Part shown: one piece after another, positions 1 to 40,663 of the stretch
Layout of the letters: each line of letters starts with the position of its first letter
Numbering within the stretch: position 1 is the first letter of the stretch
Assembly: GCA_026129485.1 (NCBI GenBank)
Contig: JAHCHY010000027.1
Coordinates: forward strand, 1-40,663
Reading direction: 5' to 3'
DNA length: 40,663 bases
Source of the DNA: Cyclobacteriaceae bacterium
Lineage (GTDB): Bacteria > Bacteroidota > Bacteroidia > Cytophagales > Cyclobacteriaceae
Position numbers and translations under genes: made by a program
Notes under the pieces: model-generated
What the model was told of the DNA's origin: nothing
The model's input: only the letters and a program-made list of their open reading frames with translations
Database searches by the model: none

Positions 1-173
1 AAATTATGGCCAGCAACCCGCGTAAGATTGCCGAGATACAAATTACTTTTTCACACCCGGGCCTGGTGGCTACAGATGCTCAAAAGCAAAAATTAAAGCA
101 GGCAGCGCTTACCTGCCCGGTTGCCCTTAGCCTGGCCGATAGCGTAAAGCAAACTGTTGTGTTTAATTTTTAG
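1..173 (+). CDS. OsmC-family protein, C-terminal fragment (5' end outside window)
   Basis: An open frame enters from the left edge (codons from position 3) and gives 56 residues ending QTVVFNF before TAG at 171-173. The segment SNPRKIAEIQITF, then a helix, then TCPVALSLADSV matches the end of OsmC/Ohr-type proteins, where the Cys of the CPV motif is the second of the two conserved redox cysteines. OsmC proteins reduce organic and fatty-acid hydroperoxides in the cytoplasm. The first cysteine lies upstream of the window, so activity cannot be judged. The 3' end overlaps the convergent ytxJ gene by 11 bp. A thiol peroxidase beside a bacillithiol-linked redox protein makes sense as context, but the two are on opposite strands and are not an operon. 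Confidence 0.75.
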   Translation, partial: IMASNPRKIAEIQITFSHPGLVATDAQKQKLKQAALTCPVALSLADSVKQTVVFNF

Positions 174-525
174 AAGCTCCATTGACAGGTAGCGCCTGTT
201 TTATTTCGTTCAGGTCGATTCCGAAATGAGATTGTGCATAAACCGGTTTGCCCTGGCAGATTACAATGGCCTGTGGCGATTCGTGCTCAACATCAAATTC
301 CGCAGCTACCTGGTTGGATACTGACCTGTAAGCAATCAAATCCAGGAAATAAGGCTTTACTGCTCCGGGCAACCCGGTGGTGTTCCAGTTGCGCTCCACG
401 CGATCCAATACCGCGCGGCTAATGGAGCATCGGGTGCTATGCTTGAAAATCATTACAGGCTGTTGATGCGATTCGGCCCTGATGGCTTCGAGCTGACCGG
501 CTTCTGTTAGTTCAAACCAATTCAT
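163..525 (-). CDS. ytxJ: Bacillithiol system redox-active protein YtxJ
   Basis: A 120-residue thioredoxin-fold protein. The segment MIFKHSTRCSISRAVLDRVE carries the monothiol TRCxIS motif (Cys33) typical of the YtxJ/DUF2847 family, which co-occurs with bacillithiol synthesis and is thought to act in de-bacillithiolation or thiol exchange in the cytoplasm. The length is normal for the family. A second Cys lies near residue 90 (VICQGKPV). The ATG (523-525) overlaps the TAA of the upstream repeat-protein gene as TAATG, so translation is probably coupled and the gene is transcribed with that protein. The 3' end overlaps the OsmC gene by 11 bp. bshC, a bacillithiol synthesis enzyme, lies in this window at 14852-16417, so the thiol itself is probably made here. 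Confidence 0.85.
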   Translation of the reverse strand: MNWFELTEAGQLEAIRAESHQQPVMIFKHSTRCSISRAVLDRVERNWNTTGLPGAVKPYFLDLIAYRSVSNQVAAEFDVEHESPQAIVICQGKPVYAQSHFGIDLNEIKQALPVNGASKN

Positions 526-3119
526 TAGTCATACAGATCTTTCCACAATTCTTTTTCCTTCTTGTCGTAGCGGGGCTTGCGCACCTTGTCCTTAACCGCA
601 TCGGGTTGCGTGCTCTGGCGCTTGAATATTCCCGCCCAGAATAACTTGATATTGGTAAAAATGGTTCTCTCGCCTTTTACATTGTTATCGCGGTTGTGTG
701 CAAACGTGGCATCCGGAAAATGCTTTTTATGGTTGAACTTATTCATGCGAATGTTACCCTGGTAATCGCCAATGCGGGCGTATGCTCTTCCGGGTGCGAT
801 TACTTTTAATGCATCCTTATCGGCATTAGGGGCGTGCCGGTAATTTTTGGTTAACCGCGCTTTGCCCGCGTATGAGGTAGCATCAGCAAATGATTTGGAG
901 TACTTAATGGTTTTAAGCGAAGCATCGGCACTGCTCGGGTTGTGCTTGTATTCCCAATAGCGTTTCATAATGCCGGAGTATTCACTGGCTTTGATGGTTG
1001 CCCGCGCAGGCGGCAGGCCGGGTAAGGCCCCTTTTGCCGATAGCTTATTTTTACCGGTTTCGCGTTGTTTAACCCGCGTGGTAATGGAGTTTACGGTATA
1101 CACATTTTCGTATGGGCTATGCTTTTTCAAAGCCTCTTCTGCGGCATTGGGGTTACGCACATATTCGCGTTTTAAAAGCGGCAGCCTGATCTTGCCCGAG
1201 TACCCCACCTCGCTGGCCTGTTTGCCGGTTGGCGTTCGCGGAGGTAAAGGCTGTTCCTTGTTGTTCCAGAGCTGGCCGCTTATGCTGCCTCCGCCTTTTT
1301 CAGGTTTGCGTGTACGATCATAGCCTGCCCAATCGTACCCTTCGCGGCTGAATGACTTGCGGGCGAAAGGTAAATTGCCCTGGAACCTGGCAGCCTTACT
1401 GGCGGAGTATTTGGCAGGCAAGGGCTGCTCCTTGTTATTCCATAGCTGCCCGCTTACACTGCCTCCGCCTTTCAGGGGCTTGCCTGCCCTGGCATAGCCG
1501 GACCAGTCATATCCTTCGCGGCTGAATGATTTTTTACGCCCGCGAATGTCGCCACTGTATCCGTAGCCTGCCTGGCTGAATTGTTTGGGGCCGCCTTTTA
1601 TGTTGCCTGTATAGCTCAATCCTTCCTGGCTGAAATTCCGCGAGGCGCGATCCTGGCGGAAGAAACCTTTGTAGTTGCCCTGGAAGCGGGCAGCCCGCTG
1701 ATCCAACGGCTGACGCACGGCTATGGGCATGTTGTTATTGTTTCTTCTGAATCCGCTAATGCTTCCGCCACCTTTAGGAGGCCTGGAAGTTCTGATGTTA
1801 CCAGAATAGCTTAACCCGGCCTGGCTAAAGCTGCGTTCTATCCTGGGCGTAGTGCCCCGGTAATTGGCCTGCATGTTGGCCGATTTTGGATTGCCCGGCC
1901 CACGCACAGGTATGGGTGCATTACGGGTGCCTTTCATTTTGGCTGAAATACTACCGCCACCCTTAACCGGTTTTATTCCGCGCAGCTTGCCCAGATCCTT
2001 GCGCATAAAATTGGCATTTGCTCCCGGTGCTTTTGCCATCAGGGGTTGATTGGATCTGTATTTTCCGGTTACCGAGCCGCCCCCTTTTTCCGGTTTAATA
2101 CCCTTTAGCCGGGCAAAGTCGCGCTTCATATAATTGCCGCCTATACCGGGTTGCCGGGGAGCCAGCGGCTTGTTCGATTTGTATAGCCCGGTTACCGAAC
2201 CACCGCCTTTTTTTGTTTTAACTCCGCTTAAGCGGGAAACATCCTTCTGAAGCATTCGTGCACTGAAGCCCGGCTTAATCCTGGGGTTGTCGCCACGTTC
2301 GCCTGCCACCTGGTTCTGGCGGCCTGCGCTTCTGCGGATAGCATGACCGGAAATATCACCTTTCCAGGCACGCTCACCCCGCCTGGAGGCAGTGGCGTAA
2401 CCTGATCTGAATGTGCCTTTGTAGGCACGATCGCCCCGGTCTTTTCGACCATAGTAAGGATCACCCGACCGGACGATCGGGTTTTCCGGTGATCGGAAAT
2501 TTTTGGTGCGTAAAGGTCTTCCTGCAAGATCGGTAGTAACAGCACGTTCGCCTTTCGAGTATTTTCCCCAGTACACATTTTTGCGCCCGCGTGTTACATA
2601 GGCTTGTGAGTTGGAACGTGGCGTTATTCTTTTTTTACGACCGGGCGGATCGTTATGGGTTTGCAATCGCGCCAAACGCGAAAGCTCTTTGCGGTTATTA
2701 TATGCTCTTTCTGGCGATTTGGATGAATGATTAACAAAGGGCCCTTTCTGCGGATAGATATTGGCGCGGCCCGCGTTGATGGACCGGGAACGGATACCTG
2801 CCGTCTTGCCGCCAATCGGTTTACCGGCCTGATCGCCCGATCGCCTCGAGGCTTTGTAAGGCGATGGCGCAGAATGTATTGCCCGTTGCGCTGAAGATTG
2901 GTTGAGTGTACGGAGCTTATACCCGGCAATATCTTTAGTGGTGGCTTTCTCTTTTCGCTTAACAGATTTAGCCCGTGTTTGCCGGATAGTTTTTTTGTTA
3001 TTAATAGGCCGTTTGTCCTGGGCAAGACCATCTTCTGCCGTAAGGCAAAACAACGCAACTAATCCCGTAAGGATCAGCACATGCATGCGCCTAAATAAAG
3101 AAGTAGTCCGGCTCTTCAA
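525..3119 (-). CDS. Secreted, basic, repeat-rich protein of unknown function
   Basis: An 864-residue protein I do not recognise as a named family. An N-terminal hydrophobic stretch ending near GLAQ (about residue 34) looks like a signal peptide. The rest is low-complexity, rich in G, S, N, K and R, with few acidic residues. Three repeat types are visible. KGGGS[IV][ST] occurs six times (residues 304, 345, 386, 449, 550, 608). Around it are [YW]-[STA]-G-x-[IYA] units such as YSGNIR, YSGDIR and YAGKAR. An N-terminal unit [KR]-x-G-[ED]-R-A occurs at about 188-252. C-terminal P-N-A-x-x-x-A-L-K-like units occur near 657, 728 and 764. It probably lies in the periplasm or at the cell surface. The start is uncertain: TTG at 3119 gives a basic signal-peptide n-region (KSRTTSLFRR), while ATG at 3086 would start at MHVLILTG. 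The TTG sits in a TATTTTG string that could instead be a -7 promoter box. It overlaps ytxJ by one base. Confidence 0.8.
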   Translation of the reverse strand: MKSRTTSLFRRMHVLILTGLVALFCLTAEDGLAQDKRPINNKKTIRQTRAKSVKRKEKATTKDIAGYKLRTLNQSSAQRAIHSAPSPYKASRRSGDQAGKPIGGKTAGIRSRSINAGRANIYPQKGPFVNHSSKSPERAYNNRKELSRLARLQTHNDPPGRKKRITPRSNSQAYVTRGRKNVYWGKYSKGERAVTTDLAGRPLRTKNFRSPENPIVRSGDPYYGRKDRGDRAYKGTFRSGYATASRRGERAWKGDISGHAIRRSAGRQNQVAGERGDNPRIKPGFSARMLQKDVSRLSGVKTKKGGGSVTGLYKSNKPLAPRQPGIGGNYMKRDFARLKGIKPEKGGGSVTGKYRSNQPLMAKAPGANANFMRKDLGKLRGIKPVKGGGSISAKMKGTRNAPIPVRGPGNPKSANMQANYRGTTPRIERSFSQAGLSYSGNIRTSRPPKGGGSISGFRRNNNNMPIAVRQPLDQRAARFQGNYKGFFRQDRASRNFSQEGLSYTGNIKGGPKQFSQAGYGYSGDIRGRKKSFSREGYDWSGYARAGKPLKGGGSVSGQLWNNKEQPLPAKYSASKAARFQGNLPFARKSFSREGYDWAGYDRTRKPEKGGGSISGQLWNNKEQPLPPRTPTGKQASEVGYSGKIRLPLLKREYVRNPNAAEEALKKHSPYENVYTVNSITTRVKQRETGKNKLSAKGALPGLPPARATIKASEYSGIMKRYWEYKHNPSSADASLKTIKYSKSFADATSYAGKARLTKNYRHAPNADKDALKVIAPGRAYARIGDYQGNIRMNKFNHKKHFPDATFAHNRDNNVKGERTIFTNIKLFWAGIFKRQSTQPDAVKDKVRKPRYDKKEKELWKDLYD

Positions 3120-3196
3120 AATATGGACAATAAACAGGCTAAGATAAGGAAAAAGCGGAAGCCGCTCTTTGCTCTCAGGTTAACGTTTCAATTCGC

Positions 3197-5236
3197 TCAG
3201 AATTTTAGAAGGGTTTCTATTCTGCTTTTTAACCGGCCTTTCGGCAAAAAATTCTGCTCAAGTGTAGCGGCAAACGGAATAGCGGTATCCAAGCTGGCCT
3301 CGCGCATTACAGGTGCATCGAGATATTGAAATGCGTGCTCACCAATCCATGCGGCAATCTCAGCTCCAATGCCCCCGGTAAGCGTATCTTCATGCAATAC
3401 CAAAACGCGGTGGGTTTTCTTTGCGGTTTCCAGCACCGCTTCTTTATCCCATGGTAGTAATGTGCGCAGGTCAAGCACATCGGCCGAAACATCGGGTAAT
3501 TGCCTGAGTATTTCCTGTGCCCAATGCACGCCCATGCCGTACGTAATAATGGAGAGATCGCTGCCTTCGCTTACCCGGTTTGCCTTGCCGACTTCTATGG
3601 TGTAATAATCATCCGGAATGGTTGCCTTGATAGAGCGATACAAGAGCTTATGCTCAAAATAGAGATACGGGTTCGGATCGTTAAACGCAGCACACAACAA
3701 TCCTTTGGCATCGTACGGGTTGGATGGATACACAATTTTTAAACCGGGGGTGTGGAAGAACCACGCTTCGTTGCTCTGGCTGTGGAACGGCCCGGCAGCC
3801 GTGCCGGCACCGGTTGGCATACGTACTACCACATCGGCAGGCTGGCCCCAGCGCCAATGGGCTTTGGCCAGGTTATTGACAATCTGCGTCATCCCTTCCG
3901 ATACAAAATCGGCAAACTGCATTTCAACCATAGCCTTCATGCCTTTTATGGACAGGCCCAGCCCGGCCCCGATAATGGCCGACTCGCACAGGGGCGTGTT
4001 GCGCACCCGGTCTTTGCCAAACTTTTCCACAAAACCTTCCGTGATTTTGAACACCCCGCCATAGTCGGCAATGTCCTGCCCCATCAGCACGAGGTTATCG
4101 TGGCGTTCCATGCTTTGGCGAAGGCCATCGCTTATGGCATCGATAAAACGTTTTTCAGATGACCTCACCCCTGCCTGTCCGGCAGGCAGGCCCGGCCCCT
4201 CTCCAGAGGAGAGGGGAGAGATGACGCTTTGATTAAACGGTGCATGCACATCATCCAGCTCCGTTAGTGTATCGGGTTGCGGAAGGGTTTCCTTGAACGC
4301 TTCTTCTAAACCGGCTTCAATTTCTTTTTTGATTTTTTTACGAAGCGCATCCCTGTACTTTGCATCGATTACACCTTCGGCAATTAAATATTGCTCGTAA
4401 TTTTCTACCGGGTCTTTCTTGGCCCAGGCATCCATCAATTCTTTGGGAACATACCTGGTGCCGCTGGCTTCTTCATGTCCGCGCATGCGGAAGGTAAGGC
4501 ACTCCAATAATACAGGGCGTGGTTTTTTACGCATTGATTCTGCGAGGTTCTTTGTGGTATGATAAACTTCAAGAATGTTGTTGCCGTCTGCCTGTATGCC
4601 CTCAATGCCATAACCAATCGCTTTATCAACAAATGCCTTGCAGCGAAATTGTTCCCGGCTTGGCGTTGATAACCCGTAGCCGTTGTTTTCAACCACAAAG
4701 ATTACCGGTAAATCCCACACGGCTGCCACGTTGAGGGCTTCATGAAAATCGCCTTCGCTGGTTCCGCCATCGCCATTAAAAACTACGGTAACCTTCCCTG
4801 CCTGTCCGGCAGGCAGGTTTTCTTTTTTTAATATGGAAGCAAGCGCAATACCATCGGCTACTCCGTTTTGCGGGCCAAGGTGCGAGATCATGCCTACAAT
4901 ATGATGCTCGTTGCTGCCAAAGTGGAAAGACCTGTCGCGCCCCTTAGTAAAGCCCGAAGCCGTACCCTGCCATTGCGCAAACAGCCGGGCAAACGGAATA
5001 CCGCGCCCCGTAAATACACCGAGGTTGCGATGCATGGGCAGGATGTATTCGTCTTTTTCCAATGCTTCGGTAATGCCTACGGCAATAGCTTCCTGCCCGA
5101 TGCCGCTAAACCATTTGCTGATTTTGTTTTGCCGCAGCAAAACCAGCATTTTTTCTTCTATAAGTCTGGGGAACAGGATGGTTTTGTAGAGGTGTAGCAA
5201 TATATCGTTTGGATAATGCTGGCGATTATACTTCAT
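3197..5236 (-). CDS. 2-oxoacid dehydrogenase E1 component, alpha and beta subunits fused
   Basis: Thiamine-diphosphate dehydrogenase that decarboxylates branched-chain 2-oxoacids or pyruvate and passes the acyl group to a lipoyl E2. The E1-alpha half (about residues 10-330) has SGIGQEAIAVG and the TPP motif GDGGTSEGDFHEA...ENN (155-185). The E1-beta half (about 362-679) has LMGQDIADYGGVFK, GLSIKGMKAMVEMQFADF and LDLRTLLPWD. Alpha/beta fusions of this kind are common in Bacteroidota. I start at ATG 5236 (MKYNRQHYP, 679 aa), because a further 22 residues upstream would lie over a probable promoter. Two LPAGQAG heptapeptides (residues 141-147 and 350-356) are encoded by identical 21-bp palindromes. 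The second interrupts SPLSSGEGPG...VRS, itself a repeat-derived peptide in the interdomain linker. Substrate specificity cannot be told from sequence. No E2 or E3 gene is adjacent. Confidence 0.9.
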   Translation of the reverse strand: MKYNRQHYPNDILLHLYKTILFPRLIEEKMLVLLRQNKISKWFSGIGQEAIAVGITEALEKDEYILPMHRNLGVFTGRGIPFARLFAQWQGTASGFTKGRDRSFHFGSNEHHIVGMISHLGPQNGVADGIALASILKKENLPAGQAGKVTVVFNGDGGTSEGDFHEALNVAAVWDLPVIFVVENNGYGLSTPSREQFRCKAFVDKAIGYGIEGIQADGNNILEVYHTTKNLAESMRKKPRPVLLECLTFRMRGHEEASGTRYVPKELMDAWAKKDPVENYEQYLIAEGVIDAKYRDALRKKIKKEIEAGLEEAFKETLPQPDTLTELDDVHAPFNQSVISPLSSGEGPGLPAGQAGVRSSEKRFIDAISDGLRQSMERHDNLVLMGQDIADYGGVFKITEGFVEKFGKDRVRNTPLCESAIIGAGLGLSIKGMKAMVEMQFADFVSEGMTQIVNNLAKAHWRWGQPADVVVRMPTGAGTAAGPFHSQSNEAWFFHTPGLKIVYPSNPYDAKGLLCAAFNDPNPYLYFEHKLLYRSIKATIPDDYYTIEVGKANRVSEGSDLSIITYGMGVHWAQEILRQLPDVSADVLDLRTLLPWDKEAVLETAKKTHRVLVLHEDTLTGGIGAEIAAWIGEHAFQYLDAPVMREASLDTAIPFAATLEQNFLPKGRLKSRIETLLKF
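4161..4216. repeat. Composite repeat: outer GGAGAGGGG-type palindromic element split by a 21-bp palindrome
   Basis: If 4170-4190 is removed, the flanks join as GACCTCACCCCCGGCCCC followed by TCTCCAGAGGAGAGGGG. I recall this as a very common dispersed Bacteroidota element, translated in other proteins as PLSxGEGPGVR. The inner inverted repeat CCCCTCTCC / GGAGAGGGG (4196-4216 region) can form a hairpin. It falls in the linker between the E1 alpha and beta domains and keeps the reading frame. Confidence 0.75.
4170..4190. repeat. 21-bp palindromic mini-repeat, copy 1 (nested)
   Basis: Arms CCTGCCTG and CAGGCAGG are perfectly complementary around the 5-base loop TCCGG. On the coding strand it reads LPAGQAG, exactly seven codons. 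It is identical to the copy at 4797-4817 and sits inside another repeat. Confidence 0.9.
4797..4817. repeat. 21-bp palindromic mini-repeat, copy 2
   Basis: Base-for-base identical to 4170-4190. It encodes LPAGQAG in the loop just before the TPP-binding strand of E1-alpha. Removing it joins ...KKEN to KVTVVFNGDGG, which reads like an uninterrupted E1-alpha. Confidence 0.9.
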
Positions 5237-5255
5237 GCTTTTATTTTGAATAATG

Positions 5256-5287
5256 CAATATAAAGGGGAGAAAAATATTCGGTCAAA
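5256..5287 (-). promoter_or_regulatory. Possible promoter of the E1 fusion gene
   Basis: On the minus strand TTTG (5284-5287) is followed after 21 bases by TATATTG (5256-5262), close to the Bacteroidota TTTG / TAnnTTTG pattern, about 20 bases before the ATG at 5236. The -7 box is imperfect. The 5237-5425 gap also has to hold the divergent antiporter promoter, for which I see only a poorly spaced TTTG (5385) and TAGATTG (5405). Confidence 0.35.
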
Positions 5288-5425
5288 TCGAAAACTCGTC
5301 AAAGATAAGTATTGTAACCTGTCTTTTATTTATCGGCATAGCCGAAACAGGATGCAGTGTAATTTTTAAAACAGGTGTATGTGATTTGATTACATTTACC
5401 CCGGTAGATTGTTAAGTGATTTAGT

Positions 5426-7582
5426 ATGATAGAATTTTTCAAAGACTTAGTGCATGATTTTGAACTACCACTGGCAAATCCTGTACTTATTTTTTCATTG
5501 ATTTTGCTAATCATATTGTTATCGCCCATGCTTCTTCGGAAAGTAAATATCCCGGGTATTATCGGGTTAATACTTTCCGGGGTGGTAGTTGGCCCGCACG
5601 GGTTTAACATTTTGGAAAAGAGCTCGGCCGTTGAACTGTTTTCTACCATCGGGCTACTGTATATCATGTTTATAGCCGGCCTGGAGCTGGATATGAACGA
5701 GTTTAAATCAAACCGAAATAAGAGCCTGGTTTTTGGCTTGTTTACATTCATTTTCCCATTATCGATCGGGTTCCCGGTTTGCTATTACTTTTTACAATAT
5801 GATTTTAATGCAAGCCTTCTTACGGCCAGTATGTTTGCCACGCATACTTTGGTTGCGTACCCGATTGTGAGCAGGCTGGGGGTTTCCAAAAATCAGGCGG
5901 TTGCCATCTCTGTGGGCGGAACGATACTGACTGATACGGCTGTACTGATTATCCTGGCCGTAATTATGGGTAACCACCAGGGAAGTCTAACACAGGAATT
6001 CTGGATTCGCCTGGGAGGCTCATTGGCAATCTTTGCCGTTATTATCTTCTTTATAATTCCCCGCGTGGCCAAATGGTTTTTTAAAAAGCTGGAAAGCGAA
6101 AAACACTCGCATTACATTTTTGTTTTATCCATCGTTTTTTTTGCAGCCTTCCTGGCCGAGGTTGCCGGTGTTGAACCGATTATAGGAGCGTTTGCTGCAG
6201 GGCTGGCGTTGAACAAGCTCATTCCGCACTCATCGGCATTAATGAACCGGATTGAGTTTATCGGCAACTCGCTATTCATTCCTTTTTTCCTGATCAGTGT
6301 AGGTATGCTGGTGGATGTGCGTATAATTTTAAGCGGCCCCGCAGCGCTTATTGTAGCCGGAACACTTTCGGTAGTGGCGCTTGCCGGAAAATGGGTGGCC
6401 GCCTGGTTTACCCAACTGGTGTTCAGGTATTCGAAAGCGCAACGGCAATTAATATTTGGATTGAGCAGCGCACATGCGGCAGCCACACTGGCGGTAATCC
6501 TGGTTGGCTACAGGGCGCAGATACTGGATGAGAATATTTTAAACGGAACAATCATCCTGATTTTAATTACGTGTATCGTGGCATCGTTTGCTACAGAGAA
6601 GGCTGCCAAAAAAATTGTAGTTGAAACGGAACAGGATCCCACTGCTTTTGATAGCGCAAAACCGGTTCATAACGAACATATTTTACTCCCCATTGCCAAT
6701 ATGGAAAGCATCGAAAAGCTGCTGGAGTTTACCGTGCTTATTAAAGATAAAAAATCGGCTAACCCGATATCATTTCTTTCGGTGGTGTCTAATAATAACG
6801 AAGCGGAGGCCAATATTATACGAACCCGTAATAAGCTGGAAGATTTTGTTAAGCAGGCATCGGCATCTGAAAACAAGCTTAATATCATTGCCACCATAGA
6901 TCATAACGCAGCCAGTGGCATAGCCCGAATTGCGCGCGAGATTATGGCTGATTTTATTGTGTTAGGCTGGCCCAGGCGGGCAGGCATTTTTGATAAGCTT
7001 TTGGGCGAGAAAATTGAAAACATATTAAACAATACCGACAAAACCGTATTCATTTGCCATTTGGAAAAACCTATGGTAGTTAACAGAAGAATTTTTGTTG
7101 CTGCCCCGCCCTTAACCGAGCACGAAGTTGGTTTTGAATTATGGGTTTCAAAAATTGCCAAGCTGGGGCAGGAGCTTAGCGTTTCCGTTCAGGTATATTG
7201 CAACGAAGCCACATCCAAAGCGCTGGAAAAGCTAATGAGGAAAGAAAAATTTTCAACCCCCATCACAATAGCATTGTTTAATGATTGGGAAGACTTCCTG
7301 ATCTTATGCAGAGATGTAAGGGTAGATGACCTGTTTGTATTAATTTCTGCCAGGAAAGGAGCTACTTCATATTCAAGCTTGCTGGAAAGCATACCGCTGA
7401 AATTAGAGAAGTACTTCCCGTACAACAGCAAACTCTTAATTTATCCGCAGCAGTTTAACCAGAATTTTATGGATAACGGGTTTGAAGATTTTACAGCCGA
7501 GCCCTTAAACAAAGGAATAGAAACCCTTCAAAAAATAGGAAAAGGCATTGGCAACATCTTTAAGAAAGAAGCTGAGGATTAA
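5426..7582 (+). CDS. Cation:proton antiporter (CPA2 type) with C-terminal universal-stress-like region
   Basis: A 718-residue inner-membrane protein. Residues from about 18 to 400 form a dozen hydrophobic segments with the Na+/H+ exchanger (CPA2, KefB/NapA-like) signatures IPGIIGLILSGVVVGPHGFN, GLLYIMFIAGLELD and VEPIIGAFAAGLALN. Proteins of this type exchange Na+ or K+ for protons in pH and osmotic control. After residue 415 a cytoplasmic region begins HILLPIANMESIEKLLEF and includes FIVLGWPRRAG and TVFICHLEKP, resembling one or two UspA-like domains that may sense nucleotides or stress. There is no TrkA-N domain of the KefC kind. It is divergent from the E1 gene, and an M16 peptidase follows after 34 bp, so these two may share a transcript. 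Confidence 0.88.
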   Translation: MIEFFKDLVHDFELPLANPVLIFSLILLIILLSPMLLRKVNIPGIIGLILSGVVVGPHGFNILEKSSAVELFSTIGLLYIMFIAGLELDMNEFKSNRNKSLVFGLFTFIFPLSIGFPVCYYFLQYDFNASLLTASMFATHTLVAYPIVSRLGVSKNQAVAISVGGTILTDTAVLIILAVIMGNHQGSLTQEFWIRLGGSLAIFAVIIFFIIPRVAKWFFKKLESEKHSHYIFVLSIVFFAAFLAEVAGVEPIIGAFAAGLALNKLIPHSSALMNRIEFIGNSLFIPFFLISVGMLVDVRIILSGPAALIVAGTLSVVALAGKWVAAWFTQLVFRYSKAQRQLIFGLSSAHAAATLAVILVGYRAQILDENILNGTIILILITCIVASFATEKAAKKIVVETEQDPTAFDSAKPVHNEHILLPIANMESIEKLLEFTVLIKDKKSANPISFLSVVSNNNEAEANIIRTRNKLEDFVKQASASENKLNIIATIDHNAASGIARIAREIMADFIVLGWPRRAGIFDKLLGEKIENILNNTDKTVFICHLEKPMVVNRRIFVAAPPLTEHEVGFELWVSKIAKLGQELSVSVQVYCNEATSKALEKLMRKEKFSTPITIALFNDWEDFLILCRDVRVDDLFVLISARKGATSYSSLLESIPLKLEKYFPYNSKLLIYPQQFNQNFMDNGFEDFTAEPLNKGIETLQKIGKGIGNIFKKEAED

Positions 7583-7616
7583 TTTACAGGTGTTGGCTGC
7601 AAGTATATAGTAAGGT

Positions 7617-8864
7617 ATGATATCGTTTAGTGATTTTAAATTGGACAACGGCCTTCATGTAATTGTGCATGAAGACCCCACCGTGCAAATAGCTGTCATG
7701 AATATTTTGTACGATGTAGGCTCGCGCGATGAAAGACCCGATAAGACCGGCTTCGCTCATCTGTTTGAGCACCTGATGTTTGGAGGATCGGCAAACATTC
7801 CGTCTTACGATGAGCCTTTGCAGGTAGTAGGCGGTGAAAACAATGCGTTTACCAATACCGATATTACCAACTACTATCTTACGTTGCCGGCTTCCAACCT
7901 CGAAACCGGCTTTTGGCTGGAGAGTGATCGTATGCTGAGCCTGTCGTTCGACCCCCACGTGCTGGAAGTGCAGCGCAAGGTTGTAATAGAAGAATTCAAG
8001 CAACGCTATCTTAATCAACCTTACGGTGATGTTTGGCTAAAGCTTCGCCCGCTGGCTTACAAAAGCCATCCCTATCAATGGGCTACCATTGGTAAAGAGA
8101 TCAGCCATATTGAGAATGCTACTATGGACGATGTAAAGAATTTTTTCTTTACCCATTACGTGCCCGGCAATGCCATACTGGTAGTGGCCGGTAACGTAAC
8201 GGTGCCGCAGGTAAAAGCATTATCAGAAAAATGGTTCGGGCCGATTCCTGCCGGTAAAAAACCAACCCGCAACCTGCCTGCTGAACCCCGGCAGGAGAAA
8301 AAGCGACAGGAAAAAATTACGGCAAGAGTTCCATCGCACGCGTTATACAAAAGTTATCACATGCCGGGCCGGTTCGATGCCGGTTTTTATGCGGCTGATT
8401 TGTTAAGCGATATACTCGGTCGTGGTCATTCCAGCAGGCTGTATAATCAATTAGTAAAAGAGCGCGGGCTGTTTACATCCGTTTCGTCTTTTACTATGGG
8501 CACAATCGATCCGGGATTAATTGTAATAAACGGCCGGGTAAAGCCGGGTATTGAAATTGAACAGGCTGAAGCAGCGGTAGATGAAATTGTAAATGAAATG
8601 GTGGCGTATGGAGCTACCGAAGAAGAATTAGCCAAGACAAAGAATCAGGCGCTTACTACCCTTGAGTTCGAAAAAGTGGAGATCATGAACCGCGCCATGA
8701 ACCTGGCCTTTGCTGCACTTTCCGGGGATGTGGGATCAGTCAATCGGGAAACCGAAAAAATTGCGCGTGTTACATTGAAAGACATTCAGGAGTCGGCTGC
8801 ATCTATCCTGGTGCAGGAGAATTCCAGCGTGCTTTACTATTGTGCCGAAGACAGGGGCTTATAA
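7617..8864 (+). CDS. M16 family zinc peptidase (insulinase/processing-peptidase type)
   Basis: A 415-residue protein with the inverted zinc motif HLFEH (His48, Glu51, His52) and the distal ligand in KVVIEEFKQR (Glu125 or Glu126), the HxxEH-x(~73)-E arrangement of catalytically competent M16 proteins. VGSRDE, GGxNNAFTNTDxTNYY and the C-terminal half (GRGHSSRLYNQLVKERGL) fit the two-domain M16B architecture of about 400-450 residues. M16B enzymes degrade peptides as a clamshell, often with an inactive partner subunit. No partner gene is adjacent here. I see no signal peptide, so it is probably cytoplasmic. It lies 34 bp after the antiporter gene. Confidence 0.9.
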   Translation: MISFSDFKLDNGLHVIVHEDPTVQIAVMNILYDVGSRDERPDKTGFAHLFEHLMFGGSANIPSYDEPLQVVGGENNAFTNTDITNYYLTLPASNLETGFWLESDRMLSLSFDPHVLEVQRKVVIEEFKQRYLNQPYGDVWLKLRPLAYKSHPYQWATIGKEISHIENATMDDVKNFFFTHYVPGNAILVVAGNVTVPQVKALSEKWFGPIPAGKKPTRNLPAEPRQEKKRQEKITARVPSHALYKSYHMPGRFDAGFYAADLLSDILGRGHSSRLYNQLVKERGLFTSVSSFTMGTIDPGLIVINGRVKPGIEIEQAEAAVDEIVNEMVAYGATEEELAKTKNQALTTLEFEKVEIMNRAMNLAFAALSGDVGSVNRETEKIARVTLKDIQESAASILVQENSSVLYYCAEDRGL

Positions 8865-8951
8865 GCTAAGCGGAAGGGTATGGTAATTCCGGCCTTCACC
8901 TACACAGGGCTGCACGCTTATAGCGTTTCTTTAACGATGTATATAAAATGT

Positions 8952-8978
8952 AATAATGGTGCTCCAACCATTATTTTT
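8952..8978 (+). other. AT-rich hairpin, weak terminator or ispF leader/operator element
   Basis: AATAATGGT (8952-8960) and ACCATTATT (8967-8975) form a perfect 9-bp stem with a 6-base loop, followed by T residues to 8978. It may terminate the M16 transcript. It also overlaps TATTTTTG (8972-8979), an exact TAnnTTTG box 16 bases before the ispF ATG, so it could be part of the ispF promoter instead. No clear -33 box is visible. Confidence 0.4.
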
Positions 8979-8995
8979 GAAGAAAAGTAACCGAT

Positions 8996-9475
8996 ATGAA
9001 ATTAAGAGTTGGTTTGGGGTTTGACGTGCATCAACTGGAAGCCGGGCGTGAGTTCTTCCTGGGTGGTATAAAGCTACCGTCCACCAAAGGCGCTGTTGGT
9101 CATAGCGATGCAGATGTATTGATTCATGCTGTTTGCGATGCTTTGCTGGGAGCTGCCAACCTGCGCGATATAGGGTATCATTATTCGAATAAAGACCCGC
9201 GCTGGAGCGGCATGGACAGCAAATTCTTTTTGAAAGATGTTACCCGCATGCTGCGCGAACGCGGCTGGAAAATAGAAAACGTGGACTGCACGATTTGCTT
9301 GGAAGCGCCTAAAGTAAACCCGCACATTGATGCCATGAAAAAAGAGCTGGCCCCGCTTATGGATATTGCCGAAGATGATATTTCGATTAAAGCCACTACA
9401 AACGAAAAGCTGGGCTATGTGGGCCGCGAAGAAGGTGTAAATGCCATGGCCGTAGCATTAATCAGAAAGGAATAG
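8996..9475 (+). CDS. ispF: 2-C-methyl-D-erythritol 2,4-cyclodiphosphate synthase
   Basis: A 159-residue enzyme of the MEP isoprenoid pathway that cyclises CDP-ME-2-phosphate to MEcPP with release of CMP. Metal ligands fit the family: Asp10 and His12 in GFDVH, and His44 in DADVLIHAVCDALLGA. His36 in VGHSDAD corresponds to the active-site His. The C-terminal signature ISIKATTNEKLGYVGREEGVNAMAVALI is complete. It normally forms a trimer, with active sites between subunits. mnmD follows after 8 bp, so the two are probably co-transcribed. Confidence 0.97.
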   Translation: MKLRVGLGFDVHQLEAGREFFLGGIKLPSTKGAVGHSDADVLIHAVCDALLGAANLRDIGYHYSNKDPRWSGMDSKFFLKDVTRMLRERGWKIENVDCTICLEAPKVNPHIDAMKKELAPLMDIAEDDISIKATTNEKLGYVGREEGVNAMAVALIRKE

Positions 9476-9483
9476 GAAAGGAC

Positions 9484-10149
9484 ATGCCGGATATTCGCGT
9501 AATCGTAACAGGAGATGGCTCGCATTCCCTGCTTGATGCCGGGTTGGATGAGACCTATCATTCCCGGCACGGGGCTATGCAGGAGTCGGAGTATGTGTTT
9601 ATCGAACAAGGTTTGCATTTCCGGCTCGAACGAAACAGGCCAAGCCGGTTGAATATTATGGAAGTTGGCCTGGGCACTGCCCTTAATGCCTGGCTTACCT
9701 TTCGGTGCCCCGCGATTCAATCATTACCCGTTCAATATTTCGCAGTAGAAAAATTTCCTTTACCTGCTGCGGTGTGGCAACAGCTAAACTATGCCGATGC
9801 TGATCGTAAATTGTTTGAAGATATTCACACGCTTCCGTGGAATAGCTGGCAGCCCGTAACAGATCGTATTTCGCTGTTTAAATGTGAAGACACGTTGCAG
9901 CATCTTCAAATGCCCGATCTGAAATTTGATGTGATCTATTACGATGCTTTTGCACCCGGCAAACAACCCGAAATGTGGACATTGAACATGCTTGAAAAAA
10001 CCGTTCAAAACCTGCAGGCCGGGGGTGTGTTCGTTACCTATTGCGCCAAAGGTCAGCTTAAGCGCGATCTCAAAAGCCTCGGTTTAGCAGTAGAGTCTTT
10101 GCCCGGCCCGCCCGGTAAAAGAGAAATGGTGCGCGCCATCAGGCTTTAG
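9484..10149 (+). CDS. mnmD: tRNA 5-methylaminomethyl-2-thiouridine methyltransferase (MnmD)
   Basis: A 221-residue SAM-dependent methyltransferase corresponding to the N-terminal domain of bifunctional MnmC, without the FAD oxidase half. It completes mnm5(s2)U34 in the tRNA wobble position. Diagnostic features are DETYHSRHGAMQESEYVFIEQGL at the N-terminus, the SAM-binding LNIMEVGLGTALNAWLTF, and FDVIYYDAFAPGKQPEMWT. The C-terminus ends PGKREMVRAIR as in the family. An AGGAAAGGA ribosome-binding site precedes the ATG, and ispF ends 8 bp upstream. The stop is 7 bp from the end of the convergent sensor-kinase gene. Confidence 0.92.
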   Translation: MPDIRVIVTGDGSHSLLDAGLDETYHSRHGAMQESEYVFIEQGLHFRLERNRPSRLNIMEVGLGTALNAWLTFRCPAIQSLPVQYFAVEKFPLPAAVWQQLNYADADRKLFEDIHTLPWNSWQPVTDRISLFKCEDTLQHLQMPDLKFDVIYYDAFAPGKQPEMWTLNMLEKTVQNLQAGGVFVTYCAKGQLKRDLKSLGLAVESLPGPPGKREMVRAIRL

Positions 10150-10156
10150 TAATATT

Positions 10157-11476
10157 CTATAACGGAAGCTTTACCGAAAATTTACTTCCTCTGCCCGGTG
10201 CGGAATCCACATCAATAGCTCCACCGAGCTTTTGAACAGTTTCGCGCACAATGTACAACCCCAGGCCGGAGCCTTCACCCCGTGTGGTTGCACGATAAAA
10301 CATGTCGAATACCCGCAACTGATGCTCCGGGCCAATGCCCATGCCGTTATCTTCAATCGTTAATACAAATTGATTGCTGCTGATCGTAGCATTGATTTTA
10401 ATATATGGATCGCTTTTTTGTGAATCGTAATACTTGATGGCATTGGCTATAAGATTATTCAGGACAACATTAAACCTCGGCTCATCCGTATGAATAACCA
10501 GCCCGGGGTCAACCTGTACAAGCACATTGATTTTATTCCGCTCAGGTAAGAAACCAAGACCGGCTAACGATGCCTGAACGCAATCATAAACCTTCAGCGG
10601 ATTTTTATCAACACCCGTACGCACATTACGCGAATAATCTGTAATTTCTTTCAGGAATCCCTCCATCACACCAATGCGCTGGCGCATCATACGCAGGCAC
10701 ATGGCGGTTTCCTGCGGTGTTTGAGTTTTTTCTGCAATGGTAATCAATCCCAGCAAAGAAGATAACGGGGCACGCATATCATGGCTGGCACTGTAAACAA
10801 ACCGGTCCAGCTCTTCATTTATTTTGGTCAGCTCCTGGTGTTTTTTAATGAGCTTGTTTTCCACCCGGTAGTTTGCACGAATAATGGAGAACAGCACGTA
10901 AGAGCTGAAGAGCAGGCTAACCGCCAGGTTTACCAGGAAGATAGTCCGTTCAATCTGCGGTGTAATATTCCTCGGTACGGGCACGATCATAGTGGGAACC
11001 AGGTAAGCAAACACGCTTAATCCCAGTGTAAGCAACACCAGGATAACAATTAACCACTGATGCCGGTAACCCAGCAATACAATTGAAAGCGTATTGGTAA
11101 TGAAGTAGAAGAAGAACATTCCGTCCTGCGGGCGATTTACGGACGTAAAAAGGTAAACGAAAGAATTGCATAGCATGAAAATGAGAAGGGTGGAAGCGAG
11201 GTGTTTGCCGATACGGTTCAGGTAAAAGGAGAGTGCGCTGCCTCCGACAAGCAAGATGTGCCAGGGTATGAAGTTGAACTCGCCCTGTACCATCACAATC
11301 GTGGCATAGGTTATGCCCACGGCCATAGCTACCAGTGCGAACTGGCCACGAAGCATTGTCATTTTGGAGCTGGAAAGCTCATCAGCTTCCTGCTGGTTGC
11401 CCAGTATCAGTTTTCTGAAAAATTTAGAAAAAGCATTTCTTTTTTCAGGGATGTCAGGAAATCCGGTGTTGACCAT
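10157..11476 (-). CDS. Membrane sensor histidine kinase (orphan)
   Basis: A 439-residue protein. About six transmembrane segments lie between residues 44 and 200, without an obvious periplasmic sensing domain. A short coiled region (NKLIKKHQELTKINEELDRF) leads to a HisKA H-box SASHDMRAP with the phospho-accepting His232. The HATPase_c domain follows, with N-box LNNLIANAIKYYD, G1 box EDNGMGI and G2 box GEGSGLGLYIV. It probably autophosphorylates and passes phosphate to an unknown regulator. No response regulator is adjacent, so it is an orphan here. It is divergent from aguB, and its 3' end nearly abuts mnmD. Confidence 0.92.
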   Translation of the reverse strand: MVNTGFPDIPEKRNAFSKFFRKLILGNQQEADELSSSKMTMLRGQFALVAMAVGITYATIVMVQGEFNFIPWHILLVGGSALSFYLNRIGKHLASTLLIFMLCNSFVYLFTSVNRPQDGMFFFYFITNTLSIVLLGYRHQWLIVILVLLTLGLSVFAYLVPTMIVPVPRNITPQIERTIFLVNLAVSLLFSSYVLFSIIRANYRVENKLIKKHQELTKINEELDRFVYSASHDMRAPLSSLLGLITIAEKTQTPQETAMCLRMMRQRIGVMEGFLKEITDYSRNVRTGVDKNPLKVYDCVQASLAGLGFLPERNKINVLVQVDPGLVIHTDEPRFNVVLNNLIANAIKYYDSQKSDPYIKINATISSNQFVLTIEDNGMGIGPEHQLRVFDMFYRATTRGEGSGLGLYIVRETVQKLGGAIDVDSAPGRGSKFSVKLPL

Positions 11477-11552
11477 AGTACAGCCTAAACTTTTTCAATA
11501 ATAACCTGCTTTACTGAAATTATCATTGTATTTCTCATCGCCACAAAGTTTT

Positions 11553-11560
11553 TACCTTTG
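11553..11560 (+). promoter_or_regulatory. -7 promoter box of aguB
   Basis: TACCTTTG is an exact match to TAnnTTTG. Transcription should start a few bases downstream, near 11565, which is 3' of the ATG at 11526 and so rules out that earlier start. The -33 box is weak (a TTG at 11526-11528 is too far upstream). Confidence 0.5.
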
Positions 11561-11570
11561 CACCTTCAAA

Positions 11571-11577
11571 AAAGGAG
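11571..11577 (+). promoter_or_regulatory. Shine-Dalgarno site deciding the aguB start
   Basis: AAAGGAG lies five bases before TTG at 11583. Purine-rich sites of this strength are unusual among the genes in this window. This one supports the TTG start over the in-frame ATG at 11526. Confidence 0.65.
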
Positions 11578-11582
11578 AAACA

Positions 11583-12461
11583 TTGAGCAAAAACGTTAAA
11601 ATCGGTACTGTGCAGATGAGCTGCACAAAAGAACCTAAAGAAAACCTGGCGAAAGCTATTGAGCGCATCCGCGAAGCGGCCAAAAAAGGTGCGCAGATCG
11701 TTTGCCTTCAGGAACTGTTCACCTCGCTCTACTTCTGCGATGTGGAGGATTACGAAAACTTCAAGCTGGCCGAAGCTATTCCCGGCCCGTCAACCGATGC
11801 GCTTTCCAAAGTGGCGAAAGAGCTGGGCGTGGTGATCATTGCTTCGTTGTTTGAAAAACGTGCCGAAGGATTGTACCACAACACCACGGCCGTGATCGAT
11901 GCCGATGGCAGCTATTTGGGCAAGTATCGCAAAATGCACATCCCGGACGACCCGGCTTACTACGAGAAATTTTATTTCACCCCGGGCGACCTCGGCTATA
12001 AAGTTTTCAAAACAAAGTTCGCTACCATCGGTATTTTAATTTGCTGGGATCAGTGGTATCCCGAAGCATCGCGCATCACGGCCCTGATGGGTGCCGAAGT
12101 TTTGTTTTATCCGACAGCCATCGGTTGGGCTACATCGCAGGACGAAGCAACGAACACCGAACAATACGGAGCGTGGCAAGCCATCCAGCGCAGCCATGCG
12201 GTAGCCAACGGCCTGCACGTGGTGAGCGTGAACCGCGTGGGTTTTGAACAAGATGGCGCGATGAAATTCTGGGGCGGATCGTTTATTGCCAATCCGCTTG
12301 GTACAATTTTATACCAGGCTTCGCACGAGAAAGAAGAAGTGAACGTGATTGAGCTTGACCTGAAAAAGACCGATAGCGTACGCACACATTGGCCTTTCCT
12401 CCGCGACAGAAGAATTGATTCATACCAGCCGATCACGAAGAGATTTATTGATGAAAACTAA
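11583..12461 (+). CDS. aguB: N-carbamoylputrescine amidase
   Basis: A 292-residue nitrilase-superfamily hydrolase that converts N-carbamoylputrescine to putrescine, CO2 and ammonia. The catalytic triad is visible: Glu44 (CLQELF), Lys117 (KYRKMHIPD) and Cys154 (LICWDQWYPE). The long family-specific matches YYEKFYFTPGDLG and GAWQAIQRSHAVANG fit AguB rather than a generic nitrilase. Agmatine deiminase follows on the same strand 57 bp downstream, giving the agmatine-to-putrescine pathway. I start at TTG 11583 (LSKNVKIGTVQM), because AAAGGAG precedes it and the promoter box lies just upstream. An in-frame ATG at 11526 would add 19 residues encoded by promoter DNA. A palindromic repeat separates it from aguA. 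Confidence 0.93.
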   Translation: MSKNVKIGTVQMSCTKEPKENLAKAIERIREAAKKGAQIVCLQELFTSLYFCDVEDYENFKLAEAIPGPSTDALSKVAKELGVVIIASLFEKRAEGLYHNTTAVIDADGSYLGKYRKMHIPDDPAYYEKFYFTPGDLGYKVFKTKFATIGILICWDQWYPEASRITALMGAEVLFYPTAIGWATSQDEATNTEQYGAWQAIQRSHAVANGLHVVSVNRVGFEQDGAMKFWGGSFIANPLGTILYQASHEKEEVNVIELDLKKTDSVRTHWPFLRDRRIDSYQPITKRFIDEN

Positions 12462-12464
12462 ATA

Positions 12465-12511
12465 GTTACCAGTTGCCAGTTACTGGTTACCGGTAACAGG
12501 CAACTGGTAAC
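12465..12511. repeat. Intergenic palindromic repeat between aguB and aguA
   Basis: Outer arms GTTACCAGTTGCC (12465-12477) and GGCAACTGGTAAC (12499-12511) are perfectly complementary over 13 bp. The loop contains a second perfect 12-bp palindrome, GTTACCGGTAAC (12486-12497). It starts just after the aguB stop and ends seven bases before the aguA ATG. It resembles the GTTACCAGTTGCC-type dispersed repeats I recall from Bacteroidota genomes. Confidence 0.85.
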
Positions 12512-12518
12512 CTTACTT

Positions 12519-13553
12519 ATGACCCCAAAAGAACTCGGATTTCATTTCCCCGCAGAGTTTTCCAAACACACCGCTACCTGGTTAAGCTGGCCGCACAAGG
12601 AAGCCTCATGGCCGGGCAAGATTGAAACGATTTATCCGCGCTATGCCGAGTTTATTAAACGTGTGGTTGAAGGCGAGCGTGTAAACATTAATGTAGCGAA
12701 TGAGGCGATGATGCAGAAGGCTATACGCCATCTCAATGAAGCCGAAGCTGATTTAACAAATATTCAGTTTTTCTTTCACCCTACCAACGATGCCTGGTGC
12801 CGCGATCATGGCCCTGCGTTCCTGATCAACCCGGCAGAGAAAACGAAAATGATTGTGGACTGGGGATACAACGCCTGGGGAGGCAAATACCCTCCGTTTG
12901 ATCTGGACGATGTAATTCCGACTTTAATCGCGAAGCATTACAACATTCCCGTAACAGAGCCGGGTATTGTAATGGAAGGCGGCTCGGTAGAATTTAACGG
13001 CAAAGGAACGTTGCTTACCACACGCGCCTGTTTGCTGAACCCGAACCGTAACCCGCACCTCAATCAGCAGCAGATTGAAAAATATCTGGTTGATTATTAT
13101 GGTGTGGATCATATTCTGTGGTTAGGCGATGGAATTATTGGTGATGATACCGATGGTCATATCGATGACCTTACCCGCTTTGTGAATGAAGATACCGTAG
13201 TAACCATTGTAGAGGAAAACAAAAGCGATGAGAATTATGAAATCCTTCAGGACAACCTGAAAGAGCTGAAAACACTGCGGTTGGAAAACGGCAGGCAGAT
13301 GAACATTGTAGAGCTGCCCATGCCTTCACCGGTTGTGTATGACGATCAACGGCTGCCGGCCTCGTATGCCAACTTTTACATTGCGAATAAGTATGTGGTT
13401 GTCCCCACCTTTCGCGATAAAAATGACGACCGTGCGATTGACATTTTACAATCGTGCTTCAACGACCGCAAGGTTATTGGCATAGACTCAACCGATATTA
13501 TCTGGGGGCTTGGTTCTTTCCATTGCCTGAGCCAGCAGGAGCCGGAGGTATAG
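12519..13553 (+). CDS. aguA: Agmatine deiminase
   Basis: A 344-residue member of the guanidino-group-modifying (PAD_porph) family that hydrolyses agmatine to N-carbamoylputrescine and ammonia. Signatures are ATWLSWPHKEASWPG, NDAWCRDHGPAFLIN, VMEGGSVEFNGKGTLLTT, GDDTDGHIDDLTRFV, and the catalytic Cys336 in GSFHCLSQQEP at the extreme C-terminus. The length is slightly short of the usual 360-370 but all catalytic blocks are present. With aguB upstream it supplies putrescine from arginine-derived agmatine. No arginine decarboxylase gene is in the window. No Shine-Dalgarno site is seen; instead a strong palindrome ends seven bases before the ATG. Confidence 0.95.
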   Translation: MTPKELGFHFPAEFSKHTATWLSWPHKEASWPGKIETIYPRYAEFIKRVVEGERVNINVANEAMMQKAIRHLNEAEADLTNIQFFFHPTNDAWCRDHGPAFLINPAEKTKMIVDWGYNAWGGKYPPFDLDDVIPTLIAKHYNIPVTEPGIVMEGGSVEFNGKGTLLTTRACLLNPNRNPHLNQQQIEKYLVDYYGVDHILWLGDGIIGDDTDGHIDDLTRFVNEDTVVTIVEENKSDENYEILQDNLKELKTLRLENGRQMNIVELPMPSPVVYDDQRLPASYANFYIANKYVVVPTFRDKNDDRAIDILQSCFNDRKVIGIDSTDIIWGLGSFHCLSQQEPEV

Positions 13554-13678
13554 TATTTGACAAACATTTTTAACGAAGGTCAGAAACTTTTGTGAATGAG
13601 TATTTCACGGACTTGCCCAAAACATGAAACTATGTTTCTATGTGGTTTTAAAAATGCGTGAGATAGATAAGTAGAATT

Positions 13679-14248
13679 ATGAATGGTATTTATAAACTAT
13701 GGTTAGTGGTCGTTGTTTTGGGTTTAACCATTGCTGATGGATGGAGTCAGGTAACAAACCACAACCATGCACCGGTTAAGGCCGACACGCTCAACAAAAA
13801 GAGCATTCCCTTAGAAGAACACGCCCAGATTGGCGATACACACATCACTATTTTATACACCGCTCCTGCTGTACGCGGTCGGGTGATCTGGGGCGGACTG
13901 GTGCCGTATGATGAAGTGTGGGTAACAGGGGCACACCGGGCTACTTCGTTTGAGATTGACCGGGAGCTTACGATTGATAGTAAAAAGATCCCAGCCGGTA
14001 AGTATGCCGTGTTCACTATTCCCGGAAAGGAAAAATGGATTTTCATTTTGAACAGACGATGGGATCAGCACCTGACTGATGAATACAACCAGGCAGAAGA
14101 TGTGCTGCGACTGGAAGTAGCACCGCGTATACTGCCCTCAGTACAGGAGCGGTTGAACTATACCATCACAGAACTTTCAGATAAAGAAGCCATCCTTTCC
14201 ATTAGCTGGGAGAAGGTTAAAGTGAATGTATCACTGAAGTTAAATTAG
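13679..14248 (+). CDS. Secreted DUF2911 domain protein
   Basis: A 189-residue protein with an N-terminal signal peptide (MNGIYKLWLVVVVLGLTIADGWSQ) and a DUF2911 domain. The segments ITILYTAPAVRGRVIWGGLVP, VWVTGAHRATSFE and IPAGKYAVFTIPG are characteristic. The function of this family is unknown. It is common in Bacteroidota and predicted to be periplasmic or outer-membrane associated. The 125-bp gap from aguA holds a weak inverted repeat (GAAAC/GTTTC at 13626-13638) and no convincing promoter. The gene ends 32 bp from the convergent cyclo-ligase gene. Confidence 0.85.
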   Translation: MNGIYKLWLVVVVLGLTIADGWSQVTNHNHAPVKADTLNKKSIPLEEHAQIGDTHITILYTAPAVRGRVIWGGLVPYDEVWVTGAHRATSFEIDRELTIDSKKIPAGKYAVFTIPGKEKWIFILNRRWDQHLTDEYNQAEDVLRLEVAPRILPSVQERLNYTITELSDKEAILSISWEKVKVNVSLKLN

Positions 14249-14280
14249 CGTAAGCTGCGCACAAGACCGGCATCCTGAAA

Positions 14281-14859
14281 TCAGTTGCTGAATTTGATTA
14301 TACCTTCTGGTGTAACACACAAATCCATCCGCACATCAAGCTCGTTTATGCCTTCTATTTTTTTTTCGGCTTGAAAAAAGGAGAGCCCTGTTTTCAGACA
14401 ATCCGGTCTGCAAAGCTTAAGAAACCGGTCGTAAAAACCTTTGCCATATCCAAGACGGTGCCCCGTTTGGTCGAAAGCGAGCAGGGGCACCAGCACCAGG
14501 TCAATCTTTTCAGGTTCTGTTGGAGTGCCCTGCCTGGGTTCCTGAATGCCCCAGGCAGTTGTAGTTAATTGATGCAGTCCTTCGAAGTAAAAATTTTCAA
14601 GTGTGTGATTACGGTTGTCAGTTCTGGGGATGGAAATGCGGATGTGAGGAAATTCTCTTCGTACCCGGTCAATAATTAACCACGTGTCGGGTTCACGTTT
14701 CGCAGTAACCGGGAGAAAGGTGTGAATGACGTTAATAAATGAAAGATCGATGCTGGCGAAGAATTGTTGATAGACCTGAAAATTAAGTTGTGTGTATTCC
14801 GCTTCGGAAAGGGCTTGTCTCTTTTGTAAGTAAAATTTACGCAGCTCAGCTTTATTCAT
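14281..14859 (-). CDS. 5-formyltetrahydrofolate cyclo-ligase
   Basis: A 192-residue MTHFS-family enzyme (YgfA type) that converts 5-formyl-THF to 5,10-methenyl-THF using ATP. It has the N-terminal KAELRKFYLQKRQAL, the basic substrate site near the middle, and the hallmark HRLGYGKGFYDRFL loop. Its ATG lies inside the end of bshC: ATGAATAA contains both the start and the bshC stop, an 8-bp overlap that suggests translational coupling. It is the downstream gene of a bshC-led pair. Confidence 0.93.
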   Translation of the reverse strand: MNKAELRKFYLQKRQALSEAEYTQLNFQVYQQFFASIDLSFINVIHTFLPVTAKREPDTWLIIDRVRREFPHIRISIPRTDNRNHTLENFYFEGLHQLTTTAWGIQEPRQGTPTEPEKIDLVLVPLLAFDQTGHRLGYGKGFYDRFLKLCRPDCLKTGLSFFQAEKKIEGINELDVRMDLCVTPEGIIKFSN

Positions 14860-16417
14860 AGATCAGCGTGTGAAAACGAAAATCAAATGGATCGAAGTGC
14901 GTAAGCAATTGATGAATAAATGTTGGATCGGCCGGATAGAAATTTAAAAGATTGTCGGTGCGTTCCTGCGGATTTCCGTTCGGGAATAACGCATCTTTAA
15001 CAGCTTCTATCTGCTTAAGCTTTTCATCATGCTTTCTTTTTTCGGCCCGCAGCATTTTTTGCTCAATACGATTGAGCGCATTTTCCGTATGCTTGGCCTG
15101 TGCGCCTACAAATTGCGAAAGAGTTGCATCAATTGAGGTTGCCTTTATCTTTAGCTTTTCAAACAAAGCGCTTAGCTGTTGCATTTCCTTTCCGATCGTA
15201 AGCTCCCGCGTTGAATTTTGAAGCACCCAATGATTAAAAATAAAATTCTTCTGTGCAAAGAATAATTTTAATTCAAGGCCTGTCTTTTTCATTTTGCGAT
15301 CGGTAGGTGCATCCACCACCAAAGCAAAATTGCGGGGCATTAATATGGGGAAAGGTTGCTGAAAGTGATCGAATACTTTTTTGAGCTCCAGCCAATACAC
15401 CAGCTCGGCCGGGCCGCCTACATAAGCCAGGTTGGGTAAAATTAACTCCTGGTAAAGTGGCCGAAGAATTACATTCGGGCTAAATGCTTCAGGCCGCGTT
15501 TCGATTTGCGTCTCAATTTCGTCAGCAGTAAATGAAATTTTTGAATCGAGAACATGAAAAGCCTCTCCTTTTTTTTCAATTCGCCCGCGCAACGAATCCT
15601 CCAGGTAAAAAAAATTAATGTCGCGTGCATTTACCTGTGGGTGGTACCCCAGTTCTTCTAACTGTTGATTGGTCTGGTTAACTAAGTTGGCCGGTGTGTT
15701 TTCAAGAATGTCCGACTTGATCACCGGGATAAGCGCCTGCTTTAATTGCGGGTGATCGGCATCAATCACCACGAGCCCTTCGCTTCCAAACAAATCATTT
15801 ACATATTGCCTGACTGCACCACTGAGTGTTGTGTTTTTTGAATAGGCATCTTTAAACACGGAAACATCACCGGGAACCTGCTCGAAAAGCTTTTCGATGG
15901 ATTGTGGGTTGAAGCGACCCACTGCACCGGCTTGGTTCGTTTCCCAAACATACTTTTTCCCAAAGGCCCTGAAGTATTTTATCTCTTTGTAATCGTGATC
16001 TTCGGACGCCATCCAGTAAACCGGCACAAAATTGTTATCGGGATATTGCTGCTTAAGCTGTTTGCAGGTGTTGATTACGGTTACGATTTTATAAACGAAA
16101 TAGAGCGGCCCGGTAAAAATGTTTAATTGATGACCGGTAGTAATCGTAAACGTATTTTTATTTTTCAGTAACGCAATATTGGTTTGGGTAGCATCAGAAA
16201 CAGCTAACGCTTCATATTGTTTATGCAATACTTCGGCTAAGATAGTCCTGCTGCTTTGCGGAAATGATTGCGCTTTACTTTCAATCTGTGCTTTAAAATT
16301 TTCGATGCATGGAAAGAGAGAATAAAAAGGCTTTAAGGTTTCTTTTTCATGAATGTAATCGAGAAAGAAAGAAGAAAATGCCTGGGTATCGGCCAGTTCC
16401 AGCTTCTGAATGCGCAT
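14852..16417 (-). CDS. bshC: Bacillithiol biosynthesis cysteine-adding enzyme BshC
   Basis: A 521-residue protein of the BshC family (usual length about 520-540). BshC attaches cysteine to glucosaminyl-malate to finish bacillithiol, the low-molecular-weight thiol used here instead of glutathione. The family blocks TTGHQLNIFTGPLYFVYKI, VPVYWMASEDHDYKEI and the later LPNLAYVGGPAELVYWLEL are clear. A charged coiled-coil stretch (about residues 435-475) precedes the C-terminal domain. With ytxJ at the left of the window it supports a working bacillithiol system. bshA and bshB are not in the window. The 97-bp gap before rimO holds nothing I can name. Confidence 0.96.
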   Translation of the reverse strand: MRIQKLELADTQAFSSFFLDYIHEKETLKPFYSLFPCIENFKAQIESKAQSFPQSSRTILAEVLHKQYEALAVSDATQTNIALLKNKNTFTITTGHQLNIFTGPLYFVYKIVTVINTCKQLKQQYPDNNFVPVYWMASEDHDYKEIKYFRAFGKKYVWETNQAGAVGRFNPQSIEKLFEQVPGDVSVFKDAYSKNTTLSGAVRQYVNDLFGSEGLVVIDADHPQLKQALIPVIKSDILENTPANLVNQTNQQLEELGYHPQVNARDINFFYLEDSLRGRIEKKGEAFHVLDSKISFTADEIETQIETRPEAFSPNVILRPLYQELILPNLAYVGGPAELVYWLELKKVFDHFQQPFPILMPRNFALVVDAPTDRKMKKTGLELKLFFAQKNFIFNHWVLQNSTRELTIGKEMQQLSALFEKLKIKATSIDATLSQFVGAQAKHTENALNRIEQKMLRAEKRKHDEKLKQIEAVKDALFPNGNPQERTDNLLNFYPADPTFIHQLLTHFDPFDFRFHTLIYE

Positions 16418-16514
16418 ACTAATAACAGGTGTGTGAAAACATATTCCGAATAACGACTATTTTCCGGTAAAGTTCGGGATAAAATTACAGACGGACCGGC
16501 TTGTTAAAATCTTG

Positions 16515-17825
16515 TTAAACCGGTTCGGCAACCAAATCAAACTCACTTGCCGCTGTAACCTTAGCCGTAACAAAATCACCCAGGCGCAAATAGTTTTTAC
16601 CCGCATCCAGGATCACTTCGTTATCAACTTCGGGCGAATCAAACTCCGTGCGACCATAAAAGTTTCCGCCTTCTTTACGATCAATCAAAACTTTATAGAT
16701 TTTGCCAATTTTGTTCTGGTTCAATTCAAGTGAAATGCCTTGCTGTAAATCCATCAGGCTATCTACACGCTCTTGTTTGATTTCATCGGGCACATCATCG
16801 GCCATGGAGTAGGCGTGCGTATTTTCTTCGTGCGAGTAGGCGAACACACCCAGCCGGTCGAAGCGCGATGTTTCCACAAACTTCATCATCTCCTCAAACT
16901 CGGCTTCGGTTTCACCGGGGTGGCCCGCAATTAACGTAGTGCGTATGGCAATGCCCGGCACTTTCGTGCGAATGGTATTTAAAAGCGCTTCTGTTTTTTC
17001 GCGGGTGGTTCCGCGCCTCATCAGTTGTAACATACGCGAGCTTCCATGTTGCAGCGGTATGTCTAAGTAGTTGCAGATATTAGGCCGGTTAGCCATTACG
17101 TCCAGCACCTCTAACGGAAAGCCGGTGGGGAACGCATAGTGCAAGCGGATCCAGTCAATGCCCTCTACATCTGCAAGGCGATTTAACAGCTCAGCCAGGT
17201 TTCTCTTCTTATATAAATCAAGGCCGTAGTAAGTGGAATCCTGAGCGATCAGGAGTAATTCTTTGGTTCCTTTTTTGGCTAAGTTCTTTGCTTCCAGCAC
17301 AAGCTCTTCTATGGGTTTTGAAATGTGCTTACCTCGCATCAGCGGAATGGCGCAAAAGGAACAGGGGCGGTCGCAGCCTTCCGAAATTTTCAGGTAGGCA
17401 AAGTGGCTGGGGTTGGTGAGGATACGCTCGCCAACCAGCTCATGCTTATAATTGGCATTGAGCTGCTTGAGCAGGCGCGAAAGATCGCGTGTGCCAAACC
17501 AGGCATCTACATCGGGAATTTCTTTTTGCAGATCGCCCTTATAGCGTTCCGATAAGCATCCGGTAACATAAACTTTTTCAACAATACCTTCTTCTTTGGC
17601 ATCCACGTAGCGCAAAATCGTATCAATGGATTCCTGCTTGGCATTATCAATAAAGCCGCAGGTGTTGATCACCACAATATTGGCATCGTCTTTTTTCGAT
17701 TCGTGTGTGCTATCGATCCCGTTTCCGCGAAGCTGGGTTAGCAACACTTCCGAATCCACCAGGTTTTTGGAGCATCCCAGCGTTACAATATTGACTTTGG
17801 TCTTTTTTGGGCCTCTTGTTTTCAC
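16515..17825 (-). CDS. rimO: Ribosomal protein S12 methylthiotransferase RimO
   Basis: A 436-residue radical-SAM enzyme that methylthiolates an aspartate of ribosomal protein S12. The N-terminal UPF0004 domain supplies the auxiliary Fe-S cluster cysteines Cys18, Cys56 and Cys90. The radical-SAM cluster motif CDRPCSFC gives Cys151, Cys155 and Cys158. FAYLKISEGCDRPCSFCAIPLMRG is RimO-like rather than MiaB-like, and a TRAM domain closes the protein. The start is GTG (17823-17825), giving MKTRGPKKTKVN; no better start is nearby. In many Bacteroidota rimO sits directly beside ftsY. Here an opposite-strand group lies between them. Confidence 0.95.
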   Translation of the reverse strand: MKTRGPKKTKVNIVTLGCSKNLVDSEVLLTQLRGNGIDSTHESKKDDANIVVINTCGFIDNAKQESIDTILRYVDAKEEGIVEKVYVTGCLSERYKGDLQKEIPDVDAWFGTRDLSRLLKQLNANYKHELVGERILTNPSHFAYLKISEGCDRPCSFCAIPLMRGKHISKPIEELVLEAKNLAKKGTKELLLIAQDSTYYGLDLYKKRNLAELLNRLADVEGIDWIRLHYAFPTGFPLEVLDVMANRPNICNYLDIPLQHGSSRMLQLMRRGTTREKTEALLNTIRTKVPGIAIRTTLIAGHPGETEAEFEEMMKFVETSRFDRLGVFAYSHEENTHAYSMADDVPDEIKQERVDSLMDLQQGISLELNQNKIGKIYKVLIDRKEGGNFYGRTEFDSPEVDNEVILDAGKNYLRLGDFVTAKVTAASEFDLVAEPV

Positions 17826-17842
17826 GAATAATAATTAGCCTG

Positions 17843-17850
17843 CAAAAATA
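17843..17850 (-). promoter_or_regulatory. -7 promoter box of rimO
   Basis: The minus strand reads TATTTTTG, an exact TAnnTTTG box, 17 bases before the GTG. A good -33 box is not visible. It is arranged back-to-back with the DUF6452 promoter. Confidence 0.45.
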
Positions 17851-17866
17851 CGAAATGCCCGAGGTA

Positions 17867-17896
17867 ATTGAGTTTCCGGCAGGCAGGGTATATTTG
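17867..17896 (+). promoter_or_regulatory. Promoter of the DUF6452/DUF6048 pair
   Basis: ATTG (17867-17870) and the exact -7 box TATATTTG (17889-17896) are separated by 18 bases. Most of that spacer is a half copy of the 21-bp palindromic repeat. The predicted leader before ATG 17908 is under ten bases. Confidence 0.5.
17875..17887. repeat. Half copy of the 21-bp palindromic repeat in a promoter spacer
   Basis: TCCGGCAGGCAGG matches the loop and right arm of the element at 4170-4190 and 4797-4817 over 13 of 13 bases. The left arm is missing. It fills the spacer between the -33-like and -7 boxes of the DUF6452 promoter. Confidence 0.55.
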
Positions 17897-17907
17897 CACC
17901 AAACCTA

Positions 17908-18357
17908 ATGGAATTGAAACTCGTTCGGCTATTGTTGATTTTGCTGCTGGGGTTGTGGGGTTGCCTGACCGAACCCGATTGTTTTGACACTTCTACCAAC
18001 CGGGTAACCTTTGCATTTTATAATGCGCAGGATAAAGCAACTCAGGTAGAAGTGGATTCGATAGCCATATCGGGTGTGGCTGGATTCCTTATCCCGGAGA
18101 ATAATACCTTTAGCGCCATTTCGTTGCCATTAAACCCGGCCGAAACCGCAGCTACCGTTACCTTTTACTTTGGCGATGCGCCCGAAACGGTTTCGCTCAG
18201 CTACCGGCTGCAAACCGAAGTGGTTTCGGAAGATTGCGGTGCATTGGCTTACCTGACGGATTTAAGCCTGGCCGATTCGTCATTTGAAACGATAACGATA
18301 CTGAATAAAAGACTTGCTACCAATGCCGGCACCAATGTTAAGATTTTTGTGGAGTAG
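17908..18357 (+). CDS. DUF6452 family lipoprotein
   Basis: A 149-residue protein with a lipoprotein signal (MELKLVRLLLILLLGLWGC, lipobox LWGC), so probably anchored to a membrane by Cys19. The mature part (CFDTSTNRVTFAFYNAQDKATQVEVDSI...) resembles DUF6452, a Bacteroidota family of unknown function. It is normally found with a DUF6048 gene, as here: the next gene overlaps it by 23 bp. It is transcribed opposite to rimO and ftsY. Confidence 0.75.
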   Translation: MELKLVRLLLILLLGLWGCLTEPDCFDTSTNRVTFAFYNAQDKATQVEVDSIAISGVAGFLIPENNTFSAISLPLNPAETAATVTFYFGDAPETVSLSYRLQTEVVSEDCGALAYLTDLSLADSSFETITILNKRLATNAGTNVKIFVE

Positions 18358-19000
18358 TTTGCTGGTAGTGGTTAGCCTGCAGGTTGTTGCCCAAACGAGT
18401 GAGCGTGATTCTTTGCGTGCCATTCGCAAACCAACGGGCGTGCGCATTGGTACCGACCTGATTGCAATCGGCAAGACAATCGCGCAAAGTCCTTTACAGA
18501 GTTGGGAGATTACTGCCGATGTTGACCTGGGCCGCTATTACCCCACGCTTGAATTGGGTGGCTGGTCGCGCGAAGCAAAGCTGGTAAACGGGCTTTATAA
18601 TAATGAAGGCAAATACTTTCGGGTTGGTGCAGATATTAATTTTTTATTGAAAGACCCTGACAGGAATATGTTTTTTATTGGCTTTCGGTATGGCCGTGCA
18701 CAATACAGCGAGAGCGTGAACTATACCATTAGTCCCGATTTGTTTCCTGTCGTCCAGCAATCGGCTTCAAACCCTGTAGCCACTGCGGGCTGGGTTGAAT
18801 TAACCACAGGCTTGCGCGTAAAAGTGTGGCGCGGGTTCTGGATGGGTTATACAGGCAGGATGAAATTTTTGCCCCATACAAAAGATACTCCCGGCTTTGA
18901 TTCGTATGATATTCCGGGTTTTGGCTTGCCCTTTAAAAAGCTTTATTGGGGATTTAATTACCAGGTGTTTTGGAGAATGCCGTTTAAGAAAGTATCTTAG
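18335..19000 (+). CDS. DUF6048 family protein, probable outer-membrane beta-barrel
   Basis: A 221-residue protein. I start at ATG 18335 (MLRFLWSSLLVVVSLQVVAQ, a good signal peptide) rather than seven codons upstream. Alternating strands such as YFRVGADINFLLKDP, MFFIGFRYGRAQYSE and LYWGFNYQVFWRMPF suggest a small outer-membrane barrel, and the family DUF6048 fits. No function is known. The start overlaps the end of the DUF6452 gene by 23 bp, so the two are co-translated. A 49-codon membrane-protein ORF follows 14 bp downstream. Confidence 0.75.
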   Translation: MLRFLWSSLLVVVSLQVVAQTSERDSLRAIRKPTGVRIGTDLIAIGKTIAQSPLQSWEITADVDLGRYYPTLELGGWSREAKLVNGLYNNEGKYFRVGADINFLLKDPDRNMFFIGFRYGRAQYSESVNYTISPDLFPVVQQSASNPVATAGWVELTTGLRVKVWRGFWMGYTGRMKFLPHTKDTPGFDSYDIPGFGLPFKKLYWGFNYQVFWRMPFKKVS

Positions 19001-19014
19001 AGAAATTATTTGAT

Positions 19015-19164
19015 ATGGAGGTCCTGTTTATTTATGCGTTCATCTGTGCAATTTCGGCAGCAGTAGCGGCAAAAAACGGTTGGAGCCTGTGGGATAGTTT
19101 CTTTTTGGCTTTAATGCTCACTCCGCTTGTGCTTGTGAGAAAATTCTTTCTGAAAGCAGATTAG
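19015..19164 (+). CDS. Small hydrophobic membrane protein (49 aa)
   Basis: ATG 19015 to TAG 19162-19164 encodes a 49-residue protein with two hydrophobic segments (VLFIYAFICAISAAVAA and DSFFLALMLTPLVLV), split by KNGWSLW and ended by RKFFLKAD. That pattern fits a two-helix inner-membrane protein with a basic tail. It is 14 bp after the DUF6048 gene on the same strand, so probably the third gene of that operon. Its last four bases overlap the ftsY stop. I do not recognise a family. Real-protein signs are the clean two-helix layout and operon spacing; the short length keeps confidence moderate. Confidence 0.6.
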   Translation: MEVLFIYAFICAISAAVAAKNGWSLWDSFFLALMLTPLVLVRKFFLKAD

Positions 19165-20120
19165 TTGATTCTTCTAAACAACGAATCCACAAATTCATTC
19201 TTGTTAAATACTTGTAGGTCGTCCACCTTTTCGCCTACGCCAATGTAGCGCACCGGTATTTTAAATTCATCGCTTATACCAATTACTACTCCGCCTTTGG
19301 CGGTGCCATCTAATTTGGTAATGGCTAAGCAGGTTACATCGGTTGCTTTGGTAAACTCACGCGCTTGTACTACGGCATTCTGGCCGGTGCTTCCGTCCAA
19401 TACCAGCATGACATCGTGCGGTGCATCGTGTATTACTTTTTGCATTACGCGCTTGATCTTCGACAGCTCGGCCATCAGGTTAACCTTGGTGTGCAGGCGG
19501 CCGGCCGTATCAATAATAATTACATCTGCGTTTTCTTTGGCGCCATATTCCACAGCATCATACGCTACTGCAGAAGGATCGGTATTCATGCCTTTGGAAA
19601 TTACCGGCACGCCCACACGTTCGCCCCAGAGCTTTAGCTGATCTACCGCTGCTGCACGAAACGTATCGGCTGCACCCAACACCACCGATTTCCCATTCTT
19701 CTTAAGCTGCGCGGATAGCTTTCCGATAGTAGTGGTTTTGCCTACCCCATTTACACCTACCACCATCAGCACATAAGGTTTTTTATCTTGTGGAATTTCA
19801 AAGTCAGTGTTGTCTGTATTGCTTTCGGCTAACAGGCCGGCAATTTCTTCCTTCAGGATTCTGTCTAACTCGGAAGTGCCTAAGTATTTATCGCGGGCCA
19901 CGCGGGCCTGTATGCGTTCAATTATTTTCAGGGTAGTGTTAATGCCCACATCAGATGAAACGAGCGTTTCTTCGAGGCTGTCCAGCACCTCGTCATCTAC
20001 AGTTGATTTACCGGCAATGGCTTTTCCCAGCTTTCCGAAAAAGCTTTCTTTCGATTTTTCAAGGCCCTTATCAAGGGTTTCTTTTTTTTCTTTTGAAAAC
20101 AGGTCGGATAAAAAAGACAT
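19161..20120 (-). CDS. ftsY: Signal recognition particle receptor FtsY
   Basis: A 319-residue SRP GTPase that docks ribosome-SRP complexes at the inner membrane. The acidic A domain is reduced to a short charged N-terminus (KEKKETLDKGLEKSKES), followed by the NG domain: G1 GVNGVGKT (122-129), DTFRAAAVDQL, IIDTAGR, TKLDGTAKGG and YIGVGEKVDDL. Short A domains are usual in Bacteroidota. It lies downstream of rpmB-rpmG-DUF4295 on the same strand, but a terminator at 20222-20245 separates them. Its leader carries a strong palindrome. Confidence 0.97.
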   Translation of the reverse strand: MSFLSDLFSKEKKETLDKGLEKSKESFFGKLGKAIAGKSTVDDEVLDSLEETLVSSDVGINTTLKIIERIQARVARDKYLGTSELDRILKEEIAGLLAESNTDNTDFEIPQDKKPYVLMVVGVNGVGKTTTIGKLSAQLKKNGKSVVLGAADTFRAAAVDQLKLWGERVGVPVISKGMNTDPSAVAYDAVEYGAKENADVIIIDTAGRLHTKVNLMAELSKIKRVMQKVIHDAPHDVMLVLDGSTGQNAVVQAREFTKATDVTCLAITKLDGTAKGGVVIGISDEFKIPVRYIGVGEKVDDLQVFNKNEFVDSLFRRIN

Positions 20121-20160
20121 GCGGTGAAGTTAATAAGTAAATTATATAATCTACTAACCC

Positions 20161-20183
20161 TCCGGTCTGTTCCACAGACCGGA
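20161..20183. repeat. Perfect palindrome in the ftsY leader
   Basis: TCCGGTCTGT (20161-20170) and ACAGACCGGA (20174-20183) form a perfect 10-bp stem with a 3-base loop, about 40 bases before the ftsY start. There is no T run, so it is not a typical terminator. The string ACAGACCGGAA recurs at 31297-31307. Confidence 0.75.
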
Positions 20184-20202
20184 ACAATTAACCCTATGGT
20201 TG

Positions 20203-20219
20203 TGTGGGACACAAGCCAA
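20203..20219. repeat. TGTGGGACACA-type repeat, copy 1
   Basis: TGTGGGACACA followed by one base and GCCAA. It recurs at 31355-31371 with one base difference in this 17-bp span. It forms part of a small hairpin (TTGTGT / ACACAA). Confidence 0.6.
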
Positions 20220-20221
20220 AC

Positions 20222-20245
20222 AAAAAAGTCCCGCAAGGGGACTTT
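20222..20245 (-). terminator. Rho-independent terminator of the rpmB-rpmG-DUF4295 operon
   Basis: On the minus strand AAAGTCCC and GGGACTTT form an 8-bp stem around a 5-base loop, followed by a T run (six consecutive A on the plus strand, 20222-20227). It lies 28 bp after the DUF4295 stop and about 100 bp before ftsY, so ftsY needs its own promoter or readthrough. Confidence 0.8.
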
Positions 20246-20272
20246 CGTAATGCAGAAAAAAGGAAAAACGAA

Positions 20273-20431
20273 TTATCCTTTCTTAGCCAGCGTTTCCTTT
20301 ACCAGGTCAGCCGATACAATTTCTTCTTTAAAGATATACGCACCTGTTTTTTCAGAGCGTACCGCGCGAATCACCTTAGCGTAATTCTTGCCGTCAGTTT
20401 TCTTTAAGGTCGCAACAACTTTCTTTGCCAT
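20273..20431 (-). CDS. DUF4295 family small protein
   Basis: A 52-residue basic protein that begins MAKKVVATLKKTDGKNYAKV and ends VKETLAKKG. It matches DUF4295, a Bacteroidota-restricted family almost always encoded right after rpmG and generally assumed to be ribosome-associated, although no function is proven to my knowledge. The ATG is two bases after the rpmG stop, so it is the third gene of the L28-L33 operon. A terminator follows. Confidence 0.85.
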   Translation of the reverse strand: MAKKVVATLKKTDGKNYAKVIRAVRSEKTGAYIFKEEIVSADLVKETLAKKG

Positions 20432-20433
20432 GA

Positions 20434-20616
20434 TTACTTAATTTCTTTGTGAAGAGTATACTTTTTCAATACCGGGTTGTATTTCTTTAATTCAATACGC
20501 TCGGTAGTGTTTTTACGGTTTTTAGTGGTAATGTAGCGGCTCATGCCGGGCTGACCGGTAGCCTTGTGTTCTGTGCACTCTAAAATTACCTGTATTCTGT
20601 TTCCTTTCTTTGCCAT
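20434..20616 (-). CDS. rpmG: 50S ribosomal protein L33
   Basis: A 60-residue protein: [21 protein letters not shown], then [35 protein letters not shown]. This is a full-length L33. It has only one Cys (ECTEHK) and lacks the paired CxxC zinc motifs, so it is a zinc-free (C-minus) type. It sits 22 bp after rpmB and 2 bp before the DUF4295 gene. Confidence 0.97.
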
Positions 20617-20638
20617 GGTGCAGCCTGATTAATCGTGA

Positions 20639-20878
20639 TTAGATGGAAAGCGTTCCTTTAGCCCTGGCTTCCTTCAATACAGCCGAAACTCCCTTAAGAT
20701 TGATTGTCTTAATAGCTTTGGCAGAAAGCTTTAATGTGATCCACTTGTTTTCTTCAGGAATGAAGAAACGCTTGGTCTGAAGATTGGGATAAAACCTGCG
20801 CTTGGTTTTGTTGTTCGCGTGCGAAACGTTATTTCCAACTTGGGGTCTTTTTCCGGTAATTTGACAAACTCGTGCCAT
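20639..20878 (-). CDS. rpmB: 50S ribosomal protein L28
   Basis: A 79-residue L28: [33 protein letters not shown], then [27 protein letters not shown]. One Cys only (Cys5), so this is also a zinc-free form, matching the L33. It is the first gene of the L28-L33-DUF4295 operon, with a promoter about 45 bp upstream. Confidence 0.97.
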
Positions 20879-20919
20879 ACGTTAAGTAATTGAATTTACC
20901 CCTCTTTAAAAAGGGACTG

Positions 20920-20952
20920 CAAATATCGGAAAATCGACCCCAATTATCCAAA
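20920..20952 (-). promoter_or_regulatory. Promoter of the rpmB operon
   Basis: On the minus strand TTTG (20949-20952) is followed after 21 bases by GATATTTG (20920-20927), a seven-of-eight match to the pattern TAnnTTTG at its fixed positions apart from the first base. The leader would be about 35 bases. The 205-bp gap 20879-21083 also holds the kinase promoter; nothing else stands out. Confidence 0.5.
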
Positions 20953-21023
20953 GCCGATTTTAAATTAATGGCAGAATTAGCCTTATGGAATTTAAATAGC
21001 TGATTTTTAGACGATTATTCCAT

Positions 21024-21055
21024 TTTGATGAACGCCTTACCGGTACTTAACTTTA
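21024..21055 (+). promoter_or_regulatory. Promoter of the TPR sensor kinase
   Basis: TTTG (21024-21027), 20 bases, then TAACTTTA (21048-21055), one base off TAnnTTTG. The ATG is 28 bases downstream. Confidence 0.4.
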
Positions 21056-21083
21056 AGCCCATACACCCTAAACCTCTTACCGT

Positions 21084-22898
21084 ATGAAAGCCTTTTGGCT
21101 TATTCCGTTTACCCTTTCCTGCTGTATAGGATATGCCCAACAATTTGATGCTGCCGGAAGCGAAGCCCGGATGCAGGGTATGACCGACCGGCAGCGGATT
21201 CAGTTCATAAACCAGAATATTTATGCCCTTTACAGTGCCGATTTTGCCAATGCAAAGTTGTTGGCAGCGTGGGCCACAACCATAGCAGCCGATAACGAAT
21301 GGAAGCAGGATGAAGGTTATGCTCAAATGAACTGGGGCATTATCACATACCTGTCCGGTGATTATGAGCATGTGCTGGAAAAGTATTTCCGGGCGCTCTC
21401 CATATTTGAGGAGCTAAAAGACAAAAGCGGGATTGCCGCTGTGAATAACGAGCTGGCCGTTTTCTATCGAAAACAAAATGCTATTGATAAAGCGATGGCT
21501 TGCCTGGATATAGCGGAAAAAAATGCCCGCGAAGCCAATGACTTAACCCGGCTTGGCACATCATTGGCGCATCGCGGGGCCTTCCTTTCCAGGAGCGGTA
21601 AAATGGAAGAGGCGCGTCCTTATTATATGGAAGTTTATGAAATCAGGAAAAAGGCAGCCGATAGCGTGGGGTTGGGGTATGTGCTGCTCGACCTTTCGGA
21701 AATTGCGCTGCACCAGGGTAATATCGATCAATCGCTTAATTACTTAAACGAATCTACACGCATCAGGCAAAAGATAGGCGATAAGCAAGGTGTGGCTGTG
21801 AACATGGTTACAAGAGGTGAGGTATTTCTCCAGGCTAAACGTACCCGGGAAGCCATTGTATCGCTTCAGGAAGGATTGAAGCAAGGTGAAGCCATTGGTT
21901 ATACCGATCTGGTGCGGTTTACATTGGGTGCATTGGCCGATGCGCATGTAGAACAAAATGACTACAAGACGGCATACCAATATCGCATGCGGCATCATGC
22001 ATTGCAAGACAGCCTGTTCAACCTGGATAAAACCAAAGTGATCCAGGAAATGCAGACCCGGTACGAAACCGTTAAGAAAGAGAATGAAATTCTTCTATTG
22101 AAGCAGGAGAACGAGGTTAAAGACACAAAGCTTACCCAAAGCATGCAGGCCATTGTTATCCTGCTGGTTGTGCTTGGGCTTATCCTGGCGCTGGGCTATT
22201 TATGGAAGAATCGTTTGCAGTTGAAACAGCAAGCCGAGCTGCAATCCACGCGGGCGGCTTTGCGCGAAAGTCAGTTGAAAGCCGTTATCGCTTCGCAGGA
22301 AGAAGAACGGAAACGTTTTGCAGCCGATCTGCACGATGGTTTCGGGCAGATGATTTCGGCTTTGCGGCTTACGCTCTCCAAAGAAAAAATTGAGCGACCC
22401 ACCGTTGAACATGCCCTAAGTGTATTAAACGAGATGAACCTGGAGATCCGGAATATTGCCTTTAACCTGATGCCCCAGGTATTGGTAAAGAGCGGCTTAG
22501 ATGAAGCGCTGAAAGAGCTTGCAGCACGCATGAACAGGACCGGTTCTGTTTCTGTATCGGCACAGACCTTTGATCTTGAGGCTGACATGCCCGATGATTT
22601 GCGCATTGCCTTGTATCGCATCTGCCAGGAGTGGGTGAATAACATTTTAAAATACGGTCATGCAACTGCGATTACGATCCAGGTGGTGCAGCATCCGCGG
22701 GAGCTTGTGCTGACCATTGAAGATGATGGTAACGGGTTTGAGCTGAGCTCGCTTACAGCAGGCCGGGGTAACGGTTGGAAAAACATCCATTCGCGCCTGC
22801 ACATGATAAAGGGAAGCATTGAGATAGACACTTCGCCCGGGCGTAAAGGAAATACTATGGTAGCTACCATACCCCGCACCGTTGCACAGGCTGCCTGA
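21084..22898 (+). CDS. TPR-containing sensor histidine kinase (HisKA_3 type)
   Basis: A 604-residue protein. A signal peptide (MKAFWLIPFTLSCCIGYAQ) leads to a periplasmic helical TPR region (about residues 40-310), a coiled linker (KKENEILLLKQENEVKDTK), one transmembrane helix (about 356-374), and a cytoplasmic kinase. The HisKA_3 H-box SQEEERKRFAADLHDGFGQ contains His417. HATPase_c has N-box QEWVNNILKYGHA, DDGNGF and GRGNGWKNI. This is the NarX/DesK-like class common in Bacteroidota, in which TPRs are assumed to bind a partner or ligand. A NarL-type regulator lies two genes downstream and is its likely partner. A weak terminator and a palindrome follow. Confidence 0.93.
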   Translation: MKAFWLIPFTLSCCIGYAQQFDAAGSEARMQGMTDRQRIQFINQNIYALYSADFANAKLLAAWATTIAADNEWKQDEGYAQMNWGIITYLSGDYEHVLEKYFRALSIFEELKDKSGIAAVNNELAVFYRKQNAIDKAMACLDIAEKNAREANDLTRLGTSLAHRGAFLSRSGKMEEARPYYMEVYEIRKKAADSVGLGYVLLDLSEIALHQGNIDQSLNYLNESTRIRQKIGDKQGVAVNMVTRGEVFLQAKRTREAIVSLQEGLKQGEAIGYTDLVRFTLGALADAHVEQNDYKTAYQYRMRHHALQDSLFNLDKTKVIQEMQTRYETVKKENEILLLKQENEVKDTKLTQSMQAIVILLVVLGLILALGYLWKNRLQLKQQAELQSTRAALRESQLKAVIASQEEERKRFAADLHDGFGQMISALRLTLSKEKIERPTVEHALSVLNEMNLEIRNIAFNLMPQVLVKSGLDEALKELAARMNRTGSVSVSAQTFDLEADMPDDLRIALYRICQEWVNNILKYGHATAITIQVVQHPRELVLTIEDDGNGFELSSLTAGRGNGWKNIHSRLHMIKGSIEIDTSPGRKGNTMVATIPRTVAQAA

Positions 22899-22899
22899 C

Positions 22900-22919
22900 T
22901 CCGTACTGCTACGGATTTT
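22900..22919 (+). terminator. Weak terminator-like hairpin after the kinase gene
   Basis: TCCGTA and TACGGA form a 6-bp stem with a 4-base loop, followed by TTTT. It starts two bases after the kinase stop. The short stem and T run make it uncertain. Confidence 0.35.
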
Positions 22920-22942
22920 AAATACCTGAACTCAGGTATTTA
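22919..22942. repeat. 11-bp inverted repeat between kinase and membrane-protein gene
   Basis: Arms TAAATACCTGA (22919-22929) and TCAGGTATTTA (22932-22942) are perfectly complementary around AC. It lies 31 bases before the GTG of the next gene. It could be an operator for the downstream NarL-type regulator or a dispersed repeat. Confidence 0.75.
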
Positions 22943-22973
22943 GCCCCGTCTGAAACAGGGGTACTTTGGCTGT

Positions 22974-23522
22974 GTGAAAGTTTCATCTGAGTACACGTAT
23001 AAAAACAGTGCTGGCGATAAGCCCTGCACAGTACTGCTTACGGATTATAACCTGGTGTTGCAATCAGACGGGCGAGAGCGTTCCATACCCTACGCCAATA
23101 TTGCATCTGTGCGCTTATGCCGGTCGCGCAACCGGTTTATGACCATTATCCAACCCGATGGCCAGCCCGCTATTACCATCAGTAACCAGTATTATTTGTC
23201 AGCCCGCGAGCGTGAAGATCGTTCAAGACAATACGCTACGTTTGTGCGCATTCTTCATTTTCATTTAAAAGATAAAAGCGCCCCGGAATATGTATGCGGC
23301 AAGCACCTGCACCGGTTGATTACAGGGGCTTGTGTGCTGGTGGTTTTGTCTTTTGCGGCTGCGTTTATATTGCAGTATTACAATCTTAACCCGGTTAGCA
23401 CCTGGGGTATGGCATTGCTTATTTCCGGGGTTGCATTGCTTACACTGATTGCAGCAAACTGGGGGCGCTTTCCCAATATTTACAAACCCGATCAGATCCC
23501 TTTTCAGTTTTTACCGCAGTAA
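22974..23522 (+). CDS. Small membrane protein with PH-like N-terminal region
   Basis: A 182-residue protein I do not recognise as a named family. The GTG start (22974-22976) gives MKVSSEYTYKNSAGDKPCTV; no ATG occurs until residue 56, inside the folded part. Residues about 5-100 alternate short strands (CTVLLTDYNLVLQ, SIPYANIASVRLC, FMTIIQPDGQPAITIS), like a PH/bPH-type domain. Two hydrophobic helices follow (about 114-130, ITGACVLVVLSFAAAFIL, and about 142-160, WGMALLISGVALLTLIAANW), with a short tail. It lies between a sensor kinase and its probable response regulator, so a role in the same signal path is possible. Nothing in the sequence proves it. Confidence 0.75.
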   Translation: MKVSSEYTYKNSAGDKPCTVLLTDYNLVLQSDGRERSIPYANIASVRLCRSRNRFMTIIQPDGQPAITISNQYYLSAREREDRSRQYATFVRILHFHLKDKSAPEYVCGKHLHRLITGACVLVVLSFAAAFILQYYNLNPVSTWGMALLISGVALLTLIAANWGRFPNIYKPDQIPFQFLPQ

Positions 23523-23550
23523 CTCCGGCATAACAGGTGCGAATCAGGAG

Positions 23551-23558
23551 TATCTTTG
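23551..23558 (+). promoter_or_regulatory. -7 promoter box of the response regulator gene
   Basis: TATCTTTG is an exact TAnnTTTG match, giving a leader of about 65 bases. No clear TTTG or TTG lies at the -33 position. CAGGTG at 23534-23539 lies in the expected -30 region. Confidence 0.4.
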
Positions 23559-23599
23559 AGATGAATTCTGCCCATACCTGCATTAGAGAATAAAAAAAT

Positions 23600-23628
23600 C
23601 GCTTGTACCTTTAGGTGTTTAGCAAGCG
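23600..23628 (+). other. Leader hairpin just before the response regulator start
   Basis: CGCTTG (23600-23605) pairs with CAAGCG (23623-23628). Inside, ACCT and AGGT form a second short stem. The structure ends two bases before the ATG at 23631 and would cover any ribosome-binding site. It also contains TACCT/AGGTG half sites like those of the palindrome at 22919-22942. Confidence 0.45.
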
Positions 23629-23630
23629 CC

Positions 23631-24266
23631 ATGAGCCTGAACCGTCCTATTAAACTTATGCTGGTTGATGACCACCGCATTGTGCTGGATGGATTGAAAT
23701 CGATGTTTGAGCAGGATTCAACCTTTCAGATAGAAGCCGCTGCCGGAAGCGCTGAGGAAGCCATGAGCTTGTTGCAATCCAGACAGCCGGATGTCCTGGT
23801 TACGGATTATCGCCTGCCCGATGCCAGTGGCCTTGATTTGTGTGTTTGGGTGAAAGAGAAATTGCCATCGGTTAAAAGAGTCATTCTCAGCATGCACGAT
23901 GAAGCCGCCATAGTACGGCAGATTTTAAAAGAAGGTGTGGATGGCTACATCCTGAAAAGTGTTCAGCAGCTTGAGCTGAAAAACGCACTGCACCAGGTTA
24001 TGCGCGGTATGCCGTATGTGAGCCCGGAAATCACCCGCCTGCTGTTAACCGACATGGGGCAACAACCGGAAGGATTGCTTACTACCCGCGAACGTGAAGT
24101 GCTGAGCCTGATCGCGAAAGAATACTCCAACAAGCAAATAGCCGATAAGCTCTTCATCAGCGAACGTACGGTGGAAACCCATCGCAAAAATATTTTTCGC
24201 AAAACAAACACCACTACCCTGGTGGGGCTAATCAAGTATGCTTTCGCGAACAACCTGGTTCAGTAA
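23631..24266 (+). CDS. NarL/LuxR-family response regulator
   Basis: A 211-residue two-domain regulator. The receiver domain has the acidic pocket Asp13/Asp14, phospho-acceptor Asp59 (VLVTDYRLPD), Ser87 (VILSMHD) and Lys109 (GYILKS). The C-terminal LuxR-type helix-turn-helix is LTTREREVLSLIAKEYSNKQIADKLF, then SERTVETHRKNIF (about 149-190). It is a DNA-binding transcription factor, probably phosphorylated by the HisKA_3 kinase at 21084-22898; NarL-type regulators pair with that kinase class. It has its own -7 box and a structured leader, so it can be expressed apart from the kinase. Its 3' end is two bases from the convergent HAD gene. Confidence 0.95.
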   Translation: MSLNRPIKLMLVDDHRIVLDGLKSMFEQDSTFQIEAAAGSAEEAMSLLQSRQPDVLVTDYRLPDASGLDLCVWVKEKLPSVKRVILSMHDEAAIVRQILKEGVDGYILKSVQQLELKNALHQVMRGMPYVSPEITRLLLTDMGQQPEGLLTTREREVLSLIAKEYSNKQIADKLFISERTVETHRKNIFRKTNTTTLVGLIKYAFANNLVQ

Positions 24267-24268
24267 GC

Positions 24269-24922
24269 TCAGGCTTTGAGAATTACAGCGAGGTTCTCCA
24301 ACTCCAGTTGTATAAAATTGGGGATTACCAGGTCGCAATGCTTTAGCTCAGATGGCGTGTGTGTAGTGGTAACACCGGCTACGCGGGCTCCTGCCCGTTG
24401 GGCCGCTTCAATCCCCGAAAGAGAATCTTCAAATACGATTGTCCGGGCCGGGGGCAGGTTCAAAGCTTTTGCAGTTTTCAGGTAGATTTCCGGGTTGGGC
24501 TTGCCGTGCGCTACATGCGATTGATCGAGAATAACAGGAAAATATTTTCGCAGGCCCGTGTTATCCAACACAAAGTCAACATTGCTGCGTGGTGCCGAGG
24601 TACCGATGGCACAGGGTATTTCCTGGTGCGCAAGCTTCTTCAAAAAAGCTTCCAGCCCGGCCACGGGTTCAATCGCATCTTTATAGATGGCCCGAAACAT
24701 TTCTTCTTTTTCCTCGCCAAGCTCAAGCAATCTTTCTTTTGGCAGCTTGCCAAACAGGTTGGTGATCCATTCATTGTTGGTGCGGCCGTAAATGTTTTTG
24801 ATCAGCTCTTCATCGGTAAAATGATAGCCGTATTTTTCACAAAACTGCCTTAACGAAATTTTATGGTACGGATTGGTATCTGCAATAACCCCGTCCATAT
24901 CAAACACTACACCAAAGCTCAT
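24269..24922 (-). CDS. HAD-superfamily hydrolase, beta-phosphoglucomutase/phosphatase-like
   Basis: A 217-residue subfamily IA HAD protein. Motif I is FDMDGVIADTN (nucleophile Asp8, acid/base Asp10), motif II CAIGTSAPRSN, the Lys in HGKPNPEIYLKTAK, and motif IV IVFEDSLSGIEAA. The helical cap between residues 15 and 85 fits beta-phosphoglucomutase or a sugar-phosphate phosphatase. The substrate cannot be assigned. It starts 11 bp after the FG-GAP gene on the same strand, so the two are probably co-transcribed although functionally unlike. Confidence 0.88.
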   Translation of the reverse strand: MSFGVVFDMDGVIADTNPYHKISLRQFCEKYGYHFTDEELIKNIYGRTNNEWITNLFGKLPKERLLELGEEKEEMFRAIYKDAIEPVAGLEAFLKKLAHQEIPCAIGTSAPRSNVDFVLDNTGLRKYFPVILDQSHVAHGKPNPEIYLKTAKALNLPPARTIVFEDSLSGIEAAQRAGARVAGVTTTHTPSELKHCDLVIPNFIQLELENLAVILKA

Positions 24923-24933
24923 GAAATCGAAAA

Positions 24934-27120
24934 TCAGTTAACAACTACAAAACGTTTTCCTATGGTTTTATTCTGGTAGGAAAAGCGCGCAATATAAACA
25001 CCGGGCAGCAACCCGGAAATCTGTATCGGATATTCCTGGCTGGCAGGAACAAAATAGCTGTTGGAAATCCGTTGCCCCACCAGGTTGTAAAACTGAACCA
25101 GCATGTTACGATCTGTTCGGATGCTGAACGTTTCATTTGCCCGAACGGGATTGGGAAAAATATCAACTACAGGCTCGTCCGGTAATGCAGCGCCTTCTTC
25201 GTTTTTTAGCAAGACCAATCCCCCGGTAATGGTTCCGCACACAATGGCAGGCTTATCGCTGTTAAAAAGATTAACCGCTACCGGCCAGATACGGCCACCC
25301 AGGTTTCGCGATTCATACGTTTCGGTAATGGAGTTGAAGATAATCTCGGAAACGCCCTGGATGTTGGAATTCTGCGCACGGAAATCTCCAAACAGCGTAA
25401 GCTCACCCCGTTGATTCCCCACCACCAGGTCGGCCCTGCCATCGGCATCCAGGTCGGCAGAAGCCAGCGCAGGATTTTGCCTGTCGGTGCTCGATGCAAG
25501 CCCCAGGAAGCTTTCGTTTACTAATGTGTAGGCAGGTAGCTGGGCAGAACCGGTATTTCTCCAGTATTGTACAGCACCGGTTGCCTTACCGATCAGGATG
25601 TCGGTTCGTCCGTCCTGGTCCACATCCACGATCAGGATATTTTCCTGCTGCCCGAATGTAAAGTTTACCGGTTGAACAGATTGTCCGCTGAAGTCGAGCA
25701 ATGTGGGGGATCTGTTAGCGATAAATGACAAACGGGTTACACCGGTTTGGAAATTGGTTGCCGTGAAAACAAAATCCGGGGTGCCATCGGCATTCATATC
25801 GGCAAACTGAATTTTTACATTAAAGAATGCCGAGTTGGAAAATCCAAACAGGTCGGCATTACTAAGCTTGAAATACGCTTCGGTTGCTGAGCCTGTGTTT
25901 TCATAGAAGCGAACCGTACTGGCAAAACCCGGCCCGGCATAGTTACTGATAAACATATCGAGGTCGCCATCGCCATCGGCATCAATAAAAGCGGGAACGG
26001 CATAATCGCCCACATCTATCATTTCGTCCTGCAGGAAATTATTTTTCTGAAATGTGAATTGCGGTAGCTGCTCGGTGCCGGTGTTCTTGTAATACCACAG
26101 CGAGCTGCTGAAGTTGATGCTGCTGGTAAATGTGCGTGCATATAGGTTGGGCGAGGCCAGCAGGTCACGTTTTCCATCAAAATCAACGTCTTCATAATAA
26201 CCTGCCGGGAAGAGCATAAAGTTGATGGGGTTGCCGGGCGGGAACAGCGAAACGCTATTCATGTTGGCCGTTTCGGCTGTGCCTTTGTTTTCAAGAAAAG
26301 AAAGCTCCGTACAGTTTTCTTCACTAAAGAACAGGTCAAGATCGCCATCGCCATCCACATCTATGGTTAACATAGCCTTACCACCGGCATGTTCAATGCG
26401 GCCGCCCGATGATGGATTGCAGGCTTCTCCCCCGAATGCGAAATGATTGCAGTCGCACTCTTCGAGGTTACCGAATGTTTGTGTTACACGTTCCATCTGC
26501 AGCGAATCGCACGTGCCGGTGCGTTCCATGCTCAAATTCTTGTGGTACTCAATGGTGCCAATGCCTACAAAGCGAACATTTAAAATATCCAGATCGCCAT
26601 CGCCATCTATATCATCAATAACAGGTATATCGCTTGCATTTATCTGCAGGTTTACGTTGGTGGTAAAACCTTTTGTCAGTATGGGCCTTCCGGGATCGTA
26701 AGGCCGCCACGAAAGAGGCTGACCCGGTTGTGTGGTGTTTACAAATGCAACCATGCCGAAAGGATCGCTTGTAAACAGGTCTTTTTTACCATCGCAATTC
26801 AAATCGCGCAGCAGCATCCACTGAGTTATCTCTTTGGGGAAAAGCGATTCGTATTCCGGGGCATATACATAACGAGTGCCTGTATTCAGGTAGGTTAACA
26901 CCTTGTCGGATGTGCGGTCAAAAATAACAAGGTCGTCTTTGGCATCGCCATTTAAATCCATGGTATTGATCTGTGCGGAATTAATACCGCCCGCCCAGGG
27001 CATGGATAAAACTTTGTCCTGTTCTTCAACCGGAATGCTCTGATCGATGGTGTAGGTGAACTGACCGTAAGCGCTGCACGACAGAAGCAACAAAAACACA
27101 AGCCGTCCGGTCTTCTTCAT
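24934..27120 (-). CDS. Secreted FG-GAP/VCBS repeat protein with T9SS sorting domain
   Basis: A 728-residue protein with signal peptide MKKTGRLVFLLLLSCSAYGQ and many FG-GAP/VCBS calcium-loop repeats of the form D-x-D-G-D-G-x-x-D: MDLNGDAKDDLVI, IDGDGDLDIL, VDGDGDLDLFF, DADGDGDLDMFI, MNADGTPDFVF, VDQDGRTDILI and LDADGRADLVV. These suggest a beta-propeller. A cysteine-rich insert (EECDCNHFAFGGEAC) lies near residue 220. The last 75 residues (VDIFPNPVRANETFSI...GQRISN...GLLPGVYIARF...KRFVVVN) are a type A C-terminal sorting domain for the type IX secretion system, so the protein is probably exported and attached to the cell surface. Its target is unknown. The HAD gene follows after 11 bp. Confidence 0.93.
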   Translation of the reverse strand: MKKTGRLVFLLLLSCSAYGQFTYTIDQSIPVEEQDKVLSMPWAGGINSAQINTMDLNGDAKDDLVIFDRTSDKVLTYLNTGTRYVYAPEYESLFPKEITQWMLLRDLNCDGKKDLFTSDPFGMVAFVNTTQPGQPLSWRPYDPGRPILTKGFTTNVNLQINASDIPVIDDIDGDGDLDILNVRFVGIGTIEYHKNLSMERTGTCDSLQMERVTQTFGNLEECDCNHFAFGGEACNPSSGGRIEHAGGKAMLTIDVDGDGDLDLFFSEENCTELSFLENKGTAETANMNSVSLFPPGNPINFMLFPAGYYEDVDFDGKRDLLASPNLYARTFTSSINFSSSLWYYKNTGTEQLPQFTFQKNNFLQDEMIDVGDYAVPAFIDADGDGDLDMFISNYAGPGFASTVRFYENTGSATEAYFKLSNADLFGFSNSAFFNVKIQFADMNADGTPDFVFTATNFQTGVTRLSFIANRSPTLLDFSGQSVQPVNFTFGQQENILIVDVDQDGRTDILIGKATGAVQYWRNTGSAQLPAYTLVNESFLGLASSTDRQNPALASADLDADGRADLVVGNQRGELTLFGDFRAQNSNIQGVSEIIFNSITETYESRNLGGRIWPVAVNLFNSDKPAIVCGTITGGLVLLKNEEGAALPDEPVVDIFPNPVRANETFSIRTDRNMLVQFYNLVGQRISNSYFVPASQEYPIQISGLLPGVYIARFSYQNKTIGKRFVVVN

Positions 27121-27164
27121 AAAAAATATTCTCTCTTCTTATAACGCTTACCCCAGTCACCTGT

Positions 27165-27182
27165 TATCTTGCTTGCAAGATA
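27165..27182. promoter_or_regulatory. Palindrome upstream of murF, possible operator
   Basis: TATCTTGC and GCAAGATA are perfect 8-bp arms around TT. It lies directly before TAGTTTCG (27186-27193), one base off TAnnTTTG, about ten bases before the murF ATG. A factor bound here would cover the promoter spacer. The gap also serves the divergent FG-GAP gene. Confidence 0.4.
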
Positions 27183-27202
27183 GTTTAGTTTCGCACAATC
27201 GC

Positions 27203-28486
27203 ATGTATCTTACACAACTCTACCAGCGCTTTTCAGAAGCCGGAAAGGTATCAACCGATACCCGGCAGATTACACCCGGTTCCCTGTTTTTTGCCTTGCG
27301 TGGAGATAAGTTCAATGCCAATGAATTTGCCGCCCAGGCATTGGAGAAAGGTGCAACGTATGCTGTGGTGGATGATGCCCGGTATGCGGTTAATGAACGT
27401 TATATACTTGTAGAAGACGCATTAACGGCATTGCAGGCTTTGGCGAAGCATCATCGCAGCCGGTTAAAAATACCGGTGGTTGGCCTTACGGGATCGAATG
27501 GTAAAACCACCAGCAAGGAGCTGGTGCTGGCCGTGCTGGATAAAAAATTCAAAACGTATGCTACCAAAGGCAACCTGAATAATCATATCGGTGTGCCGCT
27601 TACTATTTTGTCCATCGATCATTCGTACGAAATGGCTGTAGTAGAAATGGGCGCTAATCACCTGGGCGAGATTGCACTGCTCTGTTCTATTGCCAACCCT
27701 ACGCATGGGCTTATCACCAACATCGGTAAAGCGCATATCGGCACGTTTGGCGGGTTTGAAAATATTATTCGCGGAAAATCGGAGCTGTACCAGCACCTGT
27801 TAACTACTGATGGTATCGTGTTTATTAATTCTCAAAGCCCGGTGCTCGCCAATATGGCCAAACGGTTTAAGCACCCTTACTTTTATCCTGCTGCGGGCGA
27901 TTATTACCAGGCTCAATTATTGAATGCCGATCCGTTTATCCGCTTCAAAGCGGAAGACGGTGAAGAGGTGCAAACCCAATTGATGGGCGCTTACAATTTT
28001 GAGAACATGGCGGCTGCGCTATGTATCGGAAAATTTTTTGGTGTGGATGCAAAGGAAGCCAACCGCGCAGTTGCCGAATATGTTCCCGGCAATATGCGTT
28101 CGCAGGTTATCACCAAAGGTTCAAACACTATTATATTAGATGCTTATAATGCTAACCCCAGCTCCATGGAAGCGGCTGTTGAAAATCTGGCGGCTATGAA
28201 AGCGAAAAAGAAAGTAGCGATTGTAGGCGATATGTTTGAGCTGGAAGAAGAAGCGGCCAAAGAACATGCGCGAATGGGTGAGTTACTGAAGGCTAAAAAA
28301 TTTGATTCCGTTTACCTGTGTGGTTCGCTCATGCAATCCGCGAAAGCGAGTTTTGCTGATGCCGTTTATTGTGAGCAAAAAGCAGAGCTGATTGAGCTGC
28401 TGAAAAGAAACCCAATCAGAAATTCTACCGTATTAATAAAGGCTTCGCGTGGCATGGGGCTGGAAACAATAGTTGATTATTTGTAA
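27203..28486 (+). CDS. murF: UDP-N-acetylmuramoyl-tripeptide--D-alanyl-D-alanine ligase
   Basis: A 427-residue Mur ligase that adds D-Ala-D-Ala to the UDP-MurNAc-tripeptide in the cytoplasm. It has the N-terminal substrate domain (STDTRQITPGSLFFALRGDKFNANEFA), the ATP-binding loop GLTGSNGKTTSKE (about 95-106), ATKGNLNNHIGVPLTIL, EMGANHLGEIA, ILDAYNANPSSMEAA and the C-terminal VGDMFELEEEA. I start at ATG 27203 (MYLTQLYQRF); the in-frame TTG at 27173 lies in the palindrome upstream of the promoter box. It stands alone, away from any division-cell-wall cluster. Confidence 0.96.
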   Translation: MYLTQLYQRFSEAGKVSTDTRQITPGSLFFALRGDKFNANEFAAQALEKGATYAVVDDARYAVNERYILVEDALTALQALAKHHRSRLKIPVVGLTGSNGKTTSKELVLAVLDKKFKTYATKGNLNNHIGVPLTILSIDHSYEMAVVEMGANHLGEIALLCSIANPTHGLITNIGKAHIGTFGGFENIIRGKSELYQHLLTTDGIVFINSQSPVLANMAKRFKHPYFYPAAGDYYQAQLLNADPFIRFKAEDGEEVQTQLMGAYNFENMAAALCIGKFFGVDAKEANRAVAEYVPGNMRSQVITKGSNTIILDAYNANPSSMEAAVENLAAMKAKKKVAIVGDMFELEEEAAKEHARMGELLKAKKFDSVYLCGSLMQSAKASFADAVYCEQKAELIELLKRNPIRNSTVLIKASRGMGLETIVDYL

Positions 28487-28504
28487 CTCAAAAACGTTTA
28501 GAAT

Positions 28505-28777
28505 ATGGCACCACACAGCACCGTACACATCGCACAGCAACCGGTAAAAATGAATGGCGTATTCGTGCGCTTATCGCCCGAAGATTTTCAAAGCCTGCTT
28601 AATCGTAATGAAGGTCTGGCGGTAATAACCACAAGTACATCATTTTTTGGAATAACCTTTACGTATGTAACATCCTACAAGGGCCTGGTTTTTTATTGCA
28701 AAACCAAATCGCAGCTTTCCGTGCCGGGCAGGCATGAAACTATCCAGGCGCAATCTGTATCGCTACCGGTTATGTAA
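28505..28777 (+). CDS. Hypothetical protein (90 aa)
   Basis: A 90-residue protein starting MAPHSTVHIAQQPVKMNGVF, 18 bp after murF on the same strand. I recognise no domain. The pattern (VFVRLSPEDFQSLL, LAVITTSTSFFGITFTYVTSYKGLVFYCKT) suggests a small alpha/beta soluble protein without a signal peptide. Codon use resembles its neighbours, and the spacing suggests a murF-led operon, so it is probably real. A second in-frame ATG at residue 16 is possible. Confidence 0.55.
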   Translation: MAPHSTVHIAQQPVKMNGVFVRLSPEDFQSLLNRNEGLAVITTSTSFFGITFTYVTSYKGLVFYCKTKSQLSVPGRHETIQAQSVSLPVM

Positions 28778-28810
28778 AAGAATAATTAGCATCTGTTAAC
28801 CATCAGAACT

Positions 28811-29470
28811 ATGGATTTTAAAGTCATTTCAACCTTTCTTAAAGCCATTGCCAAAAGCAACAACCGCGAGTGGTTTGAGAAGAACAAACCCAAATACATA
28901 GAAGCCAAAACGTTGTTCGATGATTTTGTGGAGGCTTTTCATAAAGAGCTTTTAAAATTTGATGAAAGTCTTGCCGGCTTAAATCCACGTAAGCTGGCAT
29001 TTCGCATTTACCGCGATGTGCGTTTCAGCAAAGACAAGCGACCCTACAAAGTGAATATGGGTGCCGGGCTTTCAGCGCATGGAAAGATGGAGCAGGAGCC
29101 GGGTTATTACATTCACATTGAGCCGGGAAAAAGCTTTATCGCGGGCGGTTTTTATATGCCTAACCCTGAGAACCTGGCCAAAATCCGGCAGGAGATAGAT
29201 TACAACGCCAAAACGTTTTTGAAGATCCTCCACAATAAGAAATTCAAAAAATACTTCCCGGGCTTAGATGATTTCGATAAGCTTAAAACAGCGCCCAAGG
29301 GCTACCCTAAAGATCATCCGCACATCGATATACTAAAGAACAAAAGCTTTATCGTGTCGCATTACTTTACCGATAAGGAAGTGCTGGATAAAAAGTTTGT
29401 GAAAACCGCAGCCGAAATCGCGAAAGCGATAAAGCCGTTGAATGATTTTTTAAAATCAGCAACCGCATAG
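28811..29470 (+). CDS. DUF2461 family protein
   Basis: A 219-residue protein matching the DUF2461/TIGR02453 family: FLKAIAKSNNREWFEKNKPKY at the start, FRIYRDVRFSKDKRPYKVNMGAGLS, YYIHIEPGKSFIAGGFYMP, and the late PKGYPKDHPHIDILKNKSF. The family occurs widely in bacteria and fungi and has no established biochemical role that I know of. It lies 33 bp after the 90-residue gene, and its stop is three bases from the end of the convergent outer-membrane gene. Confidence 0.92.
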   Translation: MDFKVISTFLKAIAKSNNREWFEKNKPKYIEAKTLFDDFVEAFHKELLKFDESLAGLNPRKLAFRIYRDVRFSKDKRPYKVNMGAGLSAHGKMEQEPGYYIHIEPGKSFIAGGFYMPNPENLAKIRQEIDYNAKTFLKILHNKKFKKYFPGLDDFDKLKTAPKGYPKDHPHIDILKNKSFIVSHYFTDKEVLDKKFVKTAAEIAKAIKPLNDFLKSATA

Positions 29471-29473
29471 GGC

Positions 29474-31291
29474 TTACGGATCATAAACGGTTGCCGGTGC
29501 CGTTACGAGGCTGGTCGGGTATTTAATGCGCAGGTTTGCCCTGAACTCAAATCGCCAGGGTTCCAGCGTTTCTACTGTTTTAGGATAATAATATACGCGC
29601 GCTTCTACCGTATTGAAGATCAGGTTTTCGTTGCGTGCACGCAGGGCAGCAGAAAACCCGGAATAGAAATTTTGTTTCTGAAACAATACCCGGTTCTCTT
29701 TGGCAAGATAGGCAAGATCAATTCGCGCAACAGGTGCAAAATGAAAGCCGGCCAGCTTCCAGGGCGTAAACACAACTGTTTCAGTCCGGAATGTTAATCG
29801 CTGCGCACCCCATAGGCTGTCGGGCCTGAACCCCTGGAGCCCGTTGGTATCGCGTATATCCAGCAATCGTTTTTGCGACCGGTTTATCTGCGAGGCAAAA
29901 TTGATTTCTGCCTGGTGCCTGATTTTTGTTTTGCCTGTAAAGTAAAGCCGGCTGTACCGGCTAATGCCGAATTGAGCCAATCCATCTTCTACCAGTTCTT
30001 CGCTCCAATAGTTGCCAAGCTTTACGGAGTAAGTATAAAATGTTCCGTTTTCATTTACCGTGCTCCAGTTCAGCTCAGCGCCTGTGTAGAGCCTTTCCTT
30101 ATCAAGCTCTCGTTCCCAGCCCCCGGTAAACGAAACCCGGTACCCATAAGGCACGTCTTCGGTACGACCAAAGCCAAGCACATAATTGGTTTTATAAAAG
30201 TCTTGCCTGAAGAAAGTAAGCTGCCCTAAAAACGTTACCCGGTCGGAGTAAGTAAGCCGGTCGTTGCCGGAAATATTTTCGGGTCTTTTCAAAAAGCGTT
30301 CTTCAAAGGCGCGTGCTGCAACAAACCTGCGGTTCCGGTTTTCCGCAAGCGAGCTGGGCAGTTTTCTAAAGCCGAATGAATAACCCGCCCAGGCATCATG
30401 AACCAGGTATTCATAATCAGCAAAAGCTGAACCTTCTTTGCGTGTAATGTTGGTTGACCAGTTGCGGCTGACTTCAGCAGCGCCAGCCCACCGCACAAAC
30501 GGATGAAACAGAGGCCTGTCTAACCGAAAAAAATATGCACTCTCGTTTTCGTTGCCAACACTGCGGCCGGTATTGATTTCGGTATAGCCCGCAGTGGCAT
30601 TTACAAAGCTTCCGAATAAGTTGGTCTTGCGATACAGGTATTCATAACCTGTGGTTGGATTTCGTCCGGCATCATAAACACCGGCAACCTGCAAGCGTTG
30701 TCCCATGCCCCCCAGGTTGGCTTCCTGTATACGAAAGCGATGCTCGGTAATTCCGCGAGGCGAAAAGGATGCCCCGAGGCTGAACACATCGCGTGTCATT
30801 ACTAATAAATCAATAGAGTCGCTGTCTTCCGAAACCGGGGCTACAAATATTTTTGAATCAAGGATAAAATCAAGATCGCGCAGGTAACGCTCATTATCGG
30901 CCGCACGGTAGGGATTGAAGGGCTTGCCTTCACGCAGGAAAATGTTTTCGCGCACCACCCATTCCTTTGTATCGTTGTGCAGGCGGTTGGCGAGCCGCGC
31001 AACAGACGATTTGAACCTGCGCGTGGTATCTTGTACAGTACGATCGAAGCCAACCCGGTTTACGATGATGTTCCGGATTATTTTTCCCTCGTATGGTAAA
31101 AAGGCATCTTCACTTTTTATGGTGATAACGGTATCCGCGGGCGGTGTGCGGCTGATGGCTCCCACCACCTGTTTGGTTACCTTGCTTTGCTTGAGCTGAT
31201 CGATTTTTTTTAAGCGGGTGGTATCCTGGCCGGTCAGCGCTACGGGCAGAAATAGAACACATACCAAACCTATCAACACACCGCTTTTCAT
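29474..31291 (-). CDS. BamA/TamA-like outer-membrane protein
   Basis: A 605-residue protein with a signal peptide (MKSGVLIGLVCVLFLPVALTGQ). Two POTRA-like segments follow: YEGKIIRNIIVNRVGFD near residue 67, and FLREGKPFNPYRAADNERYLRDLDFI...IDLLVMTRDVFSL near 125-180. The rest alternates strands with aromatic girdles (FRIQEANLGGMGQRLQVAGVYD, YEYLYRKTNLFGSFVNATAGY), as in Omp85-type barrels. It is shorter than BamA (about 800) and has too few POTRA domains, so a TamA-like or other Omp85 relative is likelier. The C-terminal residue is Pro rather than the usual aromatic. The function is unassigned. The M14 peptidase gene lies upstream on the same strand after a 95-bp gap. Confidence 0.7.
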   Translation of the reverse strand: MKSGVLIGLVCVLFLPVALTGQDTTRLKKIDQLKQSKVTKQVVGAISRTPPADTVITIKSEDAFLPYEGKIIRNIIVNRVGFDRTVQDTTRRFKSSVARLANRLHNDTKEWVVRENIFLREGKPFNPYRAADNERYLRDLDFILDSKIFVAPVSEDSDSIDLLVMTRDVFSLGASFSPRGITEHRFRIQEANLGGMGQRLQVAGVYDAGRNPTTGYEYLYRKTNLFGSFVNATAGYTEINTGRSVGNENESAYFFRLDRPLFHPFVRWAGAAEVSRNWSTNITRKEGSAFADYEYLVHDAWAGYSFGFRKLPSSLAENRNRRFVAARAFEERFLKRPENISGNDRLTYSDRVTFLGQLTFFRQDFYKTNYVLGFGRTEDVPYGYRVSFTGGWERELDKERLYTGAELNWSTVNENGTFYTYSVKLGNYWSEELVEDGLAQFGISRYSRLYFTGKTKIRHQAEINFASQINRSQKRLLDIRDTNGLQGFRPDSLWGAQRLTFRTETVVFTPWKLAGFHFAPVARIDLAYLAKENRVLFQKQNFYSGFSAALRARNENLIFNTVEARVYYYPKTVETLEPWRFEFRANLRIKYPTSLVTAPATVYDP

Positions 31292-31296
31292 AAACT

Positions 31297-31307
31297 ACAG
31301 ACCGGAA
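31297..31307. repeat. ACAGACCGGAA repeat segment
   Basis: The same 11 bases as 20174-20184, just upstream of the outer-membrane gene start and followed by a small CCGGA/TCCGG palindrome (31302-31313). Confidence 0.45.
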
Positions 31308-31350
31308 ATCCGGGGGTAATTTACGGCAATAATTTTTCGGGAGGCATTTT

Positions 31351-31371
31351 GGTCTGTGGGACACAGGCCAA
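31351..31371. repeat. TGTGGGACACA-type repeat, copy 2
   Basis: GGTCTGTG and CACAGGCC pair (one wobble) around a GGA loop. TGTGGGACACA-N-GCCAA (31355-31371) repeats the element at 20203-20219. It occupies the gap between the outer-membrane and M14 genes. Confidence 0.6.
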
Positions 31372-31386
31372 TAATGTTTCCTGTAT

Positions 31387-33936
31387 TTACCGGCTTGCCT
31401 CGGGGCTCACCATCTGGCCCCAGAAGATGGCATTCATCAGCATTTTATTGGTGCCAAACCAGAATGCACGAAAGGCCATGTTTTCGGTAAAACCGATTAC
31501 ACGGCCGCGGCCCAAAGCCACCGTACCCAATGCAGATGAGCTTTTGAGCTTATCTAAGTTGGGTTTAGTGATGTAGCCGCTTATCAATGGATTGTTCACA
31601 TACACTAATGGATTGGAATAAGCGCCCGCAGCTTTTTGAATAAATATATTGTTTCCCTTAAACAACGGAATTTTAGAAGACGTATACCCGTAAAGCAGCG
31701 GGTGTGTAAGATCAGCTTCGGCTTCAAAGATGGCGCCACTGGTAGCCTGTGCACGTTGAATCTCATCCATATCGGCATACGGTTTGGCCTTAGCCGGATC
31801 TTTCTTATCGTCATCTTTCCTGACATCGAACTTACCCAACCCGGCCGAGGTAAAGAAATTAAGCGCTCGTTCAAAGCCAATCAGCACACCGCCATTCTGC
31901 ACCCAGGTTTTTAGCTTTTCCTTACCGCCTTCGCTTATTGCGCTGTAATTGCCTTCGGGTATAATAATGGTGTTATAGCGGGCAATAGAAGTGGAATTGA
32001 AAACCGAAACAGGGATAAGCGTTACCGGTACCTGGTAGCGGGTATCCAGCAAGTGCCAGAGCTCCCCGGCATCGGTAGCCGATATGCCGCCTTCAATCAA
32101 TATGGCAATTTCCGGTTTACGCAAAACATAGAACGAGCTGCTGCCTAAGCTTACACCGCGGTAATCCAGCCCCGTGCTTAATGCATAAACATCAATGCCA
32201 TCTTTCTCGGTAATTTCTTTTATGATTACAGCAATTTGATCGGGAATTCTGTCCTGTCCGTCAACGGGAACCAGGATGGAGCCACGATCGAACTTCTTTC
32301 CATCGGCATAAAAAATTTCGTTAGCCACTTTAATGCGTACGCCTTTGCTGAGCAGCCGGTACATGGCCCGCGGGGTGTAATACCCCAGCGGCTCAAACAC
32401 ATAGGCATAATCACCTTTGCCAATCACTTTACCCACCGGCATTTTAGCTTCGGTAAGCTTTTCGCCCAGCGCGGGCGCGGTTTTTACCTCTTCGTATTCT
32501 AACCCGAATGCAAGCGGCAGCACCCAACTGGAAATGTCGTAGAAAATGCTGTCTTTAAATTTCAGTTGCTTATCAAACATACCCCGAATCAGCTTGTATT
32601 GATTCTGATTCATTGGAATGATGTAGCTTGATTCGGCATCAAAGGTTTTTCCGTTTACGGTTTGTGCGGAGGGCAGCCTGTACACATCCACCTTCTGGCG
32701 CAGGGCCATTTCGGCAAAATGGAATAACCGGGCTTTGTCGCGCGAACCGATTACATAGGCTTTAACAGGATCTTTGGCCGCTTCCGCAGAAGCGTTCTTA
32801 TAGAAATCGCGCTGAAAGGTGAGCAGCTCTTCGCGCATCTCGTTAATCGCTTTAAGCGAGCTGAGCATGGTTACAAAATGATTGCGGATGGTGAATGGAA
32901 AACGGAGAATGCCGTTTACGCTTTCCTGCGCATGCCCGCGCGAGCTGGCCTGCTCAAATAAAATACCGATTGAGCCCTGCGCATCCGGGTAGGTGGAGCC
33001 TTTGCCGTAATAAAAATCATCGTACCCTTCCTGTGTGAAATACAGGGAGCCGATCTGGTCTAATGCCTTGGCGTGGTACTCACCCATCTTTTTAGTCAGC
33101 TCCTGGTTTTTTTCGGGCGTGATGGGATTAACGCGCGAAGGAACACCGGGCATAAAAAAGAAGGTGGCGTTGGTGCCCTGTTCGTGATGATCGGTAAGCA
33201 CGTTGGGCCGCCACTCCTGAAATTTTTTAACCCGTGCCTGCGATTCCGGATGCTGCGCCACCAGCCAGTCGCGGTTCAGGTCAAACCAGTAATGATTAAA
33301 GCGCCCACCGGGCCAGGCCTCGTTATGCTCGGTATCATTCGGGTCGGCCGAAATGTTCATGCTCTTGCGGCTGTTTACCCACGAGGAAAAGCGTTGCAGG
33401 CCATCGGGGTTAAAGCTGGGGTCGAACAGGATTACCGTGTTTTCGAGGTAGTTTTCAATTTCAGGGCCTTGTGCGGCTGCCAGGTGGTAAGCCATAATTA
33501 ACCCGGCATTGGTTCCGCTTTGCTCATTGCCATGTATGCTGCAGCCGAGGTAAAAAACAGCAGGCATATCTTTAATATTGAGCTGGGCCGATTTTGAAGC
33601 ATCGGTAAGCTGCAGGTGCTGCTGGCGGATGGTTTCAATGTTCCGGTGGTTTTTGGGCGAGGTTATGGTTAGCAGCAGGATGGGGCGGCCTTCATAGGTG
33701 TGCCCCGTTTCTTCCAGGGTAATGCGGTCCGAGGCCTTATCCAGCTCCTTCATGTAATACACTAATTTATCATGGGTTACGTGCCAATCGCCCACTTCGT
33801 GGCCGATCACACTTTTGGGTGTTGGTATGGCCGGATTATACTGTACCTGCGGGGGCAGGTAGTAGGTCAGGTCGGTTTGGGCAAAGAGGCAGGCCGGCAT
33901 AACAGCCGCCAGCAGGAGGGTTAAAAGTTTCTTCAT
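31387..33936 (-). CDS. Secreted M14-family zinc carboxypeptidase-like protein with GATase-like C-terminal region
   Basis: An 849-residue protein with signal peptide MKKLLTLLLAAVMPACLFAQ; I start at ATG 33936, five codons inside a longer frame. The M14 domain (about residues 45-370) has zinc ligands His135 and Glu138 (GCSIHGNEQSG), a third ligand in TDHHEQG (His250 or His251), substrate-pocket DPSFNPDG, and the probable catalytic Glu328 (GILFEQASSRG). It therefore looks active. Residues about 605-700 (EIAILIEGGISATDAGELWHLL...IIIPEGNYS...LKTWVQNGGVLIGFE) resemble a class-I glutamine-amidotransferase-like fold without an evident catalytic Cys. It is probably periplasmic or exported, acting on peptides or peptidoglycan stems. 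A possible promoter lies at 33962-33993. Confidence 0.92.
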   Translation of the reverse strand: MKKLLTLLLAAVMPACLFAQTDLTYYLPPQVQYNPAIPTPKSVIGHEVGDWHVTHDKLVYYMKELDKASDRITLEETGHTYEGRPILLLTITSPKNHRNIETIRQQHLQLTDASKSAQLNIKDMPAVFYLGCSIHGNEQSGTNAGLIMAYHLAAAQGPEIENYLENTVILFDPSFNPDGLQRFSSWVNSRKSMNISADPNDTEHNEAWPGGRFNHYWFDLNRDWLVAQHPESQARVKKFQEWRPNVLTDHHEQGTNATFFFMPGVPSRVNPITPEKNQELTKKMGEYHAKALDQIGSLYFTQEGYDDFYYGKGSTYPDAQGSIGILFEQASSRGHAQESVNGILRFPFTIRNHFVTMLSSLKAINEMREELLTFQRDFYKNASAEAAKDPVKAYVIGSRDKARLFHFAEMALRQKVDVYRLPSAQTVNGKTFDAESSYIIPMNQNQYKLIRGMFDKQLKFKDSIFYDISSWVLPLAFGLEYEEVKTAPALGEKLTEAKMPVGKVIGKGDYAYVFEPLGYYTPRAMYRLLSKGVRIKVANEIFYADGKKFDRGSILVPVDGQDRIPDQIAVIIKEITEKDGIDVYALSTGLDYRGVSLGSSSFYVLRKPEIAILIEGGISATDAGELWHLLDTRYQVPVTLIPVSVFNSTSIARYNTIIIPEGNYSAISEGGKEKLKTWVQNGGVLIGFERALNFFTSAGLGKFDVRKDDDKKDPAKAKPYADMDEIQRAQATSGAIFEAEADLTHPLLYGYTSSKIPLFKGNNIFIQKAAGAYSNPLVYVNNPLISGYITKPNLDKLKSSSALGTVALGRGRVIGFTENMAFRAFWFGTNKMLMNAIFWGQMVSPEASR

Positions 33937-33961
33937 AGGTTGTATTGGCATTAAGAGGCTT

Positions 33962-33993
33962 CAAATAATTGGTTTTTTGATTCAATCTGCAAA
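33962..33993 (-). promoter_or_regulatory. Possible promoter of the M14 peptidase gene
   Basis: On the minus strand TTTG (33990-33993), 20 bases, then ATTATTTG (33962-33969), which matches the TTTG half of the -7 box but not its TA. The start codon is about 26 bases downstream. Confidence 0.3.
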
Positions 33994-34064
33994 CGTTAAA
34001 GTACAAGCGGTTTAAGGGTTTATGAAATTGTTAATAAAATGTGTGGAAGATTTAAAACGGGGGC

Positions 34065-34097
34065 TTCGTTTTTTCAGAGGTAAAAGGGATATTTTTG
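34065..34097 (+). promoter_or_regulatory. Promoter of the TonB-dependent receptor gene
   Basis: TTCG (34065-34068), 21 bases, then TATTTTTG (34090-34097), an exact TAnnTTTG box. The leader to ATG 34131 is about 30 bases. The in-frame TTG at 34095 is part of the -7 box and cannot be the start. Confidence 0.55.
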
Positions 34098-34130
34098 CTG
34101 CCGAAAATCCAATCACTTAAACCCAATTTT

Positions 34131-37100
34131 ATGAGGAAAATTTTACTGCTAATGGCCTTTGCATTCGGGTTGACACTTTCAATGAATGCCCAGGTTACTA
34201 CAGCAACACTAACCGGTGCGGCTAAAGACGAGGCAGGCGCTGGTATTCCGGGCGCCAATGTCGTTGCCGTACATGAGCCATCAGGTACAACTTACGGTAC
34301 AGTTTCTAATTTAGATGGAAAGTTTACCATCCAAAACATGCGTGTAGGCGGGCCTTACAAGGTTACCATCAGTTTTGTTGGTTATCAAACGCAATCGTAT
34401 GGTGATATTTACCTGAAACTGGGTGAACCTTATGTGCTTAACCACCTGATGAAGGAAGAAGGCACACAACTGGATGAGATTGTGGTGATTGCTACAGAAG
34501 ATGCCATCATGAACAGCAGCCGCAACGGAACACTGACTAATATTGGTTCCCGACAGATCATGAACATGCCTACGATCTCCCGTAGCATGAACGACATGAT
34601 CAGGATGACCCCCCAGGCTTCGTCAAGCAGTACGGGTGCCATTGGAGGAGGAAACTACCGCCAGAATTACATAACAGTTGATGGTTCGGATTTTAACAAC
34701 ACATTTGGTATCGGTGGAAATCTACCCGCAAACGGATCACCTATTTCATTGGATGCCCTTGAAGAAATTTCGATAAACATTACGCCTTATGATGTTCGCC
34801 AGGCAAACTTCATCGGCAGTTCGATCAATGCTGTAACCCGTTCCGGTACAAACAACTTTTCAGGATCGGCTTATACATTCTGGAGAAATGAAAAACAACA
34901 AGGAAATAAAGTGGGCTATAACGATGAATTGACACGTGCACCGCTTGATATAAAGACGTATGGTATCCGGTTGGGCGGCCCGATTATTAAAAACAAGTTA
35001 TTCTTTTTTGTTAACTATGAACAAACCAACGAAACACGCCCAGGTCAGTTGCAGGTAGCTGCTACACCAGGAAAACCATTTGGGTCTTCTCCCGAAGTGT
35101 CGCGTCCCGAAGCGAGTGTGTTGGATGGCATCAGTCAATATTTGAAAGACAACTATGGTTACGAAACCGGTCCCTATCAAGGATATGACAATGAGAGCAA
35201 CTCGAACAAATTTACAGCGAGATTAGACTGGAATATCAATAGCAATCATCGTATCAACGTGCGTTATAGTCAGGTGGAGAGCAAGTCACCTTCATTTCCA
35301 AGCACTTCTGTTTCGGGTGTTTCCGGTGCCGGTTTTAATGTCAGTCAGAATCGTCAAAGCAATCAGGCTTTGTTCTTCAAGAATGCAGGATATTTTCAGG
35401 AAGCCAATTTTTATTCATTGGCTGTAGAAGCTAACTCCTTGTTCGGTCAGATTGCCAACACATTCCGAGCATCTTATACACACCAAAATGACCCTCGCAG
35501 TTCAGGCAGTAGTGAGTTCCCGTTTGTTGATATAATGGATGGTATTCTTACCGGGCCTACCAACTACTCAACCTATACTTCTTTTGGCTATGAGCCGTTT
35601 ACTTACGGAAATTTACGTGATGTAACAAGCTATTCAATTGTTGATTATGCCACGTTAACCAAAGGAATCCATACCATCACAGCCGGTATTCAGGCTGACT
35701 TTCAGTTGACTAAAAATGGGTTCCAGCGTTTTGGAACGGGTTACTATGCATTTGCCTCATGGGATGATTTTGCAAATGGCGCTAATCCTGTTGCCTATGC
35801 CATCACCTATTCATTGTTGCCCAATTTTGAACAAGCTTTCCCCAGCATTGGCTACAACCAATACTCAGTGTATGGGCAAGATGAAATTGCTGTCAATGAT
35901 AATTTCAAATTAATGGCGGGTATTCGTTTTGATTTGCCTACGTTCCCTAAGGTTGATGGAATTAGAACGCATCCGCTGGTGGCTCCGCTTACTTTTGTGG
36001 ACGGCAAAAAAATGGATTCAGGCGTGTTGCCCAAAACCTCTGTGCTTATATCGCCCCGTGTCGGGTTCAACTGGGACGTAAAAGGTGACCGCTCTCTGCA
36101 GGTGCGTGGCGGTACGGGTATCTTCGCGGGTCGTGTGCCTACGGTATGGTTAGTGGCTCAATCAGGCGATGCCGGGTTGCTCCAGTTCACTGAAGCTTAC
36201 GCAGGGCAAGCGAATACGCCTGGGCCATTCAGAGTGGAGCCTTATCGCCCTGACACTCCTCCTGCAGCAGGTACTGCTATCCCTTCTACATTTAGCGCTA
36301 TTGACCCTGATTTCAAATTCCCTAAGGCATGGAAAACCAGCTTGGCGATTGACAAAAAACTGCCATGGGGTTTAGTGGGTTCATTGGAAGGAATCTATAC
36401 CAAAGACCTGAATATTGCCAAAGGCATTAACCCCAATCTTGAAGATGCATCTGCTGTGGCATTGAATGTATCAGGTTATCCTGACAACCGCCCTATCTAT
36501 CCTACTGCTAACGTGGATAAATACGTTTACCTGTTGAATGCCGGACAGGCCAGCACAACAACAGGTGGTGCATGGAACCCCGTTATGTTGAGCAATGGTT
36601 CTGAAGGTCACTACTGGTCAGTATCGACTAAACTGGAAAAGCAGTTCGATAAAGGGTTTTCAGCTTTTATCGCTTATACAAAAAGTGGTGCAAAAGCATT
36701 GTATGATGGCGTTGGCGACCAGCTTTTCAATACCTGGTCAATCACCCAGGTTTCAAATACCGCTGCCAACAACCCTCAATTGAGCTATGCAAATTATGTT
36801 GTGCCAGATCGTATTGTGGCATCTGTATCGTACCGTAAAGAATATTTGAAAAGATTCGCTTCTCAAATCTCTTTGTTTTGGGAAGGTTCGATTGCCGGAA
36901 GATACTCTTATACCTATGCTTCTGACTTTAACCGCGATGGACAGAATAACGATTTGATTTATATACCTAAGAACCCTGACGAAATTGACTTTGCTGACCA
37001 GACCTATGGTGGCGTAGTTTGGACTGCGGCTCAACAAGAAGCACTCTTCTTCCGGTTGATAGAACAAGATAAATATCTGAGCAAACGCAAGGGACAGTAT

Positions 37101-37448
37101 GCCGAAAGAAACGGTGCTACCATGCCGTGGAGGAACCAGATTGATTTACGGTTTACACAAGATTTGTTTACCAATATTGCCGACAGGAAAAACACACTGC
37201 AATTTACCCTTGATATAATGAACTTTGGAAACCTACTGAATCCTAATTGGGGTATCTATAAGTCGGTGAACGCAGCAGGTATTCTTGTGCCCCGAAATGT
37301 AAGTTCATTGGTGCCAGGCGGAACAGTGAGGCCCACCTTCAGTTTGCAAAACGATAGAAACCAACCCGTAAGCACTACGTTTAGAGAGAACAACTCTATC
37401 TCATCTACCTATTATATGCAATTTGGTCTGCGTTACATATTCAACTGA
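34131..37448 (+). CDS. Oar-like TonB-dependent receptor with carboxypeptidase-regulatory-like domain
   Basis: A 1105-residue outer-membrane protein. The signal peptide is MRKILLLMAFAFGLTLSMNAQ. A CarboxypepD-regulatory-like Ig domain follows (TLTGAAKDEAGAGIPGANVVAV...FTIQNMRVGGPYKVTISFVGYQT, about 25-110), then a plug domain (QLDEIVVIATEDAIM...VDGSDFNNTFGIGG) and a large beta-barrel ending YYMQFGLRYIFN with a typical C-terminal aromatic. It lacks a SusD partner gene and fits the Oar/OmpA-like receptor group rather than SusC. Substrate unknown. Codons lean to GGT, GCT, CCT and GAC more than in neighbouring genes, consistent with high expression. It has its own consensus promoter and a strong terminator, so it is probably a single-gene unit. 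Confidence 0.93.
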   Translation: MRKILLLMAFAFGLTLSMNAQVTTATLTGAAKDEAGAGIPGANVVAVHEPSGTTYGTVSNLDGKFTIQNMRVGGPYKVTISFVGYQTQSYGDIYLKLGEPYVLNHLMKEEGTQLDEIVVIATEDAIMNSSRNGTLTNIGSRQIMNMPTISRSMNDMIRMTPQASSSSTGAIGGGNYRQNYITVDGSDFNNTFGIGGNLPANGSPISLDALEEISINITPYDVRQANFIGSSINAVTRSGTNNFSGSAYTFWRNEKQQGNKVGYNDELTRAPLDIKTYGIRLGGPIIKNKLFFFVNYEQTNETRPGQLQVAATPGKPFGSSPEVSRPEASVLDGISQYLKDNYGYETGPYQGYDNESNSNKFTARLDWNINSNHRINVRYSQVESKSPSFPSTSVSGVSGAGFNVSQNRQSNQALFFKNAGYFQEANFYSLAVEANSLFGQIANTFRASYTHQNDPRSSGSSEFPFVDIMDGILTGPTNYSTYTSFGYEPFTYGNLRDVTSYSIVDYATLTKGIHTITAGIQADFQLTKNGFQRFGTGYYAFASWDDFANGANPVAYAITYSLLPNFEQAFPSIGYNQYSVYGQDEIAVNDNFKLMAGIRFDLPTFPKVDGIRTHPLVAPLTFVDGKKMDSGVLPKTSVLISPRVGFNWDVKGDRSLQVRGGTGIFAGRVPTVWLVAQSGDAGLLQFTEAYAGQANTPGPFRVEPYRPDTPPAAGTAIPSTFSAIDPDFKFPKAWKTSLAIDKKLPWGLVGSLEGIYTKDLNIAKGINPNLEDASAVALNVSGYPDNRPIYPTANVDKYVYLLNAGQASTTTGGAWNPVMLSNGSEGHYWSVSTKLEKQFDKGFSAFIAYTKSGAKALYDGVGDQLFNTWSITQVSNTAANNPQLSYANYVVPDRIVASVSYRKEYLKRFASQISLFWEGSIAGRYSYTYASDFNRDGQNNDLIYIPKNPDEIDFADQTYGGVVWTAAQQEALFFRLIEQDKYLSKRKGQYAERNGATMPWRNQIDLRFTQDLFTNIADRKNTLQFTLDIMNFGNLLNPNWGIYKSVNAAGILVPRNVSSLVPGGTVRPTFSLQNDRNQPVSTTFRENNSISSTYYMQFGLRYIFN

Positions 37449-37467
37449 TGTTAGATTGCTAATCTTT

Positions 37468-37497
37468 AAAAAAAGGCCTCGAAAGAGGCCTTTTTTT
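37468..37497 (+). terminator. Strong Rho-independent terminator
   Basis: AAAAAAAGGCCTC and GAGGCCTTTTTTT form a perfect stem around a GAAA tetraloop, with a seven-T run. It is 20 bp after the receptor stop and works equally well on the opposite strand. Confidence 0.92.
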
Positions 37498-37527
37498 ATT
37501 TGCCGCTTAGCCGTATCTTCCCTTTCT

Positions 37528-38958
37528 ATGTTTTGGCGGCAAACCTTGTTTTTACTGCTTTTCCTGTCCTTTTACAGTTGTAATCCACCTGGCCATGAGA
37601 CCGGGTTTGCCACCGAACCTCAGGTTAGGTTCGATCTTGATACGATCCGCGAGCGGGGTTCTTTGATTGCCCTGCTGGATAACAACTCTATCAGCTATTT
37701 TATTTACAAAGGTCAGCCCATGGGGTATGAGTATGAGCTGCTTAAGCAATTAGCCAAATACCTGAAGGTTGACCTGAAAATTAAGTTAGTTACCGGGATT
37801 GAGCAGGCAATAGACCTGCTGAACAAAGGTGAAGGTGATGTATTGGCCTTTCCGCTTACCATAACCCCGGAACGTATGCAGTACGTAATGTTTACCAATC
37901 CGCATTTTGATACGCACCAGGTTTTGGTACAAAAGAAACCGGCCAACTGGCGTATGCAGGCACCGGAAGCACTGGAAAAAAAGCTGGTAAGGCAACCGGA
38001 ACAGCTAAGCGAACAGGATGTATACGTGATGAAGGGCTCGGCTTTCCGCGATCGGCTACAGGAGCTAAATACACAATTACCGAAGCCCATCCGGATTAAA
38101 GAGGACAGCGCCACGGCCGAAACCGAATCCCTTATTCAAAAAGTGGCCACAGGCGAAATCAAATTTACCGTAACGGATGAAGTAATCGCAAATGTAAACT
38201 CGCTGTATTACTCCAACCTGGATATAAGTACCATACTCAGCGAGCCCCAGCAAATCGCATGGGCTGTACGGACAAATTCTACCGGGCTGCATGCAGAGAT
38301 TAATACCTGGCTAACCAAGGTGAAAAAATCGGGCGTGTTTAGGGTTATTTATAACAAGTACTTCAAAAGCAACCGTCTTGCATTGGCGCGTATCAAAAAC
38401 GACTACTCATCTTTGGCAGGCGGCCAGCTTTCGCCTTTTGATGAACAATTGAAAAAGGGAGCTGAGCAAATCGGCTGGGATTGGCGGCTGGTTGCTTCCG
38501 TGGTTTACCAGGAGTCAAATTTTAATCCGCGTGTAAAATCATGGGCAGGCGCTATCGGGCTGATGCAGATCATGCCGGAAACGGGTCAATACTTTGGCGC
38601 GAAAAATTTATGGGATCCTTCCCAGAATATCAATGTAGGTATTAAGTTCTTAAAATTCTTAGATAAGCATTGGGCTAAAACAGTAGATGACCCCGGGGAG
38701 CGGATGAAGTTTGTGCTGGCATCTTATAACGTGGGACTATCGCATGTAATGGATGCGCAGAAGCTGGCCATCAAGTATGGCAAAGAACCGGCTTTGTGGG
38801 AAAACAATGTAGAGTATTACCTGCTGCAAAAACGCGACCCGAAATATTTTCGCGACCCGGTAACGGTAGTGGGGTATTGCCGTTGCGATGGCCCCGTTCG
38901 TTATGTGAAAGAAGTTTTGCAGCGGTACGATGAGTATAAGTTGAGGATTGCTGCCTGA
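37528..38958 (+). CDS. MltF-like membrane-bound lytic transglycosylase
   Basis: A 476-residue lipoprotein. MFWRQTLFLLLFLSFYSC has lipobox FYSC with Cys18. A family-3 solute-binding domain (about 40-280: GSLIALLDNNSISYFIYKGQPMGYEYELL...VMFTNPHFDTHQVLVQKK) is followed by an SLT goose-lysozyme-like domain (about 300-470). The catalytic Glu329 is in YQESNFNPRVKSWAGAIGLMQIMPETG. This is the MltF layout: an enzyme that cleaves peptidoglycan glycan strands to 1,6-anhydro ends, regulated by its substrate-binding-like domain. I start at ATG 37528 because an in-frame upstream extension would cross the terminator. It converges with the aminopeptidase gene, four bases apart. Confidence 0.94.
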   Translation: MFWRQTLFLLLFLSFYSCNPPGHETGFATEPQVRFDLDTIRERGSLIALLDNNSISYFIYKGQPMGYEYELLKQLAKYLKVDLKIKLVTGIEQAIDLLNKGEGDVLAFPLTITPERMQYVMFTNPHFDTHQVLVQKKPANWRMQAPEALEKKLVRQPEQLSEQDVYVMKGSAFRDRLQELNTQLPKPIRIKEDSATAETESLIQKVATGEIKFTVTDEVIANVNSLYYSNLDISTILSEPQQIAWAVRTNSTGLHAEINTWLTKVKKSGVFRVIYNKYFKSNRLALARIKNDYSSLAGGQLSPFDEQLKKGAEQIGWDWRLVASVVYQESNFNPRVKSWAGAIGLMQIMPETGQYFGAKNLWDPSQNINVGIKFLKFLDKHWAKTVDDPGERMKFVLASYNVGLSHVMDAQKLAIKYGKEPALWENNVEYYLLQKRDPKYFRDPVTVVGYCRCDGPVRYVKEVLQRYDEYKLRIAA

Positions 38959-38962
38959 CTTT

Positions 38963-40426
38963 TTATTTTTGAGAGTCGATGTTGGGTAGTTTAAACTTTT
39001 GCAACGGGCTGGGTTGCTTCATCATAGCCTCAATATCAGCCACCGTGCGTGGTGCATAACCTGATAACAGCTCACAGCCATCTTTATTTACCAGGTAGTC
39101 ATCTTCAATTCGAACGGCAATACCCCACCATTTGGGGTCACAGGAGCTATTGTCAGGTATGTATATGCCGGGTTCTATGGTGATAGCCATATTGGGTTCA
39201 AGTATACGATTTCCCTTATCGTGCACATCTAACCCAATGTGATGCGATACGCCATGTGGAAAATACAAGTGTTTTTCGGTTTCGGTTTTGATAATCCCCA
39301 GCTCAACCAATCCCTTATTTACCACGTCCCGCGAAACCGTAGTAAGATAAGAAAGTTCAACACCTGGTTTGCAGGCTTTCATAGAGGCTTCCTGTGCACT
39401 TAACACCAATTCATAGATTAACTTTTGTTCGGGAGAGAATTTTCCGTTTACCGGAATGGTGCGTGTAATGTCGGCAGTATAACCATGAAATTCTGCTCCA
39501 AGATCCATCAGGATTAACTCCTTGTTATTGAGTGAGGGTTTATAATTATCAGTATAGTGCAAAATACAACCGTTGTGCCCACCTCCAACTATGGAAGGAT
39601 AGCCAAGGTCTTCAGCCTGGTATTTTTTGAAGATAAACTCATGAATACCCTGTATTTCCCGTTCGCTCATGCCGGGCTCAATGGCTTTCATTACTTCAAC
39701 CTGCCCCACACACGAAATCATAACCGCCTTGCGGATCAGCTCAATTTCTTCAGCCATTTTTACTCCGCGTAAGTTCACCATTAATGGATTTAACCCACGG
39801 GTGTTCAGGTTATTCTTAGGTTGCTCTTTGGAAACAATCAGGCTATTGTCCTTTTTAGGATAGTTTACCTTTTCTTTGAATTGCTCGATCAGGCTATATA
39901 AATCTGCTGAATCCCTTGGGTTATCCCTCACATCATTGAAAAAATCATAAAAAAGTACTTCTGAAAATTTTGAGAAATCGACATTGTATTTTTTGAACTG
40001 ATTCCCGTTAAAGGCTTGTTCAAACCCAAGTTGGCTTTTCGTTCCTTCAGCTCCTAACCTGCGACCCGTCCACATTTCGCGCATGGCATTGCGTTCCTGC
40101 ACAAAAATTATTTCATCGTAGCCGACTCCATTGGCAGCGATCTGCTTGTCTTTAAAAATGAGCAATACTGCTTCGGGTTCGCGATACCCGGTAAGATAGA
40201 AGAAGTTGGGATCCTGGTGATAGACGTAATCAACATCATTAGACCTGTTGCGTACAGCGTTGGCAAAAAAGACAGCCACAGAGTTTGCCGGCATACTTTC
40301 ACGTAATTTTTGCCTGCGTCCTTTGTGCCACTCTTTACTTAGAAAATCATCAGGTAAATCAGCAGATTGACTATATAGGGCAGTGAATCCTGCCAACGCA
40401 ATTATAATTTGAATGAAGATTTTCAT
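38963..40426 (-). CDS. Secreted Xaa-Pro aminopeptidase (M24B family)
   Basis: A 487-residue protein with a signal peptide (MKIFIQIIIALAGFTALYSQ), so unlike cytoplasmic PepP it is exported to the periplasm. The N-terminal creatinase-like domain (residues about 25-200: RRQKLRESMPANSVAVFFA, FFYLTGYREPEAVL) precedes a pita-bread metallopeptidase domain. The metal ligands are visible: Asp in LMDLGAEFHGYTADITRTIP (two), His in FPHGVSHHIGLDVHD, Glu in ITIEPGIYIP and Glu in VRIEDDYLV. It removes N-terminal residues before proline, probably in peptide scavenging. The 126-bp gap to the next gene holds a short TCAACCT/AGGTTGA palindrome near 40464 and no clear promoter. Confidence 0.95.
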   Translation of the reverse strand: MKIFIQIIIALAGFTALYSQSADLPDDFLSKEWHKGRRQKLRESMPANSVAVFFANAVRNRSNDVDYVYHQDPNFFYLTGYREPEAVLLIFKDKQIAANGVGYDEIIFVQERNAMREMWTGRRLGAEGTKSQLGFEQAFNGNQFKKYNVDFSKFSEVLFYDFFNDVRDNPRDSADLYSLIEQFKEKVNYPKKDNSLIVSKEQPKNNLNTRGLNPLMVNLRGVKMAEEIELIRKAVMISCVGQVEVMKAIEPGMSEREIQGIHEFIFKKYQAEDLGYPSIVGGGHNGCILHYTDNYKPSLNNKELILMDLGAEFHGYTADITRTIPVNGKFSPEQKLIYELVLSAQEASMKACKPGVELSYLTTVSRDVVNKGLVELGIIKTETEKHLYFPHGVSHHIGLDVHDKGNRILEPNMAITIEPGIYIPDNSSCDPKWWGIAVRIEDDYLVNKDGCELLSGYAPRTVADIEAMMKQPSPLQKFKLPNIDSQK

Positions 40427-40552
40427 GTTTGGGATATTTGAAAGAACAAGGTAATACGAGGATCAACCTTCAGGTTGAAGGAAGTGATGAGCGGTTTCTT
40501 TTGATTGTTTATCAGCAGGGTTTCCTTTCAGAAAGTTTTTTTAACGAAAGAA

Positions 40553-40663
40553 TCACACCTGGCTTATGAGCCCGGCAAAATCCAATTCCGGCCAGTTGCT
40601 TTCAATACCCGGCCGCTTCATTACCTCATCCATAATTTGCTTTTGCTTTTGACCCATGCGCAG
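40553..40663 (-). CDS. C-terminal end of an unidentified protein (5' end outside window)
   Basis: An open frame runs in from the right edge on the minus strand for 36 codons to TGA at 40553-40555, starting LRMGQKQKQIMDEVMKRPG and ending DFAGLISQV. The charged helix followed by NWPELDFAGL looks like a soluble C-terminus. I cannot assign a family from this piece, and coding potential rests on frame length only. Confidence 0.45.
   Translation of the reverse strand: MRMGQKQKQIMDEVMKRPGIESNWPELDFAGLISQV

Follow-up and report, generated by a model that had tools for sequence, protein, structure and literature searches.

A dispersed 21-bp palindrome that adds seven codons to bacterial genes, nested within a second repeat in an E1 dehydrogenase gene

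Two short repeats, one inside the other, are translated as part of a 2-oxo acid dehydrogenase E1 gene of a Cyclobacteriaceae bacterium. The inner one was shown to be a single copy of a dispersed 21-bp element, which inserts cleanly and adds seven codons to the genes that receive it. Taken as a whole, the explanation that we find best, and that we hold with middling confidence, is that of a dispersed 21-bp hairpin which came to the E1 gene after the outer repeat, by a single-strand, hairpin-targeted insertion carried out by a putative enzyme acting in trans. By analogy, the element would work like the protein-coding palindromes of Rickettsia and like REPs, but without GTAG or CGTC tags. A broader proposal, which is tentative and which we doubt somewhat more than we believe, is that a single 21-bp hairpin could be a horizontally spreading, near-minimal mobile unit among many phyla and phages, targeting hairpin loops, including those of its own copies, repeatedly adding LPxGQAG to housekeeping proteins and being moved by a putative enzyme yet to be recognised.

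Earlier examples of protein-coding palindromes came mainly from Rickettsia, together with occasional intragenic REPs. What is new here is an exact 21-mer that is met repeatedly in core enzymes of distantly related bacteria. Its empty sites are clean, its copies in genes favor one frame, its target rule concerns a single base, and it nests in hairpins. The old question of how tiny elements move is thereby opened to testing, by comparison as well as in vitro. A word of caution is that a seven-residue loop in a predicted enzyme can be mobile DNA, and not a functional feature.

Nested repeats in the E1 gene

The window, i.e. the whole stretch of 40,663 nucleotides that was analyzed, is contig C20 of genome G000 (Cyclobacteriaceae bacterium, 4.08 Mb, 98% complete). 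The product of the E1 gene (Table 1) contains the Pfam domains E1_dh (residues 40-342), Transket_pyr (387-556) and Transketolase_C (572-688), and its sequence relatives in the PDB are E1 chains of 2-oxo acid or pyruvate dehydrogenases. Since E1_dh ends at residue 342 and the next domain starts at residue 387, the insert at 4170-4190 is situated in the alpha/beta linker. The inner palindrome is composed of an 8-bp stem and a 5-base loop. When the outer flanks are rejoined, the resulting GACCTCACCCCCGGCCCCTCTCC matches the uninterrupted outer repeat both at L026, elsewhere in G000, and in the E1 gene of genome G009, with one base difference in each case.

A sequence-only reading of this DNA had described a 21-bp palindrome nested in a second repeat and translated in frame, with outer flanks that rejoin as one element. 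The sequence at 4161-4216, in an E1 frame that stays open over 701 aa, confirms the nesting, and the uninterrupted copies at L026 and in G009 bear out the rejoining. Its statement that both pieces are multiples of three stands for the inner palindrome (21 bp) but not for the outer repeat, whose ends, and hence length, cannot be fixed. The other copy in the same gene, at 4797-4817, had gone unmentioned.

Allowing up to two mismatches, the inner pattern was found at two places, compared to no matches in 100 shuffles, and the outer core, with up to three mismatches, at one place, again with none in 100 shuffles. An Rfam search of window positions 3000-5600 gave no match.

Table 1. Position of the E1 gene and of the repeats found within it.
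Feature	Position	Strand	Evidence
Fused E1 alpha/beta 2-oxo acid dehydrogenase gene, both inserts within	3197..5302	minus	ORF, 701 aa; Pfam; PDB relatives
Outer repeat, left piece GACCTCACC	4161..4169	none	uninterrupted copies elsewhere in G000 and in G009 E1
Inner 21-bp palindrome CCTGCCTGTCCGGCAGGCAGG	4170..4190	read as LPAGQAG on minus strand	not in the outer repeat of G009; present in G026
Outer repeat, right piece CCCGGCCCCTCTCCAGAGGAGAGGGG, with CCCTCTCC...GGAGAGGG hairpin	4191..4216	none	sequence and genome copies
Second identical 21-bp palindrome	4797..4817	none; also LPAGQAG	E1 alpha part, a short way ahead of the GDG motif

Copies of both repeats in the genome

A genome-wide count of both motifs, which had been named as a check on the first description, placed the inner motif at 14 and the outer core at 12 places in G000 (up to one mismatch each), while the backwards control patterns were found nowhere. 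The inner repeat is consequently a short stem-loop of the 20-40 bp that mark GTAG/CGTC REPs, repeated in the genome as these are. Two of the 12 outer copies, i.e. those in E1 and at C19:24640, have the inner palindrome at the same junction, compared to a chance expectation of about 0.0016 on the assumption that the two are independent, an assumption that composite copying would break. Outer copies without the inner palindrome predominate (10 of 12). Several outer copies are found at or just upstream of gene starts, as judged by open frames, and the E1 copy is among the few situated well inside a gene. Longer outer forms, with CCTCACCC and GGGTGAGG on opposite sides of the CCCTCTCC/GGAGAGGG hairpin, occur in G000 at L021, L023, L024 and L025, and in E1 the outer repeat resembles half of such a form.

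E1 linker alleles and order of insertion

The E1 query was matched in all 58 genomes, G000 included, in some only with a paralogue. The best 30 loci were taken, and the linkers of 29 of these were read by eye (L071 was left out). Neither repeat was found in 24 linkers, one had the outer alone (G009), two had both (G000 and G026), and the last two held a decayed outer (G008) and a different, outer-like insert (G011). The linker of G031, counted among the 24, may be a further decayed outer. All three alleles foreseen from the sequence alone, i.e. neither repeat, outer only and both, are hence represented.

In the E1 tree, G000 falls in a five-row fork with G009, G023, G008 and G031 (100/98), within which there is no branching order. 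Because G009, from this same fork, has the outer alone, the simplest reading of these sequences is that the outer repeat came first and that one mini-repeat landed in another, as the sequence-only reading had proposed. Its notion of the alpha/beta linker as a tolerant site agrees with the outer-like insert of G011, which belongs to a separate part of the tree. Two outcomes had been named as speaking against it, namely a linker that is one conserved segment among the relatives and motifs that are not repeated elsewhere in the genome; the linker proved to be no such segment, and both motifs are repeated in G000. It is also next to impossible that the linker is simply a conserved stretch of protein of the ordinary kind, in which the DNA palindrome is incidental. 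The frame is indeed open through the segment, but the linkers vary in presence and absence of the repeats within the genus, in an allele series that contradicts such a feature, and the same DNA is found in unrelated genes and between genes.

The outer and inner repeats might instead have reached E1 as one composite unit, with no insertion of the inner into a resident outer. The identical nested junction is seen at C19:24640 of G000, in the E1 gene of G026 and, with one mismatch in the inner, at L104 of G011, and in Arenibacter the inner is placed at one fixed junction within a larger repeat in the four copies read (L132, L169, L174, L206), i.e. composites do multiply. We nevertheless hold this to be unlikely for E1, as the outer stands alone at this position in G009, ten of the G000 outer copies are without this inner, and the outer sequence differs between the two G000 composites.

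The outer-then-inner order has also to be weighed against the position of G026, which has both repeats and pairs in the E1 tree with G029 (96/92), which has neither. To account for the state of G026, one has to assume recombination, a separate hit, or that repeats were lost elsewhere. In the stretch around the linker, the nearest sequence to that of G026 is the one of G009 (0.85, compared to 0.77 for G000 and 0.65 for G029), and recombination or an independent hit may explain what is seen in G026. G009 might also have lost the inner repeat by an exact deletion. The same observations on G026 would suit a history in which the ancestor of this part of the genus already had both repeats and the inner was later cut precisely out of the G009 gene, leaving the insertion order unreadable. 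This we judge to be quite unlikely, since it would require not only that exactly 21 bp were lost in G009 but also that both repeats disappeared or decayed in G029, G023, G008 and G031, and no partial inner remnant was seen by eye in the 29 linkers.

Clean insertion at empty sites

Empty-site tests were performed at six of the G000 sites, namely the E1 linker, E1 4797, GlyA (serine hydroxymethyltransferase), kynureninase, DapF (diaminopimelate epimerase) and ThrRS (threonyl-tRNA synthetase), out of approximately 13 in-gene copies in this genome. The E1 4797 site is empty in all 18 relatives whose sequence there was compared, and those in GlyA, kynureninase, DapF and ThrRS are empty in all of the 7, 6, 6 and 6 close relatives, respectively. 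At every one of the six sites the gain is exactly 21 bp, with neither target duplication nor net deletion. In-frame insertion into conserved genes with empty orthologues, a feature of protein-coding palindromes like the Rickettsia palindromic elements (RPEs), is thus seen at all six, and the target site duplication of classical DDE-transposon MITEs at none of them. The boundary of the DapF insert is ambiguous, as the relatives already have 14 of the 21 element letters adjoining the insertion site; at E1 4797, the base adjoining the insert also differs from the relatives.

Could the palindrome have arisen locally, when replication switched templates at hairpins, and without a dedicated enzyme? 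The self-nested and partly duplicated copies point in that direction, as does the native 14-bp match to the element that adjoins the DapF copy. However, the same 21 letters stand under record titles of many phyla, and there are empty sites without an evident local source (E1 4797, ThrRS), which makes local manufacture very unlikely compared with insertion of a dispersed element.

Reading frame and a 20-bp sister

We collected 171 distinct copies, 90 of which lie in clear open frames (coding status was assigned by open-frame length, not by annotation). Over the six combinations of orientation and frame these 90 are distributed as 56, 13, 9, 5, 4 and 3, the 56 being read as LPAGQAG or LPTGQAG where chance would give 15 (binomial p ~4e-22, with copies treated as independent; L009 and L023 are one site counted twice, so that 56/90 is effectively 55/89, and the orthologous E1 copies of G000 and G026 are both counted). 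As the remaining five frames of the element are likewise without stops, the preference for one frame suggests that the peptide is under selection and speaks against the insert being taken out of the message. Judging from these frames, the insert appears to be translated and filtered by selection in genes. Removal at the RNA level, by a mini-intron or by ribosomal bypass, was set aside because it would predict no frame bias. The bias is not general in viral contigs, where the favored frame accounts for 5 of 16 open-frame copies, all five from one contig.

A 20-bp sister palindrome, which alone would shift the frame, is present in 26 of 38 genomes picked for having the 21-mer. Six of 57 20-mers lie in genes, as opposed to 19 of 42 21-mers (Fisher p 1.3e-4), the two sets coming from overlapping, non-identical genomes and from stretches chosen by hand among the matches listed. 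Within G451 alone, a count by eye gave 2/7 and 8/9, respectively (p 0.035). In Lutibacter G452, by the same criterion, no 21-mers (0/7) and no 20-mers (0/9) are located in genes. G452 and the viral contigs speak against a reading by translation and selection.

Some further arrangements of these palindromes were noted. Seen by eye, the surroundings of the 20-mer at L418, L419, L379 and L422 resemble the D-arm of a tRNA gene represented by its 5' half, with an intact tRNA lying a few hundred bases away; three of these tRNA-like fragments are Leu-like and one is found beside tRNA-Arg. ARAGORN detected the intact tRNAs near the four loci; at the fragments it found no tRNA, whether the insert was kept or taken out. 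Eight 20-bp sister palindromes are gathered within approximately 32 kb at G064:C2:1200428-1232722, possibly one acquired region, and four exact copies of the element, about 3 kb apart at G349:C1:3780166-3789248, may represent an array of a repeated gene with the insert.

Distribution among genomes, phyla and viruses

With up to one mismatch, the 21-mer was found in 12 of the 58 genomes in the set of relatives, and, among 395 genomes sampled across the phylum, 16 have the exact 21-mer; G000 is included in both numbers. Scanning of named genomes yielded at least 117 stretches with the element, and titles are known for 80 among the matches listed. According to the record titles, the matches listed belong to Bacteroidota, Patescibacteria, Omnitrophota, Nitrospirota, Chloroflexota, Elusimicrobiota, Thermodesulfobacteriota and Pseudomonadota, some of the titles being placed in the phylum to which we take them to belong. 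Most of the listed records are metagenome bins, which are prone to mis-binning, and those beyond Bacteroidota are exclusively bins. The records not labelled as bins are from Arenibacter, Salegentibacter, Muricauda and Pleomorphovibrio; as all four genera are Bacteroidota, the cross-phylum spread rests on bins.

The element was also found in 25 stretches of viral contigs. It is present in six exact copies on the 28.8-kb viral contig IMGVR_UViG_3300038551_000082 (L282, L279, L290). Open frames contain five of these, and one 339-aa ORF on this contig contains three copies.

Target base and nesting in hairpins

The noncoding copies have a pyrimidine at +1 in 26 of 26 C-type cases and a purine at -1 in 37 of 42 T-type cases. 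When 196 sites were pooled in one orientation, the -1 base was a purine in 94% (0.91 bits), followed in information by +1 (0.22 bits, with A at 6% of the sites), and no other position exceeded 0.13 bits. No longer target motif or tetranucleotide was detected in the flanks beyond -1 and +1, and the flanks of the 196 sites do not contain the conserved unpaired GTAG or CGTC tag that is found at one end of the corresponding REPs.

Noncoding copies are about three times more common in other hairpins than displaced controls are. Counting stems of at least 7 bp, the junctions of 27 out of 164 copies fall in a hairpin, compared to 7.9 on average (15 at most) for displaced positions. After removal of duplicate host repeats, this is the case for 20 of 79 noncoding copies (control mean 6.1; none of 22 controls reaches 20) and for 8 of 90 coding copies (control mean 4.3; none of 22 reaches 8), the coding excess being weak and gone at stems of at least 8 bp (3 compared to 2.3). 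Among the hairpins that serve as hosts are further REP-like repeats, one repeat next to a PF01797 gene (L266), the L351 repeat, which presumably is of CGTC type, and the element's own copies. Self-nesting near the tip was observed at L231, L236, L133 and L219 and in the kynureninase gene of G000, where a variant palindrome lies inside another copy with the frame open. Hairpin hosts may mean tolerance rather than targeting. In Arenibacter, the palindrome is nested at a fixed junction in a larger palindromic repeat (CCCTAAAG...CTTTAGGG; L132, L169, L174, L206).

Candidate mechanism and known systems

The most likely mechanism is a single-strand, hairpin-targeted insertion by a putative enzyme in trans. 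The element would travel as a folded single-stranded hairpin, and the enzyme would insert it beside a purine (-1, in the orientation of the 196-site pool), with a preference for hairpin loops or other single-stranded targets, as HUH transposases of the IS200/IS605 and REP types might have. Copies may pass between species on phages. Such insertion would account for three observations, namely that targets are not duplicated, that the constrained base lies on one side and that copies are repeatedly nested in other hairpins and in the element's own copies. Orientation relative to local GC skew, a weak proxy for the lagging strand, showed no bias for noncoding copies (37/73), and a signal in genes is explicable by gene strand.

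Among known systems, RPEs are described as short palindromic repeats that occur in intergenic regions as well as within genes, where they are read in frame as part of conserved proteins, one such product having been shown to be active; they measure 105-146 bp and are Rickettsia-specific, RPE-4 and RPE-6 being CGTC-type and REP-sized (PMC2229807; PMC3733652). The 21-bp element resembles these protein-coding palindromes in having scattered copies, both intergenic and intragenic, and in its in-frame position in conserved proteins, and differs from them in its length of 21 bp, its occurrence under titles of several phyla and on viral contigs, and its nesting in other hairpins. REPs are palindromes of 20-40 bp, with 8-9 bp stems and 4-5 base loops in the CGTC families; they are found mainly between genes and also inside genes, and the CGTC REPs are said to be without a dedicated transposase (PMC3733652). 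What the element shares with GTAG/CGTC REPs is a 21-bp hairpin with an 8-bp stem and a 5-base loop, as well as copies between and in genes; it is set apart by the lack of the tag by which each of these REP super-families is defined, by a single strongly constrained flanking base and by copies in other hairpin repeats. No paper on this element was found by phenomenon in the literature searched, which most subscription papers lie outside, and the same literature contained none of LPAGQAG, LPTGQAG, PAGRQAG and CCTGCCTGTCCGG, with matches to shorter fragments of the element apparently on unrelated subjects only.

The hairpins of REPs are processed as single strands by TnpA-REP (PMC8266576; PMC6006769). 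The element's hairpin is of about the same size as the ends of IS200/IS605 elements and as those of REP/TnpA-REP (RAYT) systems. Insertion of the IS200/IS605 type proceeds without target duplication. Unlike in these systems, no guide or target tetranucleotide was found. A search of G000 for PF01797, the REP transposase family, gave no match, and among the genomes tested the family does not follow the motif, being present in 29 of 35 with the motif and in 8 of 10 without it. Fifty PF01797 loci, out of more than 100, were scanned, and three of these (L266, L350, L351) have a near copy in their flanks, two of them inside another repeat. A RAYT as mobiliser is thus unsupported by presence and by linkage alike. 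The arrangement of RAYT-mobilised REPs, i.e. copies of the repeat on both sides of a cognate tyrosine transposase gene, was not encountered among the loci scanned, with one possible exception in another genome (L274). There, a Y1 transposase gene (PF01797) is situated between 20-bp and shortened sister palindromes, both in TACCGGGTAC repeats, which could hint at a linkage to the PF01797 gene.
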